Assembly: GCF_000770795.1 (NCBI RefSeq)
Contig: NZ_JRKJ01000001.1
Location: 1-64,000, forward strand
Reading direction: 5' to 3'
Length of the DNA stretch: 64,000 bases
From: Lysobacter dokdonensis DS-58
GTDB lineage: Bacteria > Pseudomonadota > Gammaproteobacteria > Xanthomonadales > Xanthomonadaceae
This document shows, in pieces, positions 1 through 64,000 of the stretch. The translations under genes and the position numbers were made by a program. Position 1 is the stretch's first letter. Every line of letters starts with the position of its first letter. The notes under the pieces were generated by a model, which saw nothing but the letters and a program-made list of their open reading frames with translations, did no database searches and was not told where the DNA came from.

Positions 1-381
1 GTCGGAGACCTGCCGCCGTCGAAGCGTTCGGGCGGCGCCGAGGTCTTCACGCTCGGCGGCGACGCGTTCGCCTCGGGCAAGGCGACCTTGTCGTCGAAGG
101 GCGCATCGAGCCTGCGCGCGCTGGCCGCGTATATCGCCGCCGCGCCGACCGGCAAGATCCGCATCGACGCTTTCACCGACGGGCAGGGCGAAGCGGCCGC
201 GAACAAGGAGCTCTCGCAGCGCCGCGCCAACGCGGTGCGCGACGCCCTGGCCGCCGGCGGTGTTCCGAAGTCGCGGATGCAGGCCACCGGGAAGGGTGAA
301 TCGTCTCCGATCGCCAGCGACGACACCGCCGCGGGACGCGCACGCAACCGCCGTGTCGAGATCATCGTCGCAGACAAATAA
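1..381 (+). CDS. OmpA-family C-terminal domain protein, 5' end outside the window
   Basis: Only the last 126 residues are present; the frame is open at base 1, so the start lies upstream. The visible part is an OmpA-like peptidoglycan-binding domain: IRIDAFTDGQG at visible residues 53-63 (a variant of the family's GHTD..G), then KELSQRRANAVRDAL, and a closing RARNRRVEI at about 113-121 containing the arginine that in this family contacts diaminopimelate. Such domains anchor envelope proteins to the cell wall from the periplasmic side. The N-terminal part, which would show whether this is a barrel, a lipoprotein or a motor-type protein, is not visible. The domain call is secure; the role of the whole protein is not known. 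Confidence 0.85.
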   Translation, partial: VGDLPPSKRSGGAEVFTLGGDAFASGKATLSSKGASSLRALAAYIAAAPTGKIRIDAFTDGQGEAAANKELSQRRANAVRDALAAGGVPKSRMQATGKGESSPIASDDTAAGRARNRRVEIIVADK

Positions 382-703
382 CCTTTTATTTTCAGCATCT
401 TGACGCCGTCTTGCCGGTTGTCGGCAAGCGGCGGCAAATCATCGAACGTCCCCTTGCCGAGTCTCGGGGAGGGGAGTAGCGTCAATTCCCCGGGCACCTC
501 GCGTACCCGGCCCTGAAGAGACGATGCCGATGACGCAAACGCCAGCATCCGAGGAGCGTGCCGCCGGACCCAGCGTCCGGGCGGGCGCCGGATGCAATGC
601 CACGGCGGCCCGCGCAACCATCGACCTTCACCCTTGGACGCCCCGTGCCGCCCGGCCCGGGGCGTTCGCGTTTCATGCGTAGTGCGATCCACAGGAGGCT
701 GAC
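382..703. other. Non-coding gap between the OmpA-like gene and the DUF465 gene
   Basis: No credible gene was found in these 322 bases. Just after the OmpA-like stop there is a short A/T-rich run (379-394), followed by a 7-bp inverted repeat (CTTGCCG at 410-416, CGGCAAG at 422-428) with a 5-base loop. No T-tract follows, so this is at best a weak terminator for the upstream gene. The rest is GC-rich and shows no clear promoter, apart from the strong AGGAGG-type ribosome site at 692-697 belonging to the next gene. Confidence 0.5.
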
Positions 704-922
704 ATGTTCGAAGGGCAACCGCAGGCGGAACTCGATGCGTTGATGAAGAGCAACCAGGAGTTCAAGACCCTGTACCAGCGCCACAAGGAACTCGACAAAC
801 AAGTGCTCGACGCCGAACTCGGCGTGCTCGCCGTCGACGATCTGACCTTGTCGAAGATGAAGCGCGAAAAGCTCGCTGCGAAAGACCGCCTCGTGTCGAT
901 GTACGACAACGGACGACACTGA
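704..922 (+). CDS. DUF465 (YdcH-type) small protein
   Basis: A 72-residue acidic and lysine-rich protein that should form a helical hairpin. The pattern LYQRHKELDKQVLDAE at about 26-41, followed by LKREKLAAKDRL-like residues (seen here as MKREKLAAKDRL, about 53-64), is the hallmark of the DUF465 family, whose members are small cytoplasmic proteins of unknown function. The start is well fixed by an AGGAGG ribosome site 7 bases upstream of the ATG. It is a single gene between the OmpA-like gene and cbs, followed by a strong hairpin. Length is normal for the family. No biochemical role can be assigned. Confidence 0.85.
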   Translation: MFEGQPQAELDALMKSNQEFKTLYQRHKELDKQVLDAELGVLAVDDLTLSKMKREKLAAKDRLVSMYDNGRH

Positions 923-942
923 CGCGTCCACGATCCCAGTCG

Positions 943-978
943 GGGCGGCACCGGCGTCCTCGTCCGCCGGTGCCGCCC
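943..978 (+). terminator. Perfect 14-bp stem between DUF465 gene and cbs, no T-tract
   Basis: GGGCGGCACCGGCG at 943-956 pairs perfectly with CGCCGGTGCCGCCC at 965-978, leaving an 8-base loop. It lies 20 bases after the DUF465 stop and 5 bases before a -10-like GATAAT, so it probably ends DUF465 transcription. The missing T-tract means intrinsic termination is not certain; a Rho-assisted end, or a stabilising 3' hairpin, is equally possible. Confidence 0.55.
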
Positions 979-983
979 TCGGC

Positions 984-989
984 GATAAT
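984..989 (+). promoter_or_regulatory. Possible -10 element of cbs
   Basis: GATAAT stands out from GC-rich surroundings 48 bases upstream of the cbs start. No convincing -35 is seen at the usual distance; that position falls in the hairpin at 943-978. Confidence 0.35.
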
Positions 990-1037
990 CGCCCGCTCCG
1001 CCGCGCGACGCGGCCGTACCCGCAGGGCGACACCCGC

Positions 1038-2420
1038 ATGCCGATCCACCAATCCGTGCTCGAACTGATCGGGCAGACGCCCGTCGTGCAGGCCCAGCAC
1101 CTCGACACCGGCCTTTGCACGCTGTTCCTCAAGCTCGAAAGCCAGAACCCCGGCGGCTCCGTGAAGGACCGCATCGGCGTGTCGATGATCGAAGCGGCCG
1201 AAAAACGCGGCGACATCAAGCCGGGCGACACCCTCGTCGAAGGCACCGCCGGCAACACCGGCATCGGCCTTGCGCTCGTCGCGCAGCAGAAGGGCTACAA
1301 GCTCATCCTCGTCGTGCCCGACAAGATGAGCCGCGAGAAGATCTTCAACCTCAAGGCGATGGGCGCGCAGGTCGTACTCACGCGCAGCGACGTCGCCAAG
1401 GGCCATCCGGATTACTACCAGGACATGGCCGAACGCATCGCGCGCGAAACGCCCGGCGCGTACTTCATCAACCAGTTCGGCAATCCCGACAACCCGGCCG
1501 CGCACGAGTTCGGCACGGGCCCCGAGATCCTGCAGCAGCTCGACGGCGACCTCGACGCCATCGTCTTCGGCTGCGGCAGCTCCGGCACGATGACCGGCTT
1601 GTCGCGTTGCTTCGCGCAACACTCGCCGAAGACCGAGCTGATCCTCGCCGACCCCGTGGGCTCGATCCTCGAGGAATACATCAACCGCGGCACGTTGTCG
1701 GACAAGTCGGCGAGTTGGATGGTCGAAGGCATCGGCGAAGATTTCCTCCCGCCGATCTCCGATTTCACGCGGGTGAAGCAGGCCTACGCGATCGCGGACA
1801 AGGAAAGCTTCCTCACCGCGCGCGAGCTGTTGTCGAAGGAAGGCATCCTCGGCGGTTCGTCCACCGGCACGCTGCTCGCCGCGGCGTTGCGCTACTGCCG
1901 CGAACAGACGACGCCCAAGCGCGTGCTGGTCTTCGTCTGCGACACGGGCAACAAGTACCTGTCGAAGATGTACAACGACTACTGGATGCTCGACAACGGC
2001 TTCCTCGAGCGCGAAACGCACGGCGACCTGCGCGACCTGATCCTGCGTCCGTATTCGCGCAAGGACACGGTGGTGGTCGCGCCGACCGACCTGCTCGTCA
2101 CCGCCTACCAGCGCATGAAGCTCTACGACGTTTCGCAGTTGCCCGTGATGGACGGCGAGAAGATCGTCGGCATCGTCGACGAATCGGACGTGCTGCTGCA
2201 CGTGTACGGCAACGAGGACCGCTTCCGCGACCCGGTGTCCACCGCGATGGTCTCCAAGCTCGACATCCTCGACGTGCGCTCGCCCGTGGAATCGCTGCTG
2301 CCGGTCTTCGACCGCGGCCACGTTGCCATCGTGACCGAGGGGTCCCCCGAGGGCGGGCGGTTCCTCGGCCTGATCACGCGCATCGACCTGTTGAACTGGC
2401 TGCGCCGTCGGGTGCAGTAA
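1038..2420 (+). CDS. cbs: Cystathionine beta-synthase
   Basis: A 460-residue PLP enzyme that condenses serine (or a relative) with homocysteine to form cystathionine, the first step of transsulfuration towards cysteine. The catalytic core (about 1-330) has the PLP lysine in GGSVKDR (Lys43) and the substrate/cofactor loop EGTAGNTG (68-75), with the GCGSSGTMTG phosphate loop further on. The C-terminal 120 residues form a tandem CBS-domain (Bateman) module from about 343, with DVSQLPVMDGEKIVGIVDES as the first repeat; in related enzymes this region regulates activity. No N-terminal haem domain is present. The next gene, metB, is the partner enzyme 48 bp downstream. A cysteine synthase is less likely because of the CBS-domain tail and the metB pairing. 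Confidence 0.93.
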   Translation: MPIHQSVLELIGQTPVVQAQHLDTGLCTLFLKLESQNPGGSVKDRIGVSMIEAAEKRGDIKPGDTLVEGTAGNTGIGLALVAQQKGYKLILVVPDKMSREKIFNLKAMGAQVVLTRSDVAKGHPDYYQDMAERIARETPGAYFINQFGNPDNPAAHEFGTGPEILQQLDGDLDAIVFGCGSSGTMTGLSRCFAQHSPKTELILADPVGSILEEYINRGTLSDKSASWMVEGIGEDFLPPISDFTRVKQAYAIADKESFLTARELLSKEGILGGSSTGTLLAAALRYCREQTTPKRVLVFVCDTGNKYLSKMYNDYWMLDNGFLERETHGDLRDLILRPYSRKDTVVVAPTDLLVTAYQRMKLYDVSQLPVMDGEKIVGIVDESDVLLHVYGNEDRFRDPVSTAMVSKLDILDVRSPVESLLPVFDRGHVAIVTEGSPEGGRFLGLITRIDLLNWLRRRVQ

Positions 2421-2468
2421 ACAAACGATGGGCTAGACTTCCGGGCTAACTCGACAGGCAGGCACGAC

Positions 2469-3641
2469 ATGACGGACCAGGGTCGCGGGAACAACTACGG
2501 ACGGGGCACCCTGGCGATCCACGCGGGCCAGTCGCCGGACCCGTCGACCGGCGCCGTCATGCCGCCGATCTACGCCACCTCCACGTATGCGCAGTCCAGC
2601 CCCGGCGAACACCAGGGCTTCGAGTACTCGCGCACGCACAACCCGACGCGCTTCGCGTACGAGCGCTGCATCGCCGGCCTGGAAGGCGGCACGCGCGGCT
2701 TCGCGTTCGCTTCGGGCCTGGCGGCCACCTCCACGTTGCTGGAGATGCTGGACAGCGGCGACCACGTCGTCGCCATGGACGATGTCTACGGCGGCACGTT
2801 CCGCTTGTTCGAACGCGTGCGCCGCCGTTCGGCGGGCCTGGATTTCAGCTGGGTCGACCTCACCGACCCGGCGAAGTTCGAAGCGGCGATCCGCCCGAAC
2901 ACGAAGATGGTGTGGATCGAAACCCCCACCAACCCGCTGCTGAAGATCGTCGACATCGCAGCCATCGCGAAGATCGCGAAGCAGCGCGGCCTGCTGGTCG
3001 TCGTCGACAACACCTTCTCCTCGCCGATGGTGCAGCGCCCGCTGGAACACGGCGCGGACATCGTCATGCACTCGGCGACGAAGTACCTCAACGGCCACAG
3101 CGACATGGTCGGCGGCATCCTCGTCGTCGGCGACGACGCCGAGCTCGCCGAGAAGCTGGCCTTCCTGCAGAACTCCATCGGCGCGGTGCAGGGCCCGTTC
3201 GACAGCTTCCTCGCGCTGCGCGGCCTGAAGACCTTGCACCTGCGCATGCGCGCGCACAACGAGAACGCCCTCGCGCTCGCGCAGTGGTTGGAATCGCAAC
3301 CGGCCATCGAGCGCGTCGCGTATCCGGGGCTGGCCTCGCATCCGCACCACGCCCTGGCCAAGCGCCAGATGGACGGCGCGGGCGGCATCGTCACGATCTT
3401 CGTGAAGGGCGGGCTGGAGGCGGCGAAGCGCTTCTGCGAGCGCACCGAATTGTTCACGCTCGCCGAATCGCTCGGCGGCGTGGAAAGCCTCGTCAACCAC
3501 CCGGCGATCATGACGCACGCGTCCATCCCGCCGGACCGCCGCGCGCAACTGGGCTTGTTCGACAACCTCGTGCGGCTGAGCGTCGGCGTCGAGGACGTCG
3601 AGGATCTCCGTCGCGACCTGGGCGCTGCGCTGGGGTCCTGA
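2469..3641 (+). CDS. metB: Cystathionine gamma-synthase/gamma-lyase (Cys/Met metabolism PLP enzyme)
   Basis: A 390-residue fold-type I PLP enzyme of the Cys/Met metabolism family. The PLP lysine lies in HSATKYLNGHSD (Lys205); EYSRTHNPTR near residue 53 and FASGLAAT near 77 are the usual cofactor and active-site segments. Next to cbs, the simplest role is cleavage of cystathionine to cysteine (gamma-lyase), but family members also work as gamma-synthase and sequence reading cannot separate them. In Xanthomonas the homologue is called metB and marks one edge of the lps locus, exactly as here: wzm begins 3 bp after this stop. A TAGACT 35 bases before the start is a weak -10 candidate, so the gene may have its own promoter inside the cbs operon. 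Confidence 0.92.
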   Translation: MTDQGRGNNYGRGTLAIHAGQSPDPSTGAVMPPIYATSTYAQSSPGEHQGFEYSRTHNPTRFAYERCIAGLEGGTRGFAFASGLAATSTLLEMLDSGDHVVAMDDVYGGTFRLFERVRRRSAGLDFSWVDLTDPAKFEAAIRPNTKMVWIETPTNPLLKIVDIAAIAKIAKQRGLLVVVDNTFSSPMVQRPLEHGADIVMHSATKYLNGHSDMVGGILVVGDDAELAEKLAFLQNSIGAVQGPFDSFLALRGLKTLHLRMRAHNENALALAQWLESQPAIERVAYPGLASHPHHALAKRQMDGAGGIVTIFVKGGLEAAKRFCERTELFTLAESLGGVESLVNHPAIMTHASIPPDRRAQLGLFDNLVRLSVGVEDVEDLRRDLGAALGS

Positions 3642-3644
3642 CCG

Positions 3645-4475
3645 ATGCACGCGCATGCGCGCCGCCGCACCGGCCTGGGGGAACTGATCGCCAGCGCCTG
3701 GCGGCATCGCGAACTCACGGCCTCGCTGTCCAGGCGGGAAGTCGTCGGCCGTTACCGTGGCTCGGTGATCGGCATCGCCTGGTCGTTCTTCAATCCGCTG
3801 CTGATGCTCGCGGTCTATACGTTCGTCTTCTCGGTGGTGTTCAAGGCGCGCTGGGGCGTGGCGCTGGAAGACGCGCCGGGCGGATTCGCGCTCATCCTGT
3901 TCGTCGGCATCATCGTGCACGCCATCCTGGCCGAGTGCCTGGGCAAGGCGCCGGCGCTGATCCTCGGCAACGCGAACTACGTCAAGCGCGTGATCTTCCC
4001 GCTGGAAGTGCTGCCGTGGGTCACGGTGTGGTCGGCGTTGTTCCATGCGGGCATCAGCACGCTGGTGCTGATCGTCGTGCGCGCGCTGCTCGTGCAGTCG
4101 GTGCCGTGGACGGTGGTGTTCTTCCCGCTCATCCTCGCACCGTACGCGGTGTTGCTCCTCGGGCTGACCTCGTTGCTCGCCGCCATCGGCGTGTACGTGC
4201 GCGACATCGCGCAGATCGTCGGCATCGTCACCGCCGCGATGATGTTCCTCGCGCCGGTGTTCTATCCGATCACCGCGATCCCCGAAGCGTATCGCCCGCT
4301 GCTGTACCTCAACCCGGTGACGTGGGTCGTCGAGCAATCGCGCGCGGTGCTCATCGCCGGGCAGATGCCGGACTGGACGGGCTTCTGCATCTATTCGCTC
4401 GTCGCCATCGCGGTGGCGTGGTTCGGATTCTGGTGGTTCCAGCGCTCGCGCGTGGGGTTCGCCGATGTCCTGTGA
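3645..4475 (+). CDS. wzm: O-antigen/polysaccharide ABC-2 type export permease
   Basis: A 276-residue inner-membrane protein with about six hydrophobic segments and the ABC-2 permease layout: a basic N-terminus (RREVVGRYRGSVIGIAWSF, about 28-46) leading into the first membrane segment, and a C-terminal run ending in bulky aromatic residues. It forms the channel through which the undecaprenyl-linked polysaccharide crosses the inner membrane. Its ATPase Wzt is the next gene and overlaps it by 11 bases, so the two are translationally coupled. It starts 3 bp after metB and probably depends on the metB transcript. Presence of wzm/wzt, with no Wzx or Wzy seen, indicates the ABC-transporter-dependent O-antigen route. 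Confidence 0.93.
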   Translation: MHAHARRRTGLGELIASAWRHRELTASLSRREVVGRYRGSVIGIAWSFFNPLLMLAVYTFVFSVVFKARWGVALEDAPGGFALILFVGIIVHAILAECLGKAPALILGNANYVKRVIFPLEVLPWVTVWSALFHAGISTLVLIVVRALLVQSVPWTVVFFPLILAPYAVLLLGLTSLLAAIGVYVRDIAQIVGIVTAAMMFLAPVFYPITAIPEAYRPLLYLNPVTWVVEQSRAVLIAGQMPDWTGFCIYSLVAIAVAWFGFWWFQRSRVGFADVL

Positions 4476-5835
4476 ACCCGTGCCCGGGGTCGCCGAGGCA
4501 GGCAAGCAGGCGCCGCTCGCCGTGCGCATGCAGGGCGTGTCGAAGAACTACCACATCTACGACAACCCGAAGGACCGCCTGAAGCAGGCGATCGTGCCGC
4601 GCATGCAGCGCCTGTTCGGCGCCCGGCCCGCGCGCTTCTACCGCGACTTCTGGGCGCTGCGCGACATCGCGCTCGACGTGCGCCACGGCGAAACGCTCGG
4701 CGTGATCGGCCGCAACGGTTCGGGCAAGTCGACGTTGCTGCAGATCCTGTGCGGCACGCTGACGCCGACCGAAGGCGACGTCGACGTGCGCGGCCGCGTG
4801 GGTGCGCTGCTGGAACTGGGCTCTGGCTTCAATCCCGAATTCACCGGCCGCGAGAACGTGTATCTCAACGGCGCGGTGCTGGGCATGACGCGCGAGCAGA
4901 TCGACGCGCGCTTCAGCGACATCCTCGCATTCGCCGACATCGGCGAGTTCGTCGAGCAACCGGTCAAGACGTATTCCAGCGGCATGTACGTGCGCCTGGC
5001 CTTCGCGGTCATCGCGCATTGCGACGCGGACATCCTCGTCATCGACGAAGCACTGTCGGTCGGCGACGTGTTCTTCGCGCAGAAATGCATGCGCTTCCTG
5101 CGCAAGTTCCAGGAGAACGGCACGGTCGTCTTCGTCAGCCACGACGCCGCGGCCGTGCGCAACCTGTGCGACCGCGCGATCTGGCTCGAGCACGGGCGCA
5201 TGCGCATGGAAGGCGACGCCAAGGCCGTGACCGAGGCCTACCACGCCTCCGCGTACGGCGAGACCGTGCGCGTGGTCTCCGCACCCGTGCGCGATTCGGC
5301 GGCGGACGCCGCGTCGGTCGCCAGGCTCGGCGCGGCCGCGGTGCCCAATCCCATCGAAGTGTTCCGCTTCGACCCGGGCGCGGGCTTCGGCGACGGCACC
5401 GCGACGATCCGCTCGGTACAGCTGCTCGATGCCACCACGCGCGAAGCCCTGTCCTTCGTGCAGGGCGGCGAAGACGTCACCCTGCGCATCGAGGCCGAAG
5501 CGCTCGATGCGCTGGACAGTCCGATCCTCGGCTTCCTGTTCAAGGATCGCCTCGGCCAGGTGCTGTTCGGCGAGAACACCTGGTCGACCTATCGCGACCG
5601 GGCGGTGCCGATCGACGCCGGCGCGCGCCTGAGCGCGGAGTTCGACTTCCGCATGCCGATCCTGCCGGCGGGCCGCTATTCGCTGGATGTCGCGGTGGCG
5701 AACGGCACGGTGCTCGAACATCGCCAGGCGCAATGGATGCACGATGCCTTCGTGCTCGAATCGCATGCCTCGGGCGTCACGACGGGCCTGGTCGGCCTGC
5801 CGTTCCCGGGCATCCGCCTGCAATCGGAGGAATGA
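4465..5835 (+). CDS. wzt: O-antigen export ATPase with C-terminal carbohydrate-binding domain
   Basis: A 456-residue protein. The N-terminal ATPase has Walker A GRNGSGKST (82-90), signature YSSGMYVRLAF (from 170) and Walker B DILVIDEALSVGD (from 189). The extra C-terminal region (about 300-450) matches the Wzt-C beta-sandwich, which in E. coli O9a recognises the chemically capped end of the chain before export. A Wzt with this domain implies that the locus makes a terminal cap, and the methyltransferases just downstream are the obvious candidates. It overlaps wzm by 11 bases; the next gene starts 4 bases after its stop, using the GGAGG at 5826-5830 inside wzt. Confidence 0.93.
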   Translation: MSCEPVPGVAEAGKQAPLAVRMQGVSKNYHIYDNPKDRLKQAIVPRMQRLFGARPARFYRDFWALRDIALDVRHGETLGVIGRNGSGKSTLLQILCGTLTPTEGDVDVRGRVGALLELGSGFNPEFTGRENVYLNGAVLGMTREQIDARFSDILAFADIGEFVEQPVKTYSSGMYVRLAFAVIAHCDADILVIDEALSVGDVFFAQKCMRFLRKFQENGTVVFVSHDAAAVRNLCDRAIWLEHGRMRMEGDAKAVTEAYHASAYGETVRVVSAPVRDSAADAASVARLGAAAVPNPIEVFRFDPGAGFGDGTATIRSVQLLDATTREALSFVQGGEDVTLRIEAEALDALDSPILGFLFKDRLGQVLFGENTWSTYRDRAVPIDAGARLSAEFDFRMPILPAGRYSLDVAVANGTVLEHRQAQWMHDAFVLESHASGVTTGLVGLPFPGIRLQSEE

Positions 5836-5839
5836 CGGC

Positions 5840-6445
5840 GTGCACGTGAGTTCCTACGAACACATGCAGGACCTGGTGGCGCGCTATCTCGACCGCGGCC
5901 GCGCGCTGTCGGTCATCGACATCGGTTCGCAGGATGTCAACGGTTCGTATCGCCCGTTGTTCGAACACCCGGGCTGGTCTTACACGGGCGTGGACCTCGA
6001 AGCCGGCAACAACGTCGACGTCGTGCTGGCCTCGCCGTATCGGCTGCCGATGGCCACGCGTTCGGTGGACGTGGTGGTCTCGGGCCAGGCCTTCGAGCAT
6101 GTCGAATTCTTCTGGGTCACGTGGCTGGAAATGCTGCGCGTCCTCAAGCCGGGCGGGCTGATCCTGCTCATCGCCCCGTCGCGTGGCTACGAACACCGTT
6201 ATCCGCAGGACTGCTGGCGCTTCTATCCCGACGCCTGGCGCGCGCTGGCGAAGTTCGGCGCCTGCGAACTGGTCGAGGTGACGACCGACTGGGCGCCGCA
6301 CCCCGACCCGAGCAGCGCCGACTGGGGCGACACCGTCGGAGTCTTCCGCAAGCCGCCGATGCGCTGGTTCCACCGCGCCAGGCGCATGATGGGGGCGTGG
6401 GGTTTGCGCCAACTGGTCCAGGACGTCGATCGGGGCACGCCATGA
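5840..6445 (+). CDS. Class I SAM-dependent methyltransferase, O-antigen locus
   Basis: A 201-residue protein. [13 protein letters not shown] near residues 24-36 is a motif I-type SAM site, and [18 protein letters not shown] (near 98-115) is the typical post-motif of Methyltransf_11 enzymes. The GTG at 5840 is the best start: it sits 9 bases after a GGAGG inside the end of wzt; an in-frame GTG at 5846 is the alternative. Its stop overlaps the next gene's ATG (ATGA at 6442-6445). Its place right after wzt suggests it acts on the exported polysaccharide or a precursor sugar. The acceptor is unknown. Confidence 0.8.
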
Positions 6446-7743
6446 ACACGGTCACCGCCATCGCGCACGCGCACTTCCGTCCCAACGCCAGCCTGCTGTC
6501 GCGGCCGGACCACCTGCCGCCGAGCGCATGGACGGGCCACATTCCCTTCGCGATGTGGCTGGTCGAAGCCTTGCGCCCGCGGATGCTGGTGGAACTGGGC
6601 ACGCACCACGGCGCTTCGTACCTGGCGTTCTGCCAGGCGATGCGCGAGAACGGCGTCGAAGGCCGGTGCCTCGCGGTGGACACATGGGCTGGCGACGAAC
6701 ACGCAGGCGCCTACGGCGACGAAGTCCTCGACACGCTGCGCCGCTACCACGACCCGCGTTACGCATCGTTCTCCGAATTGCTGCGCACGACGTTCGACGA
6801 GGCCGCCGACGCGGTCGCCGATGCGTCGGTCGACGTGCTGCACATCGATGGCCTGCACACCTACGAGGCTGTGCGCCACGATTTCGAAACCTGGCGGGGC
6901 AAGCTCTCCGATCGCGCCGTCGTGCTCTTCCACGACACGCAGGTGCGCGAGCGCGGCTTCGGCGTGTGGAAGTTCTGGGACGAGGTGCGCGCGCGCTTCC
7001 CGTCGTTCGAATTCGCGCACAGCCACGGGCTCGGCGTGTTGCTCGTCGGCGCGCAGGCGCCGGAGGCCGTGCGCGCGATCACCCGCATGGACGCCGACGA
7101 ACGCGCGCAAGTGCAAGCGTTGTTCGAGCGCCTCGGCGAAGGCCTGTGCGACCGCGCGCGCGCCGAGGAAGCCGAGCGCGCCGCGGCGGGGCACCACGAC
7201 GGCGTGGTCGCCTATCGCACGCATGCGCAGGCACTCGAAGGGCGCGTGGACGAACTTCAGGGCGAACTCGCCGGCCTGCGCCCCCACGCGCACGCGCTGG
7301 AACAGCAAGTCGAATCGCTGCGCCACGCCGTCGCCGGCCTGCGCGACGACGTCGCCTCGCGCCAGCACGGGCTCGACGAATACCGCACCCACGCGCAGGC
7401 GCTCGAAGTGCACGTGGCGGCCTTGCAGGCGCAGGTCAACGAAGTCCACGCGCACCTGGCGCATGCGCGCGAGACGCTCCAGGCGCAGGCCGCCGAGCGC
7501 GAACGCACCGCGCAGGCGCACGCGCACGCCGTCGCCGAAATGGCGCAACAACACGCAGCGACCACGCAAGCGCTCGCCAACGACCACGCGCGCGCGATGG
7601 AAGACATGGCCCACCGTTTGTACGAATCGCATCGACAGACCGTGGCGCTCAACGCCGAACTCCAGCAGATGCGGCAATCGCGCAGCTGGCGCGCGACCGC
7701 GTGGCTGCGCCGGTTGTCGTCGCTGGCGCGAGGCAAGGCGTAA
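6442..7743 (+). CDS. Methyltransferase with long C-terminal coiled coil (possible chain terminator/length ruler)
   Basis: A 433-residue protein in two parts. Residues about 1-210 are a Methyltransf_24-like SAM enzyme: [16 protein letters not shown] (48-63), [18 protein letters not shown] (about 132-149) and [20 protein letters not shown]. From about 258 to 408 the sequence is a long alanine/glutamine/leucine-rich coiled coil in which [YL]R[TP]HA[QH]ALE recurs in heptad register. It ends in [14 protein letters not shown] (412-425), a motif that often closes polysaccharide-assembly proteins and may be a membrane- or partner-binding helix. An N-terminal methyltransferase plus a coiled coil resembles the plan of the capping enzyme WbdD, but no kinase domain is present. 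Linking it to capping is inference, supported by the Wzt carbohydrate-binding domain two genes upstream. Confidence 0.8.
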
Positions 7744-7745
7744 CC

Positions 7746-10700
7746 ATGTTGAAGCAGACCCTCGGGCGCTGGTTGCACGCGCTGTACGCGCGTTCGCCGA
7801 TCAGCTGGGAAACCCGGCTGGCGATCAAGGACCGCCTGTTCACGTGGCTCGCGCCGCTGCTGCGCCACACCAACACGTATCAGCGGTGGCTCGAACACCG
7901 CACCGATCCCGTCGAAGCCGGGCAGCGCAACGATGCGGAAGTGCGCGAGTCGGAACTGCGCATCGACGCACGCTGGTCGCAGGACAACGACACGCTCGTC
8001 GAATATGTCGCCGGCGCGATGCGCCAACCGTTCCCGCAACCCACGCACGTGGCGATCACCACGCAGGCACCGCCGTCCGCACTCGCGGCGAAGGCCATCG
8101 CCTTCTACCTGCCGCAGTTCCATCCGATCCCGGAAAACGACGCGTGGTGGGGCCGCGGTTTCACCGAGTGGACCAACGTGTCGAAGGCCGTGCCGCAGTT
8201 CGTCGGCCATGACCAGCCGCGCCTGCCCGGCGAACTCGGCTTCTACGACCTGCGCGTGCCCGAGGTGATGCGACGCCAGGTGGAACTGGCACGCACGTAC
8301 GGCGTGCACGGCTTCTGCTTCCACTACTACTGGTTCGCGGGGCGGCGCTTGCTGGAGCGTCCGCTCGACCAGTTCCTCGCCAGCGATATCGAGTTCCCGT
8401 TCTGCGTGTGCTGGGCCAACGAGAACTGGACGCGCCGCTGGGATGGCGCCGAGCACGACATCCTGCTCGGCCAGGTGCACAACGACGAGAACGACGAAGC
8501 GTTCATCCGCGACCTGCTGCCGCTGCTGCGCGACCGCCGCTACATCCGCCTGGGCGAGCGGCCGCTGATCGTCGTGTATCGCCCGTCGTTGTTGCCGCAG
8601 TGCGCGCGCACCCTGGAGCACTGGCGCGACGTCTGCCGCAAGGAAGGCATCGGCGAGGTGTTCCTCGCGATGGCGCAGTTCGATGTCGACGATCCGCGCG
8701 AATACGGCTTCGACGCCGCCATCGAGTTCCCGCCGCACAAGGTCGCGCGCGGCCTGCATCCGATCAACTGGAAGCTGAAGGTCGTCAACCCCGAGTACGC
8801 GGGCCACGTCGTCGAATACGCCGACGTCGTCGAACAGGCGTGCCATTGGCCGGAAGCCGACTATCCGTTGATCCGCGGCGTGTTCCCCTCCTGGGACAAC
8901 GAAGCGCGCAAGCCGGGGCGCGGGTACGTGTTCGCGAACTCGACGCCCGCGCTGTACGGGCGCTGGCTCGAAGATGCGATCGCGCACGCGAACGAGCATC
9001 CCGTCGAAGGGGATGCGGTCGTTTTCATCAACGCGTGGAACGAGTGGGGCGAAGGCGCGTACCTCGAGCCCGATCGCCGCCACGGCTATGCGTACCTGCA
9101 GGCCACGCGCGATGCGCTGGAACAGGGCATGGCGCGCGAGGATGGCGTCGTCGTCGTGTCGCACGACGCGCACCCGCACGGCGCGCAATACCTTGCGTTG
9201 CACCTGGCCCGCGAGCTCAAGGCGATGCGCGTGCCGGTCGAACTGATCGTGCTCGGCGAGGGGCCGCTGCTCGACGACTATCGCGACACCGCGCCGACCG
9301 CCGTCCTCGCGGGCGCGGACGACGCCACGTTCGCCGCCGCCGCACGCGCATTGCGCCGGCGCGGCGTGCGCGCGGCCCTGGTCAACACGCTCGCCAGCGG
9401 CCACTTCGCGCGGTTCCTCCGCGAGGAAGGCATCGACGTCGTCGCGATGGTGCACGAGTTGCCCGGCGTGATCGAAGAATTCGGCCTGCAATCCAACGCG
9501 CGCGCACTCGCCGAATACGCGGGCCGCATCGTGTTCGCCGCGCCCGCGGTGGAGGCGGGGTTCGCGCAGTTCGCGCAGCTGCAGGGCGGCCAATCGGCGA
9601 TCCGCCCGCAGGGGCTCTACAAGCGCAACGCGCGCCGCGATCCCACCGAACGCGCGCGCGCGCGACAGGAGTTGCGTGCGTCGCTCGGGCTGCCTGCCGA
9701 TTGCCGCATCGTGTTGTGCGTGGGCTATGCGGACAAGCGCAAGGGCGTCGACCTGTTCCTCGATGCCGCGGCGAAGATCGGCAAACGCGATCCGAAGGCG
9801 TGCTTCGTCTGGATCGGCCACGTGGACCGCACGCTCGAGTCCGACATCCACGCGCGCATCAAGCGCTACGGGCTCACCGGGCGCGTCCATTTCCCGGGGC
9901 GCCGCACCGACACCGACACGTGCTACGCGGGCGCCGACGTCTACGCGCTCACCTCGCGCGAAGATCCGTATCCGTCGGTCGTGCTGGAAGCCTTCGACGC
10001 GGCGCTGCCCGTCGTCGGGTTCGCGGGTTGCGGCGGGCTCGATGCGCTGGTGCGCGACCATGGCGCGCTCGTGCCGATGGAGGATGTCGATGCGATGGCC
10101 GACGCGGTGTGCGCGCTGCTCGGCGACGACAAGCGCCGCGAAACGCTCGGCCTGCGCGCACGCGACCTGGTCGCCGCCGACTACGCCTTCCGTTCCTACG
10201 TGCTCGATCTGCTCGGCTGGACATCGCTGCGCAAGCCGAAGGTCAGCGTCGTCGTGCCGAACTACAACTACGCACGCTTCCTGCCCGAACGGATGGCGTC
10301 GATCACCGGGCAGACCCTGCCGGTGTACGAGATCCTCGTGCTCGACGATGCGTCCACCGACGACAGCCTCGCGGTGCTCGCGCGGTTGCAGGCGGCTTCA
10401 CCCGTGCCCGTGCGCGTCGTCGAAGGTGCGCGCAATTCCGGGTCGGTGTTCCGGCAGTGGCAGCGCGGCGTGGAGCTGGCGCGCGGCGACTACGTCTGGA
10501 TCGCCGAAGCCGATGACCTGTCCGAACAGGACTTCCTCGAACAGGTGCTGCCGCCGCTGATCGCCGGCGAAGCCGTCATGGCCTACGCGCAGTCGCGGCA
10601 GATGGACGCCGACGGCGGCGTGCTCGCCAACGATTACCTCGATTACGTCTCCGAGTTCGGCGCCGACCGTTGGCGCGCGCCGTTCCTCGCGACGCTCGGC

Positions 10701-11108
10701 GAAGAACTCGAACGCGGCCTGGCGGTGAAGAACACCATCCCCAACGTCAGCGCCGCCGTGTTCCGCCGCGACGTGTTGCGCGACGTGCTGACGGAGGACC
10801 TCGACGCGATCTGCGATTACCGCATCGCGGGCGACTGGCTGGCCTACCTGCGCGTGCTGGAACGCGGCAAGCTTGCCTTCATCCCCGCATCGCTCAACCT
10901 GCATCGCCGCCACGCACAAGGCGTCACGCTCGGCGGCGACCTGCGGCCGCACCTGGACGAAGTGATGCGCATGCAGGACTACGTGCGCACGCACCATCCG
11001 ATCAGCGAGATCGCACGCGCACAGGCGAGAGCGTACGCCGAGCGGCTGCATCGCCAGTTCGGCCTGGACGGGCAACCCCAAGACATCTGGACCAAGGAAT
11101 CGAAATGA
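7746..11108 (+). CDS. Three-domain glycosyltransferase (WbsX-like, GT4, GT2)
   Basis: A 1120-residue protein. Residues about 115-460 are a WbsX-like domain: FYLPQFHPIPENDAWWGRGF, HGFCFHYYWFAGRRLLERP, and INAWNEWGEGAYLEPD near its end. Residues about 469-828 are a GT4-type GT-B transferase with LCVGYADKRKGVDLFLDAA and EDPYPSVVLEAFDAALPVVG. Residues about 832-1060 are a GT2 GT-A domain with VSVVVPNYNYARFLPE, LDDASTDDSL and WIAEADDL. All three lie in one uninterrupted frame. The ATG at 7746 begins 2 bases after the previous stop; the stop overlaps the next ATG. A single polypeptide could add several sugars of the repeat unit in sequence. Sugar specificities cannot be read from sequence. Confidence 0.88.
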   Translation: MLKQTLGRWLHALYARSPISWETRLAIKDRLFTWLAPLLRHTNTYQRWLEHRTDPVEAGQRNDAEVRESELRIDARWSQDNDTLVEYVAGAMRQPFPQPTHVAITTQAPPSALAAKAIAFYLPQFHPIPENDAWWGRGFTEWTNVSKAVPQFVGHDQPRLPGELGFYDLRVPEVMRRQVELARTYGVHGFCFHYYWFAGRRLLERPLDQFLASDIEFPFCVCWANENWTRRWDGAEHDILLGQVHNDENDEAFIRDLLPLLRDRRYIRLGERPLIVVYRPSLLPQCARTLEHWRDVCRKEGIGEVFLAMAQFDVDDPREYGFDAAIEFPPHKVARGLHPINWKLKVVNPEYAGHVVEYADVVEQACHWPEADYPLIRGVFPSWDNEARKPGRGYVFANSTPALYGRWLEDAIAHANEHPVEGDAVVFINAWNEWGEGAYLEPDRRHGYAYLQATRDALEQGMAREDGVVVVSHDAHPHGAQYLALHLARELKAMRVPVELIVLGEGPLLDDYRDTAPTAVLAGADDATFAAAARALRRRGVRAALVNTLASGHFARFLREEGIDVVAMVHELPGVIEEFGLQSNARALAEYAGRIVFAAPAVEAGFAQFAQLQGGQSAIRPQGLYKRNARRDPTERARARQELRASLGLPADCRIVLCVGYADKRKGVDLFLDAAAKIGKRDPKACFVWIGHVDRTLESDIHARIKRYGLTGRVHFPGRRTDTDTCYAGADVYALTSREDPYPSVVLEAFDAALPVVGFAGCGGLDALVRDHGALVPMEDVDAMADAVCALLGDDKRRETLGLRARDLVAADYAFRSYVLDLLGWTSLRKPKVSVVVPNYNYARFLPERMASITGQTLPVYEILVLDDASTDDSLAVLARLQAASPVPVRVVEGARNSGSVFRQWQRGVELARGDYVWIAEADDLSEQDFLEQVLPPLIAGEAVMAYAQSRQMDADGGVLANDYLDYVSEFGADRWRAPFLATLGEELERGLAVKNTIPNVSAAVFRRDVLRDVLTEDLDAICDYRIAGDWLAYLRVLERGKLAFIPASLNLHRRHAQGVTLGGDLRPHLDEVMRMQDYVRTHHPISEIARAQARAYAERLHRQFGLDGQPQDIWTKESK

Positions 11109-11947
11109 CGAACACCGTCTCCACGGAAGAGTGGACCCGCCGCGTGATCGCGAGCATCGACGCGCCGCAGTCGAGCCCGCACGGCGATCCGCTGCCGCAC
11201 TTCCCCGACGCCACGTTGCAGGCCAACACGACCGGTTTGTCCGGCGAGGCCGCCGTGCGCCAGGCCGCGGGCTTCCACGACGATGTCGTCGGCGCGATGG
11301 CGCGCGCGGGCGCGCCGCTGCGCCCGGGCATGCAGGTCCTCGATTTCGGCTGCGGCTGGGGCCGCATCAGCCGCATGTTCCTGCGCGAAGTGTCCGCGAA
11401 CGACCTGCACGGCATCGACGTCGATCCGGACTTCATCGCGCTGTGCAAGCAATTGTTCGGGTCGGAGCGCTTCAGCACCTGCGCGCCGATGCCGGATGGC
11501 GCGCTGCCTGCGCAAGGGTTCGATCTCGTCGTGGCGTACTCGGTGTTCTCGCATCTCTCGCAGGCCGCGGCCACCGCATGGCTGGACGAGTTCCACCGCA
11601 TCCTGAAGCCCGGCGGGTTCGTGGGCTTCACCACGCGCCACGAATCGTTCTTCGCGTACCTGGAATGGGCGCGCAACACGCCCGGCGTGCAGGGCTACAC
11701 GAAGGCCCTCGGCGAGTTGTTCGACGACACCGCCGTGCCGATGGCCGCGTTGCGCCGCGGGGAATTCGTGCACGCGACCGCCATGGGCGTGTCGGGCGGC
11801 GGAGTGCGCAACGAATCCTTCTACGGCGAAAGCTGGATCCCGCAGGCGTGGCTCGAACGCGAATACGGCGATCGTTTCGAAGTCGTCGCCGCGTGCTTCG
11901 ACCCGACCAAGTACGACCAGATCGGCTTCGTGCTGAGGAAGCGCTGA
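11105..11947 (+). CDS. Class I SAM-dependent methyltransferase, O-antigen locus
   Basis: A 280-residue protein with motif I VLDFGCGWGRISRMF near residue 80, acidic motif HGIDVDPDFIALCKQLF, and the ILKPGGFVGFTTRHE post-motif. An N-terminal extension of about 70 residues precedes the SAM fold. Its ATG overlaps the stop of the glycosyltransferase (ATGA), and its own TGA overlaps the ATG of the following lipoprotein, so the chain of coupled genes continues. The similarity is to general Methyltransf_11/25 enzymes. Substrate is unknown; sugar O-methylation is likely from context only. Confidence 0.82.
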   Translation: MTNTVSTEEWTRRVIASIDAPQSSPHGDPLPHFPDATLQANTTGLSGEAAVRQAAGFHDDVVGAMARAGAPLRPGMQVLDFGCGWGRISRMFLREVSANDLHGIDVDPDFIALCKQLFGSERFSTCAPMPDGALPAQGFDLVVAYSVFSHLSQAAATAWLDEFHRILKPGGFVGFTTRHESFFAYLEWARNTPGVQGYTKALGELFDDTAVPMAALRRGEFVHATAMGVSGGGVRNESFYGESWIPQAWLEREYGDRFEVVAACFDPTKYDQIGFVLRKR

Positions 11948-12501
11948 TGACCAGGTCCCCGCTGCTGTTGTCGATTCCGCTGTGCGTCCTCGCGCTCGGT
12001 GCGTGCAAGCCGACGGACAAGCCCGTGGATTTCACGCCGACCGGCCCGCAGGCCGGCAAGGTCGAGCGCGCGGGATTGCTGCAACCGTCCGCGCTGTTGC
12101 CGAGCCAGAGCGCGATCCAGGGCTCGGGCGGGCGCTGCAACATCGAGCGCATCGATCCGGGCACGTTCGGCCCCACGCCCCTGCCGATCTCCAAGGCCAA
12201 GCCGGTGCGCGTGGTCGGGTGGTTCGCGGACACCGAGTTGAAGGTGGTTCCCGCGACGGTGGAATTGCGCCTGGTCGACGACCAGCACGCGTGGAAGATC
12301 GCGGTGACGCCGAACCTCCCGCGCAGCGACGTGCAGGGCGTGCTGGGCGGCGACACGGCGTACGCGGCGACCGGCTATGCGGCGGTCGTCGATTTCTCGA
12401 CGGTGCCCGACGGCACGTATCGCTTGTTCACGGTGTTCACGCGGCAGCGGCAAGCGTCGTTCGCGTGCGACAACGGGCGCCAGGTGACCATCGGCCCCTG
12501 A
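11947..12501 (+). CDS. Lipoprotein of unknown function, last gene of the plus-strand polysaccharide operon
   Basis: A 184-residue protein with a clear lipoprotein signal: a hydrophobic run ending in the lipobox LGAC (17-20), so Cys20 should be lipidated. The residue after it is Lys, so there is no inner-membrane retention Asp at +2. The mature part is beta-rich, with VRVVGWFADTELKVVPATVE, NLPRSDVQGVLGG, and VVDFSTVPDGTYRLF. That R.DV...G...GY...DFS...G.Y.L pattern recalls a beta-sandwich module I have seen next to polysaccharide-assembly enzymes, but I cannot name it with confidence. It overlaps the preceding methyltransferase stop by one base, and its stop lies 9 bases from that of the opposite-strand GT39-like gene. 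No function is assigned. Confidence 0.75.
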   Translation: MTRSPLLLSIPLCVLALGACKPTDKPVDFTPTGPQAGKVERAGLLQPSALLPSQSAIQGSGGRCNIERIDPGTFGPTPLPISKAKPVRVVGWFADTELKVVPATVELRLVDDQHAWKIAVTPNLPRSDVQGVLGGDTAYAATGYAAVVDFSTVPDGTYRLFTVFTRQRQASFACDNGRQVTIGP

Positions 12502-12510
12502 CGGTCCGCT

Positions 12511-14508
12511 TCAATGCGCGAAGCCGATGCTCCGCACGAGCATCGCGTTCTGCTGCGTCTTCTCCCACGCCAGGTCGAAGACGTTGTCGAGCAACAGGCG
12601 CACCCGCACGTTGCCCGGGCGCGGCTTGCAGTCCAGCTTCAGGTAGAACTGCTTCCAGCCCGGGTGCTCGAACGCGAAGGGCATCGGGGGGCAGCCGTCG
12701 ACGATGGCGTGCCCGCGCAGGAGCGCCTTGCGCAGGTACCAGCGCGGTTCGGCCATGTGCGCGGCGAATGCGAGGTCGGCCTGGTTGCCGTAACGCAGCA
12801 ACACTTCGCTGTCGCTCCACGCCATGCGGCCGCCGACGGACGCGTCGTACGGCAGATAGCCGCGCGCCAGCGGGTAACCTTCCGGCGCCGCGAAGTCGAC
12901 CCAGGGCTGCGCCGACGATTGATCGGCCGCCGCGAACGGATCGTTCGGATGCGCGAAATCGAGTTCGTACACCTGCCCATACGGGTTGTCGCGCATCAGC
13001 TTGCGGTACGGATAGCGCGCGAGGATCGGGTCGATCACGCCGACGGCGTAGGCCTGCCGGTCCGCGACGAGATACGCCGGCGCGCGCTGCAACAACCCGA
13101 TGGGATAGTCGGTGAGATCGTAGAACGGGCGATCGGAATACAGCTGCACCACCGGCGCGGAAAACCAGCCCCACCCGAAGACGAGGCGATCCTTCGGCAA
13201 CCCGGACACGACCTTCGCGGCCCATTGCGCGGCCTGGCGTTCTTCGGTGGGCGTGGTGCGCAAGGCTTCCTTCGGCAGGGAGCGCCACACGAACGGCACG
13301 AACACCGCGGCCAGCCCGATCGCGATCGCCGCATGCACCACGCGGCGCGCAACCGCCTGCGGCCGCAACGCGGCGCAGGCATGTTCGATCAACCCCATCG
13401 CCCCGAGCATCGCGAGCGCGATCAGTGCGATGAACAGGTAACGCAGCCACACCTTGTCGTCGGGCACCATGCCCAGCCACCACGGGATGTACGCCGCGGC
13501 GATGAGCGTGAGCCCGAAGGTGATCCACGTGCGCGTGCCCGCACCTGCGGGACGCAGCACGCGGCGCGCGAGCACGACCGCCGCCGACAGCAACGGCAAC
13601 GCGAGCAACCCGGCGGTGCCGAACCAACGGCGCTGCAGCTCGACGCCGAGCGTGCCGAAATGCCGCGGCACCTTGTCCATCCAGGTGACCTGCGCCACGC
13701 GCGGCACGGCGCCGGACTGGTTGCCGATGCGTTCGAACTGCAGCGCCCACCAGCGTCCGTAATCGCCCGCGCCCAGCCAGTACAGGCGCCACGCTTCGAG
13801 CGCCACCACCGGCACGAGCGCGCCGACGCCGAAGGCGATGCACGCGCGCACCAGGTCGCGCACCCGCTGCCCCGGCGGCGCATCCATCACCACGCGCGCG
13901 ACCAGCAGGCAGGCGATCGCCGCGAACTGCACCACGCCGACGACCTTCGTCGCGATGGCCAATGCACCGAGCGCGCCTGCGAAGAACGGACGCTTCCATC
14001 CGCGCGTATCGAGCCGCGCCGGCCAGGCGAGCACCATCATCGCGCCCAGGCCGAAGCACATGGTCGCGACTTCGCCGTAGCCGTTGAGTGCGTATTGCGA
14101 CAGGTGCGGCAGCGACAACACGAAACACGCCGCGACCAGGCCCGCGACCCACGTCGTCGCGCGCGCGACGATCGCGACGATCAGCGCCAGCAGCACGCAC
14201 AGGAACAACAGGTTGGTGGCCTGGCTCTGTACCGGCCCGACGCCCGCGATCTTGTACACCGCGGCGCCGACGATGAAGAAGGGTTCCTTGCTCTGCACCG
14301 CCGGCGGATAGAACAGGGCCTGATGGTAGCGGCCGCGCGGCCCTTCGCCGTTGGCGATCGACTTGGAGACTTCCAGGTTCATGCCGCCGTCGAACTCGAT
14401 GTTCTCGGTGGCCGCGTACGACGCCACGCCGAGCCACTGCCACCCGATCACGAGCAGCAACGCAACGGACAACACCCAGGTCCAGCCGCGCGGGGCGCGG
14501 GCGATCAT
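12511..14508 (-). CDS. GT39-like integral-membrane glycosyltransferase
   Basis: A 665-residue protein with about a dozen hydrophobic segments in residues 10-400, then a soluble C-terminal part of about 250 residues. The first loop, TENIEFDGGMNLEVSKSIA, carries an acidic motif after the first membrane helix, as in the ArnT/PMT (GT39, GT-C fold) group, which transfers sugars from polyprenyl-phosphate donors on the outer face of the inner membrane. The start ATG at 14508 overlaps the upstream GT2 stop by 4 bases; the longer open frame upstream belongs to that gene's shadow. Together with the GT2 it could decorate the polysaccharide or lipid A core in the periplasm. Family assignment rests on topology and the acidic loop, so it is moderate. 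Confidence 0.72.
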   Translation of the reverse strand: MIARAPRGWTWVLSVALLLVIGWQWLGVASYAATENIEFDGGMNLEVSKSIANGEGPRGRYHQALFYPPAVQSKEPFFIVGAAVYKIAGVGPVQSQATNLLFLCVLLALIVAIVARATTWVAGLVAACFVLSLPHLSQYALNGYGEVATMCFGLGAMMVLAWPARLDTRGWKRPFFAGALGALAIATKVVGVVQFAAIACLLVARVVMDAPPGQRVRDLVRACIAFGVGALVPVVALEAWRLYWLGAGDYGRWWALQFERIGNQSGAVPRVAQVTWMDKVPRHFGTLGVELQRRWFGTAGLLALPLLSAAVVLARRVLRPAGAGTRTWITFGLTLIAAAYIPWWLGMVPDDKVWLRYLFIALIALAMLGAMGLIEHACAALRPQAVARRVVHAAIAIGLAAVFVPFVWRSLPKEALRTTPTEERQAAQWAAKVVSGLPKDRLVFGWGWFSAPVVQLYSDRPFYDLTDYPIGLLQRAPAYLVADRQAYAVGVIDPILARYPYRKLMRDNPYGQVYELDFAHPNDPFAAADQSSAQPWVDFAAPEGYPLARGYLPYDASVGGRMAWSDSEVLLRYGNQADLAFAAHMAEPRWYLRKALLRGHAIVDGCPPMPFAFEHPGWKQFYLKLDCKPRPGNVRVRLLLDNVFDLAWEKTQQNAMLVRSIGFAH

Positions 14509-15473
14509 GCGCCGCCGTCCTCGTGGCGGTCGGCCAGCGAGGTTTCGATGCGGTGCAGGCGCACGCTCACGCGCTCGAGCAGCTTGCGGTTGGCGGAGAT
14601 CATGTCCGCGAGGAACGCCACCACGAGCATCAGCGCGCCGAGCAGGATGCACAGCACGGCGAACACGAGCGATTGCACGTGGCCGGTGCCGTTCCCGCCG
14701 AACCAGTACCACAGGAAGCGCGCCGACACCGCGGCGCCGAGCAGGATCAGCAGCGTTGCCGGCCAGACGAAGAACACCAGCGGGCGATAGATCACGAAGA
14801 TCCGCAGGATGGTCACGAGCGACCGCTGCACGTAGCTCGGAATGCTCTTGACCAGGCGCGAGGGGCGCAGGTCTTCGTTGGTGCGGATCGGCACCGAGAC
14901 CACGCGCATGTTGCTCACGCCCGCCTGGATGATCGTTTCCAGCGTGTAGGTGTAGCCATTGAACACGTTCAGGCGCATCGCGGCTTCGCGCGAAATCGCG
15001 CGGAACCCGCTCGGCGCATCGGCCACTTCGGTATGGCTGGCCACGCGCACCGCCCAACTGCCGATGTGCTGCAGCTTCTTCTTCACCCAGCCGAAGTGCA
15101 CGGTGTCGTCGATGGGGCGCGCGCCGATGACCATGTCCGCGCGGCTTTCGAGGATCGGTGCGACGAGCGCCGGGATGTCGTCGGCGTTGTATTGGTTGTC
15201 GGCATCGGTGTTGATGATCACGTCCGCGCCGAGCGCCAGGCACGCGTCGATGCCCGTCATGAAGGCCGCCGCCAGGCCGCGGTTCACCGGATGGCGGACC
15301 ACGTGGTCGACGCCGAGGGCCTTGGCGTGTTCGGCGGTGCCGTCGGTCGAGCCGTCGTCGATGACGAGCCATTCGACGCGGTCGAACCCGGGCACTTCGC
15401 GAGGCAGTGCGTTGATCGCCACCGCGAGGGTGCCGCTTTCATTCAGGCAGGGGACCTGGATGATCAGCTTCAT
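14505..15473 (-). CDS. GT2 glycosyltransferase with C-terminal membrane anchor (polyprenyl-phosphate sugar synthase type)
   Basis: A 322-residue protein. The N-terminal GT-A domain opens with IIQVPCLNESGTLAVAI, has VIDDGSTDGTAEHA (37-50) and the metal-site motif INTDADNQYNADDI (about 86-99). Two hydrophobic segments at about 226-250 and 263-290 anchor the C-terminus. This is the layout of dolichol-phosphate mannose synthase-like and GtrB/ArnC-like enzymes, which charge a polyprenyl phosphate with one sugar. It starts 9 bases after the upstream methyltransferase stop and overlaps the GT39-like gene by 4 bases, which is the expected acceptor of its product. The sugar is not known. Confidence 0.85.
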   Translation of the reverse strand: MKLIIQVPCLNESGTLAVAINALPREVPGFDRVEWLVIDDGSTDGTAEHAKALGVDHVVRHPVNRGLAAAFMTGIDACLALGADVIINTDADNQYNADDIPALVAPILESRADMVIGARPIDDTVHFGWVKKKLQHIGSWAVRVASHTEVADAPSGFRAISREAAMRLNVFNGYTYTLETIIQAGVSNMRVVSVPIRTNEDLRPSRLVKSIPSYVQRSLVTILRIFVIYRPLVFFVWPATLLILLGAAVSARFLWYWFGGNGTGHVQSLVFAVLCILLGALMLVVAFLADMISANRKLLERVSVRLHRIETSLADRHEDGGA

Positions 15474-15482
15474 GCGAGGGCG

Positions 15483-16124
15483 TCAGTCGCGGCGGTAGAG
15501 GAAGAAACGCACGGGCAGGCCGCGATCGGCCCTGACCGGCGGCGGCAGCATGGCTTCCTCGGCTTCCATCCGCGTGAAGCCGGGGAACCGGCGCGCGATG
15601 TCCGCCGCCACGTCGCGATGGCGCACGTGCGCGATGCCGGTCGCGGGCATGTCGGCGCTGGTGGAGTAGACGATCACGAAGCGCTCGCCCGCGGCGAACA
15701 GGCGCGCGAGATATTCGTCGTACACCGCGTCTTCGACCAGGTGGAAGATCACGTCGATGGACATCGACGCATCGGCGCGTTCACCCGCGTAGTCGTCGAC
15801 GGAGACGAACCGCTTGGTCGCATCGCCCTCGAACAGGTCGCGGCACTGTTTCAACACGGTCTGGCTGACGTCCACGCCGATGTAGGCGGGCACGTGCAGC
15901 ATCTTGAGCTGGTGGCCATCGCCGCATCCGAATTCGATCGCGCTGCGCACGTCCTGCGCGCGGAAGAAGTCGTTGAGCACGCGCGCCTTGTAGTCGGCGG
16001 CCACGCCGCGCGAGCCTTCGCCCGAATGCCCGCCGAGGCGATAGCGCGTTTCCCAGTAGTTGCGCGAACCGCGGAACCCCAGGAGCGGTGCCAGCCGACC
16101 GAAGAGCGCGAAGAGTCGATTCAT
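15483..16124 (-). CDS. SAM-dependent methyltransferase-like protein
   Basis: A 213-residue protein with the SAM-binding pattern AIEFGCGDGHQLKML near residue 64, GVDVSQTVLKQCRDLF further on, and SIDVIFHLVEDAVYDEYL, the usual post-motif II region. The N-terminus FRGSRNYWETRYRLGGHSG is typical of a methyltransferase subfamily found in surface-polysaccharide loci. Its ATG overlaps the stop of the membrane protein upstream (bases 16121-16124). It is the fourth methyltransferase of the locus and the only one in the minus-strand half. The substrate is unknown. Confidence 0.78.
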   Translation of the reverse strand: MNRLFALFGRLAPLLGFRGSRNYWETRYRLGGHSGEGSRGVAADYKARVLNDFFRAQDVRSAIEFGCGDGHQLKMLHVPAYIGVDVSQTVLKQCRDLFEGDATKRFVSVDDYAGERADASMSIDVIFHLVEDAVYDEYLARLFAAGERFVIVYSTSADMPATGIAHVRHRDVAADIARRFPGFTRMEAEEAMLPPPVRADRGLPVRFFLYRRD

Positions 16125-17089
16125 CCGGTCCGATTCCTTTCAGTGGACGAGGGGGCCTGCATCGCCGACAACGCACCGCCCGCGAGGAAGATCAGCAGGT
16201 CGGCCGCGATGTTGCCGATGCGCGAGAGCGTCGCGACCGCCAACACGACGTCCGGCGGGCACGCAGGCGATGCGAGCAGCACGAAGGCCGATTCGCGAAC
16301 GCCCAATCCCCCCGGTGCACCCGGCAGCAGGAATCCTAGCACCCACGATAACGCGTACGCCCGGGCGAGGAGCGCGAAGGTCGGCAGGTCCATCGGCATG
16401 AATGCGGAGGCGATGCACGCAACCGCGACGCCGTTGGCGACGTGCACGAACACGTAGCAGGGCAGCGCGCGACGCACCGCGGGCCATGTCGGCGCCGCGC
16501 GCAGCACGAACCCGCGCCACGCCGATCCTCCGTTCCCCGCCAGCGCCGTGCGGTGGCGATTGACGAGCGCGAGCACGCCGAAGCCGCCCAGCAGCGCGGC
16601 GATGAGCAGCCCGATGTGATCGTGCGCGGATGCCGTGTGCGGAACCGCGTAACTCGCAACGCCGACGATGACGGCCGCTGCGACGACGAGCGCGCCTTCA
16701 TGCAGGATCGACAGCGCGGTGGTCGCCGCCGGAATGCCGAGCGCGCTGCGTGCGAGCGCGACGCGGCCGACGTGGTGCCCGATGTTGCCGGGGACGTACT
16801 TCGCGATCTGCGTCAGGCAGAAGATGCGCAACACCGTGCGCGGCGGTGCGCTCGCCACGCCGAGCGCGCGCAACAACGCGCGCCATGCGGGCACGGTCGC
16901 CATCGCGGCGAGCAGGAAGAACACCGCCGACAGCGCGGTTTCGCCGCTGGCCGCGCGCAACATCGGCCACAGCGACGCGCCGCCGCGCGTGAGCGTCGCG
17001 TGCGCGAACACGGCGAGGAACACGATCGAAGCGAGGAAGAAGCCCCAACGCAGGAGCGGGTAGATGCGGCGCCACGGGCCGCCCGTCAT
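16121..17089 (-). CDS. Lysylphosphatidylglycerol-synthase-like transmembrane protein (possible flippase)
   Basis: A 322-residue, highly hydrophobic protein with about eight membrane segments. [20 protein letters not shown] near residues 95-114 and [19 protein letters not shown] near 260-278 are the two conserved signatures of the UPF0104/LPG_synthase_TM family. Members without the catalytic C-terminal domain, as here, are often thought to move lipid-linked intermediates or phospholipids, but this is not proven. It lies between a GT4 gene (4-base overlap) and a methyltransferase (4-base overlap), in the same run as a polyprenyl-phosphate-type GT2 and a GT39-like enzyme, so a lipid-carrier flippase is a reasonable guess. 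Confidence 0.78.
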
Positions 17090-18156
17090 GCGCGCGCCGC
17101 CAGTACGGCGAGTGTGTCGCGCGCGACGCGGTCCCAGGTCGCGTGTTCGAGGATGTGCGCACGTGCGCGCGTCCCGAATGCGATGCGTTCTCCGGCCGTC
17201 CATCGCGCGACGCGATGCAGGCACGCGACCCACGCGTCCGCATCGCCCGGCGGCAACAGGAACCCGGTGACGCCATCGGTCACCGCATCGGGCAGGCCGC
17301 CGCATGCGGACGCAAGGATCGGCGTGCCCACGGCCGGGGATTCCAGCGCCGCGAGGCCGAAGCCTTCGTCCTGCTCGTTCGCCTGGGGTCGCACGTTGGG
17401 CATGATGCACGCGATCGCGGTGGCGCGCAGCGCCTGCAAGGCCGCGGGGTCGAGCGCGCCGACGTAGCGGATGCGTGCATCGCCCTCGAGGCAGGCCCGT
17501 TCTTCGGCGTCCCATACGCCGCCGGCGACGACCAGTTCGAACGTCGGGTCCAGCTTCGGCCAGACCGTGCGCACGAACCACGACAGGCCCTTGTAGCGGA
17601 TCAGGCGGCCGGCGAAGACCAGGCGCATCGCGCGCGGCTGTTGCACGAGGGCGTCATCGGCCGGCGCGTGCGTCGCCAGGGGGACGACCACCGACGCCGG
17701 CAACCCGCGCATCGCGGCTTCGTCGCGAATGGCGCGGCTGTTGGCGACCGTCGCGTCGATCGCGCGCGTGCCCACGACGAACGCGCACAACGCGCGATAC
17801 AACGTCGGCACGAGGCCGCGCTGCCGCATGAAGTAGAGATCGTTGCCGTGCAACTGCACGACGGTGCGGATGCGGCCGAACGTCGCGAGCTTGGCGACGA
17901 TGGCCAGGGTGGCGAGCGCGAAATCGCCGAGCAACACCGCTTCGTAGCGCCGGCCGTGGCGCACGAGCGCCCACGAGGCCGATGCGAAGAACGCGGCCAT
18001 CTGCGCCAGGCTCGGGCGACCGATGTGGTCGCTCGCCGGTTTCAGCAAATCGACGTCGGCGCCCGACGCCACGCACGCGGCATGGAATTCCTTCGACCAG
18101 GTTTCCATGCCGCCCACCGACGGCGGGAATTTGCGCGTGACGAAGAGCGCCCGCAT
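17086..18156 (-). CDS. GT4 family glycosyltransferase
   Basis: A 356-residue GT-B enzyme. The N-terminal half begins [20 protein letters not shown], the standard acceptor-side glycine loop; the C-terminal half has [37 protein letters not shown] (the E-x7-E nucleotide-sugar motif) and a closing helix after [17 protein letters not shown]. The ATG at 18156 is 8 bases downstream of the etfA stop and is preferred to earlier in-frame starts, which would run into etfA. It overlaps the next gene by 4 bases. As the first gene of the minus-strand polysaccharide set, it probably adds a sugar on the cytoplasmic side. Donor and acceptor are unknown. Confidence 0.88.
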
Positions 18157-18164
18157 GCGCAGGC

Positions 18165-19106
18165 TCAGCCGAGCGCCTGTTCCAGTTCCGGGAGCAACTT
18201 GAACAGATCGCCGACCAGGCCGATGTCCGCGATTTCGAAGATCGGCGCTTCGGGATCCTTGTTGATGGCGACGATCGTGCCCGCGTCCTTGATGCCGGTC
18301 AGGTGCTGGATCGCGCCGCTGATGCCGACGGCGACATACAGCTCCGGCGCGATGATCTTGCCGGTCTGTCCGACCTGCAGCTCGTTCGGCACGTAGCCTG
18401 CGTCCACCGCGGCGCGCGAGGCACCGACACCCGCGCCGAGCTTGTCGGCGAGTGCGTAGACGATCTTGAAATTCTCCGCCGAACCGACACCACGCCCGCC
18501 CGATACGACGCGCTTGGCGCTCTGCAGGTCGGGACGATCGGACTTGCCGGCCGCGAGGTTGCCGTAACGCGTGTGCGTCGGCAGCGCCGCATCGACCGAG
18601 GCCTGTTCCACCGACGCGCTGCCGTCGCGCGCCACTTCCGGCCACGAGGCCGTGCGCACGGTGGCCACGACCGGACGGCCCTGCGGCGCTTCGACGGTGA
18701 CGATCGCGTTGCCCGCGTAGATCGGGCGCTTGAACGTGTACGCGCCTTCGACCGACATGACATCGGACACCTGCGAGACGCCGAGCAGCGCGGCGACACA
18801 CGGCATCAGGTCCTTGCCGAAGGTGGTGCTGGGGCCGAAGACGTGCGTGTAACCATCGGCGAGCTTGGCCACCTGCGGGGCCTGCACCTGCGCGATGGCG
18901 TTCGCGTTCGCGGCGTTGCCGACCCCGATGACGCGCGCGACGCCCTGCAACTTCGCGGCTTCCGCGGCGACGCCCGAGGGATCGGCGGCGAGCACGACGA
19001 CGTCGATCGATTCGGGGTTCAGCGCCTTCGCCGCGGACACGCACTTGGCGGTGGCGGCGTTGAGCTTGCCGTCGAGATGTTCGGCGACGATGAGGACCTT
19101 GGCCAT
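18165..19106 (-). CDS. etfA: Electron transfer flavoprotein alpha subunit
   Basis: A 313-residue subunit that binds FAD and passes electrons from acyl-CoA dehydrogenases to ETF-ubiquinone oxidoreductase. The C-terminal FAD domain shows [32 protein letters not shown] and [20 protein letters not shown], all standard for the family. The start shares one base with the stop of etfB (TGATG). In Xanthomonas etfA marks the other edge of the lps locus from metB; the same holds here. The polysaccharide GT4 gene begins only 8 bases after this stop, with no terminator between. Confidence 0.96.
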
Positions 19107-19852
19107 CAGAGCAACCCCTTCGCTTTCAGTGCGGCGACCAGTTCGGCCGCGTCCTTGACCATCACGCCCTTGCTGCGCTTGGCAGGCGGTGCGTAATGCG
19201 TGGTCTTGAGTTCGTCGCCCGCGTCGACCGCGAGATCGCCGAACGGAATGGATTCGAGCGGCTTGCTCTTGGCCTTCATGATGTCCGGCAGCTTGATGAA
19301 GCGCGGCTCGTTGAGGCGCAGGTCCGTGGTGACGACGGCGGGCAGGTCGACTTCGAGCGTTTCCAGGCCCGCGTCGACTTCGCGCACGACCTTGGCCTTG
19401 CCGCCCTCGACGTCGAGCTTGGAGGCGAACGTCGCCTGCGGGCGGCCCCATAGCGTGGCGAGCATCTGACCGGTCTGGTTGGCGTCGTCGTCGATGGCCT
19501 GCTTGCCGAGGATGACGAGGTCGGGCGATTCCTTTTCCACCAGCTTCAGCAGCGTGCGCGCGGCGGCCAGCGGCGAGATGGGGCCATCGGCGACGACGTG
19601 GATCGCGCGATTGGCACCCATCGCCAGGCCGTTGCGCAGGTGCGCCTGGGCGTCGGCGGGGGCGATGGTGGCGACGATCACCTCGGTGGCGATGCCCTTG
19701 TCGCGCAGGCGGAGCGCTTCTTCCAGCGCGATTTCGTCGAAGGGGTTGGCGGAGAGCTTGACGCCGTCCGTCACCACGCCCGAGCCATCGGGTTTGACCT
19801 GGATGCGGACGTTGTAGTCCACCACGCGCTTGTAGCCGACGAGGATCTTCAT
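19106..19852 (-). CDS. etfB: Electron transfer flavoprotein beta subunit
   Basis: A 248-residue subunit that pairs with EtfA and holds structural AMP. It begins [20 protein letters not shown], has [18 protein letters not shown] (about 37-54) and the AMP-region [20 protein letters not shown] (about 119-138), all characteristic. It is the first gene of a minus-strand run that continues through etfA into five polysaccharide genes with no gap above 9 bases. Length is normal. The likely promoter is in the 130-bp divergent space shared with the CoA-transferase genes. Confidence 0.96.
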
Positions 19853-19888
19853 GGGGGGCAGGGCACCGATGAGCGAAAGCGAACCGCG

Positions 19889-19894
19889 ATTTTA
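19889..19894 (-). promoter_or_regulatory. Possible -10 element of etfB
   Basis: Read on the minus strand, TAAAAT lies 37 bases upstream of the etfB start, in the only A/T-rich patch of the divergent intergenic space. No good -35 was found. If real, it would drive etfBA and, by read-through, the minus-strand polysaccharide genes. Confidence 0.35.
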
Positions 19895-19950
19895 GCCCGG
19901 CCGGGGTGGCCGGTGGACGAAAGTCCGATGGGCGCAGGCACGCCAGGCGC

Positions 19951-19956
19951 TAGAAT
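19951..19956 (+). promoter_or_regulatory. Possible -10 element of the CoA-transferase genes
   Basis: TAGAAT, 27 bases upstream of the subunit A start, in otherwise GC-rich DNA. No matching -35 was recognised. A GGAGG ribosome site follows at 19973-19977. Confidence 0.35.
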
Positions 19957-19982
19957 CCTTCGCTCTTTGCACCGGAGGCCCC

Positions 19983-20693
19983 ATGGCCGGCAACAAGGTA
20001 TTCCCCGACGCGGCCGCGGCGCTGGCCGACCTCGTCGCCGACGGCCAGACCCTCGCGGTTGGCGGGTTCGGCCTGTGCGGCATCCCCGAAGCGCTCATCG
20101 CCGCCCTGCGCGACACCGGTGCGAAGGGCCTGACCGTGGTGTCCAACAACGCGGGCGTCGACGGGTTCGGCCTGGGCCAGCTGCTCGCCACCCGGCAGAT
20201 CCGCAAGATGATTTCGTCGTACGTCGGCGAGAACAAGGAATTCGAACGGCAGTACCTCGCCGGCGAACTCGAACTCGAATTCAACCCGCAGGGCACGCTG
20301 GCCGAACGCCTGCGCGCCGGCGGCGCGGGCATCCCCGCGTTCTTCACCCGCACCGGTTACGGCACCGTGGTCGCCGACGGCAAGGAAACGCGCGAGTTCG
20401 ACGGCCAGCACTACGTGATGGAAACCGCGATCAAGGCCGACGTCTCGCTGGTCAAGGCGTGGAAGGCCGACAAGGCCGGCAACCTCGTCTTCCGCAAGAC
20501 CGCGCGCAATTTCAATCCCGCCGTCGCGATGGCCGGCAGGACGTGCGTGGCGGAAGTGGAGCAGCTCGTGGAAATCGGCGACATCGACCCCGACCACGTG
20601 CACCTGCCCGGCATCTACGTCGACCGCATCGTCGTCAACGCGACCCCCGAAAAGCGCATCGAACAGCGCACCGTCCGCCAGGGAGGCGTGTGA
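19983..20693 (+). CDS. scoA: 3-oxoacid CoA-transferase subunit A
   Basis: A 236-residue subunit of a class I CoA-transferase, which moves CoA from succinyl-CoA to a 3-oxoacid such as acetoacetate. The glycine-rich region [15 protein letters not shown] (about 25-39) is the family's CoA-handling signature, followed by [14 protein letters not shown] and the [20 protein letters not shown] segment. The GGAGG ribosome site six bases ahead fixes the start. Its TGA shares a base with the ATG of subunit B. The neighbouring ETF genes fit a ketone-body/fatty-acid oxidation role. Annotation as the acetoacetate-type enzyme rather than a 3-oxoadipate transferase rests on overall likeness. Confidence 0.9.
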
Positions 20694-21325
20694 TGGCCTG
20701 GACCCGCGACCAGATGGCGCAGCGCGCCGCGCAGGAACTCACCGACGGCGCGTACGTCAACCTCGGCATCGGCCTGCCGACGCTCGTGGCCAACTTCATA
20801 CCCGACGGCATGGACGTGTGGCTGCAATCGGAGAACGGGCTGCTCGGCATCGGGCCGTTCCCGACCGACGCCGAAGTCGACGCCGACCTGATCAACGCCG
20901 GCAAGCAGACGGTCACCGCGCGCGAAGGCGCCAGCTACTTCGGCAGCCACGATTCGTTCGCGATGATCCGCGGCGGCCACATCGACCTGGCGATCCTCGG
21001 CGCAATGCAGGTCACAGACACGGGCGACCTGGCGAACTGGATGGTCCCCGGCAAGATGGTCAAGGGCATGGGCGGCGCGATGGACCTGGTCGCCGGCGTG
21101 AAGCGCGTCGTCGTGCTGATGGAGCACACCGCGAAGAACGGCGAACACAAACTGCTCTCGCAGTGCACGCTGCCGTTGACCGGCGTGGGCGTGGTGAACC
21201 GCGTGATCACCGACCTGGCGGTGCTGGACGTGACGCCCGACGGGCTGAAGCTCGTCGAACTCGCCCCCGGCGTGACCCCGGCCGAACTGGCCGAGAAGAC
21301 CGGCGTGACCGTCCACGCAGCCTGA
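20693..21325 (+). CDS. scoB: 3-oxoacid CoA-transferase subunit B
   Basis: A 210-residue partner of subunit A. It carries the catalytic glutamate in the signature [13 protein letters not shown] (Glu47), which forms the glutamyl-CoA intermediate, and the usual [15 protein letters not shown] (23-37) and [13 protein letters not shown] segments. The ATG at 20693 overlaps the subunit A stop by one base, so the pair is made in equal amounts. No terminator is obvious in the 243 bases that follow before the first metallopeptidase gene. Confidence 0.92.
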
Positions 21326-21385
21326 CGCGTTCAGGCAGGCGGGCGCCGCAGCGCGGCGCTCGCTGAACCCGGAGCGTCACTTCCG

Positions 21386-21406
21386 GTAACCGATCCGTAA
21401 CCGATC
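21386..21406 (+). repeat. Two tandem copies of GTAACCGATC, 11-bp period
   Basis: GTAACCGATC occurs at 21386-21395 and again at 21397-21406. The 11-bp spacing puts both copies on nearly the same face of the helix, as at many operator sites. They lie about 35 bases upstream of a promoter-like pair and 163 bases ahead of the first metallopeptidase gene. Regulation by a bound protein is inference. Confidence 0.5.
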
Positions 21407-21439
21407 GCCTCGCGCAGGCCATTTGTGATGGCGGGCGGC

Positions 21440-21466
21440 TTGCGTCTGCGTGCGGACAGGGATAAT
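21440..21466 (+). promoter_or_regulatory. Candidate promoter of the first metallopeptidase gene
   Basis: TTGCGT (21440-21445) and GATAAT (21461-21466) are 15 bases apart; taking ATAATT as the -10 makes it 16. This leaves a leader of roughly 95 bases before the ATG at 21569. The rest of the 243-base intergenic space shows only the tandem decamer. Confidence 0.4.
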
Positions 21467-21568
21467 TCTTAGGCGACCCGGAGCCAGGACGGCTCCGCGC
21501 ACGCCGCATCAGGGGACCGTCTCCCAACGGTTCGCGGCGCGACACCACTCCAACGGGAAATCATTCGA

Positions 21569-23935
21569 ATGCGCCTTCCTTTGCTACTCGCCAGCGCGAT
21601 CGCCCTGGCGGCATGCACCGCACACGACAACGCGTCAGACGCCAATGGCAAGGCCGCCGGCGTCGACGCGACCGCCGCGGCGACGTCCACCGCCACGCAT
21701 GCGCCGTCGCCTTTGCGCGACCATCGCGCGCGCGCCATCGCCGCATTGCCGGACCGCGGGCAGTTGCTCGCTTACACGTCCACCTCGGCGGTGAGCAAAA
21801 GCGCCTACACCTGGCACCCGATCGCGCTCAGCGAAGCGCACGCGCTCAACGCGATCGCCTCGGGCACGCTGGACGTGCCGGCGCCCGACGGCTCGACGAT
21901 CCACCTGAAGTACGACCGCGCCGTCGACCACGGCGACGGCAACTGGACCTGGATCGGCCGCCCCGCCGGCGCGATGCCGGGCACCGAAGCGATCATCACC
22001 TTCGGCCCGAAGGCCGTGTTCGGCTCGGTGCCTTACGGCCGCAAGCCGGCGCTGCGCATCACCTCGACGCAGGAAGGGTTGTTCCTGATGGAAACCGACC
22101 CGACGCGGATGGCGCTCGCCAAGCGCCCGACCGGTCGCGACGCCATCCCGGTTCCCCCGTCCCTGGCCGCCGCGCGCGAGAAGGTGCTGCAACGCGCCGC
22201 CGCGCAGCCGCGGCCGCAATCGCTCGTCACGGGCAACGCAGTGCCGCAGGCCAACACCGTCGACGTCGTCGTCGGTTACACGACCGGCTTCGCCTCGCGC
22301 CTGGGCGGCCAGTCGCAGGCGGTCACGCGCTTGAACAACCTGTTCGTCACCGCCAACCAGGCCTTCGTCAACAGCCAGATCAACGGCGCGTTGCGCATGG
22401 TCGGCACGGTGCAGGTGAACTACCCCGACAACACCGACAACGAAGCGACGCTCTATGAACTCAGCGGCGTGACGTGCACGGAAAATCCGAACGGTTCGCT
22501 CAGCTGCAGCAACGCGCCGATCCCCGCGGCGCTGCAGCCGCTCGTCAACGCGCGCGAAACGCTGCACGCCGACCTGATGTCGATCGTGCGCAACTTCAAC
22601 GATCCGGAAAACAACAGCTGCGGCATCGCGTGGTTGAACGGCGGCGGCCAGGAGCCGATCGACCCGACGCGCGACGTGGCGAGCGCGATCTCGGTGGTCA
22701 GCGATTCCAACGGCGACGGCCCGGGGTCGTTCCCGAGCAACGGTTACGTCTGCCGCGAAGAAACCTTCGTGCACGAGCTGGGCCACAACATGGGCTCGCA
22801 GCACGACGCGACCACCGCCGCCGGCGTCGACGGCACGCTCGACGATGGCGAATACGGTCTGTACCCGTACTCCTTCGGCTATCGCACCGGCAGCTTCTTC
22901 ACGATCATGGCGTATCGCGAAGACCCCATCCAGATCGGCTATCGCGTGTTCTCCAACCCGCGCATCGCCTACTGCGGTTCGGCCTGCGGCACGGCCAACG
23001 CGGACAACGCGCAAAGCCTCAACAACACGATCCCGGTCATCGCCTCGTTCTACACCTCGCTCGTGTCCGCGCAGACGCGGGGCGACCACAATGGCGACGG
23101 CCATGCCGACATCTTGTGGCGCAATTCCACGACGGGCGAAAACCAGATCTGGCGTTCGGGCGACTCGGCGACGAAGCAGGCGATCGCGCCGGTGAATTCG
23201 ACCGCGTGGACGATCGTGGGCACCGGCGACTACAACGGCGACGGCGTTGCCGATGTCGTGTGGCGCAACACCGCGTCGGGCCAGAACACCATCTGGCTGT
23301 CGGGCAACAACGCCACGCAACAGGCGATGCCGGTGGTGCCGGACCAGAACTGGCGCGTCGCCGGCAGCGGCGATTTCGACGGCGACGGCAAGGACGACCT
23401 GCTGTGGCGCAACAACACCAGCGGCGGCAACCAGGTCTGGCGTTCGGGCAACAGCACGACGCAACTGGCGGTCGCGCCGGTCTACAACCTCGACTGGCGC
23501 ATCGTCGGCGTGGGCGACTTCGACGGCGACGGTCGCGACGACGTGCTGTGGCGCAACAGCAACACCGGCCAGAACCAGGCATGGCGTTCGGCGAACAACA
23601 CCACGCAGATCGCGATGCCGGTCGTCGGCACGACCTGGAACATCGCCGGCGTCGGCGATTTCAACAACGACGGCAACGACGACATCCTGTGGCGCAACAG
23701 CGTCAACGGCGTCAACACGATCTGGCGTTCGGCCAACAGCGCGACGCAGACCGCGGTCGCCACGGTCGGCAATCCGTCGTGGACTGTGGCCAACGTTGTG
23801 GACTTCGACGGCGACGGTTTCGCCGACATCCTGTGGCGCAACACCAACGGCCAGAACCAGTACTGGCGGGCGGCCAATTCGGCGAACGCGGTGACGGTTT
23901 CGACGACGGCCGCAGCCTGGCAGGTGGCGCGCTAA
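21569..23935 (+). CDS. Lipoprotein metzincin metallopeptidase with six C-terminal DxDGDG repeats
   Basis: A 788-residue protein with a lipobox LAAC (13-16). A propeptide-like region (about 60-220, including TWHPIALSEAHALNAIASGT) precedes the catalytic domain. Zinc binding is shown by HELGHNMGSQHD (His402, Glu403, His406, His412) with the Met-turn at Met447 (FTIMAY), the M12-type metzincin pattern. Residues about 506-788 are six repeats of 48 residues, each with a D.[DN]GDG Ca-loop, D[ILV][LV]WRN and an IWRSGN-like strand, which should fold as an FG-GAP/VCBS beta-propeller. A close paralogue follows at 24088. Probably an extracellular or surface protease of unknown substrate. A strong terminator lies 32 bases after the stop. 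Confidence 0.88.
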   Translation: MRLPLLLASAIALAACTAHDNASDANGKAAGVDATAAATSTATHAPSPLRDHRARAIAALPDRGQLLAYTSTSAVSKSAYTWHPIALSEAHALNAIASGTLDVPAPDGSTIHLKYDRAVDHGDGNWTWIGRPAGAMPGTEAIITFGPKAVFGSVPYGRKPALRITSTQEGLFLMETDPTRMALAKRPTGRDAIPVPPSLAAAREKVLQRAAAQPRPQSLVTGNAVPQANTVDVVVGYTTGFASRLGGQSQAVTRLNNLFVTANQAFVNSQINGALRMVGTVQVNYPDNTDNEATLYELSGVTCTENPNGSLSCSNAPIPAALQPLVNARETLHADLMSIVRNFNDPENNSCGIAWLNGGGQEPIDPTRDVASAISVVSDSNGDGPGSFPSNGYVCREETFVHELGHNMGSQHDATTAAGVDGTLDDGEYGLYPYSFGYRTGSFFTIMAYREDPIQIGYRVFSNPRIAYCGSACGTANADNAQSLNNTIPVIASFYTSLVSAQTRGDHNGDGHADILWRNSTTGENQIWRSGDSATKQAIAPVNSTAWTIVGTGDYNGDGVADVVWRNTASGQNTIWLSGNNATQQAMPVVPDQNWRVAGSGDFDGDGKDDLLWRNNTSGGNQVWRSGNSTTQLAVAPVYNLDWRIVGVGDFDGDGRDDVLWRNSNTGQNQAWRSANNTTQIAMPVVGTTWNIAGVGDFNNDGNDDILWRNSVNGVNTIWRSANSATQTAVATVGNPSWTVANVVDFDGDGFADILWRNTNGQNQYWRAANSANAVTVSTTAAAWQVAR
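23084..23932 (+). repeat. Six coding repeats of 144 bp (48 residues)
   Basis: The end of the first metallopeptidase gene holds six in-frame copies of about 144 bp, each encoding D.[DN].DG..D[ILV][LV]WRN...G.N..W.S.N..T. The final copy is slightly shorter. They resemble the six repeats at 25648-26499 closely enough for recombination between the paralogues to be possible. Confidence 0.85.
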
Positions 23936-23966
23936 CGCCACCCGATCACGCCGTTTTCACGGGGAA

Positions 23967-23999
23967 AAGCGCGTCCGACGAACGGGCGCGCTTTTTTTT
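23967..23999 (+). terminator. Intrinsic terminator after the first metallopeptidase gene
   Basis: AAGCGCGTCC (23967-23976) pairs with GGGCGCGCTT (23984-23993), one G-T pair, 7-base loop, and runs straight into eight Ts. A textbook Rho-independent terminator, so the second paralogue is transcribed separately. Confidence 0.9.
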
Positions 24000-24050
24000 G
24001 GTTCTGCGAAACACACCCCAGTCGCCATCACGCGGCACTGATGAGCCGGC

Positions 24051-24065
24051 GCGCAAATTTTGCGC
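24051..24065. promoter_or_regulatory. 15-base perfect palindrome GCGCAAA-T-TTTGCGC
   Basis: GCGCAAA (24051-24057) and TTTGCGC (24059-24065) flank a single T, 22 bases upstream of the second metallopeptidase start. The site could be an operator or a small leader hairpin over the ribosome site (AGGGGG at 24074-24079). No equivalent is present before the first paralogue. Confidence 0.5.
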
Positions 24066-24087
24066 TCCATAGCAGGGGGTTCCCGTC

Positions 24088-26502
24088 ATGCGTAAGTTGG
24101 CGTTGGTCGCGGCTGTATCGTTGGGTCTCATCGCGGGTTGCAAGGGCGACAACGCCGGCACCGCGCTGAATGCAAGCAAGGAATCGGGCAAGCGCGCCAC
24201 CGCGACCGCGCCGCAGCTCGTCTCCTCCACGTTCTCGAACCGCGACTCGATCGCCGGCGCCCCCGACCACGGCACGCTGATGGCCTACGCCAACGCCAAG
24301 CCGCAGGTGAAGGGCGCCTACACGTGGCACGACGTGCAACTGAGCGAAGCGCACGCCATGCGCGCGGTCGCCACCGGCACGCTGGAAATCGCCGCGCCGG
24401 ACGGCACGCCGATCCGCCTGAAGACCGTCTCCCACACCGAGCACAAGAACGGCAACTGGACCTGGGTCGGCCGCGCCGAAGGCGCCAAGCCGGGCCACGA
24501 TGCCATCATCACCTTCGGCGAGAAGGCGGTGTTCGCCTCGATCCCGAACGGCGACAAGCCGCGCCTGGAAGTCACGACGGTCGGCGGCCGCACGTACCTG
24601 ATCGAAGCCGACGCTTCGAAGATCGCCGACGTGCCGGCGCGCGACGTCGACGCGATCCCGTCGCCGACGATGGAAGACGCCGCCCTGGTCTCGACGATCA
24701 AGCGCGCCGCCGCCTCCGCCGCACAGCGCACGACCGCGGGCGCGCAGCCCGCCGCCGCCGGCGTGACCGCCGCGAACACGGTGGACCTGCTGCTCGGTTA
24801 TTCGTCGACCTTCGCCACGCGACTGGGCGGCGACTCGGGCGCCAACACGCGCCTGCAGTTCATGGTCGACACCACCAACGACATCCTGGCCTCGAGCCTG
24901 GTCGACGCGCAGATCCGCCTGGTCGGCACGATGCCGGTCGACTACGCCGACACCAACACCAACATCAACGCGCTGTTCGAGCTGACCGGCGTGACGTGCG
25001 CCAACGCGCCGGGCGGCCAGCTGCCCGATCGCGGCGTGACGTGTTCGCCGGCCACGCGCCCGGCCGCGTTGCAGACGCTCGCCGCCGCGCGCGAAACCCT
25101 CGGCGCCGACCTCGTCGTCCTGGTCCGCACCTTCCAGGCGCCGGAGAACGGCAGCTGCGGCGTGGGCTGGCTCAACGGCAACGGCCAGAGGCCGATCGAT
25201 TCGGCCGACGCGCCGTTCGGCTACGCGGTCGTCAGCGACACCAGCGGCAACACCTTCCCCGATCCGGAAGGCGGCACCTGCCGCAACGACAACCTCGCGC
25301 ACGAGCTCGGCCACAACATGGGCATCGCGCACGACCGCGACGCGGCCGATCGCGACAGCGACAGCGACGGCGACGCCATCGACCTGGATCCGGTGGAATT
25401 CGGTGCGTTCTCGTATGCGTTCGGCTACGTCGCCTCGCCGACGGAAGGCAACTTCTTCGACACGATGGCGCTGCGCCGCAACGGCCTGGGTGCGCAGTTC
25501 ATCTACTCGAACCCGAACGTCACCTGCGGCACGTTCCCCTGCGGCAACGCGGCCACCGCCGACGCCGCCCGCGCGCTGCGCCAGACGATCCCGGCAGTGG
25601 CGCAGTTCCGCGCCAACGTCGTGCCCTTCGGCAACGCCCAGCGCAACGACTTCAACGGCGACGGGCAGTCCGACATCCTCTGGCGCAACACCGGCAGCGC
25701 CGCGGCGCAGATCTGGCTGAGCGCGAACAGCGCGACGCAGCAGGCCGTGACCACCGCGTCGCTCGCCTGGAACGTGGTCGGCATGGGCGACTTCGACGGC
25801 GACGGTTCGTCGGACATCCTGTGGCGCAACCAGAACTCGGGCCAGAACCTGATCTGGCGTTCGGGCAACAGCGCGACGCAGCAGGCGGTGACCACCGTCG
25901 GCAACACCGCGTGGCGCGTGGCCGGTGTCGGCGACTTCGATGGCGACGGCGTGTCCGACATCCTGTGGCGCAACACCTCGTCGGGCGCGAACCTGGTCTG
26001 GCGTTCGGCCAGCAGCACGACGCAGGTCACGCTGGCCTCCGTGCCGAGCCAGGCGTGGGCCGTGGCCGGCGTGGGCGACGTCAACGGCGACGGCCGCTCC
26101 GACATCGTGTGGCGCAACAGCCAGTCGGGCGCGAACAGCATCTGGCTGGGCGGCGACGCGGCGACGCAGCAGGCCATGGTCAGCGTCAGCCTGTCGTGGG
26201 CCATCGTCGGCGTGAACGACTTCAACGGCGACGGCAATGCCGACCTGTTGTGGCGCAACGCCGGTAACGGCCAGAACACGATCTGGCGTTCGGGCAACAA
26301 CACGACGCAGCAGTCGGTCGCGCTGGTCGGCAACCTCAACTGGCGCGTCGCCTCCACGGGTGACTACGACGGCGACGGCGTCGGCGACATCCTGTGGCGC
26401 AACAGCCAGTCCGGCCAGAACCTGGTGTGGCGCTCGGGCAATGCGGCGACGCAGCTCCCGGTCACGCCGGTCGGCAACCTGACCTGGGCCGTGCAGGGCT
26501 GA
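24088..26502 (+). CDS. Lipoprotein metzincin metallopeptidase with six C-terminal DxDGDG repeats (paralogue)
   Basis: An 804-residue protein built like its upstream neighbour. The lipobox is IAGC (15-18). The propeptide-like region repeats the same wording (TWHDVQLSEAHAMRAVATGT). The zinc motif is HELGHNMGIAHD (His405, Glu406, His409, His415), and the Met-turn is Met460 in FFDTMAL. Between these lies an acidic insert DRDAADRDSDSDGDAID that the other copy lacks, possibly a Ca site. Residues about 521-804 are six 48-residue repeats of the same propeller type. The pair arose by tandem duplication and has diverged in the catalytic domain. The gene has its own upstream terminator and palindrome, so expression is probably independent. 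Substrate unknown. Confidence 0.88.
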   Translation: MRKLALVAAVSLGLIAGCKGDNAGTALNASKESGKRATATAPQLVSSTFSNRDSIAGAPDHGTLMAYANAKPQVKGAYTWHDVQLSEAHAMRAVATGTLEIAAPDGTPIRLKTVSHTEHKNGNWTWVGRAEGAKPGHDAIITFGEKAVFASIPNGDKPRLEVTTVGGRTYLIEADASKIADVPARDVDAIPSPTMEDAALVSTIKRAAASAAQRTTAGAQPAAAGVTAANTVDLLLGYSSTFATRLGGDSGANTRLQFMVDTTNDILASSLVDAQIRLVGTMPVDYADTNTNINALFELTGVTCANAPGGQLPDRGVTCSPATRPAALQTLAAARETLGADLVVLVRTFQAPENGSCGVGWLNGNGQRPIDSADAPFGYAVVSDTSGNTFPDPEGGTCRNDNLAHELGHNMGIAHDRDAADRDSDSDGDAIDLDPVEFGAFSYAFGYVASPTEGNFFDTMALRRNGLGAQFIYSNPNVTCGTFPCGNAATADAARALRQTIPAVAQFRANVVPFGNAQRNDFNGDGQSDILWRNTGSAAAQIWLSANSATQQAVTTASLAWNVVGMGDFDGDGSSDILWRNQNSGQNLIWRSGNSATQQAVTTVGNTAWRVAGVGDFDGDGVSDILWRNTSSGANLVWRSASSTTQVTLASVPSQAWAVAGVGDVNGDGRSDIVWRNSQSGANSIWLGGDAATQQAMVSVSLSWAIVGVNDFNGDGNADLLWRNAGNGQNTIWRSGNNTTQQSVALVGNLNWRVASTGDYDGDGVGDILWRNSQSGQNLVWRSGNAATQLPVTPVGNLTWAVQG
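25648..26499 (+). repeat. Six coding repeats of 144 bp (48 residues)
   Basis: Six in-frame copies in the second metallopeptidase gene, beginning with DFNGDGQSDILWRN and ending with DYDGDGVGDILWRN followed by a final strand. Spacing is a constant 48 residues. They are related to those at 23084-23932. Confidence 0.85.
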
Positions 26503-26523
26503 CCGAAGGACAGGGGAAAGAAG

Positions 26524-26556
26524 AAAGCCCCGGGCGTGCGAACGCCCGGGGCTTTT
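26524..26556. terminator. Intrinsic terminator between convergent genes
   Basis: AAAGCCCCGGGCGT (26524-26537) and ACGCCCGGGGCTTT (26542-26555) form a perfect 14-bp stem with a GCGA loop and flanking A/T runs on both sides. It should stop transcription from the metallopeptidase gene (plus) and from the ETF-ubiquinone oxidoreductase gene (minus). Confidence 0.92.
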
Positions 26557-26577
26557 CGTTTGCGGGACGTGCGTGCG

Positions 26578-28203
26578 TCAGAGGTTCTGGTAATTCGGCC
26601 CCGAACCGCCTTCCGGCGTGACCCACGTGATGATCTCGTAGGGATCCTTGATGTCGCAGGTCTTGCAGTGCACGCAGTTCGCGGCGTTGATCTGCAGGCG
26701 CTTGCCGGTGTTCGCCGGACCGTCGGGATCGTCGACGATTTCGTATACGCCGGCGGGGCAGAAGCGCGTGCACGGGTTGTCGTATTCGGCCGCGCACCGC
26801 GTGACGCAGACCGTGGGGTCGTGCACCACCAGATGCACCGGCTGGTCTTCGTCGTGCTCGGTCGCGGCGAAATACACGCCGGCCAGGCGATCGCGCGGCG
26901 CGAGCTCGCGCTGCAGGTAATCGCGCTTCGGCGTTTCGTGTTCCGACACTTTCGCCGTCGCCGACCAGTCCGCCTTGTTCTTCAGCGTCCACGGTGAAAG
27001 CCCCATCGTCACCGTTTCCCACGCCGCGTTGAACAGGCCGAACCACAGGCCTTTCTTGAAACCCGGCTTGATGTTGCGGACCTTGCGCAGCTCGGCCATC
27101 ACGTCGGATCCGCGCAGCTTCGCATCGAAGCCCGCCGACGACAGTTGCGATGCGACCAGATGTTCGGCTGCGTGCATCGCCGAACGGATCGCCTGGTGCG
27201 TGCCCTTGATCTTCGGCACGTTGAGCGTGCCGGCCGTGTCGCCGATGAGGAGCGCGCCGGGCATTTCGACCTTCGGCAGCGACTGGTAACCGCCGGTGAC
27301 GATCGCGCGCGCGCCGGCAGAGACGATGGTGCCGCCCTCGAGCAGCCCCTTCACCGACGGATGGTTCTTCCATTGCTGGAAGGCTTCCCACGGGCGGTAT
27401 TCCGGATCCTTGTAGTCCAGGCCGCTGATGTAACCCAGCGCGATGCGGCCCTTGTCCAGGTGATAGAGGAAGCTGCCGCCGTAGATGTCGTTGGATGCCG
27501 GCCACCCGAGCGTGTGCACGATCTTGCCCGGCGTCGTGCGTTCTTCCGGCACCTGCCACAGTTCCTTGATGCCGATCGAATAGCCCTGCGGATCGCTGTC
27601 GGCGTCGAGGCCGAAACGCTTGACCAGGCGCTTGGTGAGATGGCCGCGCGCGCCTTCGGCGAGCACGGTGACCTTCGCGCGGATGTCGATGCCCTGCGTG
27701 AAGCCGGGCTTGTGGGTGCCGTCCTTCGCCACGCCCATGTCGCCGATGCGCACCCCATTCACGCGGCCGTCTTCGTCGTGCAATGTTTCGCTCGCGGAGA
27801 AGCCCGGGTAGATCTCCACGCCCAGCGCTTCGGCCTGCGGCGCGAGCCACGCGCACAGCGCGCCGAGGCTGACGATGAAGTTGCCCTTGTTGTGCATCTG
27901 CGGCGGCACGATGAGCTTGTGCGCGCCGGTCTTCGTCATGAACAGGAATTCGTCTTCGCCCGCGGGCACGCAGATCGGCGGCGGGTTGTCGCGCCAGCCG
28001 GGCAGCAACGCGTCGAGCGGCTGCGGCTCGATCACCGCGCCCGACAGGATGTGCGCGCCGATCGTCGAGGCCTTCTCGATCACGCACACGGTGGTGTCGG
28101 GGCTGAGCTGCTTGAGGCGGATCGCGCAGGCCAGGCCCGCGGGACCGGCGCCCACGACGACGACGTCGTACTCCATCACGTCGCGTTCGATTTCAGTCGT
28201 CAT
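26578..28203 (-). CDS. Electron transfer flavoprotein-ubiquinone oxidoreductase
   Basis: A 541-residue membrane-associated FAD and 4Fe-4S enzyme that passes electrons from ETF to ubiquinone. The N-terminus carries the FAD Rossmann motif VVVVGAGPAGLACAIRL (14-30). The C-terminal cluster region has NPCTRFCPAGVYEI and NCVHCKTCDIKDP, supplying the cluster cysteines, and ends in EGGSGPNYQNL, a typical terminus. Its partners etfBA are 7 kb away on the same strand, separated by the CoA-transferase and metallopeptidase genes. An alternative start (MEYDVVVVG, nine codons later) is possible. Divergent from alkB with 35 bases between. Confidence 0.96.
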   Translation of the reverse strand: MTTEIERDVMEYDVVVVGAGPAGLACAIRLKQLSPDTTVCVIEKASTIGAHILSGAVIEPQPLDALLPGWRDNPPPICVPAGEDEFLFMTKTGAHKLIVPPQMHNKGNFIVSLGALCAWLAPQAEALGVEIYPGFSASETLHDEDGRVNGVRIGDMGVAKDGTHKPGFTQGIDIRAKVTVLAEGARGHLTKRLVKRFGLDADSDPQGYSIGIKELWQVPEERTTPGKIVHTLGWPASNDIYGGSFLYHLDKGRIALGYISGLDYKDPEYRPWEAFQQWKNHPSVKGLLEGGTIVSAGARAIVTGGYQSLPKVEMPGALLIGDTAGTLNVPKIKGTHQAIRSAMHAAEHLVASQLSSAGFDAKLRGSDVMAELRKVRNIKPGFKKGLWFGLFNAAWETVTMGLSPWTLKNKADWSATAKVSEHETPKRDYLQRELAPRDRLAGVYFAATEHDEDQPVHLVVHDPTVCVTRCAAEYDNPCTRFCPAGVYEIVDDPDGPANTGKRLQINAANCVHCKTCDIKDPYEIITWVTPEGGSGPNYQNL

Positions 28204-28238
28204 GGAAGCCTCCGTGGAATCGCGCCATTCTAAGGCGC

Positions 28239-28820
28239 ATGGCGGCGATGGCGATTCACTTGCCGGGCGCGGACGTGATGTTCGATCCGGACTGGCTGGA
28301 GGCGGGGCCCGCGCGGGCCTTGTTCGACGCCCTGCGCGACGGCCTGCCGTGGGAACGCCACCGCATCACCGTGTACGGCCGCACGCTCGATGCGCCGCGC
28401 CTGAGTTGCTGGATCGGGGACGTGGCGTACAAATATTCGGGGACGCTGTTCGAACCGCACCCGTGGCCCGCGGCGCTGGCGCGGGTGCGCGAGCGGCTCG
28501 AAGGCGAACTGCACGGTGGCTTCAACAGCGTGCTCGCCAATCTGTATCGCGACGGCGGCGACCGTCTCGGTTTCCATCGCGACAGCGAACCCGAACTCGG
28601 CCCGGAACCGCTGATCGCATCGGTGAGCCTCGGTGCGACGCGGCGTTTCCGTTTCCGTGCGCGCGCAGGCGACGGGACGCTCGGCCTGGACCTGACGCAT
28701 GGCAGCCTGCTGGTGATGTCCGGTGGCACGCAACGCAACTGGTTGCACGCCGTGCCGCCGACCGCGCGCGCCGTGGGGCCGCGGATCAACCTGACGTTCC
28801 GGCGCGTGCTGCCGCGCTAG
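28239..28820 (+). CDS. alkB: AlkB-type Fe(II)/2-oxoglutarate dioxygenase
   Basis: A 193-residue enzyme that removes alkyl groups from damaged bases by oxidation. Iron ligands are His113 and Asp115 in GFHRDSEPELG and His170 in WLHAVPP; GPRINLTFR near the end provides the arginine pair that binds 2-oxoglutarate and defines the AlkB family. The LSCWIGDVAYKYSG segment (about 55-68) is the nucleotide-recognition lid region. Two starts in frame are close together (28239 and 28248); the first is taken. It resembles AlkB2/3-like proteins in length. No adaptive-response gene (ada) adjoins it, so it is probably independent. Confidence 0.88.
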   Translation: MAAMAIHLPGADVMFDPDWLEAGPARALFDALRDGLPWERHRITVYGRTLDAPRLSCWIGDVAYKYSGTLFEPHPWPAALARVRERLEGELHGGFNSVLANLYRDGGDRLGFHRDSEPELGPEPLIASVSLGATRRFRFRARAGDGTLGLDLTHGSLLVMSGGTQRNWLHAVPPTARAVGPRINLTFRRVLPR

Positions 28821-28823
28821 CGG

Positions 28824-29309
28824 TCAGTCTTCGTCGGCGAGCAATTCGAGCGCCATGACCAGCGCGTCTTCGCGGCCGTCTTTCGCCGGGTAATAGCGCG
28901 GGCGTCGGCCGATCTCGTTGAAGCCTTCGTCGTGGTACAGCGCGATGGCGGGTTTGTTGGACGGGCGTACTTCGAGGAACACGCGCTGCGCGCCGCGGCC
29001 GCGCGCGAGTTGCAGGATCGCGCGCAGCAAACGCCGCCCATGCCCGCGGCCCTGCACTTCCGGCGCGGTGCACACGTTGAGGACATGCGCTTCGCCCGCG
29101 GCGACGCTGATCACGCCGTAGCCGAGGATCTCGCCGTCCTGCACCAGGACCCACGCCGGGTGGTTGGCGAGCAGGCAATCGCGGAACACGCCCTGCGTCC
29201 ACGGGAATGCGTACGCCCGCTGCTCGATCGCCATGACCTCGGGCAGGTCGGCTTCGCGCATCGGGCGAAGCGACGGCAGCGGGATGCTGTCGGCGGCGAG
29301 CGCGCTCAT
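28824..29309 (-). CDS. rimI: Ribosomal protein S18-alanine N-acetyltransferase
   Basis: A 161-residue GNAT enzyme expected to acetylate the N-terminal alanine of ribosomal protein S18. Visible are [19 protein letters not shown] (about 15-33), the acetyl-CoA loop [16 protein letters not shown], and [20 protein letters not shown] near 115-134, the RimI-type C-terminal signature. The start ATG at 29309 overlaps the stop of the small upstream gene by 4 bases. In E. coli rimI follows holD, and the upstream gene here looks like a reduced holD, which strengthens both calls. Confidence 0.93.
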
Positions 29310-29557
29310 GTCCGCGCGGCCTTGCGCAACGCGCGCAGTTGCGGCCACACCGCGCGCTTGCCGGCGGGCGTGCGCAATTGCGCGAGCGGCAGGAGCCTGG
29401 GCAGCGATGCGAGTTCGGTCTTCGCCGCGCGGGCGATGGCTTGCGTCAGCGGCGTGTCTTCGAGCGCTTCGGCGGCCTGCACGCGATAGACGACGTGCCC
29501 GAGCGCGTCGAGCATCTCGCGCTGGAAGTCGTCCCATGCCGCCGGCGCGTCGCTCAT
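29306..29557 (-). CDS. Small protein upstream of rimI, probable reduced DNA polymerase III psi subunit
   Basis: An 83-residue protein coupled on both sides by 4-base overlaps (pssA stop, rimI start). The N-terminus [17 protein letters not shown] (11-27) fits the L..LG...[WY] pattern of the HolD segment that binds chi, and the C-terminus [17 protein letters not shown] (61-77) fits the LR..P..+.A.W helix that closes HolD. Position directly before rimI is the holD position in E. coli. The middle is much shorter than in E. coli psi (137 residues), so the protein would keep the chi-binding end and terminal helix only. The holC gene for chi is in this window at 42965. The assignment is inference from pattern and context. 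Confidence 0.55.
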
Positions 29558-30321
29558 GCCGGTTCGCTCGCGATCTTGCGGCGGTGGAACCACATCACCG
29601 GGCCGGACAGTGCATACAACGCGGTCGCCGCGAGCAGGACGCGCGGCGGGTCGATCCACAACGCGATCAGGATGGCCACGGCGATCACGATGGTCGCGAA
29701 CGGCACGCGCTCGGCGCGCGCGCCTTGGCCGCTGCCCTTGAAGCTGTTGTAACGCACGCGGCTGACCATCAGCAGGCCGGCGACGACCGCCACCGCGGCG
29801 GCGGGCCAGCGCAACTCGGGCCCCGCGAGGCCGAGGTCGTCGCACGTCCAGACGAAACTCGCCATCAGCCCCGCGGCCGCCGGACTGGCCAGGCCGATGA
29901 ACCAGCGCTTGTCGACCTGGCCCACCTGGCTGTTGAAGCGCGCAAGGCGCAACGCCGCGCACGCGGCATAGAGGAACGCGACGAGCCAGCCGACCTTGCC
30001 GAACATGGCCCCGTCCAGCTTCATCGACGACAGCGCCCAGTGGTACATGACCAGCGCGGGCGCCATGCCGAAGCTCACCAGGTCCGCCAGCGAGTCGTAT
30101 TGCACGCCGAACTCGCTCTGCGTGTTCGTCATCCGGGCCACGCGCCCGTCGATGCCGTCGAGGATCGCCGCGATGAAGATCGCGATGCAGGCTTCCTCGA
30201 ACTTGCCCTGGGCCGCGGCGACGATGGCGAAGAACCCGCCGAACAGGCCGCCGGTGGTGAACAGGTTGGGCAGCAGGTAGATGCCGCGCGGGCGTGGCCG
30301 CGCCGGTTCGATGGGCTCCAT
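29554..30321 (-). CDS. pssA: CDP-diacylglycerol-serine O-phosphatidyltransferase
   Basis: A 255-residue membrane enzyme that makes phosphatidylserine, the precursor of phosphatidylethanolamine. The CDP-alcohol phosphotransferase signature is complete: DGRVAR, then [12 protein letters not shown], giving the DG..AR........G...D...D metal-binding pattern at about residues 66-88. Six or more hydrophobic segments follow. [20 protein letters not shown] at the start is typical of the membrane-bound (type II) PssA family. The ATG at 30321 is the first credible start; it overlaps nothing upstream and faces a divergent gene across 91 bases. Confidence 0.92.
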
Positions 30322-30344
30322 GCGCCGAAGTGTAGCGCCTGCGA

Positions 30345-30383
30345 CGCAAGTCGCTTGCGCGCCCCCCGTCGCAGTGCTGCAAT
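30345..30383 (+). promoter_or_regulatory. Candidate promoter of the DUF4124 gene with an overlapping inverted repeat
   Basis: TTGCGC (30355-30360) and TGCAAT (30378-30383) are 17 bases apart. An inverted repeat CGCAAG-TCG-CTTGCG (30345-30359) covers the -35, so a repressor bound there could block transcription. The start codon is 30 bases further on. Confidence 0.42.
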
Positions 30384-30412
30384 CCCCCCACGCCTCCGAG
30401 GGGACCACCGCC

Positions 30413-30862
30413 ATGCAACGTTCCATCCGCCTGCTCGTGGGCGCGCTCGCCCTCGCCCTCGCGGTGTGCATCCCTGCCTTCGCGCAGGCCGTCTACACCT
30501 GGAAGGACGACAAGGGCGTGACCCACTATTCCGATTCGCCGCCGCCTGCCGGCGCGAAGAAGAAGACGGTCAAGACCGCCGCGGACCCGGTGCCGTCCTC
30601 CACGCCCGCGCCGAAGGTCACCGTTGCCGCCGCACAGGGCGGGCCCGATCCCGCCGCCGCGGCCGCCGCCGCCGAGCAGCAGGCCAAACAGCGCGCCACC
30701 GCCTGCAAGCAGGCGCAGGCCAATCTCGCGGTGTTGAACAGCCAGGCCGGCGTGGCGGTGGACCGCGATGGGGACGGCAAGTCCGACGCCGTGCTCGACG
30801 CCAACCAGCGCGCGCAGGAAACGCAGGCGATGCAGACCGTCGCCGCCGCGAACTGCGACTGA
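30413..30862 (+). CDS. Secreted DUF4124 domain protein
   Basis: A 149-residue protein with a Sec signal peptide (a hydrophobic run ending IPAFAQA near residue 26), then [20 protein letters not shown], the DUF4124 signature, whose Y.W.D..G..HYSD. pattern is common in Xanthomonadaceae and Pseudomonas periplasmic proteins. The remainder is alanine-rich and probably flexible, with a DRDGDGKSD loop that could bind calcium and two cysteines (CKQAQ and the penultimate Cys) that may pair. A GAGGGG site precedes the ATG. Function is unknown. No operon partner: divergent from pssA, 95 bases before proS. Confidence 0.82.
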
Positions 30863-30957
30863 CGTCGGGAACCCCTCGCGCAGCCGGCGCGGGGCAGGGG
30901 GAAGGCGGGCGGCCCATGGCAGAATGCGGGTCTTTCCGCCGTCCTGAAGTCCCCCCG

Positions 30958-32655
30958 ATGCGCCTGTCGCAATTCCATCTCCGCACCGTCAAGGAAACGC
31001 CCGCCGACGCCGAAGTCGTCAGCCACCAGCTGATGCTCCGCGCGGGCATGATCCGCAAGCTTGCCGCCGGCCTGTACACATGGTCGCCGCTCGGCCTGCG
31101 CGTGCTGCGCAAGGTGGAGGCGGTGGTGCGCGAAGAGATGAACGCCGCGGGCGCGATCGAACTGCTGATGCCGTCGATCCAGCCGAAGGAACTGTGGGAA
31201 GAGACGGGCCGCTGGCAGAAGTTCGGCGGCCAGTTGCTGAAGATCCGCGACCGCAAGGACGCCGAGTACTGCTACGGCCCCACGCACGAAGAGGTCATCA
31301 CCGACTTCGCGCGCAACGAGCTCTCCAGCTACAAGCAACTGCCGGTCAACTTCTACCAGATCCAGACCAAGTTCCGCGACGAGATCCGCCCGCGCTTCGG
31401 CGTGATGCGTGCGCGCGAATTCCTGATGAAGGACGCCTACTCCTTCCACGTCGACGAAGCCTCGCTCGCCGACGAATACCGCAACATGTACGACACCTAC
31501 GGCCGCATCTTCACGCGCCTGGGGCTGAAGTTCCGCGCGGTGTTCGCCGACACCGGCGCCATCGGCGGCAATGCCTCGCACGAGTTCCAGGTGCTCGCCG
31601 AATCGGGCGAGGACGCGATCGCCTTCTCCGACGGCTCGGACTACACCGCCAACATCGAGCTGGCCGAAGCGCTCGCGCCGGCGCCGCGGCAATCGGCGGA
31701 AGAGGGGCTGCGCAAGATCGAGACGCCGACGCAGAAGACCTGCGAAGACGTCGCCGCGTTGATGGGGATTGCGCTCGATCGCACCGTGAAGTCGGTTGCG
31801 GTCATGGGTGAGAACGGCTTCGCGCTGGTGCTCGTGCGCGGCGACCACGTCGTCAACGAAGTGAAGCTGCGCAAGGTCGCCGGCCTGGCCGACTACCGCA
31901 TGGCCACCGAAGCGGAAATCCTCGAGCACCTCGGTGCAGAGCCGGGCTTCCTCGGTCCGCTGCAGCCGCGCGCCGCCGTCACCGTCATCGCCGACCGCAG
32001 CGTCGATGCGATGCGCGATTTCGTCGTGGGCGCCAATGAAAACGGCTACCACGTCGCGGGCGTCAACTGGGCGCGCGACCTGCCGGAAGCGGACATCGTG
32101 GCCGACGTGCGCAACGTCGTCGCCGGCGATCCCTCGCCCGACGGCAAGGGCACGCTGGGCATCGCGCGCGGCATCGAAGTCGGCCACGTGTTCCAGCTCG
32201 GCCGCAAATACGCCGAATCGATGGGCTGCACCGTGCTCGACATGGCGGGCAAGGCCACGGTGCCGATGATGGGTTGCTACGGCATCGGTGTTTCGCGCAT
32301 CGTCGCCGCCGCGATTGAACAGAACCACGACGCCAACGGCATCCTCTGGCCCGAAGCGATGGCGCCGTGGCAGGTGGCGGTGTGCGTCATCAACCCGAAG
32401 AACGACGCCGCCGTGGCCGCCGCCGCCGAAACCCTGCACCGCGAGCTCAATGCCGCCGGCATCGACACGGTGCTCGACGACCGTGGCCTGCGCCCGGGGC
32501 AGATGTTCGCCGACATCGAGCTGGTCGGCGTGCCGCACCGCGTGGTCGTGTCCGAGCGCGGCCTGGCCGCGGGCACGTTCGAGTATCGTGCGCGCACCGC
32601 GGCCGATGCCGAGCAGCTCGATCGCGAAACGTTGTTCGCGCGCCTGCGCGGTTGA
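30958..32655 (+). CDS. proS: Prolyl-tRNA synthetase, bacterial type with editing domain
   Basis: A 565-residue class II aminoacyl-tRNA synthetase. Motif 1 lies around [20 protein letters not shown], motif 2 around [20 protein letters not shown] (about 138-157), and motif 3 around [18 protein letters not shown]. Between motifs 2 and 3 is the YbaK-like (INS) editing insertion (about 240-390) that removes mischarged alanine. The C-terminal anticodon-binding domain includes [20 protein letters not shown]. Length is normal for the prokaryotic-type enzyme. A CAGAAT 33 bases ahead of the ATG is a weak -10 candidate. The H-NS-like gene follows by 35 bases. Confidence 0.97.
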
Positions 32656-32690
32656 TTGCACGCCCCTTCACCTTGCGGAGGAACGCCCCG

Positions 32691-33074
32691 ATGTCCATCG
32701 ACCTCAACGGCCTGTCGGCCAAGGAACTCGACGCGCTGATCGCGCAGGCGAAGAAGCGCCGCACCACGCTGAGCAAGCGCAAGCCCATCGCGCTGGTGCG
32801 CAAGAAACTCACCGCGCTCGCGCGGGCCGAGGGTTACACGGTGGCCGAGTTGTTCGGCGGTGCGGCGTCGCCGGCGCCGGCGAGGAAGGCCGCCGCGTCC
32901 AACGGCGCGCCTGCGCGCAAGTCGACCAAGGGCTACAAGCTGGGCAAGGTCGCGCCGAAGTACCGCAACCCGCAGAACCCGTCGGAAACGTGGGCCGGCC
33001 GCGGCCAGCAGCCCAAGTGGATGGCCACGCAGATCGCCGCGGGCCGCAAGCTCGAGGATTTCCTGATCGGCTGA
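32691..33074 (+). CDS. H-NS family nucleoid-associated protein
   Basis: A 127-residue DNA-binding protein. The N-terminal part (about 1-55), ELDALIAQAKKRRTTLSKR, forms the coiled oligomerisation domain; an alanine/proline-rich linker (56-78) leads to a C-terminal H-NS DNA-binding domain, YRNPQNPSETWAGRGQQPKW (91-110), where AGRG is the AT-hook-like loop. A GGAGGAA ribosome site fixes the ATG. It belongs to the short XrvA/HvrA-like branch common in Xanthomonadaceae and could silence A/T-richer DNA such as the toxin-antitoxin promoter nearby, but that target is a guess. Confidence 0.9.
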   Translation: MSIDLNGLSAKELDALIAQAKKRRTTLSKRKPIALVRKKLTALARAEGYTVAELFGGAASPAPARKAAASNGAPARKSTKGYKLGKVAPKYRNPQNPSETWAGRGQQPKWMATQIAAGRKLEDFLIG

Positions 33075-33077
33075 GCC

Positions 33078-34361
33078 TCAGAGGTTGCGGCGCGCGGTCA
33101 CCAGCAGGTTGCCGAACAACAGCCCCGCCACCAGCGCCATCAGCGTGTTGAGCACGGCGAGCGCGGCATCGCCACCCGCGTCGACGTTCTGCTGCTGCAC
33201 CAGGTTGATCACGCCGCGCAGCGCAACGCTGCCCGGCACCAGCATGATGATGCCGGGCACGCGCACCAGCGCGCCCGGCCGCTGCGCCAGCCGCGCGTAC
33301 GCATTGCCGAGCGCGGAAGTGACGAGCGCGGCGAGGAACACGCCGGCGTGGCTATCGAACATCTGCCCGCCGAAACGCGCGACGACATAGCCCGTCGCCG
33401 CCGACAGCATCACCACCCAGTAATCGCGCAAGGCCGCGCGGAACAGCACCGCGAAGGCGAACGCGCCGCACACCACGGCGACGACTTCCACCCAGTCCGG
33501 TTGCGGCCGCGACGCACGCACCTGTGCGTGCAGTCCGAGGTGTTGCGCGAGCTTGAAAGCGATGACGGTGCCGATCGTCAGCTTGAGGATCGTCGTCAGC
33601 GCGCCGGCGAATCGCGCGGTGCCCGAGACCAGATGCCGGCTCGTGAGCTCGTTGACCGCGTTGGTGAGCGTCATGCCGGGCAGCAGCACGATCAATGCGG
33701 CGATGGTGACCGTGTTGAGGTTCAGCGGCCCGACGAGGCTGGCGATGGCGATGGCGACGATGCCCGCGACGAACCCCGCGATCGCGTCGCTGGCTTCGTT
33801 CAGGCGCGGGCGGTTGTGCGATGCCAGCTCGATCAGGCCGATCACCAGGCCGATCAACCCCGCCGTCGCGATGTCGAGCCAGGGCAGCCGCAGCAGGCCC
33901 GCGACGGCGGCCGAAGCCAGGCCGAAACCGAACACCTGCACGGCGCGCTGCCGATTCGTCGGCGGTTTGGATAGCGCGCGAAGTTGCGCATGGCCTTGCG
34001 CGATGCCGACACGACCGGCCATCACGTCTTCGGCGATGCGATCGGCCTCGCATAACTTGTAGAGGTCCGTGTCTCCGGGCGCCAAACGGATCACTCGTGT
34101 CGTATCCGAGACGCCGGCGGGTCGACGCGGATCGCTGAAGGACAGGATCATCCCCGTGGGGTTGGACCACGGTTCGCAATCCAGTCCCAGCCGCTGCGCC
34201 ACCGCCGTCACCGCGCCTTCCAGTCGCTGCGCGGTGGTGCCGTAAGCGTGCAGGTGTTCGGCGACTTCGAGGACGAAGTCGATGCGTTCGGCGTAGCCGG
34301 CGCTGGCCGCATCGTTCGGCGACGCGGGCGGCGCAACCACCACGGAAGGAGGAGCACTCAT
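33078..34361 (-). CDS. ThrE-type threonine/serine exporter
   Basis: A 427-residue membrane protein that fuses both ThrE halves. The N-terminal half (about 20-260) begins YAERIDFVLEVAEHLHAYGT and has DLYKLCEADRIAEDVMAG, the soluble DUF1212 start, followed by membrane helices. The C-terminal half (about 275-427) has DYWVVMLSAATGYVVARFGG and PGIIMLVPGSVALRGVIN. Around ten membrane segments are predicted by eye. It should export small hydroxyl amino acids or related solutes. The ATG at 34361 follows a GGAGG-like site; in-frame earlier ATGs lie in the shared intergenic space. Divergent from the toxin-antitoxin pair; its stop lies 3 bases from that of the convergent H-NS-like gene. Confidence 0.85.
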   Translation of the reverse strand: MSAPPSVVVAPPASPNDAASAGYAERIDFVLEVAEHLHAYGTTAQRLEGAVTAVAQRLGLDCEPWSNPTGMILSFSDPRRPAGVSDTTRVIRLAPGDTDLYKLCEADRIAEDVMAGRVGIAQGHAQLRALSKPPTNRQRAVQVFGFGLASAAVAGLLRLPWLDIATAGLIGLVIGLIELASHNRPRLNEASDAIAGFVAGIVAIAIASLVGPLNLNTVTIAALIVLLPGMTLTNAVNELTSRHLVSGTARFAGALTTILKLTIGTVIAFKLAQHLGLHAQVRASRPQPDWVEVVAVVCGAFAFAVLFRAALRDYWVVMLSAATGYVVARFGGQMFDSHAGVFLAALVTSALGNAYARLAQRPGALVRVPGIIMLVPGSVALRGVINLVQQQNVDAGGDAALAVLNTLMALVAGLLFGNLLVTARRNL

Positions 34362-34438
34362 GCGAGAAGCATTGCACGACGCGCATGCCGCCCGATGCAA
34401 GGCGCAATCGGCCGCGTTGTCCGTGAACGGACAGATCA

Positions 34439-34467
34439 TTGATTTACGTCCCAAAATGGATTACAAC
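34439..34467 (+). promoter_or_regulatory. Candidate promoter of the toxin-antitoxin operon
   Basis: TTGATT (34439-34444) and TACAAC (34462-34467) are 17 bases apart in the most A/T-rich stretch of this area. If used, transcription starts near 34474, downstream of an in-frame ATG at 34456, making the ATG at 34495 the real start. The antitoxin's own DNA-binding domain would be expected to act here. Confidence 0.55.
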
Positions 34468-34494
34468 GGGTTCGCCGCCTTTCCGGGATCCGCC

Positions 34495-34911
34495 ATGGCC
34501 CACCCGCTCGAAACACCGCAGGCGCACGTACCGGACCTGACTTCCGCGCAGGCCGCGTCCGCCGCGCTGCGCACCTTCTTCCGCATCGCGGAAGCCTGGG
34601 GCCTGTCCAACGAGCAGCAACGCCAATTGCTCGACTGCGGCCGCAGCACGTTCTACGAATGGAAAAGCGGGCGGGTGAAGCGCGGCCTGGACAACGCCAC
34701 GCTGGAGCGCCTGTCGCACGTCTTCGGCATCCACGCCGCGTTGCAGGTGCTGCTGCCCGTGCCCGAACGCGCGCATGCGTGGGTCAAGCGCGAGAACACC
34801 GCGCCGTTGTTCGGCGGCAAGTCCGCGCTCGATCGCATGCTCGCCGGGCAGGTGTCGGACCTGTACGTCGTGCGCCAGTACCTCGACGCGCAACGCGGCG
34901 GATGGTCCTGA
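34495..34911 (+). CDS. Antitoxin, Xre/MbcA/ParS toxin-binding domain protein
   Basis: A 138-residue protein. The N-terminal half carries a helix-turn-helix (ALRTFFRIAEAWGLSNEQQ, then GRSTFYEWKSGRV), and the C-terminal half is a DUF2384/MbcA-type toxin-binding region with NTAPLFGGKSALDRMLAG and VVRQYLDAQRGGW, the family's end signature. The next gene, 7 bases on, is its RES toxin. Such antitoxins neutralise the toxin by direct binding and repress their own operon. The start at 34495 is preferred over 34456 because the best promoter lies across the earlier codon. Confidence 0.88.
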   Translation: MAHPLETPQAHVPDLTSAQAASAALRTFFRIAEAWGLSNEQQRQLLDCGRSTFYEWKSGRVKRGLDNATLERLSHVFGIHAALQVLLPVPERAHAWVKRENTAPLFGGKSALDRMLAGQVSDLYVVRQYLDAQRGGWS

Positions 34912-34918
34912 GGCGCGC

Positions 34919-35608
34919 GTGCGGCTGACGCATGTCCAGCTCGCGTGGGAAACCTCGTGCCGGCTCGTGGCCAGCCGGTTCCCCGTCGTCGGCCTGTTCG
35001 ACGACGTCGCCGACCCCGCCGACCTCGATGTCGTCTTCGCGGTGGAAGCCCTGGGCAATCCGCGCCTGCGGCAGGAAGCGGGCGTGTTGTCGCTGCTGCC
35101 GAAGGCGCACCGCGTCAGCGGGCCGGGCACGACACCGATCATGTCGGCGTTCACCCATCTCAATCCCGAGGGCTCGCGGTTTTCCGATGGCACGTGGGGC
35201 GTGTACTACGCCGCCAGCGACCTCGACACCGCGGTTTCGGAAGTGAGCCACCATCGCGCACGCTTCCTGGCGCGCACCGCCGAACCGCCGATCGAGATCG
35301 ACCTGCGCTGCTATCGCGTGCCGGTGCGCGCACGGCTGCTCGACCTGCGCGGGCGCCGCGCGCCGCCGGGCGTGCTCGATCCGTCGGGTTACACCGCCTC
35401 GCAACCCTTCGCGCGCGTGCAGCGCGACGCGGGGGAGCTGGGGATCGTCCACGACAGCGTGCGTCGCCGCGCCGGCCAGTGCGTCGCACTGTTCACGCCG
35501 AAGGCCACCGTGCCGCCGGCGCAACAGGCCGAGCACGTCACCCTGTGCTGGGACGGCGCGCGCATCAGCGCGTGGTACCGCAAGTCGGACGCAAGGCCGC
35601 TGCCGTAA
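34919..35608 (+). CDS. RES-domain toxin
   Basis: A 229-residue protein of the RES family, whose studied members degrade NAD+. The family-naming residues can be seen: Arg in GSRFSDGTWGVYYAA, Glu in DTAVSEVSHH, and Ser in GIVHDSVRRR. No ATG is available near the 5' end; the GTG at 34919, 7 bases after the antitoxin stop, gives a normal-length protein and is chosen. It ends 60 bases before the MCE operon. The pair looks intact, so it should be functional unless unseen point changes inactivate it. Confidence 0.87.
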   Translation: MRLTHVQLAWETSCRLVASRFPVVGLFDDVADPADLDVVFAVEALGNPRLRQEAGVLSLLPKAHRVSGPGTTPIMSAFTHLNPEGSRFSDGTWGVYYAASDLDTAVSEVSHHRARFLARTAEPPIEIDLRCYRVPVRARLLDLRGRRAPPGVLDPSGYTASQPFARVQRDAGELGIVHDSVRRRAGQCVALFTPKATVPPAQQAEHVTLCWDGARISAWYRKSDARPLP

Positions 35609-35668
35609 AGGACGCGTCCACGCCCGCGGCTACCGCGCTTCTGTATGCTCCGCGCCAAAGGGGACCCG

Positions 35669-36778
35669 ATGCGCGACGAGAGCCGCCCGCCCAGCCTGGA
35701 ATCCGACGCCGAGCAGCGCCTGCACCTGCGCGGGAGCTGGACGCTCGCGCACGCCGGTGCCATGGCCGAACAATTGCGCCAGGCCCCCGAGCAGGTCGAA
35801 CGCGTCGACGCCAACGAGATCGAACACCTCGATTCCGCCGGCGTCCTGTTGCTGCTGCGTTACGCACGCCGCAACGGGCTGGAACTGGAGGACTTCCACT
35901 TCCGCGAGGACCACGTTCCGCTGGTGTCCGCCATCGAGGACGTCGCCGACGACCGCCCCAAGAAGAAACGCGAATACGGCGTCAGCGCCGCGCTCGCGCG
36001 CCTGGGCTTCGCGGTGCACGACAACTGGAAGGAAATCCTCGCGCTGATCGGCTTCCTCGGCGAGAACCTGATGAAGTTCGGCCGCATGCTCGCGCAGCCG
36101 CGGCGCTTCCGGCTCACCGCCACGGTCTACCACATGGAACAGGTCGGCCTCGATGCCGTGCCGCTCGTGTTCCTGCTCTCGTACCTCGTCGGCGCGGTGG
36201 TGGCCTTCCTCGGCGCGAACATCCTGCGCGATTTCGGCGCGGAGATTTACGTCGTCGAACTGGTCAACGTCGCGTTCCTGCGCGAGTTCGGCGTGCTGCT
36301 CACCGCGATCATCCTCGCCGGCCGCACCGCGAGCGCGTTCACCGCGCAGATCGGCGCGATGAAGAGCCGCGAGGAAGTCGATGCGATCCGCACGCTGGGC
36401 ATGGACCCGATCGACCTGCTCGTGCTGCCGCGCGTCATCGCGTTGCTGGTGATGCTGCCGTTGCTGACGTTCATCGGGATGATCGCGGGCTTGCTTGGCG
36501 GCCTGTCGGTCGGCGCCTTCAGCCTCGACATCCCGCCGCAGGCATACCTCGCGCGGATGGAAGCGACGATGGAAGTGCGGCATTTCCTCGTCGGCCTGTC
36601 GAAGGCGCCGCTGTTCGCGCTGGTCATCGGCTTGATCGGCTGCCTGGAAGGCCTGCAGGTCGAAGGCACCGCGCAATCGGTGGGCGAGCGCACCACCTCC
36701 AGCGTGGTGCAGACGATCTCGCTCGTGATCGTGATCGACGCGATCATGGCCCTGTGGTTCATGCAGATGGAGATCTGA
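35669..36778 (+). CDS. mlaE: MCE transporter permease with fused N-terminal STAS domain (MlaB-MlaE type)
   Basis: A 369-residue protein. Residues about 10-90 form a STAS domain with the EIEHLDSAGVLLLLRYAR motif (DSAG at 55-58). The rest is an MlaE-type permease with five or so membrane helices: FGVLLTAIILAGRTASAFTA, IGAMKSREEVDAIRTLGMDP and FFLV-like helices near the end. In E. coli the STAS protein MlaB is a separate small protein; here it is fused to the permease. The ATG at 35669 follows GGGG; an in-frame ATG at 35645 is less likely. First gene of a four-gene operon for phospholipid movement between the membranes. A TATGCT at 35643 is a weak -10 candidate. Confidence 0.88.
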   Translation: MRDESRPPSLESDAEQRLHLRGSWTLAHAGAMAEQLRQAPEQVERVDANEIEHLDSAGVLLLLRYARRNGLELEDFHFREDHVPLVSAIEDVADDRPKKKREYGVSAALARLGFAVHDNWKEILALIGFLGENLMKFGRMLAQPRRFRLTATVYHMEQVGLDAVPLVFLLSYLVGAVVAFLGANILRDFGAEIYVVELVNVAFLREFGVLLTAIILAGRTASAFTAQIGAMKSREEVDAIRTLGMDPIDLLVLPRVIALLVMLPLLTFIGMIAGLLGGLSVGAFSLDIPPQAYLARMEATMEVRHFLVGLSKAPLFALVIGLIGCLEGLQVEGTAQSVGERTTSSVVQTISLVIVIDAIMALWFMQMEI

Positions 36779-36781
36779 CGC

Positions 36782-37585
36782 ATGGCCATCGACGCCAACG
36801 AGCCGATCATCCGCGTGCGCGGGCTGCGCAATACCTTCGGCGAACAGGTCGTGCACGAAAATCTCGACCTCGACGTGCGCCGCGGCGAAATCATCGGCGT
36901 GGTCGGCGGTTCGGGTGCGGGCAAATCGGTGCTGATGCGCTCGATCATCGGCCTGCGCCACCCGGATGCGGGGGAGATCCGCGTGCTCGACGTCGACGCC
37001 CGCAGCACCGACGAGGACATCCGCAACCGCATCGAGCGCAACACCGGCGTGTTGTTCCAGGACGGCGCGCTGTTCTCCTCCCTCACCGTCGGCGAGAACG
37101 TGCAGGTGCCGCTCAAGGAGCAGCACCCCGAATTGCCGGAAACGCTGCGCTACGAGCTCGCGCTGCTCAAGGTCAAGCTCGCCGGCCTGCCCGCCGATGC
37201 GATCAACAAGCTGCCCTCGCAACTCTCCGGCGGCATGCGCAAGCGCGCGGGCCTGGCGCGTGCGCTTGCGCTCGACCCGCCACTGCTGTTCCTCGACGAG
37301 CCGACCGCGGGCCTGGACCCCATCGGCGCGGCGGCGTTCGACCAATTGATCCTGACGCTGCAGCAGGCGCTCGGCCTGACGGTGTTCCTCATTACGCACG
37401 ACCTCGACACGCTCTATGCGATCTGTGATCGCGTGGCGGTGCTCGCGGACAAGCGCGTGGTGGTGAACGCGCCCATCGAGGAGGTCGAACGGTTCGACCA
37501 CCCGTGGGTGCAGGAATATTTCCACGGCCCGCGCGCACGCGCCGCACGCCATCCTGGCGAAGCGGGCGCTGGCACAATGGCCTGA
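36782..37585 (+). CDS. mlaF: MCE transporter ATPase (MlaF type)
   Basis: A 267-residue ABC ATPase. Walker A is GGSGAGKS (42-49), signature LSGGMRKRAGLARAL, Walker B PLLFLDEPTAGLDPIG, and the switch ITHDLDTLYAICDRV. The unusual GGMRKR signature is typical of MlaF/Mkl ATPases. It starts 3 bases after the permease stop. The C-terminal tail (PWVQEYFHGPRARAA) also matches the MlaF branch, where this end contacts MlaB. It powers the MCE complex. Confidence 0.93.
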   Translation: MAIDANEPIIRVRGLRNTFGEQVVHENLDLDVRRGEIIGVVGGSGAGKSVLMRSIIGLRHPDAGEIRVLDVDARSTDEDIRNRIERNTGVLFQDGALFSSLTVGENVQVPLKEQHPELPETLRYELALLKVKLAGLPADAINKLPSQLSGGMRKRAGLARALALDPPLLFLDEPTAGLDPIGAAAFDQLILTLQQALGLTVFLITHDLDTLYAICDRVAVLADKRVVVNAPIEEVERFDHPWVQEYFHGPRARAARHPGEAGAGTMA

Positions 37586-37596
37586 AGGGAGGACCC

Positions 37597-38511
37597 ATGG
37601 AAACCAAGGCCAACTACGTCCTGATCGGCGCTTTCACGCTGGCCATCAGCATCTTCGGCCTGCTGTTCGCCCTGTGGGCCGCCAACTGGTCTTCCGAACG
37701 CGAGTGGAACAAGTACCGCATCGTCTTCAACGAGGCGGTCACCGGTTTGTTCGAAGGCGGCAGCGTCCGCTACAACGGCATCACCGTCGGCACCATCGAC
37801 GCGCTGCGCCTGGCGCCCAACGATCCGCGCAAGGTCATCGCCACGGTGCGCATCAACACCAACACGCCAATCAAGACCGACACGCACGCCAAGATCTCGC
37901 AGGACGGCCTCACCGGCCCGACCTTCATCCAGCTCAGCGGCGGCAGCCCGAACGCGCCGCTGCTGGTGTCCAACGACAGCGACGTCGTGCCGACCATCGC
38001 CACCGAGCCCTCCGCGCTGCAGAACATCGCCGACACCGCGAACCGCCTGGTCGCGCGCATGGACGTGCTGCTCAGCGACGAGAACGTGCGGCGCATTTCC
38101 GATTCGCTGGCCAACATCGAAGCGTTGACCGATTCGGTGGCCGCGCAACGCCAGGATCTGGGCGCCTTGATCGTCAATGCGCGCGAGGCCAGCGAACAGT
38201 TGAAGACCACGCTCGTCACGACCAACGGCGCCGTCGAGCGCCTGGACCGCGATGTCGTGCGGCAATTGCCCGCGCTGGTCGACAAACTCGATCGCACGCT
38301 GACGCAACTGGAGTCGGTCGCGACCAACGCCAACGGCATCGTCGCCGACAATCGAGCGCCGCTCGCCAACGGGATCCAGCAGCTCGGTCCGGCGATGACC
38401 GAATTGCGGGGCCTCGTGCGCGATTTGCGCCGCGTCGCCAGCCGCCTCGACGCCAACCCGGCGGGCTACGTGCTCGGCCGCCAGCAACCGAAGGAGTTCG
38501 TGCCCGAATGA
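37597..38511 (+). CDS. mlaD: MCE-domain protein (MlaD type) with long helical C-terminus
   Basis: A 304-residue inner-membrane-anchored protein. One membrane helix (about 6-28, with VLIGAFTLAISIFGLLFALW) precedes the MCE domain (about 38-116), which has GLFEGGSVRYNGITVGTI and ISQDGLTGPTFIQLSGG. After that come about 150 residues of continuous helix-forming, heptad-like sequence (RLVARMDVLLSDENVRRIS, NAREASEQLKTTLV, PALVDKLDRTLTQLE). E. coli MlaD is about 183 residues, so the extension is substantial. MCE rings bind lipid in the periplasm. A GGGAGG site fixes the start at 37597, and the stop overlaps the lipoprotein ATG (ATGA). Confidence 0.9.
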   Translation: METKANYVLIGAFTLAISIFGLLFALWAANWSSEREWNKYRIVFNEAVTGLFEGGSVRYNGITVGTIDALRLAPNDPRKVIATVRINTNTPIKTDTHAKISQDGLTGPTFIQLSGGSPNAPLLVSNDSDVVPTIATEPSALQNIADTANRLVARMDVLLSDENVRRISDSLANIEALTDSVAAQRQDLGALIVNAREASEQLKTTLVTTNGAVERLDRDVVRQLPALVDKLDRTLTQLESVATNANGIVADNRAPLANGIQQLGPAMTELRGLVRDLRRVASRLDANPAGYVLGRQQPKEFVPE

Positions 38512-39155
38512 CCACGCCCGTTCGATCGATGCTGGCCGCAACGTTGCTGGCGGCGCTCGCCGGCTGCAGCATCGTGCCGAAGAAGGAGCCGCTGTCGCTG
38601 TACGCGCCCGACGCGACGGTGCAGGCCGATCCGGCCTGGCCGCAGGTGAAGTGGGCGCTGCAGATTCCGCGCCCGCATGCGTCCGAATTGCTCGATTCGC
38701 CGCGCATCGTCGTGCGCCCCGCCGACGGCGAGTTGCAGGTCTACCACGGTGCGATCTGGGCCGAACCGACGCCGGACCTCGTGCAGGACGCGGTATTGCG
38801 TGCGTTCGAAGACAGCGGCCGCATCGGCGGCGTCGCGCGTCGCGGCACCGGCATCAACGGCGACTACGAGCTGATGCTCGACATCCGCCGCTTCGAATCC
38901 GACTACGCCGGCGGCGCCACGCCGAACGCGAACGTGGAGATCGTCGCCAAGCTCGTCGCCAATCGCGCGAACGCCGTCGTCGCCACGCGCACGCTGAAGC
39001 AGTCCGCGCCGGCCGCGTCGACGAAAGTGGGCGATGTCTCGCGCGCCTTCGATGCCGCGCTGACCGCGGCCGTGACCGACCTCGTGGGTTGGACGCTGGT
39101 CGAAGGCGAGAAGTACGACCGCGCGCACCCGGTGCCCGCGTCCGTCAAACGCTAG
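38508..39155 (+). CDS. ABC-type transport auxiliary lipoprotein (PqiC-like)
   Basis: A 215-residue protein with lipobox LAGC (17-20). The mature part begins with a polyproline-free linker, then LSLYAPDATVQADPAWPQVK and LLDSPRIVVRPADGELQVYH, the pattern of the ABC_trans_aux/DUF330 family that includes PqiC. Position +2 is Ser, compatible with transfer to the outer membrane. It is the last gene of the MCE operon and overlaps mlaD by 4 bases. The likely role is the outer-membrane end of the lipid path. It ends in CTAG, which also carries the stop of the opposite-strand gene. Confidence 0.85.
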   Translation: MTTPVRSMLAATLLAALAGCSIVPKKEPLSLYAPDATVQADPAWPQVKWALQIPRPHASELLDSPRIVVRPADGELQVYHGAIWAEPTPDLVQDAVLRAFEDSGRIGGVARRGTGINGDYELMLDIRRFESDYAGGATPNANVEIVAKLVANRANAVVATRTLKQSAPAASTKVGDVSRAFDAALTAAVTDLVGWTLVEGEKYDRAHPVPASVKR

Positions 39156-40189
39156 GGCTTCTTCCGCGCCAGCATCGGCTTTTCGACCAGGTGCCAGGAC
39201 AGCACCGCGAGTGCGACCGTCCCCGCGCCCGCGGCCGCGATCATCTGCTCCGGCGTGATGCCCGGGACCGTCGCCACCAGCGCCTGCTGGATCGGGAACG
39301 CGTAGATGTAGATGCCGTAGGAGTAGTCGCCGAGCTTGTTGAACTGGCGCAGCACGCCGCCCGGCACATAGGCCAGCCACATCACGATGTAGGGCACGGT
39401 GAGCGGGTAGATCCAGAAGAACGTCTTCGGCTGCACGATGCCGCCGATGAGCGCGACGCACGCCACGGCGAACAACGTCCCCGACATCGGGATGCGGGCG
39501 CGGTAGATCCACATCGCCGCGCCGAGGAAGAAGAAGTAGAACAGGCGGAAGGTGTGCCAGTGCTTGTAGGCGTAGTGGTGCGCGACCCAGAACGACACCA
39601 GCATCAACGCCGTGCCGACCACCACGATGCGCGTGAACATGCGCGCCTTGTCGGACTTCACGAAGCTCGCCAGCCACCACACCAGCGCGAGCGTCAGGTA
39701 ACACCGCAGTTCGAACGGCAGGGTCCACAGCGAACCGTTGACCACCTGCATGTGGTTGTTTTCGAAGACGCCGGGCAGGCTGTACTTCACGCCGGTCAGG
39801 ATCGTGGAGTTCTTCCAGATGAACTTCCACACCGCCGAATCGCTGAAATACACATCGAGGGGCCGGGTCGTCAGCAACGGGCCCATGACCAGCGCCAGCA
39901 ACAAGGACATCACGAGCAACGCGGGGAAGATGCGCAATGCGCGCGCCCGCGCGAACGCCCTGAAGTTGTCCAGGCGCATCAGGCTGGCCGTCACCAGGAA
40001 CCCGCTGGTGACGAAGAACACGTCGACCGCCACGCCGCCGGGCGTGTAACCGAGCCACTGCACCCACGGTTCGAACGCCGGGCTGATCACGATCGCGTAG
40101 CTGTGCGACCACAGCACGGCGAAGGCCGCGATGAAGCGGACGAGGTTGAAGTTGTTGTCGCGACCGGTCGCGTATTGCCCGAGCCGCAT
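39152..40189 (-). CDS. Membrane-bound acyltransferase (acyltransferase 3 family)
   Basis: A 345-residue integral membrane protein with about ten helices. It opens FNLVRFIAAFAVLWSHSYAI, where R..AA..V...H is the catalytic signature of acyltransferase 3 enzymes (O-acetylation of polysaccharides, lipid A, peptidoglycan and others). VFFVTSGFLVTASLMR (about 57-72) is the second family motif. The gene starts 2 bases after the valS stop, so it is probably cotranscribed with pepA-holC-valS. Its stop shares bases with that of the MCE-operon lipoprotein. The acceptor is unknown; O-acetylation of the surface polysaccharide is possible. Confidence 0.88.
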   Translation of the reverse strand: MRLGQYATGRDNNFNLVRFIAAFAVLWSHSYAIVISPAFEPWVQWLGYTPGGVAVDVFFVTSGFLVTASLMRLDNFRAFARARALRIFPALLVMSLLLALVMGPLLTTRPLDVYFSDSAVWKFIWKNSTILTGVKYSLPGVFENNHMQVVNGSLWTLPFELRCYLTLALVWWLASFVKSDKARMFTRIVVVGTALMLVSFWVAHHYAYKHWHTFRLFYFFFLGAAMWIYRARIPMSGTLFAVACVALIGGIVQPKTFFWIYPLTVPYIVMWLAYVPGGVLRQFNKLGDYSYGIYIYAFPIQQALVATVPGITPEQMIAAAGAGTVALAVLSWHLVEKPMLARKKP

Positions 40190-40191
40190 GG

Positions 40192-42960
40192 TCAGCCCAG
40201 GCGCGCGCGCTGCGCGGACAACGCGTCCCGTTGGGCGGTCCAGTCGGCCAGGCGCTGGCGTTCCTGCTCGACGACGGCGGGCGGTGCGTTCTGTACGAAG
40301 GTTTCGCTGGCGAGCTTGTTGGTGGACTTCATCAACTCAGCTTCGACGCGCTTGAGCTCCTTGTCGAGGCGCGTGCGTTCGGCGCCGAGGTCGACCAGTC
40401 CTTCCAGCGGAACGAAAAGTCGCATTTCGCCAACAAGGCCTGCGGCCGCGGCGGGCGGTTCGCCCTGCAGCACGTCGATCGACTCGATGCGGTTGAGGAA
40501 GCGCAGCTGCGAATCGAAACGCCCCAGGCGCTTGCATTCGGCTTCGCCGCCGCCCTGCACGAGCAGCGAAATCTGCCTGGTCGGCGAGACGCCCAGTTCA
40601 CTGCGGATGCGACGCAACGCGCTGACCATCGCCTTGAGCCATTCGACGTCGGTTTCGGCGGCCGCGAAATCCCCGGCGTTGTCGCCCGCCTGCGGGTAGG
40701 GCTGCAGCGAGATCGTGGGCGCGTCGATGGACAGGCGCGGCGCAACCGAACGCCACAGCGCCTCGGTCACGAACGGCACCAGCGGATGCAGCAGGCGCAG
40801 CAGCGTTTCGAGCACGTGCAACAGCGTGCGGCGCGTGCTGTCCGCAGCCTGCGCGTCGTCGCCGGTGAGCGCGGGCTTGGCGAGTTCGACGAACCAATCG
40901 CAGAACTCGTTCCACGCGAACTCGTAGAGCGCCTGCGCGAGCAGGTCGAAGCGGTACGACGCGAAATGCGCTGCCGCCTGCGTGGATGCGTTCTCGAGGC
41001 GCGCAAGGATCCAGCGCTCGGCATCCGTCGTTGGCGACGGCTTGCCTGCAAACACCTTGCCCTCGGTGTTCATCAACACGAAGCGCGTGGCGTTCCACAG
41101 CTTGTTGCAGAAATTCTTGTAGCCCTCGGCGCGGCCGAGGTCGAACTTGATGTCTCGCCCCGGTCCTGCGAGCGCACACATCGTGAAGCGCAACGGATCC
41201 GCGCCATGCGCCGCGATGCCGTCGGGGAATTCCTTGCGCGTGGCCTTCTCGATCTTCGGCGCGTCCTTCGGCTTCATCAGGCCGGTGGTGCGCTTGGCGA
41301 CGAGCGCCTCGAGTTCGATGCCGTCGATGATGTCGATCGGGTCGAGGATGTTGCCCTTCGACTTCGACATCTTCTGGCCGTCCTTGTCGCGGACCAGGCC
41401 CGTGATGTAGACGTCGCGGAACGGCACGCGCCCCGTGAAGTGGTCGGTCGCCATGATCATGCGCGCGACCCAGAAGAAGATGATGTCGAAGCCGGTGACC
41501 AACACCGACGAGGGCACGTAACGCTCGTATCCGAGCTGCGCCATCTTCTGTTCGTCGGGCCAGCCCATCGTGCTGATCGGCCACAGTTGCGAGGAGAACC
41601 ACGTCTCCAGCACATCGTTGTCCTGCGTCAGCGCGACGTCGCCACCCAGGCCATGCTTCGCGCGCACGTCGGCTTCGTCGCGGCCGACATAGATCTTCCC
41701 GGCGTCGTCGTACCACGCCGGAATGCGGTGGCCCCACCAGAGCTGGCGGCTGATGCACCAATCCTGGATGTTCTCCATCCAATGGCGATAGGTGTTGATC
41801 CAGTTGGGCGGCACGAACTGCACGTCGCCCTTCTCGACCAGTTCCATGCCGCGCCTGGCCAGGCCGTCCATCTTCACGAACCACTGGTCCGTCAGGTACG
41901 GCTCGATCACCTGGCCCGTGCGGTCGCCGCGCGGCACCTGCAGCTTGTGCGGCCTGGTTTCGACGAGCAGTCCCTGCGCCTCGAGATCGGCGAGCACCTG
42001 CTTGCGTGCGATGTAACGGTCGAGGTCGCGATACGCCTCGGGCACGTTGTCGTTGGTGACGGCGTCGGGCGTGAAAATGTTGATCATCGGCAAGCCGTGG
42101 CGCTGGCCGACGAGGTAATCGTTGAAATCGTGCGCGGGCGTGACCTTGACCACGCCGGTGCCGAATTCGCGATCGACGTACGCATCCCCGATGATCGGGA
42201 TCTGCCGATCGGTCAGCGGCAGCTTGACCATCTTGCCGATCAACGATGCGTAGCGTTCGTCTTCCGGGTGCACCATCACCGCGGTGTCGCCGAGCATCGT
42301 TTCCGGGCGCGTCGTCGCGACGACGAGCACGCCGCTGCCATCGGCGAGCGGGTAGGTGATCGACCACAGGTGGCCGTCTTCTTCCTCGTTGACCACTTCG
42401 AGGTCGGAGATCGCGGTCTTCAGCACCGGATCCCAGTTGACCAGGCGCTGGCCGCGGTAAATCAATCCCTCTTCATGCAGCCGCACGAAGGATTCGACCA
42501 CCGCGTCGGCGGCCATCGGATCCATCGTGAACATGCTGCGCGACCAATCGCCCGACGTGCCGAGGCGACGCATCTGCTTTTCGATGGTGTGGCCGCTGCG
42601 CTCGCGCCACTCCCAGACTTTGTCGATGAAGCCCGCGCGGCCGAGGCCGTCGCGCGTCAGGCCCTCGCGTCCGATGTTGCGCGCGACCACCATTTCCGTC
42701 GCGATACCCGCGTGGTCGGTGCCCATCTGCCAGAGCGTGTCGAACCCACGCATGCGGTGATAGCGGATCAGCGCGTCCTGCAGCGTGTGCTGGAACGCGT
42801 GGCCCATGTGCAGCGTGCCGGTGACGTTGGGCGGCGGCAGCAGCACGACGTAGGGTTCACCCACGCCGCGCGGCTTGAACGTGCCGGCGCTTTCCCACTC
42901 CGTGTAGAGGCGGGATTCGAAGGTCGAGGGGTCGTAGCTGGGGGCGAGGGGGTCGCTCAT
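40192..42960 (-). CDS. valS: Valyl-tRNA synthetase
   Basis: A 922-residue class I aminoacyl-tRNA synthetase. The HIGH motif is HMGH (51-54) inside [16 protein letters not shown], and the KMSKS loop is seen in [18 protein letters not shown]. The large CP1 editing domain lies between, with [20 protein letters not shown] and [16 protein letters not shown]-terminal coiled coil (from about 855) with [20 protein letters not shown] contacts tRNA. It follows holC by 4 bases, as in the conserved pepA-holC-valS order of gammaproteobacteria. Confidence 0.97.
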
Positions 42961-42964
42961 CGGG

Positions 42965-43390
42965 TCACATGTCGTGCTTGTTCACATCGAAACCGCGCGC
43001 GGCGTACTGCTTCCAGCGCTCGCGCAACGGGCCACGCGCGCTTTCGTCGGCGGGCACCACTTCCAGGACGCGTTCGACCGCGCCGTCCACCGCGCCATCG
43101 CGCAGGTTGATGACGATCGGGCGCAGCGCGGCATCGACGTCGGGTGGCGCGATCAACACCGCGGCCTCTTCTTCGTCGGCGTCCTGCCCTGCGATCTGGT
43201 GCGGGATGTAGGCGTCGTCGCCCATGTCCCACAGCAGATCGTCGAGCGTCTCGGCTTGCTGCGCGTCGCGCGCGAGGATCAGCGTGAAGATCCCCGCGTC
43301 GTGCGCCTTGCGCGCGAGCTCGCACACCAGCCGCAGGGGTTCATCGCGGAACCGCGGCTTCGCGATCAGGTAGAAGTCGGCGCGCGGCAC
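42965..43390 (-). CDS. holC: DNA polymerase III chi subunit
   Basis: A 141-residue chi subunit, which links the clamp loader to single-strand-binding protein. [20 protein letters not shown] at the start and [14 protein letters not shown] in the middle match the family; the end [18 protein letters not shown] is the usual YR..G..+..+ closing motif. It lies between pepA (1 base) and valS, the standard place. A likely psi partner is encoded before rimI at 29306-29557. Confidence 0.93.
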
Positions 43391-43391
43391 G

Positions 43392-44870
43392 TCAGGCCGC
43401 GCGGTCCAGCAACCACTGCGACAACAGGCCGACCGGACGGCCGGTGGCCATGCCGCGCTTGCCTTCGTCGTTGGCCACGCCGGCGATGTCCAGGTGCGCC
43501 CAGCGCTGGCCTTCGGTGAAGCGCGCCAGGAAGCAACCTGCGGTGATCGCGCCGGCCCAGCGGCCGCCGATGTTGTAGACGTCCGCGAAGCTCGACTCGA
43601 GCAGCGACTGGTATTCGTCCCACAGCGGCAGGCGCCATGCGCGGTCGAACGTGGTCTCGCCGGCGGCGAGCAGTTCGGCCGACAGGTCGTCGTGCTTGGT
43701 CATCAGGCCGCTGGCGTACTTGCCGAGCGCCACGACGCACGCGCCGGTGAGCGTGGCGACATCGACCAGCGCCTGCGGCTCGAAGCGCTGCGCGTAGGTG
43801 AGCGCGTCGCACAGGATCAAACGGCCTTCGGCGTCGGTGTTGCCGACTTCGATGGTCTTGCCCGACATCGAGGTGATGACGTCCGACGGGCGATAGCTGT
43901 CGCCGTCGGGCATGTTCTCCACCGCCGGCACGATGACCACGAGGTTGATCGGCAACTGCATGCCGACCGCGGCGACGAAGGTGCCCATCACCGTCGCGGC
44001 GCCGCACATGTCGTACTTCATTTCCTCGATGCCGCCCTGCGTCTTCAGGTTGATGCCGCCGGTATCGAAGGTGATGCCCTTGCCGACGAGCACGTAGGGC
44101 TTGGACGCGCCGCCGTTGTTCCACTTCATGACGACCATGCGCGGGGCGTTGGCCGAACCGCGCGCCACGGCGAGCAGCGAGCCCATGCCGAGCGCGTCCA
44201 TCGCGTCGCGGTCCAGGATGTCGCTCTCGGCCTGCGGGAAGCGCGCGGTAAATTCCTGCGCCTGCTGCGCGAGATACGCGGGGTTGCAGATGTTCGGGGG
44301 CAAATTGCCCAGCTCGCGCGAGAACGCGACGCCCGCGGCGATCGCCTTGCCCTGCGCGAGCGCCTGCGCGTCGTCGCCGGCGATGGCCATCGACTTCAGG
44401 CCGGTCTCTTCACGCTTCTTGTTCTTGGCGCCGAGCGTGGCGGTGTAGCGATAGCAGGCGTGCGCGGCGGCGACGACGGCCTGGCGGATGTTCCAGGCGG
44501 CATCGCGGTCCTTCACCGGGATCTCGGACAACGTGAAGAGCGCGGAGGCGACCGGGCCGGTGCGCAGCGCGCGCGCGGCGTCGCCGACGGCCTTGAGGTA
44601 TTGCGCGGTGCCGAACTTGTCGCGCTCGCCGAGGCCGACCACGAGCACGCGCGGCGCCTTCACGCCCGCAAGGTCGTGCAGCAACGCGGTGCGGCCGGTC
44701 TTGCCGCTTGCATCGCCACGGGCGATGAGGGACTGGATGCGGCCGTCACTGGCGGCATCGATGGCCTGCGCGGCGGGCGCGAGGCTGCCGTCGGCGAACG
44801 CGCCGACGATGACGCAATCGGTGGGCACGCCTGCGGCGGCCGCCGGGTTCAACGTGAATTCGAGGGACAT
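43392..44870 (-). CDS. pepA: Leucyl aminopeptidase (M17)
   Basis: A 492-residue two-metal cytosolic aminopeptidase. Metal and active-site residues are visible in [32 protein letters not shown] and the M17 signature [14 protein letters not shown]. The N-terminal domain (about 1-170) is the usual PepA_N fold. In E. coli PepA also binds DNA with XerC/D at plasmid sites, and a xerD gene is in this window. First gene of a minus-strand operon with holC, valS and the acyltransferase; divergent from lptF across 135 bases. Confidence 0.96.
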
Positions 44871-44929
44871 CGCAACGTCTCGGGGGGTATTGGGAGGCAG
44901 CCGCGACTTCGGGGCAGCGCCGGTTTCCG

Positions 44930-44935
44930 TACAAT
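44930..44935 (+). promoter_or_regulatory. Possible -10 element of lptFG
   Basis: TACAAT lies 70 bases upstream of the lptF ATG in the pepA-lptF intergenic space. TTCGGG at 44908-44913, 16 bases further up, is a poor -35. Similar isolated TA...T boxes precede several housekeeping genes here. Confidence 0.4.
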
Positions 44936-45005
44936 CGCACGGCCTTCATGCCACGCAGCCGGAAATCCGGCGAACGAAGGCGGAATTCTAGAGCAACGAG
45001 GCCCG

Positions 45006-46094
45006 ATGCCGAAGCTGGACCGCTATCTCACGCGCGAATTCGCCCAGTCGGTGCTGGCGGCGATCGTGGTCCTCGGCCTAATCAGCCTCGGCGGCGTCTT
45101 CGCGGACCTGCTCAGCGAGATCGCCCGCGGGCGCGTGCCCGCCGGGCTGATGCTCTCGCAGCTGGGGCTGCGCGTGATCAACTTCCTGCCGATCCTGCTG
45201 CCCCTGTCGCTGATGCTGGGCATCCTGCTGGCCATGGGCCGGCTGTACCGGGATTCGGAAATGCCCGTCCTGGCCTCGGTCGGCGTGGGGCCGAAGCGGT
45301 TGCTGCGCCCCTTCCTGTGGGTGGTGGGGCCCGCGGTCGCCGTCGTGGCGCTGTGTTCGCTGTGGCTGGGCCCGGCCGCCCTGCGCATGGGCGAGCGCAT
45401 GATCTGGGAAGCCAACCGCAACCTCGTGCTCACCGGCCTGGAGCCGGGCCGCTTCATCGCGCTGCCCAACAACGGCGGGGTGATCTACGTCGGCGGCATG
45501 TCGCCGGACGGGACGCGTTTCTCGCGCATGTTCGTCCATCGCATCTCGGGCGACCGCGTCGACGTGAGCACGTCGATGACCGGCGCGCTCACGGTCGATG
45601 CCGATGGGTCGCGTTACCTGAAGCTGGATGATGGCTTCCGCGTCGAGGGCCCCTCGGGCACCGGGCGCGACTACCGCCTGATGCGCTACGCGAGCAACGA
45701 GCTGCGCCTGCCCGACACCGAAGCCAAGCGCGCGAAGGACGATCCGGAACTGTCGACGACGACCGACCTGCTGTCCGATCCGCGCCCCGCGGCGGCCGCG
45801 CAGTTGCACTGGCGCATCGCGCCGCCGCTGCTGACGCTCGCCTTCGCGCTGATCGCCGTGCCGCTGTCGCGCAGCGCGCCGCGCCAGGCGCGCTACGGCA
45901 GCATCATGATCGCCTTCCTCGGATATCTCGTCGGCATGTTCAGCACCGTACTGGGCCGGCAATGGATCGAGGACGGGCGCCTGCCCGGGATGGTCGGCCT
46001 GTGGTGGCTGCTGTTGCCGCTACTCGCCTTCGCCGCGTGGCTGTATTTCCGCGACGGCCGCATGCGCCGCCCGCGCCGGGGGAGCGCCGCATGA
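45006..46094 (+). CDS. lptF: Lipopolysaccharide export permease LptF
   Basis: A 362-residue inner-membrane subunit of the LptB2FG transporter, which pulls finished LPS from the inner membrane. It opens LDRYLTREFAQSVLAAIVV, has PILLPLSLMLGILLAMGRLYRDSE split over helices two and three, a periplasmic beta-jellyroll (about 130-265) and closing helices beginning LHWRIAPPLLTLAFALIAVP. Six membrane helices in all. The stop overlaps the lptG ATG (ATGA). Divergent from pepA, the usual neighbour. Confidence 0.93.
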   Translation: MPKLDRYLTREFAQSVLAAIVVLGLISLGGVFADLLSEIARGRVPAGLMLSQLGLRVINFLPILLPLSLMLGILLAMGRLYRDSEMPVLASVGVGPKRLLRPFLWVVGPAVAVVALCSLWLGPAALRMGERMIWEANRNLVLTGLEPGRFIALPNNGGVIYVGGMSPDGTRFSRMFVHRISGDRVDVSTSMTGALTVDADGSRYLKLDDGFRVEGPSGTGRDYRLMRYASNELRLPDTEAKRAKDDPELSTTTDLLSDPRPAAAAQLHWRIAPPLLTLAFALIAVPLSRSAPRQARYGSIMIAFLGYLVGMFSTVLGRQWIEDGRLPGMVGLWWLLLPLLAFAAWLYFRDGRMRRPRRGSAA

Positions 46095-47191
46095 CGTTCC
46101 CGAAGTTGCACGATCTGTATATCGGTCGCGTCGTATTGGGTTCGGTATTGATCACCTGGGCGGTCGTGCTCGGGCTCGATCTGTTGCAGGCGTTCCTGCT
46201 CGGCGAATTGAAGGACATCGGACAGGGGCAGTACGGCTTCGTCGAAGCGCTGGTGTATGTCGCGTACACCGCGCCGCGCCGCGCGTACACGTTGTTCCCC
46301 ACGGCCGCGGTCGTTGGTGCGCTGATGGGCCTGGGGCAACTGGCTGCCACGTCCGAACTCACCGCGCTGCGCGCTGTCGGGCTTTCGCGCCGCCGGTTGA
46401 GCGGCGCGGTCGCGCTCGCGCTCGCGGTGTTGACGCTCCTGATGGTGGCGAATGGCGAAACGCTCACGCCATGGGGCCAGCGCAAGGCCGACCAGCTGAA
46501 GGCGCAGGCGCGTTCGAACAACGCGATCCTCGCCCAATATGCCGGCGTGTGGGCGCGCGAGGGCGATGTGTTCTTCAACGCGCGCAGTGGCCAGCAACGC
46601 ACCGCGAACGGCGACCAGTGGCTCGAGTTGGGCAACGTCAGCCTGTACCAGTTCGACGACGAAGGCCGCCTGCAATCCATCGCGCAGGCCGCCATCGCCG
46701 AGCACCGCCCGAGCGGCTGGGTGCTGCGCAACGTCACGCGCACGACATTCGGGGCGACGTCGGTCCAACAACAAGTCATCCCGATCGAACGCTGGAAGAC
46801 GCAGCTCGACGACGCCGCGCTCGCCGCCAGCGTCACGCGTCCGCGCTACCTGCCTTCGCGCGACCTGGCGCAGAGCATCGACTACTTCAAGCGCAACGGC
46901 CTGGATGCCGGCGACTTCGAGGAAATCTACTGGGGACGCTGGTTCTACCCGATCAACGTGCTCGCGCTGTGCCTGGCCGCGGTGCCCTTCGCGTTCGGTT
47001 CGCTGCGCAGCGGCGGCATGGGAAAGCGGTTGTTCATCGGCATCGTGTTCGCGCTGGGCTTCTGGATGTTGCAGACGCTGTTCGGCAATCTCGCGCAGGC
47101 GTTCCACTTCGACGTGCGCATCGCGATGCTGCTGCCGCTGGCGGTGATGTTCGGTGTGTCGGCCGTGTTGTTCCGGCGCCGCAGCGGTTAG
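46091..47191 (+). CDS. lptG: Lipopolysaccharide export permease LptG
   Basis: A 366-residue partner of LptF with the same layout: three N-terminal helices beginning YIGRVVLGSVLITWAVVLGL, coupling segment TSELTALRAVGLSRRRL (about 92-108) that contacts the ATPase LptB, a periplasmic jellyroll (about 135-270), and FYPINVLALCLAAVPFAFG at the fourth helix. LptB is not in this window. Its stop shares the bases TTAG with the opposite-strand RDD gene. Confidence 0.93.
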   Translation: MTFPKLHDLYIGRVVLGSVLITWAVVLGLDLLQAFLLGELKDIGQGQYGFVEALVYVAYTAPRRAYTLFPTAAVVGALMGLGQLAATSELTALRAVGLSRRRLSGAVALALAVLTLLMVANGETLTPWGQRKADQLKAQARSNNAILAQYAGVWAREGDVFFNARSGQQRTANGDQWLELGNVSLYQFDDEGRLQSIAQAAIAEHRPSGWVLRNVTRTTFGATSVQQQVIPIERWKTQLDDAALAASVTRPRYLPSRDLAQSIDYFKRNGLDAGDFEEIYWGRWFYPINVLALCLAAVPFAFGSLRSGGMGKRLFIGIVFALGFWMLQTLFGNLAQAFHFDVRIAMLLPLAVMFGVSAVLFRRRSG

Positions 47192-47649
47192 CGTTTCGCT
47201 TCGCGGATCATGCGCGTCCCGCTGGCGCGGTCGTGCCAGGTGAGGCGGTCGCGGTCGACCCACGCCCACCAGAACCCCAGGCCCGCCGCGCACAACGACA
47301 GCGAACCGACGGCATAGCGGATCCACGACGCGCGCCATGACGGCCTGCCGCCATCGGCGCCGACCACGCGCAACCGCCACGGCCGCATGCCGAGCGTCTG
47401 CCCGCCGCGGCGCCAGCTCAGGACCGCGTAGAGGCCCGCCATCGTCCAGCACACGCCCCACAGCAGCCATTGCAACGGGCTGAAGGGCGCGATGTTCTGG
47501 TGCGCGTCGTGGTGGCCGCCGAACGTGTAGGCCAGCGTGAACGTCAGGGACGCGACGAACCACAGCGCGATCACCGGGAAGGCGTCGTACAGCAGCGCGA
47601 ACAGGCGCCAGAAGACGAGCGCGCGGGGTTTTTCGGTCACAGGTTCCAT
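47188..47649 (-). CDS. RDD family membrane protein
   Basis: A 153-residue protein with three or four hydrophobic segments. The family name residues are seen in FWRLFALLYDAFPVIALWF (RR/RDD-type first helix), and GGQTLGMRPWRLRVVGADGG is the second family signature. Function of this family is mostly unknown; some members transport ions. The ATG at 47649 is chosen because earlier in-frame starts overlap the divergent xerD gene. The minus-strand TAA at 47188-47190 overlaps the lptG TAG. Confidence 0.85.
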   Translation of the reverse strand: MEPVTEKPRALVFWRLFALLYDAFPVIALWFVASLTFTLAYTFGGHHDAHQNIAPFSPLQWLLWGVCWTMAGLYAVLSWRRGGQTLGMRPWRLRVVGADGGRPSWRASWIRYAVGSLSLCAAGLGFWWAWVDRDRLTWHDRASGTRMIREAKR

Positions 47650-47683
47650 CGCGCAAGGATACCGGTCGGATAAGCTCGCCCGC

Positions 47684-48634
47684 ATGCCGTCCTCGCCTTC
47701 CCAACGACGCACGCTCGCAATGCAGCGCGGCCCCGTGCCGGATGCGGACGAACGGGCCATCGCCGATTTCCTCGATGCGCTGTGGGCCGAGTCGGGCGTC
47801 GCGCAGGCCACGCTCGAGAGCTATCGCACCGACCTGGAGGGCTACGCGCGCTGGCGCGAAGGGCAGGGCGGCGGGCTGCAGGGGGCGGATCGCGCGGCAC
47901 TGTTCGACTATTTCGCCGAACGCACGCACGCCGGTTACTCGCCGCGCAGCAATTCGCGATTGCTCTCCACGCTGCGCGCCTTCTACGCGCATTGCGTGCG
48001 CCGCCACGTGCGCGAGGACGACCCGACCGCGCTGATCGATCCCCCGCGCCTGCCGCGTTCACTGCCGAAGGCGTTGTCCGAAACCGACATCGATTCGCTG
48101 CTCAACGCGCCCGACATCACCGATCCCATCGGACTGCGCGACCGCGCGATGTTCGAGCTCATGTACGCCTGCGGGCTACGCGTGAGCGAGTTGTGCAACC
48201 TCCCCGCCACCGCGCTCAACTTGCGGCAGGGCGTACTGCGCGTGATGGGCAAGGGCAGCAAGGAGCGCATGGTGCCGCTGGGCGAGGAAGCGCAGCACTG
48301 GTTGCAGCGGTATCTGTCCGAATCGCGCCCGCAGATCGCCGGCAAGCGCGCGCGCGCGCCCCTGTTCCTCGAACACAGCGGGCAGCCGCCGACGCGCCAG
48401 CGGTTCTGGCAACTGGTGAAGCAATACGCGGCCGCCGCGGGCATCGACCCGCGCCGCATCAGCCCGCACGGGTTGCGCCACAGCTTTGCCACGCACCTGC
48501 TCAACCACGGCGCGGACCTGCGCGCGCTGCAGATGCTGCTCGGCCACAGCTCGCTGTCCACGACACAGATCTACACGCTGGTGGCGCGCGAACATCTGCA
48601 GAAACTGCACGCCAAACACCATCCGCGCGGGTGA
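47684..48634 (+). CDS. xerD: Tyrosine recombinase XerD
   Basis: A 316-residue site-specific recombinase that with XerC resolves chromosome dimers at dif. The core-binding domain (about 20-110) has GVAQATLESYRTDLEGYARW. All catalytic residues are present: Arg166 (ACGLRVSEL), Lys190 (GKGSKERMVPLG), His262 and Arg265 (HGLRHSFATH), His288 (LLGHSSLSTTQIYT) and the nucleophile Tyr297. It is followed 92 bases on by dsbC, as in E. coli xerD-dsbC-recJ, which supports XerD over XerC or a phage integrase. No mobile element lies around it. Confidence 0.95.
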   Translation: MPSSPSQRRTLAMQRGPVPDADERAIADFLDALWAESGVAQATLESYRTDLEGYARWREGQGGGLQGADRAALFDYFAERTHAGYSPRSNSRLLSTLRAFYAHCVRRHVREDDPTALIDPPRLPRSLPKALSETDIDSLLNAPDITDPIGLRDRAMFELMYACGLRVSELCNLPATALNLRQGVLRVMGKGSKERMVPLGEEAQHWLQRYLSESRPQIAGKRARAPLFLEHSGQPPTRQRFWQLVKQYAAAAGIDPRRISPHGLRHSFATHLLNHGADLRALQMLLGHSSLSTTQIYTLVAREHLQKLHAKHHPRG

Positions 48635-48726
48635 ATGCGCCCGGCGATGGGCGAATCGTGACCAGCGGTACTGGCCCTTCAGGCGGCCCGTGCCATGATC
48701 GCGCCGCCTTCTTCCAGGATCGTTCG

Positions 48727-49599
48727 ATGATGCGTCTGTCCGCCGGTGTGTTGTGCGTCGCCCTCAGCCTGTCCGCGTGTGCGCAGGACGGGCCCGCGGC
48801 CGTCGCCGCCAAGCCCGGCGCCAAGGCCAAGGCCCCCGCGACGACGCCCAAGGCCATCGAACCCTTCATCCGCTCGGGCACGCCCGAGGCGCGGGCGCGC
48901 GACGCGATCCGCCGCATCAACGACCAGGTGACCATCGAATGGGTCGGCCCCGCGCCGTTCCCGGGCTTCCGCCAGCTGGTGGTCGGTGGGCAGGTCGTCT
49001 ACGTCAGCGACGACGGCAAGTACCTCATGCAGGGCCAGGTGTTCGACACGCTGACCGACACCAACATCGGCGATGCGCCGATGAACGCCGTGCGCCGCAA
49101 GCTGCTGGCCACCGTGCCGAAGGCCGACCGCATCGTCTTCTCGCCGCCCAACCCCAAGTACACGGTGAGCGTCTTCACCGACGTCGAGTGCGGGTTCTGC
49201 CGCAAGTTCCATAGCGAGATCGGCGAGATCAACCGCCAGGGCATCGCGGTGGAATACCTCGCGTTCCCGCGCATGGGCCTGGGCAGCGACGACTTCCGCA
49301 AGATGGTGTCGGTGTGGTGCTCGGCCGACCGCCGCCGCGCGCTGACCGACGCCAAGAGCGACCGCGCCGTGAAAAGCGTCGACTGCAAGAACCCGGTCAC
49401 CATGCAATACGACGTGGGCCGCCGCGCGGGCCTGACCGGCACGCCCATGATCCTCGCGCCCGACGGCACGGCCCTCGGTGGCTACCTGCCCCCGGCCAAG
49501 TTGCGCGCCGCGCTGGACCAGCTCGCCGCGGGCAAGGCGGTGGGCCGGTCGACGGCGACCGAACCGGCCTCCGGGCAGGGCGGGGCCGGAAGCCGCTGA
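48727..49599 (+). CDS. dsbC: Thiol:disulfide isomerase DsbC-like protein, probable lipoprotein
   Basis: A 290-residue protein whose C-terminal thioredoxin fold has CGFC (Cys155, Cys158) in DVECGFCRKFHSEI and the cis-proline loop GLTGTPMILAPDG. An N-terminal dimerisation region (about 45-120) precedes it, as in DsbC. The signal region ends LSAC near residue 18-21, which fits a lipobox, so the protein may be lipid-anchored instead of free in the periplasm as in E. coli. An alanine/proline/lysine-rich linker follows and would suit an anchored enzyme. Context xerD-dsbC is conserved. The start may be either of two adjacent ATGs (48727 or 48730). Confidence 0.87.
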   Translation: MMRLSAGVLCVALSLSACAQDGPAAVAAKPGAKAKAPATTPKAIEPFIRSGTPEARARDAIRRINDQVTIEWVGPAPFPGFRQLVVGGQVVYVSDDGKYLMQGQVFDTLTDTNIGDAPMNAVRRKLLATVPKADRIVFSPPNPKYTVSVFTDVECGFCRKFHSEIGEINRQGIAVEYLAFPRMGLGSDDFRKMVSVWCSADRRRALTDAKSDRAVKSVDCKNPVTMQYDVGRRAGLTGTPMILAPDGTALGGYLPPAKLRAALDQLAAGKAVGRSTATEPASGQGGAGSR

Positions 49600-49604
49600 C
49601 CGGG

Positions 49605-49610
49605 TAGAAT
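49605..49610 (+). promoter_or_regulatory. Possible -10 element of purL
   Basis: TAGAAT lies 30 bases ahead of the purL ATG and 5 bases after the dsbC stop. No -35 of note is visible. Confidence 0.35.
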
Positions 49611-49640
49611 GCCGGGCCCGTTCCCACGGTCTGTTCCCAG

Positions 49641-52600
49641 ATGATCGTCCTCGAGGGCCTGCCGGCCCTTTCGCCGTTCCGACGCGAACGGCTCGAAGCG
49701 CGCCTCCGGGCGCTGGCCCCCGCGCTGCGCATCGCCGGCGCCTGGTTCACGTACTGGGTGGAACCGGCGAACGGCGACGCCCGCGTCGACCGCGACGCAC
49801 TCCATCGCATCCTCGAAGCCGGGGACACGCAGGCGACGCGCACCGACGGCGCGGTCTCGCGCTACGTGCTCCCGCGCCTGGGCACCATCTCGCCGTGGGC
49901 GAGCAAGGCGACCGAACTGCTGCACGGCGCCAACCTGCCCATCAAGCGCGTCGAACGCGGCCTGCGCCTGGACCTCACCGGTTGGCCGGATGACGCGGCC
50001 ACGCAATCGGCGCTCGCGCGATTGCTGCACGACCCGATGACGCAATCGCTCGTCGACGACCGCAACGCGGGCGCGGCGATGTTCGCCACCCCGGAGCGCG
50101 CACGGCTGGAAGTCGTCCCCGTCTCCACGCTCGACGCCGCCAATGCGCGCCTCGGCCTGGCGCTGGCCTCCGACGAAATCGAATACCTGCGCGATCGCTA
50201 CACCGAACTCGCCCGCGACCCGCACGACGTCGAACTGATGATGTTCGCGCAGGCCAATTCCGAACATTGCCGGCACAAGATCTTCAACGCGTCGTGGACC
50301 ATCGATGGCCGCGACATGCAGATCAACGGGCAGACCGCCTCGTTGTTCAAGATGATCAAGCACACGCATGCGCGCACGCCGGCGCATACGTTGTCGGCCT
50401 ACAGCGACAACGCCGCGGTGATGGCAGGCGCGCCGACCGCGCGCTTCCGCCCCGATCCGCAAACGCACGAATACCGCAGCGAGCCGTCGCAGCCTGGCGC
50501 GTTCTGCATCAAGGTGGAAACCCACAATCATCCGACGGCGATCTCGCCGTTCCCGGGCGCCTCCACCGGCGCGGGCGGCGAAATCCGCGACGAAGGCGCC
50601 ACCGGCCGCGGCGGCCGCCCGAAGGCGGGCCTCGCCGGCTTCTCCGTTTCGCACCTGCGCATTCCGACCTTGCCCCAACCGTGGGAAGCGCCGCGCGCGC
50701 TGAACCCGCGCATGGCGCCCGCGCTCGAGATCATGCTGGACGGCCCGCTCGGCGCCGCGGCGTTCAACAACGAATTCGGCCGCCCGAACCTCAACGGCTA
50801 CTTCCGCACGTTCGAGCTCGGCGAAGGCGACGGCCTGGTCCGCGCGTACGACAAGCCGATCATGCTGGCCGGCGGCCTGGGCGCGATGGACCGTGACATG
50901 GTCGCCAAACGCCCGCTTTCGCCCGGCGATGCGGTGATCGTGCTCGGCGGCCCGGCGATGCTGATCGGCCTGGGCGGCGGCGCCGCGAGTTCGGTGGCCT
51001 CCGGCGAAAGCGCCGAAGACCTCGACTTCGCCTCCGTGCAGCGCGACAACCCCGAGATGGAACGGCGCGCGCAGGAAGTGATCGACCGCTGCGTGGCGTT
51101 GCGCGACGACAACCCGATCCTGTCGGTGCACGACGTGGGTGCGGGCGGTCTGTCGAATGCCATCCCCGAACTCCTGCACGACTCCGGCGTCGGCGGCATC
51201 ATCGACCTGGCCCGCATCCCGACCGACGATCCGTCGCTCTCGCCGATGCAGTTGTGGTGCAACGAATCGCAGGAACGCTACGTGCTGGGCATCGCGCCCG
51301 ACCGCGTCGGCGAATTCGCCGCGCTGTGCCTGCGCGAGCGTTGCCCGTTCGCCGTGGTCGGCCACGCGACGGCCGAGGAACGCTTGATCGTCGCGCACGG
51401 CGCCACGCTCGAGCATCTGCCGGAAGATCGCGCGATCGATCTGCCGATGGACGTGCTGTTCGGCAAGCCGCCCAAGATGCATCGCGACACCACCACGCCG
51501 CCCGCGCCGCGCTGGCCGGAACTGTCGACGAACGCCCTCGACCTCAACGACGCCGGCCTGCGCGTGCTCGCGCATCCGACCGTCGCGTCCAAGTCCTTCC
51601 TCATCACCATTGGCGACCGCACCGTCGGCGGCCTCACCGCGCGCGACCAGATGGTCGGCCCGTGGCAGATGCCGGTGGCCGATTGCGCGATCACGCTCGC
51701 CGACTACGCCGGATTCGGCGGCGAAGCGATGGCCGTCGGCGAACGCACGCCGCTGGCGCTGCTCGATGCCGCGGCCGCCGCGCGCATGGCGGTGGGCGAG
51801 GCGATCACCAACCTGTGCGCCGCGCCGGTGACCGCGCTCGATCGCATCAAGCTCTCCGCCAACTGGATGGCCGCCGCCGGCCACGCGGGCGAAGACGCGA
51901 AGTTGTTCGAAGCGGTGCGCGCGGTCGGCATGGAACTCGCGCCCGAAATCGACCTCGCCATTCCGGTCGGCAAGGATTCGTTGTCGATGCAGGCGCAGTG
52001 GCATGCCGATGGCGTCGCGCAGAAATCCGTCTCGCCGGTGTCGCTGATCGTCTCGGCGTTCGCGCCGGTCGACGACGTGCGCCTGCAACTCACGCCGCTG
52101 CTGGAACGCGAAGCCGACAGCGAGGTGTGGTTGATCGGCCTGGGCGGCGGCAAGCAGCGCCTCGGCGGTTCGATCCTCGCTCAGACGCATCCGGCCGCCG
52201 GCGTCGGTGCGTCGGCCGCGCTGCCCGCGTTCGCAGGCCCGGTGCCGGATCTCGACGATCCGCAGCGCCTGCGTGCGTTCTTCGAATTGATCCGCGACGC
52301 GCGGCAGGCCGGCCTGTTGCAGGCCTACCACGACCGTTCCGACGGCGGCGCGTTCGCGGCGCTGTGCGAAATGGCGTTCGCCTCGCACCTGGGCCTGGAC
52401 ATCTCGCTCGACAACTGGGGCGAGGATCCGTTCCGCACGCTGTTCAACGAAGAACTCGGCGCGCTCGTGCAGATCCGCGGCGAAGACCGCGCGGAATTCG
52501 CAGACCTCGTCGCGCGCCACGGGCTGATCGATTGCGCGCAGCGCATCGCGCGCCCGACGACGGCGCCGACCGTGCGCGTGCTGCGCGAAGGCGCGGTGCT

Positions 52601-53558
52601 CACCGAATGGCGCTGGGATGCCTTGTTCGATGCATGGTGGTCGGTGACGCACGCGATGCAGCGCCTGCGCGACAACCCCGAATGCGCGGACGAAGAACAC
52701 GCAATGGCGCGCCGCTTCGACTCCCCGGGGCTGCAGCCGCGCCTGACCTTCGACGTGGCCGACGATGTCGCCGCGCCGTACGTCAACACCGGCGCACGTC
52801 CGCGCGTGGCGATCCTGCGCGAGCAGGGCGTCAACAGCCAGGTGGAAACCGCGTACGGCTTCGACCGCGCGGGCTTCGCCGCCATCGACGTGCACATGAG
52901 CGATCTCATCGCCGGCCGCGCGTCGCTGGAAGACTTCAGCGGCTTCGTCGCGTGCGGCGGTTTCAGCTACGGCGACGTGCTCGGCGCGGGCCGCGGTTGG
53001 GCCACCTCGGTGCTCGAACGCCCGGAGATGCGCGAGGCGTTCGCGAAGTTCTTCGAGCGCGGCGATACCTTCGCGCTCGGCGTGTGCAACGGCTGCCAGA
53101 TGCTGGCGCAACTCAAGCCGATCATCCCGGGCGCCGAACACTGGCCGCGCTTCCTGCGCAATCGCAGCGAACAATACGAAGCGCGACTGGCGTTGATGGA
53201 AGTGGTCGAGTCGCCGTCGCTGTTCCTGCAGGGCATGGCGGGCTCGCGCATCCCGGTGGCGGTGGCGCATGGCGAAGGCCGGGCCGCGTTCGCCAACGAC
53301 GACGACGCCAAGCGTGCGCTCGTGACGCTGCGTTACGTCGATGCCGAGGGCAAGCCGGCCGTGCTGTATCCGGCCAACCCGAACGGTTCCCCGGACGCCA
53401 TCGCCGGCCTGACCACCACCGACGGCCGCGTCAGCATCCTGATGCCGCATCCGGAGCGCACGCTGCGCACGGCGAATTACAGCTGGGCGCCGCGCAACTG
53501 GGACGACGACGGCCCGTGGCAGCGGATCTTCCGCAACGCGCGCAAATGGTTGGGATGA
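49641..53558 (+). CDS. purL: Phosphoribosylformylglycinamidine synthase, single-chain form
   Basis: A 1305-residue purine biosynthesis enzyme converting FGAR to FGAM with ATP and glutamine. The central synthetase domains show [20 protein letters not shown] and [16 protein letters not shown]; the second half has [20 protein letters not shown]. The C-terminal glutaminase has [17 protein letters not shown] and the nucleophile Cys1149 in [14 protein letters not shown], with a closing MPHPERTLR. All domains are on one polypeptide, as usual in gammaproteobacteria. A perfect hairpin follows the stop. Confidence 0.97.
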
Positions 53559-53564
53559 AACGGA

Positions 53565-53588
53565 AAGGGCCCGCGCAAGCGGGCCCTT
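53565..53588. terminator. Perfect 10-bp stem with GCAA loop between convergent genes
   Basis: AAGGGCCCGC (53565-53574) and GCGGGCCCTT (53579-53588) form a perfect stem around the stable tetraloop GCAA, 6 bases after the purL stop and 19 before the HYR gene stop. The T-tracts are short on both strands, so it probably works for both directions but with moderate strength. Confidence 0.7.
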
Positions 53589-53607
53589 CCACGTTCCGTC
53601 GTCGCCG

Positions 53608-56600
53608 TCACTTCTTGAAGATGAAGTGTGCGGTCTGCGTGGTGCCGTCGGCGAACTTCAACTGCAACTGCCGGCACGTACCCGCCCACGCCTTGTCGGT
53701 CTTCCAGACGTAGTTGTACTGGCCGTCCGCGGAGTACGACAGACTGCTGTTGCCCGCGGTGACGGTCTCTTCGACCACGTCCTGCACCGTGTTGGCCTGG
53801 CACGCCATCCACGCGACCTTCGGCCACCCGGCGGCGAAGATCTGCAGCCCTTGGTTGCCGCCGAGGGAGAACTTCACCGGAATTGCCTGGCCTGCGTTGA
53901 CCGAGTTGACGATCGGCAGGTTGTCGATCGGGCGGAAGAAGCCGTTGAACGCATAACGGACGTTGACCTTGAAGGTGCTCGTGCGCGTGTTGCCGGCCTC
54001 GTCGGTCGCCGTGCAGGTCACGGTGGTCGCGCCGACGGCGAAGGTCGAACCCGACGCGAGGACGCAGGTCGTGGCGAGGTTGCCATCGACCAGGTCGGTC
54101 GCCGTCGGGTTCGTGTAGGTCACCGCCGCCTGCGAGTTCGATTGCGCGGTTGCATCGACATCGGCGTGCGCCGCGATCGTCGGTGCGGTCGTGTCGACCA
54201 CGCGGACCTTGAACGATCCGTTTGCCGAGTTGCCCGCATCGTCGGTCGCACTGCACGCCACCGTGGTGTAGCCCAGCGGGAAGGTGCTACCCGACAGCGG
54301 GAGGCACGTGGCCGTGACGCTCGTGTCGACGATGTCGTCGGCGGTGGCGACATAGGTTGCGGCGGCGCCGGCGGCGGACGTCGCTTCTCGCGTGAAGTCG
54401 GCGGGCAGGTGCAGCGTCGGCGCGGTCGTGTCGCGCACGGTCACGGTGAACGAGCCGCCGCTGCTGTTGCCGGCATCGTCGGTCGCGGTGCAGGAAACGG
54501 TGGTGATGCCCAAGCCGAAGGTCGTGTTCGACGCGGGCGTGCAGACGATGGCGACGTTCGCATCGACGAGGTCCGTCGCGGTCGGCGTGAAGTGCACGGT
54601 GGCGCCGGCGGGCGAGGTCGCCTCTTCGATGATGTTCGCCGGCACCGTCAGTTGCGGCGGCGTCGTGTCGACGACCGTCACCTTGAAGGTCGCGCTGCCC
54701 GTGTTGCCCGCGCCGTCGATTGCTGTGCACGCCACCGTCGCGGCGCCGAGGGCGAACGTCGTGCCAGACAGGGGCATGCACGTGGTCGGCACGTTGCCGC
54801 TGACGATGTCGCTGGCACTCGTCGCGAACGTCACGACCGCGCCTGCGGCCGACGTCGCTTCGCTTGTGATGTCGGCGGGGACGACGAGCGCCGGCGGCGT
54901 CGTGTCGACGACCGTGGCGACGAAGCTGCCGTTGCCGGCGTTGCCCGCATCATCGGTCGCGCTGCACGACACCGTGGTCGGGCCGAGCGCCAGCGTGGTG
55001 CCGGAGGCCGGCGTGCACGTCACCGGCACGTCGCCGCTGACCAGGTCGTTCGCGGTGGCGGTGAAGCCGACCGCCGCGCCCGCGGGCGAGGTCGCTTCGA
55101 CATCGAAGTCCGCAGGCAACGTGAGCGCTGGCGGCGTCGTATCCCGCACGTGCACGTCGAAGCTGCCGCTGGCGGTGTTGGACGCGCCGTCCGTGGCGCT
55201 GCAGTGGACGGTGGCGTGGCCGAGCGCGAACTGCGCGCCGGATGACGGCGTGCACGTGACAGGCACGTTGCCGCTGACGATGTCGTTCGCGGTCGCCGTG
55301 AACGACACGATGGCGCCCGCGGCGGAGGTCGCTTCCTCGACCAGGTCGTCGGGGAGCGAGAGCGCCGGCGGCGTCGTGTCCTGCACGATGATGTCGAAGC
55401 CGGCAGTGCCGGTGTTGCCGGCGGTGTCCGTGGCAGCGCACTGGAGGTGGTTGGTGCCGAGTGCGAAGACGTCGCCCGAGGCGACGAGGTTGCCGCCGAT
55501 CTTGCACACGGGCGTCAGCGCACCATCCACGACATCGTTCGCCGATACCACGAACGTCGCATTCGCACCCGCAGGCGAGGTCGCTTCCTTCGTGATCGTC
55601 GCCGGCACGGCGACGGTCGGCGGCGTGGAGTCGGCGACGCTGAAGGTGAACGTCTTGTCGCTCGCGGCGTTGTGGTGCGCATCGGCGGCCGAGCATGTCA
55701 CCAGCGTGTCGCCGAGCGGGAACACGCTGCCCGAGGGCGGCGTGCACGCGGCGGCGCCATTTCCGTCGACGAGGTCGGACGTCGTCGCGACGAACGTGCC
55801 GATCGCGCCGGACGGGCCGGTGGCTTCGACCATCGTGTCGCCGGGCACCGAGAGTGTCGGCGGTGTCGTGTCGACCACGGAAATCTTGAAGCTGGCGTTC
55901 GACGCATTGCCCGCGGTGTCGACGGCGCTGCACGCGACCGTCGTGCTCGCATCCAATGCGAACACGTTGCCCGACGGCGGCGTGCAGGCGATCGGTACGG
56001 GCAGGGCGTCTTCCACCGCGTCCTGTTTCGTCGCGATGTAGAACACTTGCGCACCGACCGGCGATGTCGCCTCCTCGAGCTTGTCGACTGGCACCACGAG
56101 CACGGGCGCGGTCCTGTCGTTGATGAACAGGCCGCACGCGGCCGACGCCGAAACGCCGCTGCCGTCGGTCACCGTCGCGGTCACCGTCATGCCGCCGAGC
56201 TGGTTGTATCCGAGCTGCGGCGCGGTGAAGGTGATCGACGCGGTCGTCAGCGCGCCGATGCCGAGGTTCGGCAAACCGACGTTCTGCGACCAGGCATACG
56301 CGGCGATTGCGCCGTCGGGATCGTGCGATGCGCTTGCATCGAACGTGACCGACTGGCCCTCATCGACCACGCGCACGCCGCCGGCCGGGCAGGCCAGAGC
56401 GGCGATCGGCGGATCGTTGGTCCATGTGATGTTCACCGTGCGATCGGCGATGGCCGACAACGTGCCGTCGGACACCGTGAGCCGGAAGCCGAGCGTGCGC
56501 GTGGTCGGCACGTTCGGCGCGATGAAGGTCTTGATCGACCCGTTTGCGCTCGCGTTGGTCAGCGCGACGATCGGCGTGCCGGAGATCTGCGTCCACGTGT

Positions 56601-57123
56601 AGGTCAGCGACTGGCCGGGATCCGGGTCGAACGACGCCGAACCGTCCAGCGTAACCAGCTGGCCTTCGGTGGGGTTGAGCGGCGAGATGAAAGCCGACGC
56701 CGTCGGCGGCGAGTTGGTGAGGACGTCGGTGACGTTGACGACGGTCTCGAGCGAATTCGTGCCGCCACACGTGACCGTCAGTCGGAACCGCAGCGAGGCG
56801 CCGCCGACGCCCACGTTCGGCGAGGCGAACGTGGGCTTGGCCGTATTCGGATTGTTGAGCGTGACCGACAGCCCCGCCGGCGTGCTCCCCAGGTATTGCC
56901 AGGACAGCACGACGTCGTCGTTCTTCGGCGTCGATCCGCTGCCGTCGAGCGTGACGATGGTCGCCGCGCTCCCGGTGCGCTCGGGCACCGTCTGGGTTCC
57001 CGGGTCGATGCGCGCGTTGGGGTTGCCGTTGCAGGCGGCCCATGTGGGTGCGGCGACGAGCGAGGCGAGGATGGCGAAGCCGAACAGGCCCCAGCCCCGG
57101 CCCGTGGCGAGGTGCGTGCGCAT
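53608..57123 (-). CDS. Secreted HYR-repeat protein with PKD-like N-terminus and PxKF-type C-terminus
   Basis: A 1171-residue protein. A signal peptide (basic start, hydrophobic WGLFGFAILASLVAAPTWA, cleavage after AWA-type sequence) precedes three immunoglobulin/PKD-like domains (about 30-340), for example GSASFDPDPGQSLTYTWTQI. Nine HYR repeats of about 79 residues follow, each starting DTTPP-like, containing EATSPAGA-like and ending ATDDAGN..-like segments, with a cysteine pair per repeat. The C-terminus, FNGFFRPIDNLPIVN with AGQAIPVKFSLGGNQGL, matches a PxKF-type domain. The start at 57123 is favoured by an AGGGGAAA ribosome site (57128-57135). It probably acts outside the cell in adhesion or matrix binding. 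No membrane anchor is seen. Confidence 0.85.
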   Translation of the reverse strand: MRTHLATGRGWGLFGFAILASLVAAPTWAACNGNPNARIDPGTQTVPERTGSAATIVTLDGSGSTPKNDDVVLSWQYLGSTPAGLSVTLNNPNTAKPTFASPNVGVGGASLRFRLTVTCGGTNSLETVVNVTDVLTNSPPTASAFISPLNPTEGQLVTLDGSASFDPDPGQSLTYTWTQISGTPIVALTNASANGSIKTFIAPNVPTTRTLGFRLTVSDGTLSAIADRTVNITWTNDPPIAALACPAGGVRVVDEGQSVTFDASASHDPDGAIAAYAWSQNVGLPNLGIGALTTASITFTAPQLGYNQLGGMTVTATVTDGSGVSASAACGLFINDRTAPVLVVPVDKLEEATSPVGAQVFYIATKQDAVEDALPVPIACTPPSGNVFALDASTTVACSAVDTAGNASNASFKISVVDTTPPTLSVPGDTMVEATGPSGAIGTFVATTSDLVDGNGAAACTPPSGSVFPLGDTLVTCSAADAHHNAASDKTFTFSVADSTPPTVAVPATITKEATSPAGANATFVVSANDVVDGALTPVCKIGGNLVASGDVFALGTNHLQCAATDTAGNTGTAGFDIIVQDTTPPALSLPDDLVEEATSAAGAIVSFTATANDIVSGNVPVTCTPSSGAQFALGHATVHCSATDGASNTASGSFDVHVRDTTPPALTLPADFDVEATSPAGAAVGFTATANDLVSGDVPVTCTPASGTTLALGPTTVSCSATDDAGNAGNGSFVATVVDTTPPALVVPADITSEATSAAGAVVTFATSASDIVSGNVPTTCMPLSGTTFALGAATVACTAIDGAGNTGSATFKVTVVDTTPPQLTVPANIIEEATSPAGATVHFTPTATDLVDANVAIVCTPASNTTFGLGITTVSCTATDDAGNSSGGSFTVTVRDTTAPTLHLPADFTREATSAAGAAATYVATADDIVDTSVTATCLPLSGSTFPLGYTTVACSATDDAGNSANGSFKVRVVDTTAPTIAAHADVDATAQSNSQAAVTYTNPTATDLVDGNLATTCVLASGSTFAVGATTVTCTATDEAGNTRTSTFKVNVRYAFNGFFRPIDNLPIVNSVNAGQAIPVKFSLGGNQGLQIFAAGWPKVAWMACQANTVQDVVEETVTAGNSSLSYSADGQYNYVWKTDKAWAGTCRQLQLKFADGTTQTAHFIFKK
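53958..56118 (-). repeat. Nine coding HYR repeats of about 237-240 bp
   Basis: Nine in-frame repeats make up two thirds of the gene. Boundaries are marked by D[TRS]T[AP]P at each start. Copies four to eight are nearly uniform in length (79 residues) and alternate EATSPAGA and EATSAAGA, suggesting expansion by unequal crossing-over. Copy nine is the most diverged and lacks the EATS segment. Confidence 0.85.
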
Positions 57124-57296
57124 CGGATTTCCCCTGCAGGTCCCTGTGTTCAGCGCCAACGGCGCACATTCGGACAACCGGCCAGATCGCTCCGCGCAGC
57201 TAGCGGAAAAGGCCGTCGAATCGGCCGCCACGGACCCTCTGCTACAGTCGCGACCCGGGTCATGGAAGGGCCCGACCGTCAGCGGACCGAGGACGC

Positions 57297-59027
57297 ATGA
57301 ACGCCATCGTCGACACCACGCAAGCCGATACGGGCGGTCTCGAGGCCGGTGCGGACGACCGCATCGTCGCCGCCCTGGTCGAGCGCGGCCGCCTCAAGGA
57401 TGCCGACCTCGCCCGCGCCCGACGCCTGCAGGAAGAAACCGGCGGCAGCCTGCTCGGATTGCTCGCGCGCCTGGGGCTGGTGTCGGAACGCGACCATGCA
57501 GAAACTGCCTCGGCCGTGCTCGGCCTTCCGATGGTCAGCGTCAAGGACGCCCCGGAGCTGCCGCCCGAGACCGTGGCGCTTTCGCCGAAATTCATGAAGC
57601 AGTTCCACGTCGTGGCCGTCGCCGAAGAGGGCAACGTCGTCGACGTGCTGATCGCCGACCCGCAGGACATCTACGCGCTCGACGCCGTGCGCCTGGCCAC
57701 CGGCCGCGAGGTGCGCCCGAGCATCGCGTTGCGTTCGGAGATCGACGACCTCATCGAACGCTGGCACGGCCAGGGCCGCAGCGCGATGGGCGCGATCATC
57801 GAAACCGCCGAGGGCGAAACCGGCGACGTCGACGATGTCGAGCATCTGCGCGACCTCGCGTCCGAAGCACCGGTCATCCGCCTGGTGAACCTGATCATCC
57901 AGCGCGCCGTCGAACTGCGCGCGTCGGACATCCACATCGAGCCGTTCGAGAACCGCCTGAAGGTGCGCTACCGCGTCGACGGCGTGCTCGAGGAATCCGA
58001 AAGCCCGCCGGCCAACCTCACCGCCGCGATCATCAGCCGCATCAAGATCATGGCGAAGCTCAACATCGCCGAACGCCGCCTGCCGCAGGACGGCCGCATC
58101 ATGCTGCGCGTGCAGGGCAAGGAACTCGACCTGCGCGTGAGCACCATGCCCACCTCGCATGGCGAGAGCGTGGTGATGCGCCTGCTCGACCGCGAAACGG
58201 TCGTGTTCGATTTCGAACGCCTGGGCTTCACCGACGAGTTCCTGCCGCAGTTCCAGCACGTGCTCGAACAACCGCACGGCATCCTGCTGGTGACCGGCCC
58301 GACGGGTTCGGGCAAGACGACCACGCTCTACACGGCGCTGAGCAAGCTCAACACCAGCGACGTCAAGATCATCACGGTCGAGGACCCGGTCGAATACCAG
58401 ATCGAAGGCATCAACCAGATCCAGGCCAAGCCGCAGATCGGGCTCGACTTCGCGCACGCGCTGCGGTCGATCGTCCGGCAGGACCCGGACATCATCATGA
58501 TCGGCGAAATGCGCGACCTGGAAACCGCGCGCATCGCGATCCAGTCCGCGCTCACCGGCCACCTTGTGTTGTCGACGCTGCATACCAACAACGCCGCCGG
58601 CGGCATCACGCGCCTGCTGGACATGGGCGTGGAGGATTACCTGCTGACCTCGACGGTCAACGGCATCCTCGCCCAACGCCTCGTGCGCCGGCTCCACAAG
58701 GAGACCGCGGAGCGGTATCGCGCCTCCCCGGAACAGATCGAAAAGTTCGGCCTGCGCAAATACCAGCCGGAGGGCGACATCCATCTCTATCGTCCGCAAG
58801 GCTCGGAGGTTTCGCCCACGGGGTATCTGGGGCGCACGACGATCATGGAATTCCTCGTGATGAACGACGACCTGCGTCGCGCGGTCATGCGCCACGCCGG
58901 CATGGGCGAGCTCGAACAGCTCGCGCGCCAGTCGGGCATGCGCACCATGTACGAGGACGGCATCGTCAAGGCGCTCGCGGGCACCACCACCATCGAAGAA
59001 GTCCTGCGCGTCACCGAAGACGCATAA
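57297..59027 (+). CDS. gspE: Type II secretion ATPase GspE (XpsE type)
   Basis: A 576-residue cytoplasmic ATPase that drives pseudopilus assembly. The N-terminal domain (about 20-160) binds GspL; the ATPase has Walker A GPTGSGKTTT (334-343), Asp box VEDPVEYQIEGINQ, Walker B DPDIIMIGEMRDLETA and His box TGHLVLSTLHTNNAA. The protein contains no cysteine at all, so the four-cysteine zinc motif of most GspE proteins is missing; ILAQRLVRRLHKET stands where the first CxxC usually comes. To my recollection this matches XpsE of Xanthomonas. First gene of an E-F-G-H-I-J-K-L operon; a TACAGT about 54 bases ahead is a weak -10 candidate. Confidence 0.95.
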   Translation: MNAIVDTTQADTGGLEAGADDRIVAALVERGRLKDADLARARRLQEETGGSLLGLLARLGLVSERDHAETASAVLGLPMVSVKDAPELPPETVALSPKFMKQFHVVAVAEEGNVVDVLIADPQDIYALDAVRLATGREVRPSIALRSEIDDLIERWHGQGRSAMGAIIETAEGETGDVDDVEHLRDLASEAPVIRLVNLIIQRAVELRASDIHIEPFENRLKVRYRVDGVLEESESPPANLTAAIISRIKIMAKLNIAERRLPQDGRIMLRVQGKELDLRVSTMPTSHGESVVMRLLDRETVVFDFERLGFTDEFLPQFQHVLEQPHGILLVTGPTGSGKTTTLYTALSKLNTSDVKIITVEDPVEYQIEGINQIQAKPQIGLDFAHALRSIVRQDPDIIMIGEMRDLETARIAIQSALTGHLVLSTLHTNNAAGGITRLLDMGVEDYLLTSTVNGILAQRLVRRLHKETAERYRASPEQIEKFGLRKYQPEGDIHLYRPQGSEVSPTGYLGRTTIMEFLVMNDDLRRAVMRHAGMGELEQLARQSGMRTMYEDGIVKALAGTTTIEEVLRVTEDA

Positions 59028-59031
59028 GCCC

Positions 59032-60249
59032 ATGCCCCTCTTTCGCTACAAGGCGCTCAACGCACGCGGCGAACTGCTCGACGGCCAGATGGAGGCCGGC
59101 ACGGCAGGCGAGGTCGCGTTGCGCCTGCAGGAGCAGGGGCACCTGCCGGTCGAGACGAAGCTCGCCTCCGAAGGCGGCGGGGAATCGGCCTGGCGCGCGT
59201 TGTTCAAGCCCAAACCGTTCGCGGGCGAGCGGCTGGTGCAGTTCACGCAGCAACTGGCGACGCTGCTCGGCGCGGGCCAACCGCTGGATCGCGCGCTGAC
59301 CATCCTGCTCGAGCTGCCGGAAGACGAAGCGGCCAAGCGCACCATCGCCGACATCCGCGATTCGGTGCGTGGCGGCAGCGCGTTGTCGACCGCATTGGAA
59401 CGGCAGCACGGCACGTTCTCGCGCCTCTACGTGAACATGGTGCGCGCCGGCGAAGCGGGCGGCACGCTGCACGAAACGCTGCAGCGCCTGGGCGACTACC
59501 TCGAACGCTCGCGCGCGCTGCGCGGCCGCGTCGTCAACGCATTGATCTATCCGGCGATCCTGCTGCTCGTCGTGGGCGGCGCGTTGCTGTTCCTGCTCGG
59601 CTACGTCGTGCCGCAGTTCTCGGCGATGTACGCCAGCCTCGATGCCGAACTGCCGTGGTTTTCCAAGCTCGTGCTCGGCCTGGGCCTGTTCGTGCGCGAC
59701 TGGTGGATCGTCATCGTCGTGCTGCCCGCGCTCGCACTGTGGTGGTTCGACCGCAAGCGTCGCGATCCCGCGTTCCGCGCGCGCTTCGACGAATGGCTGC
59801 TGGGCAAGAAGATCGTCGGCCCGCTCATCGCACGGCTGGAAACCGCCCGGCTGGCACGCACCCTGGGCACGTTGCTGCGCAACGGCGTCCCCTTGCTGAC
59901 CGCATTGGGAATCGCGCGCAACGTGATGGGGAACCTCATGCTCCAGGCCGATGTCGAATCGGCCGCCAACGACGTGAAGAGCGGCGTGGGCCTGTCGACG
60001 GCGCTCGGCAAGGGCAAGCGGTTTCCCCGCCTGGCATTGCAGATGATCCAGGTGGGCGAGGAATCCGGCGCGCTCGACACCATGCTGCTGAAGACCGCCG
60101 ACACCTTCGAAGCCGAAACCGGACAGGCGCTGGACCGCATGCTCGCCGCGCTGGTCCCGGTCATCACGCTCGTGCTCACCGCCGTCGTCGGCGTGGTGAT
60201 CATGGCCGTGCTGATGCCCATCTACGACCTTACCAACGCCATCGGATGA
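59032..60249 (+). CDS. gspF: Type II secretion inner-membrane platform protein GspF
   Basis: A 405-residue protein with two copies of the T2SSF domain and three membrane helices. The first copy has LVQFTQQLATLLGAGQPLDR (about 65-84), the second TARLARTLGTLLRNGVPLLT (about 274-293), and the end has MLAALVPVITLVLTAVVGVV. It begins 4 bases after gspE and its stop overlaps the gspG ATG. Confidence 0.95.
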   Translation: MPLFRYKALNARGELLDGQMEAGTAGEVALRLQEQGHLPVETKLASEGGGESAWRALFKPKPFAGERLVQFTQQLATLLGAGQPLDRALTILLELPEDEAAKRTIADIRDSVRGGSALSTALERQHGTFSRLYVNMVRAGEAGGTLHETLQRLGDYLERSRALRGRVVNALIYPAILLLVVGGALLFLLGYVVPQFSAMYASLDAELPWFSKLVLGLGLFVRDWWIVIVVLPALALWWFDRKRRDPAFRARFDEWLLGKKIVGPLIARLETARLARTLGTLLRNGVPLLTALGIARNVMGNLMLQADVESAANDVKSGVGLSTALGKGKRFPRLALQMIQVGEESGALDTMLLKTADTFEAETGQALDRMLAALVPVITLVLTAVVGVVIMAVLMPIYDLTNAIG

Positions 60250-60680
60250 CCAACATGATCAACCGCAACCTTCGAGCGCCGTCCGCGCGCACAGCGCAAT
60301 CCGGCTTCAGCCTGATCGAGATCATCATCGTCGTCGTGCTCATCGGCGGCATCGTCGCCTTCGCGGCCACGCGCATCCTCGGCGGTGGCGACCGCGCCAA
60401 GGTCAACCTCGCCAAGGCGCAGGTGCAGACGCTCGCGGAGAAAGTGCAGCAGTACGAGCAGGACACCGGCACCTTGCCGCCCACGTTGCAGGCGCTCGTC
60501 GCGAGCGATGCGAGCGGGTGGCTCGGCCCCTACGCCAAGACCGGCGAGCTCAACGACCCCTGGAACCATCCCTTCGTCTACAAGGCGCCGGGCGAAGGCA
60601 AGGCCTTCGACCTGCTGAGCCTGGGCAAGGACGGCAAGCCGGGCGGCACGAGCGTCGACGGCGACATCGCGTTCGAATAA
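60246..60680 (+). CDS. gspG: Type II secretion major pseudopilin GspG
   Basis: A 144-residue prepilin, the main subunit of the pseudopilus. The cleavage site is QSG|FSLIEIIIVVVLIGG, with Glu5 of the mature protein present. The C-terminal part has the GspG signature DTGTLPPTLQALV, LNDPWNHPFVYKAPGE and FDLLSLGKDGKPGGT, where the calcium-binding loop lies. The ATG at 60246 overlaps the gspF stop; an ATG three codons later is an alternative. The leader is longer than usual, but both starts keep it intact. Confidence 0.94.
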   Translation: MTNMINRNLRAPSARTAQSGFSLIEIIIVVVLIGGIVAFAATRILGGGDRAKVNLAKAQVQTLAEKVQQYEQDTGTLPPTLQALVASDASGWLGPYAKTGELNDPWNHPFVYKAPGEGKAFDLLSLGKDGKPGGTSVDGDIAFE

Positions 60681-60684
60681 CCCC

Positions 60685-61146
60685 ATGCGCCCGGTCGCGT
60701 TGCCGCGCGGCTTCACGCTGCTCGAAGTGTTGATGGTGCTGCTGCTCATCGCAGTGGCCAGCGCGCTCGCGGCCGCGGCGATCACCGGCGGCTTCTCCGG
60801 CATGCGGTTGCGTGCAGACGCGAAGGAAATCGCGGCGCAGCTGCGCTACACGCGCGCGCAGGCCATTTCCACCGGGCAGCCGCAGCGCTTCATCATCGAC
60901 CCGGCCGCGCATACGTGGGCGGCGCCGAACGACCGCGGCGGCAAGATCGACGAAAAATTCGGCATCACCTTCACCGGCGCGCGCGAAGTGCAGCCACGCA
61001 ACGGAATCGGCGGCATCGTGTTCTTTTCCGACGGCGCATCCACCGGCGGGCGCGTGCAGTTGAGCGAGAAGAACGCCGCATGGAACGTCGATGTCGCCTG
61101 GCTCACGGGCGAAGTGAAAGTGCGGCGTGGGCAGGTGCGCGAATGA
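60685..61146 (+). CDS. gspH: Type II secretion minor pseudopilin GspH
   Basis: A 153-residue prepilin with the cleavage site PRG|FTLLEVLMVLLLIAVA, Glu5 present. The remainder (LRADAKEIAAQLRYTRAQA) is the standard GspH helix followed by a beta-rich part. It starts 4 bases after gspG; its stop overlaps the gspI ATG. Minor pseudopilins H, I, J and K build the tip of the pseudopilus. Confidence 0.9.
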   Translation: MRPVALPRGFTLLEVLMVLLLIAVASALAAAAITGGFSGMRLRADAKEIAAQLRYTRAQAISTGQPQRFIIDPAAHTWAAPNDRGGKIDEKFGITFTGAREVQPRNGIGGIVFFSDGASTGGRVQLSEKNAAWNVDVAWLTGEVKVRRGQVRE

Positions 61147-61577
61147 GCTTCCATCGTCGCGCCGCGGGCTTCACGCTGATCGAGGTGATCCTCGCCTTCG
61201 CGCTGCTCGCGCTCGGCCTGACGATCCTCCTCGGCATCCTGTCGGGCGCGACGAAGCAGGTGCGCTGGGCCGACGATGCAGGGCGCGCGGCGATGCACGC
61301 GCAAACGTTGATCGCGCAGCAGGGCGTCGGCGTGCCGCTCGAACAGGGCCACAAGGAAGGCGTGTTCGAACAGGGCAAGTTCCGCTGGACGCTCGACGTC
61401 GAGCCGTGGCGCGATCCGAGTGTCGTCGCCGAAAGTCCGCAACCGGTCGATCCCAACGCCGCGAAGATGTTCGCGCTCGACCTGCAAGTGCAATGGGGCG
61501 ACGGCGCGCCGCGCAACCGGTTGCGCATCCAGTCGTTGCGGCTGGTGGCGCCGTCGTTCAACGGAGCGCCGCAATGA
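61143..61577 (+). CDS. gspI: Type II secretion minor pseudopilin GspI
   Basis: A 144-residue prepilin; cleavage at AAG|FTLIEVILAFALLALGL, with Glu5. The rest is short and beta-rich with FRWTLDVEPWRDPSV. The ATG overlaps the gspH stop (ATGA at 61143-61146), and its stop overlaps the gspJ ATG. Identity as GspI rests on order in the operon and small size. Confidence 0.87.
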   Translation: MSFHRRAAGFTLIEVILAFALLALGLTILLGILSGATKQVRWADDAGRAAMHAQTLIAQQGVGVPLEQGHKEGVFEQGKFRWTLDVEPWRDPSVVAESPQPVDPNAAKMFALDLQVQWGDGAPRNRLRIQSLRLVAPSFNGAPQ

Positions 61578-62206
61578 ACCGGCAACGCGGCTTTTCGCTG
61601 ATCGAAGTGCTGCTCGCGACGATGCTGCTCGCCGCGGGGCTCGCGCTCGCGTTCGCCAGCCTGCGCGCGGCCACGGCCACCGCCGCGCGCGGCGAAACCA
61701 TCGCGCAGCGCAACGAGCACATGCGCGCGGTCGAACTCTTCCTGCGTCGCCGCATCGGCGGCGCGCGGCCCGTGCAGTTCGGGCTGAACCAGGACACCGG
61801 CATGCCGCGGCGCTTCGAAGGCGATGCCACGCACATGCGATTCGTCGCGGACCTGCCGGATTACCTCGGGCGCGGCGGGCCGTACCTGCATGAACTCACC
61901 ATCGCCGACGGGCAGGATGGCCAGCGCCTCGAAGTGACCTTCACGCTCGTGCTCGCCGGCGAGACCAAGGCGGAGACGCCGCCGCGCGAACCGGAGGAAC
62001 TCGCAGCGCCCCTGCGCGAAGCGACGTTCCGCTATCGCGCGATGAAAGCCGACAACACGCTCGGCGAATGGCAGGACCAGTGGGCCACGGGCGATCGCCT
62101 GCCGTTGCAGGTCGAGGTCACGTTGCAGGACGCAGACGGCCGTGCATGGCCGCCGATCGTGGTGACGCTGCCGCTGGCGGCGGGTTACGTGGGGTCGGCG
62201 TTGTGA
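61574..62206 (+). CDS. gspJ: Type II secretion minor pseudopilin GspJ
   Basis: A 210-residue prepilin, cleavage at QRG|FSLIEVLLATMLLAAGL with Glu5. GspJ is longer than H and I and beta-rich, as here (HMRFVADLPDYLGRGGPY, LEVTFTLVLAGETK). Its TGA overlaps the GTG start of gspK. Identity rests on order and size. Confidence 0.87.
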   Translation: MNRQRGFSLIEVLLATMLLAAGLALAFASLRAATATAARGETIAQRNEHMRAVELFLRRRIGGARPVQFGLNQDTGMPRRFEGDATHMRFVADLPDYLGRGGPYLHELTIADGQDGQRLEVTFTLVLAGETKAETPPREPEELAAPLREATFRYRAMKADNTLGEWQDQWATGDRLPLQVEVTLQDADGRAWPPIVVTLPLAAGYVGSAL

Positions 62207-63093
62207 GCGCGCATCGCATGCAACGCGGCGTCGCGCTGCTGCTGGTGCTGTGGCTGATCGCGCTGCTGACCGCGCTGATCGGTGCGTTCGCGCTGACCGC
62301 GAAGATCGAAGGCCTGCAGGGGCGCGTGCTGCATCGCGGCGTGATTTCGGAGGAGGTTGCGCGCGCCGGCGTCGAATACGCGCTCACGCGCGTGACCGAT
62401 CCGGATCCGCGTCGGCAGTGGCGCCCGGATGGCCGCGCATACGACTGGCAATTCGCGGACGCGACGGTGCAGGTGTCGCTCACCGACGAGAACGGCAAGA
62501 TCGACCTCAACCAGGCGGACCTGGCGTTGCTCGCGGCACTGTTCCAGGAGCAGGGCGCGATGCCGATGGAAGACGCGCGCCAACTCGCGGCCGCGGTGAT
62601 GGACTGGCGCGACCCGGACCTGCTGACGCAACCCGAAGGCGGCGCAGAAGATCCCGCTTACGCCGCGGCCGAACGCCCCTACGGTGCGAAGGACGCGCCG
62701 TTCGAAAGCGTCGCCGAACTCGAACAAGTGCTGGGCATGACGCCCGCGCTGTACGCGAAGGTCGCGCCGGACCTGACGGTCTTCAGCGGCCGCACCCGGC
62801 CGGACCCCGCGTTCGCATCCCCGGGCGTGCTGCAGGCAATGGGGATCGACCCCGAACCGACGATCGCGCGCCGCCGCGCATGGGACCCCACCTCCGGCCA
62901 GCCCGCGCCGGTGCTGGAAGGCGGAGAGCCTTTAGTGAGCAGCGGCAGCGGCACGTATAGTATCGACAGCCGTGCACGGCTTCGCGATGGACGCGAAGCG
63001 AGGCTGCGGGTCGTGGTGCGCGCGGGCGGGAACGGCCTGCCCGGCTCCGCGTACACGCCGCTGCGCTGGGAGGAGGGAGCATCGCCGCGATGA
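62203..63093 (+). CDS. gspK: Type II secretion minor pseudopilin GspK
   Basis: A 296-residue prepilin-like protein, the largest minor pseudopilin. The hydrophobic start RG|VALLLVLWLIALLTALI lacks the usual glutamate at +5, which is characteristic of GspK. The body has LTDENGKIDLNQADLALLAA and VMDWRDPD, matching the GspK helical domain. A GTG at 62203 overlapping the gspJ stop is the likely start; an ATG five codons on (62218) would leave an almost bare leader. The stop overlaps the gspL ATG. Confidence 0.92.
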   Translation: MSAHRMQRGVALLLVLWLIALLTALIGAFALTAKIEGLQGRVLHRGVISEEVARAGVEYALTRVTDPDPRRQWRPDGRAYDWQFADATVQVSLTDENGKIDLNQADLALLAALFQEQGAMPMEDARQLAAAVMDWRDPDLLTQPEGGAEDPAYAAAERPYGAKDAPFESVAELEQVLGMTPALYAKVAPDLTVFSGRTRPDPAFASPGVLQAMGIDPEPTIARRRAWDPTSGQPAPVLEGGEPLVSSGSGTYSIDSRARLRDGREARLRVVVRAGGNGLPGSAYTPLRWEEGASPR

Positions 63094-64000
63094 CCGCACT
63101 GCAGGGCCGCATGGCCCGCCTACAAGCACGCGTCCTGCCGGGCGCGGGCGGATGGCTGTCGTGGTGGTCGCGCGCGCTCGCCGCCTGGTTGCCCGTGCGC
63201 TGGCGTGCCGCGCTCGGCCTCGGGCGCGATCGCCTGTTGCTCTCGCAGGACGCCGGCACCGGCGAGGATGCATTGCAGGTGCGCCTGCAATCCGGCGACG
63301 TCGATACCGCCGCCATCCGCGATGTCGGCCGATTGCCCGCGGGCGATGCACTCGGCATCGACGCCGATCCGCTCGCCACCGTGCTCGCCCCTTCGATCGT
63401 CGACCTGCCGCGCTGGCTCGTGATGCCCGCCGCGAGCGGGTTGCGGCGTCGCCTGACGTTGCCCGCCGCCGCCGCGGAGCGCCTGCGCGACGTGGTGTCG
63501 TTCGAAATCGACCGGCAGACGCCGTTCACCGCGGAGACCGCCGCCTACGATGCGCGCATCCTCGGCCGCCGCGCGAGCGACGGACAACTCGACGTCGAGC
63601 TGATCGCCGTCCCGCTCACCGCGATCCAGCCGCGCATGGACGCCCTCGGCGGCATCCAGTCGACGCTCGCCGGCATCGACCTGGCCGACAACGCGGGCGT
63701 GCCGCTCGGCGTGAATCTCCTCGCGCCTTCGCAGCGCCGCCATCGCGCCGATCCGCTCGCGCGATGGAACTGGGTGTTCGGCCTGGTCGCGTTGCTCGCA
63801 CTCGCGCTGGCGCTGTGGCACGTCCTCGACAACCGCCGCGCGGCCGCCGACGAATTCGCGACGCAGGTCTCCGCGCAGACGGCGAAGGCGCGCACGGCAT
63901 CGCAGCGCCGGCAGGAACTCGTCGACATGGTCGAAGGCCAGGCCTATCTCGACCAGATGCGCCGCGGCCGCCCGAGCGCGATCGAAGTGCTCGACGAACT
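63090..64000 (+). CDS. gspL: Type II secretion protein GspL, 3' end outside the window
   Basis: The first 303 codons are present and open at the window end. The cytoplasmic part (about 1-230) contains LPRWLVMPAASGLRRRLTLP and DVVSFEIDRQTPFTAETAAY, the usual actin-like GspL/PilM-type fold, followed by a membrane helix WVFGLVALLALALALWHVL at about 230-248 and the start of the periplasmic helix. It recruits GspE to the inner membrane. The ATG overlaps the gspK stop. gspM, gspN and gspD would be expected next in the Xanthomonas order but lie outside. Confidence 0.9.
   Translation, partial: MTALQGRMARLQARVLPGAGGWLSWWSRALAAWLPVRWRAALGLGRDRLLLSQDAGTGEDALQVRLQSGDVDTAAIRDVGRLPAGDALGIDADPLATVLAPSIVDLPRWLVMPAASGLRRRLTLPAAAAERLRDVVSFEIDRQTPFTAETAAYDARILGRRASDGQLDVELIAVPLTAIQPRMDALGGIQSTLAGIDLADNAGVPLGVNLLAPSQRRHRADPLARWNWVFGLVALLALALALWHVLDNRRAAADEFATQVSAQTAKARTASQRRQELVDMVEGQAYLDQMRRGRPSAIEVLDE

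Follow-up and report, generated by a model that had tools for sequence, protein, structure and literature searches.

The protein encoded at 6442–7743 of the window, a 64,000-nucleotide stretch of the Lysobacter dokdonensis DS-58 genome, very probably terminates the chains of an ABC-exported O-antigen by O-methylating their ends, and it probably also serves as their length ruler. The cap role is assigned because its head has a sugar O-methyltransferase-type fold and the neighboring Wzt has a tryptophan of the kind that grips a methyl cap, and the ruler role because its coil ends in a motif found at the coil end of the WbdD proteins of the Escherichia coli O9 family and O8. A cap-and-ruler function had been proposed in the first-pass annotation, and it gains support from the shared motif, the exchange of heads and the Wzt tryptophan, with the ruler and the terminal methyl group as its predicted parts.

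The features of the locus are listed in Table 1. The gene order metB, wzm, wzt ... etfA fits the metB-etfA LPS locus of xanthomonads described in PMC2238763; among twelve fetched regions from the same taxonomic family, metB is present in all and wzm with wzt in ten. At the right border, the product of 18165–19451 matches PF00766 (E 9.2e-35) and PF01012 (1.4e-34), and that of 19106–19852 matches PF01012 (8.4e-38). The order wzm, wzt, small methyltransferase, 6442–7743, with PF14524 in Wzt, agrees with the earlier placement of the gene two positions past a Wzt that bears a carbohydrate-binding domain (CBD). We note that the two other methyltransferases of the locus could be the capping enzyme, which speaks against the assignment made here.

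Table 1. Features of the O-antigen locus and of the candidate terminator (coordinates in the window).
Feature	Position	Strand	Basis
metB, cystathionine gamma-lyase type; left border of LPS locus	2469..3641	+	PF01053 8.3e-157
wzm, ABC transporter membrane subunit	3645..4475	+	PF01061 4e-23
wzt, ABC transporter ATPase, C-terminal cap-reading domain	4465..5835	+	PF00005, PF14524
Wzt_C domain; codons Ala410 (5692-5694), Trp424 (5734-5736)	5386..5799	+	alignment to A. aeolicus Wzt
Small stand-alone methyltransferase (Methyltransf_11)	5840..6445	+	PF08241 1.3e-10
Candidate terminator: methyltransferase head, coil, end motif	6442..7743	+	ORF, Pfam, heptad test, AlphaFold2
Methyltransf_24 domain, residues 50-166	6589..6939	+	Pfam; 40 relatives aligned
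Long helices, residues 218-306 and 311-412	7093..7677	+	AlphaFold2; heptad test
Clear heptads, residues 255-350	7204-7491	+	heptad test
Coil-end motif, residues 413-423	7678..7710	+	ORF translation, tail profile
Likely polymerase, WbsX + GT4 + GT2	7746..11108	+	PF14307 5e-134, PF00534, PF00535
Third methyltransferase of locus	11114..11947	+	PF08242 7.8e-17
etfA + etfB; right border of LPS locus	18165..19852	-	Pfam

The reading frame opens with the ATG at 6442, closes with the stop codon at 7741–7743 and encodes 433 amino acids. The N-terminal SAM enzyme noted earlier is a PF13578 domain (E 5.1e-26; 92 bits against a curated cut-off of 26.3), in which E51, G53, D80, D136, H139, H164 and D165 are among the positions unchanged across 40 relatives, and the Pfam scan found no kinase family at E<=0.01, in keeping with the reported absence of a kinase domain. 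Structure prediction of the protein alone, which had been suggested as a check, gave an AlphaFold2 monomer (pLDDT 90.8) with long helices and a head for which the top Foldseek match is Mycobacterium MeT1 (E 3e-9). With VIA-align the head scores Z 16–18 against COMT/SafC-type O-methyltransferases and Z 16.1 against the spinosyn rhamnosyl 4'-O-methyltransferase SpnH (4ce0; 184 residues aligned at 3.2 A); WbdD is absent among the 50 fold matches listed, which is no argument against a relationship. A sequence search of the PDB with the protein itself found no methyltransferase, and with the family profile the sole methyltransferase was 6g7d (E 0.00014), which is MeT1 according to Foldseek. The model thus gives the head a sugar O-methyltransferase-type fold, with a predicted cap-forming activity.

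The helical part of the model spans about 195 residues (218–412). When heptad scores were compared with composition shuffles, residues 255–345 were beaten by none of 3000 shuffles and residues 301–350 gave p 0.0007; the signal is weak over 346–410, the last 60 coil residues (p 0.06), and absent over 226–260 (p 0.86). The coiled coil described earlier therefore stands, with a length of about 96 clear-heptad residues rather than about 150; a 56-residue YRTHAQALE block lies in this clear-heptad part. A classic membrane helix in the tail was considered and rejected; the hydrophobic moment is no higher than in shuffles (p 0.36), and membrane binding by the tail is therefore not claimed.

Beyond the helices lies the 11-residue terminal motif, present as the first-pass annotation had reported, with ten residues between it and the chain end; its tryptophan is Trp416. 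It conforms to the pattern SxSW(R/K)xT, common to the WbdD proteins of the E. coli O9-family and O8 loci; no description of such a motif shared by terminators was found in the literature searched. A tail profile of 36 rows identifies 6442–7743 in its own genome with E 1.6e-10 (next best 0.059); because this tail is itself one of the rows, its own match was bound to occur, and only the lack of other matches is informative. Among 162 six-frame ORFs of at least 150 amino acids from 11 enterobacterial regions, the profile matches nine: the WbdD proteins of the O9-family, O8, O99 and Klebsiella loci, a terminator of GT99 type, and four coil proteins whose genes lie next to ABC genes. The identical nine were recovered with a profile built only from 15 PF13578-headed tails. 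Reversed ORFs gave no matches at E<=1e-3 in sets of 4328 and 162, versus 58 and 7 forward, and in a search of one whole E. coli record the coil protein scored E 6.2e-6 with the next best at 0.20.

Within the same family, 75 of the 82 positive genomes have exactly one copy of the motif at E<=1e-4, and a WbdD homologue adjoining wzt (E 2.6e-96 over methyltransferase and kinase) carries it as well; a search of 369 genomes of the class returned no WbdD homologues at E<=1e-40, an uninformative result. Several counts speak against the terminator assignment. Tails lie within 20 kb of Wzt_C in 45 of 91 same-family cases, and in 15 of 60 from genomes outside the profile. Counted per genome, 61 have both tail and Wzt_C, 39 Wzt_C only, 21 the tail only and 28 neither, a weak association (p 0.053); among genomes of distant PF13578 relatives, 10/32 have Wzt_C. 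Regions picked by Wzt_C had no tail-bearing ORF in 34 of 60 cases, and the E. coli ABC loci L159 and L162 (O60) have tryptophan at the Wzt pocket position, yet the tail profile finds no motif in them.

Sequence comparison indicates that heads have been swapped on a constant body of coil, motif and polymerase. The proteins of L067, with a PF13578 head, and L092, with a Methyltransf_11-type head, are 75% identical over residues 277–1172 and their heads give no alignment at E<=1e-3; L069 likewise has another head in the slot equivalent to 6442–7743. Heads of the 58 tail-bearing ORFs were labelled by BLAST to Pfam-checked representatives, which left 19 unlabelled. Twelve loci are labelled sulfotransferase-like from a GxxRSGTS-type N-terminus, a reading that is a prediction; three further loci that carried a 'Sulfo_a' label (L131, L137, L142) lack this motif and are not counted. 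L117, L120 and L122 score above the PF13469 cut-off; in L104, L113, L116, L124 and L125 the same family matches best but falls short of that cut-off, and another sulfotransferase family matches L118 weakly (E 0.028). There is no sulfotransferase family in L110 at 0.05 and none listed for L111 at 1e-4, and L123 is counted among the twelve without a Pfam scan.

The head type is matched by a residue pattern in Wzt. The PF14524 domain occupies residues 308–445 of Wzt (E 4.1e-31), its best solved relatives are 8dku (E 1.7e-75) and 7k2t (E 4.6e-75), and the CBD also matches 6o14; 7K2T and 6O14 are named in a paper on the Wzt of Aquifex aeolicus (PMC9445017). According to the same paper, the methyl pocket of that protein includes Ala348 and Trp362, the latter gripping the 3-O-methyl cap, and Ala410 and Trp424 of the Lysobacter Wzt align with these two residues. 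The pocket position is Trp in 23 of 26 methyltransferase-headed same-family Wzt proteins and Arg in all 12 sulfotransferase-like loci; it is Arg in methyltransferase-kinase (WbdD) loci, including those of the O9 family, and Trp in O8. The three same-family loci whose heads are of MT12 type have one Arg and two Tyr at this position, and among seven PF13578 loci from outside the family two do not follow the Trp pattern (Leu in L006, Arg in L037). A Wzt-like ORF occurs in 83 of 93 regions, and the first pocket set comprised 41 of these Wzt proteins. A further 35 Wzt proteins gave 20 Trp, 8 Arg and 7 without an aligned CBD, and from these only L101 (methyltransferase head, Trp) was counted, its head being Pfam-checked. 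One residue-level test omitted L006, L037, the headless rows, L129, L130, the GT99 row, L159, L161 and L162. Wzt trees also sort by head type, with 9 changes for the ATPase part and 8 for the CBD (shuffled mean 24.6 for the CBD tree); since the ATPase part sorts almost as well, simple inheritance of the operon accounts for this result, and we rejected it as proof of cap reading. The residue-level pocket test replaced it, and shared ancestry affects that test too.

In the mechanism that we propose, the PF13578 head would halt chain growth by O-methylating the non-reducing end. The coil would keep the head at a distance from the membrane; at its SxSWRxTxxLR end it would be joined both to the membrane and to the WbsX-GT4-GT2 polymerase, a separate protein encoded by the following gene. 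Wzt would export chains whose methyl end fits the CBD pocket that includes Trp424. The parts of this scheme that we infer are the methylated sugar and its position, the oligomeric state, the docking role of the motif and the control of length.

The protein might instead cap the chain without measuring it, the length being set by the polymerase or by an enzyme ratio, with the coil serving only as a dock for the head. We think this unlikely, though it deserves real weight, as the clear heptads span only some 96 residues and the distance from head to motif ranges from 114 to 278 residues among nine PF13578-headed, tail-bearing same-family members, so that coil length is not fixed. A tunable ruler would, however, also show variable spacing, and insertions and truncations in the coil of O9a WbdD, which has a like coil end, shift the modal length (PMC5082667). 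A different doubt concerns the motif, which could be a common linker or membrane-binding stretch in glycosyltransferase proteins, uninformative on termination. More than 150 residues follow it in 38 of the 58 tail-bearing ORFs (mostly glycosyltransferase domains in the Pfam-scanned cases), a few such ORFs have no recognizable head (L075, L083, with GT4 only), and for L146–L150 the fetched stretch contains no metB and no Wzt. The single copy in nearly all positive same-family genomes, the clear gap in E value in the E. coli record and the occurrence of the motif in kinase-, methyl- and GT99-type terminators alike make this reading rather improbable.

We give least credence to an internal decoration, in which repeat sugars are O-methylated inside the chain and the coil is an oligomerization or scaffold rod near the polymerase. 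With two more methyltransferases in the locus, methylation need not be solely terminal, and 22 of the 32 genomes of distant PF13578 relatives lack Wzt_C, several of them having coil and motif. Against this, proven terminators carry the same motif at the end of their coils, the Wzt pocket shares its Trp with the systems of O8 and A. aeolicus, and the slot is taken by exchangeable heads from different families.

A broader proposal, to which we give even chances, is that of a modular system in which any cap-forming head may sit on a coil ending in an SxSW(R/K)xTxPxR dock and a pair of Wzt pocket residues reads the cap. The heads would include methyltransferases of at least three Pfam families, a methyltransferase-kinase, GT99 and a predicted sulfotransferase forming a sulfate cap so far undescribed; Trp/Ala would denote a neutral methyl end and Arg/Gly a charged phosphate or sulfate end. 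If true, the cap chemistry of uncharacterized O-antigens could be predicted from two genes. In the literature searched, coil rulers have been recognized one protein at a time, through coil predictors and experiments; a motif that marks, in methyl, methyl-phosphate and GT99 terminators alike, the end of the coil nearest the polymerase would make rulers findable from sequence, divide the constant body from the exchangeable cap head and point to residues for mutation. The Trp/Arg pattern would couple the transporter to cap chemistry and predicts that relatives of L. dokdonensis DS-58 have charged O-antigens, possibly with a sulfate cap.

Several known systems resemble this one. WbbB-type terminator/polymerase L158, from a locus that we read as O12-type, has a head, a coil and SLSWKLTMPVR at residue 473 and adjoins wzt, but its head is a glycosyltransferase (PF21912, GT99) and it has fused glycosyltransferase modules. 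The MT of E. coli O101/O162 has an N-terminal methyltransferase and a C-terminal coil, and strains with a disrupted MT gene have no O-methyl groups (PMC13168486); the O101 gene was not found by distant DNA searches, so this likeness is one of description. WxcB of Xanthomonas campestris is also a xanthomonad LPS gene product, and strain B100 loses its O-antigen when Tn5 is inserted in the gene, although a polar effect was not excluded; it is described as resembling the methyltransferase and kinase domains of WbdD (PMC4878081), whereas 6442–7743 has no kinase. The O9/O9a WbdD (L154, 708 amino acids), a methyl-phosphate terminator and ruler, shares the slot after wzt and a coil ending in SRSWRMT at residue 592; unlike 6442–7743 it has a kinase (PF00069), and its Wzt has Arg in the pocket.

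A further parallel is the O8 WbdD, a methyl-only chain terminator described as a simple methyltransferase (PMC3482155), here read from an O8-family locus (L155; 425 amino acids, annotated as a class I SAM-dependent methyltransferase). It too is kinase-free, with a coil ending in SRSWRITQPLR at residue 308, its gene lies between a CBD-bearing wzt and a polymerase gene, and its Wzt has Trp in the cap pocket. Its head belongs to Methyltransf_25/11 rather than PF13578, and by BLASTP only the coil end of the Lysobacter protein (residues 362–426) aligns well (E 2e-4). From motif start to chain end there are 21 residues in 6442–7743 against 118 in O8 and 117 in the O9 family, so that the C-terminal WbdD segment past the coil, a polymerase-recruiting and membrane segment that interacts with WbdA, is mostly missing, which speaks against the assignment. 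The suggestion that the protein is a simpler version of the WbdD system does not hold as a novelty, since methyl-only, kinase-free terminators are already known from O8 and the Klebsiella O5 cap is methyl (PMC11231755), nor as a reduced WbdD, given a head of another methyltransferase family and the absence of most of the post-motif segment. Methyl-only capping was thus known from O8; the new elements are the family of the head, a tail of very small length, the motif in common and the Trp/Arg pattern. The protein has four features of the wider class of coiled-coil chain terminators for ABC-exported O-antigens: an N-terminal head with predicted cap-forming activity, an extended coil, the end motif and a CBD-bearing Wzt encoded nearby. 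Judged by its different methyltransferase Pfam family, its short tail and its lack of a kinase, the protein is distinct from WbdD proper.

The window protein has the layout that the first-pass annotation had described, with a methyltransferase head, a coil and an end motif all recovered by translation, Pfam and AlphaFold2. Methyltransf_24 (PF13578) occupies residues 50–166 (Pfam, E 5.1e-26), and no kinase family is matched at E<=0.01 (Pfam), consistent with the absence of a kinase claimed there. Structure prediction of the protein alone, a check which that annotation had called for, gave a model with a pLDDT of 90.8 (AlphaFold2, 40-row alignment, monomer only), in which a globular head is followed by long helices at residues 218–306 and 311–412, a break within the motif [11 protein letters not shown] (residues 413–423), and a final short helix at 420–432. 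The proposed coil of about 150 residues is borne out in part: the long helices are present, and heptad periodicity is matched by 0 of 3000 shuffles for residues 255–345 (p 0.0007 for 301–350), but the heptads of residues 346–410 hardly beat shuffles (p 0.06). The nonapeptide YRTHAQALE is found at residue 258 and again at 314, a spacing of 56 residues or exactly 8 heptads, which suggests that the coil may have grown by duplication. The amphipathicity of the tail helix is not unusual.

The best Foldseek matches of the head are to Mycobacterium hassiacum MeT1 (E 3e-9), which we take to be a mannoside 1-O-methyltransferase. COMT- and SafC-like O-methyltransferases align with Z scores of 16–18 (VIA-align), and SpnH, the spinosyn rhamnosyl 4'-O-methyltransferase, with Z 16.1 (184 aligned residues, 3.2 A). 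Residues E51, G53, D80, D136, H139, H164 and D165 are among those invariant in 40 relatives, a pattern that is presumably that of metal-dependent sugar O-methyltransferases, with a putative metal site in the window head.

To the 5' side of the ORF are a PALP/CBS gene, metB, wzm, and a wzt with PF14524 (Wzt_C, the carbohydrate-binding domain), and to the 3' side are a WbsX-GT4-GT2 gene and another methyltransferase, with two ETF genes far to the right (Pfam); the setting is the xanthomonad locus for LPS between metB and etfA described in PMC2238763 (available part). Besides the candidate, the locus thus encodes two methyltransferases, the one just named (11114–11947) and a second at 5840–6445, and one of the two could decorate the repeat unit. 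Matches to the window protein occur in 14 of 149 Xanthomonadaceae genomes (E<=1e-3); metB is beside the match in all 12 regions fetched, wzm and wzt are both present in 10, and a WbsX-GT gene in seven. In one of the 12 (L069), the same slot is occupied by a methyltransferase from a different family (PF08241, 5.3e-25) with a coil ending in SFSWRSTSWLR, followed by a WbsX-GT 53% identical to that of the window.

An alignment of 36 coil ends (A1, which includes the window tail) has the consensus SxSWRxTxPLR, with the W and R invariant and S, S and T conserved in at least 90%. A search with its profile gives 91 places in 82 of the 149 genomes (E<=1e-4), with a single copy in 75 of the 82. Forty-five places have a Wzt_C no more than 20 kb away, and 42 of these sit 0–6 kb downstream of it, a proximity that is partly by construction since A1 was built in part from slots beside Wzt_C; for 23 the genome's Wzt_C is on another contig, and 23 are in genomes without one. 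In genomes outside A1, a Wzt_C within 20 kb accompanies 15 of 60 tail matches (12 of the 15 at 0–6 kb downstream), and at the genome level the association is weak (p 0.053). Twenty regions fetched from the 46 tail matches, out of the 91, that have no Wzt_C within 20 kb contain metB in 14 and a Wzt-like ATPase in 13, so that much of the remainder is the metB locus with an ABC ATPase lacking a recognised Wzt_C. Neither is found within the fetched stretches of five regions (L146–L150), whose motif proteins are long, with open frames of 1391–1674 aa and GT4 and GT2 domains (Pfam, L147 and L149). Of 32 genomes with distant PF13578 relatives, only 10 have a Wzt_C.

Sixty more regions were picked solely for a Wzt_C match (60 of 106 places, mostly the stronger ones), and 26 of these encode a tail-bearing ORF. 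Slot representatives have heads of PF13578, PF08241/PF13649, PF05050 (FkbM), PF08242/PF13489 and, more weakly, PF13469 (sulfotransferase), and GT2, GT4, WbsX or RgpF domains often come after them (Pfam). Over residues 277–1172 the slot proteins of L067 and L092 share 75% identity, while their heads, PF13578 and Methyltransf_11-type respectively, do not align; judged from such sequences, the slot is modular. Among 58 tail-bearing ORFs in 93 regions (12 picked by the window protein and 20 by the tail itself), 38 run more than 150 residues past the motif and the other 20 stop within that distance. The L115 protein carries WbsX and RgpF on the same chain as its head, coil and motif, and direct fusion in L067 and L115 argues that the window protein would hold its polymerase.

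Sulfotransferase-like heads with a GxxRSGTS loop are seen on the same coil and motif in eight regions (L110, L111, L117, L120, L123, L138, L143 and L144), with PF13469 above cut-off in L117, L120 and L143. The Wzt pocket residue is Arg in L110, L111, L117, L120 and L123, all five that were aligned, and sulfate-capped O-antigens are predicted for these loci.

The motif also extends to proven rulers. The slot protein of L105 is a true WbdD homologue, aligning with WbdD chain 4uw0 through both methyltransferase and kinase (residues 13–402, E 2.6e-96); its ORF starts 36 bases past the wzt ORF, and its tail is STSWRMTRPLR. In 11 enterobacterial regions (L151–L161; Pfam run on L152, L154–L156, L158, L160 and L161), the tail profile matches nine of 162 six-frame ORFs of at least 150 aa, and the same nine, with nothing else at E<=0.05, when L105 is left out or only 15 PF13578-headed tails are used. 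There is no match in L157 (an rfbB locus with an ATPase of merely 246 aa) or L159, and the motif was not found in the three proteins that follow wzt in the E. coli O60 locus (L162). The O60 slot (L162:8959-9828) appears by eye to have the reversed order, with the coil first, a methyltransferase-like part second and no end motif; its Wzt pocket residue is Trp.

Coordinates and coil-end motifs of the candidate terminator and related proteins
Feature	Position	Strand	Length or motif	Remark
Terminator candidate ORF	6442-7743	+	433 aa	
YRTHAQALE repeat copies	window 7213-7239 and 7381-7407			
Natural head swap pair	L067:7867-11388 and L092:3950-7369			coil, motif, glycosyltransferase parts near-identical
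WbdD, O9-family locus	residue 592		708 aa; SRSWRMT	tail profile match
Methyltransferase, O8-family locus, taken as O8 WbdD	residue 308		425 aa; SRSWRITQPLR	tail profile match
WbdD-like protein, O99 locus			SRSWMITKPYR	tail profile match
Klebsiella protein annotated WbdD			SRSWKMTKWYR	tail profile match
GT99-headed protein			SLSWKLTMPVR	tail profile match
Two PF13578-type coil proteins, capsule-type E. coli clusters				tail profile match
Coil proteins of L160 (PF13578 head) and L161 (Methyltransf_25 head)				tail profile match

The two E. coli PF13578-type proteins from capsule-type ABC clusters (L152:7917-10649 and L153:5896-8634) have about 910 residues each; their coil is very long, and the end motif is present. 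Proteins of one such kind are encoded next to a gene of BexC/CtrB/KpsE type. Of 5426 E. coli genomes, 101 match a 2.8 kb query around L152, and in 50 the match covers at least 80% of it. All 101 places are counted as chromosomal, including that in NZ_CP141089.1, a 4.9 Mb record titled plasmid. None of the motif strings tried turned up in a paper on the subject, within literature that was mostly non-subscription.

Reading of the cap by Wzt provides a further comparison. In Aquifex Wzt the 3-O-methyl cap is in a pocket of Leu300, Thr346, Ala348 and Trp362, where Trp362 stacks on the methyl; with Leu in its place, LPS binding in vitro is essentially lost (PMC9445017, available part). This pocket was mapped onto other Wzt proteins by alignment, the six residues looked up being the letters named in the same text. 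The window Wzt has Leu358, Asp408 and Ala410 at pocket positions, Ala412 for His350, and Trp424 for Trp362. Among 41 Wzt proteins of the family, the Trp362 position is Trp in 10/10 PF13578-headed, 9/9 Methyltransf_11-type, 3/3 FkbM-headed and 3/3 headless loci, and Arg in all 12 of the sulfotransferase-like loci plus the WbdD homologue; the three MT12 loci have Arg in one and Tyr in two. With L101 (Trp) added, 23 of 26 methyltransferase-headed family loci have Trp. Among thirty-five further Wzt rows, with heads mostly unclassified, 20 have Trp and 8 have Arg, and no carbohydrate-binding domain is aligned in the other 7. Outside the family, Trp is seen in five of seven PF13578 loci, with Leu in L006 and Arg in L037. 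The residue is Trp in O8, O60, L159 and L160, Arg in the O9-family, O99 and Klebsiella WbdD loci and L161, and Gln in the GT99 locus. Only five Wzt columns hold a residue common to sulfotransferase-like and kinase-type loci and absent in methyl loci (30 vs 17 rows, leaving out L006, L037, headless, L129, L130, the GT99 row, L159, L161 and L162), and two of these lie in the pocket, where Ala348 becomes Gly and Trp362 becomes Arg. In Wzt trees, grouping by head is hardly better for the carbohydrate-binding domain than for the ATPase part.

In E. coli O9a, WbdD adds first a phosphate and then a methyl group; the O8 WbdD is a simple methyltransferase (PMC3482155, available part). WbdD forms a trimeric ruler of about 20 nm, and modal chain length shifts with the length of its coil (excerpts of PMC5082667); for O9a WbdD, the available text of PMC3447403 reports a 1–600 construct expressed in large amounts, a full-length protein hard to solubilise, a C-terminal amphipathic helix, and interaction of the C-terminal coil region with WbdA. 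Most likely, the window protein would work like the methyl-only WbdD of O8, although its head is not that of a WbdD and the WbdD segment after the motif is mostly missing. The parts of general reach are the coil-end motif and the Trp/Arg pattern in Wzt. Experimental precedent comes from E. coli O101, in which a methyltransferase-coil protein is needed for O-methylated chains (PMC13168486, available part).
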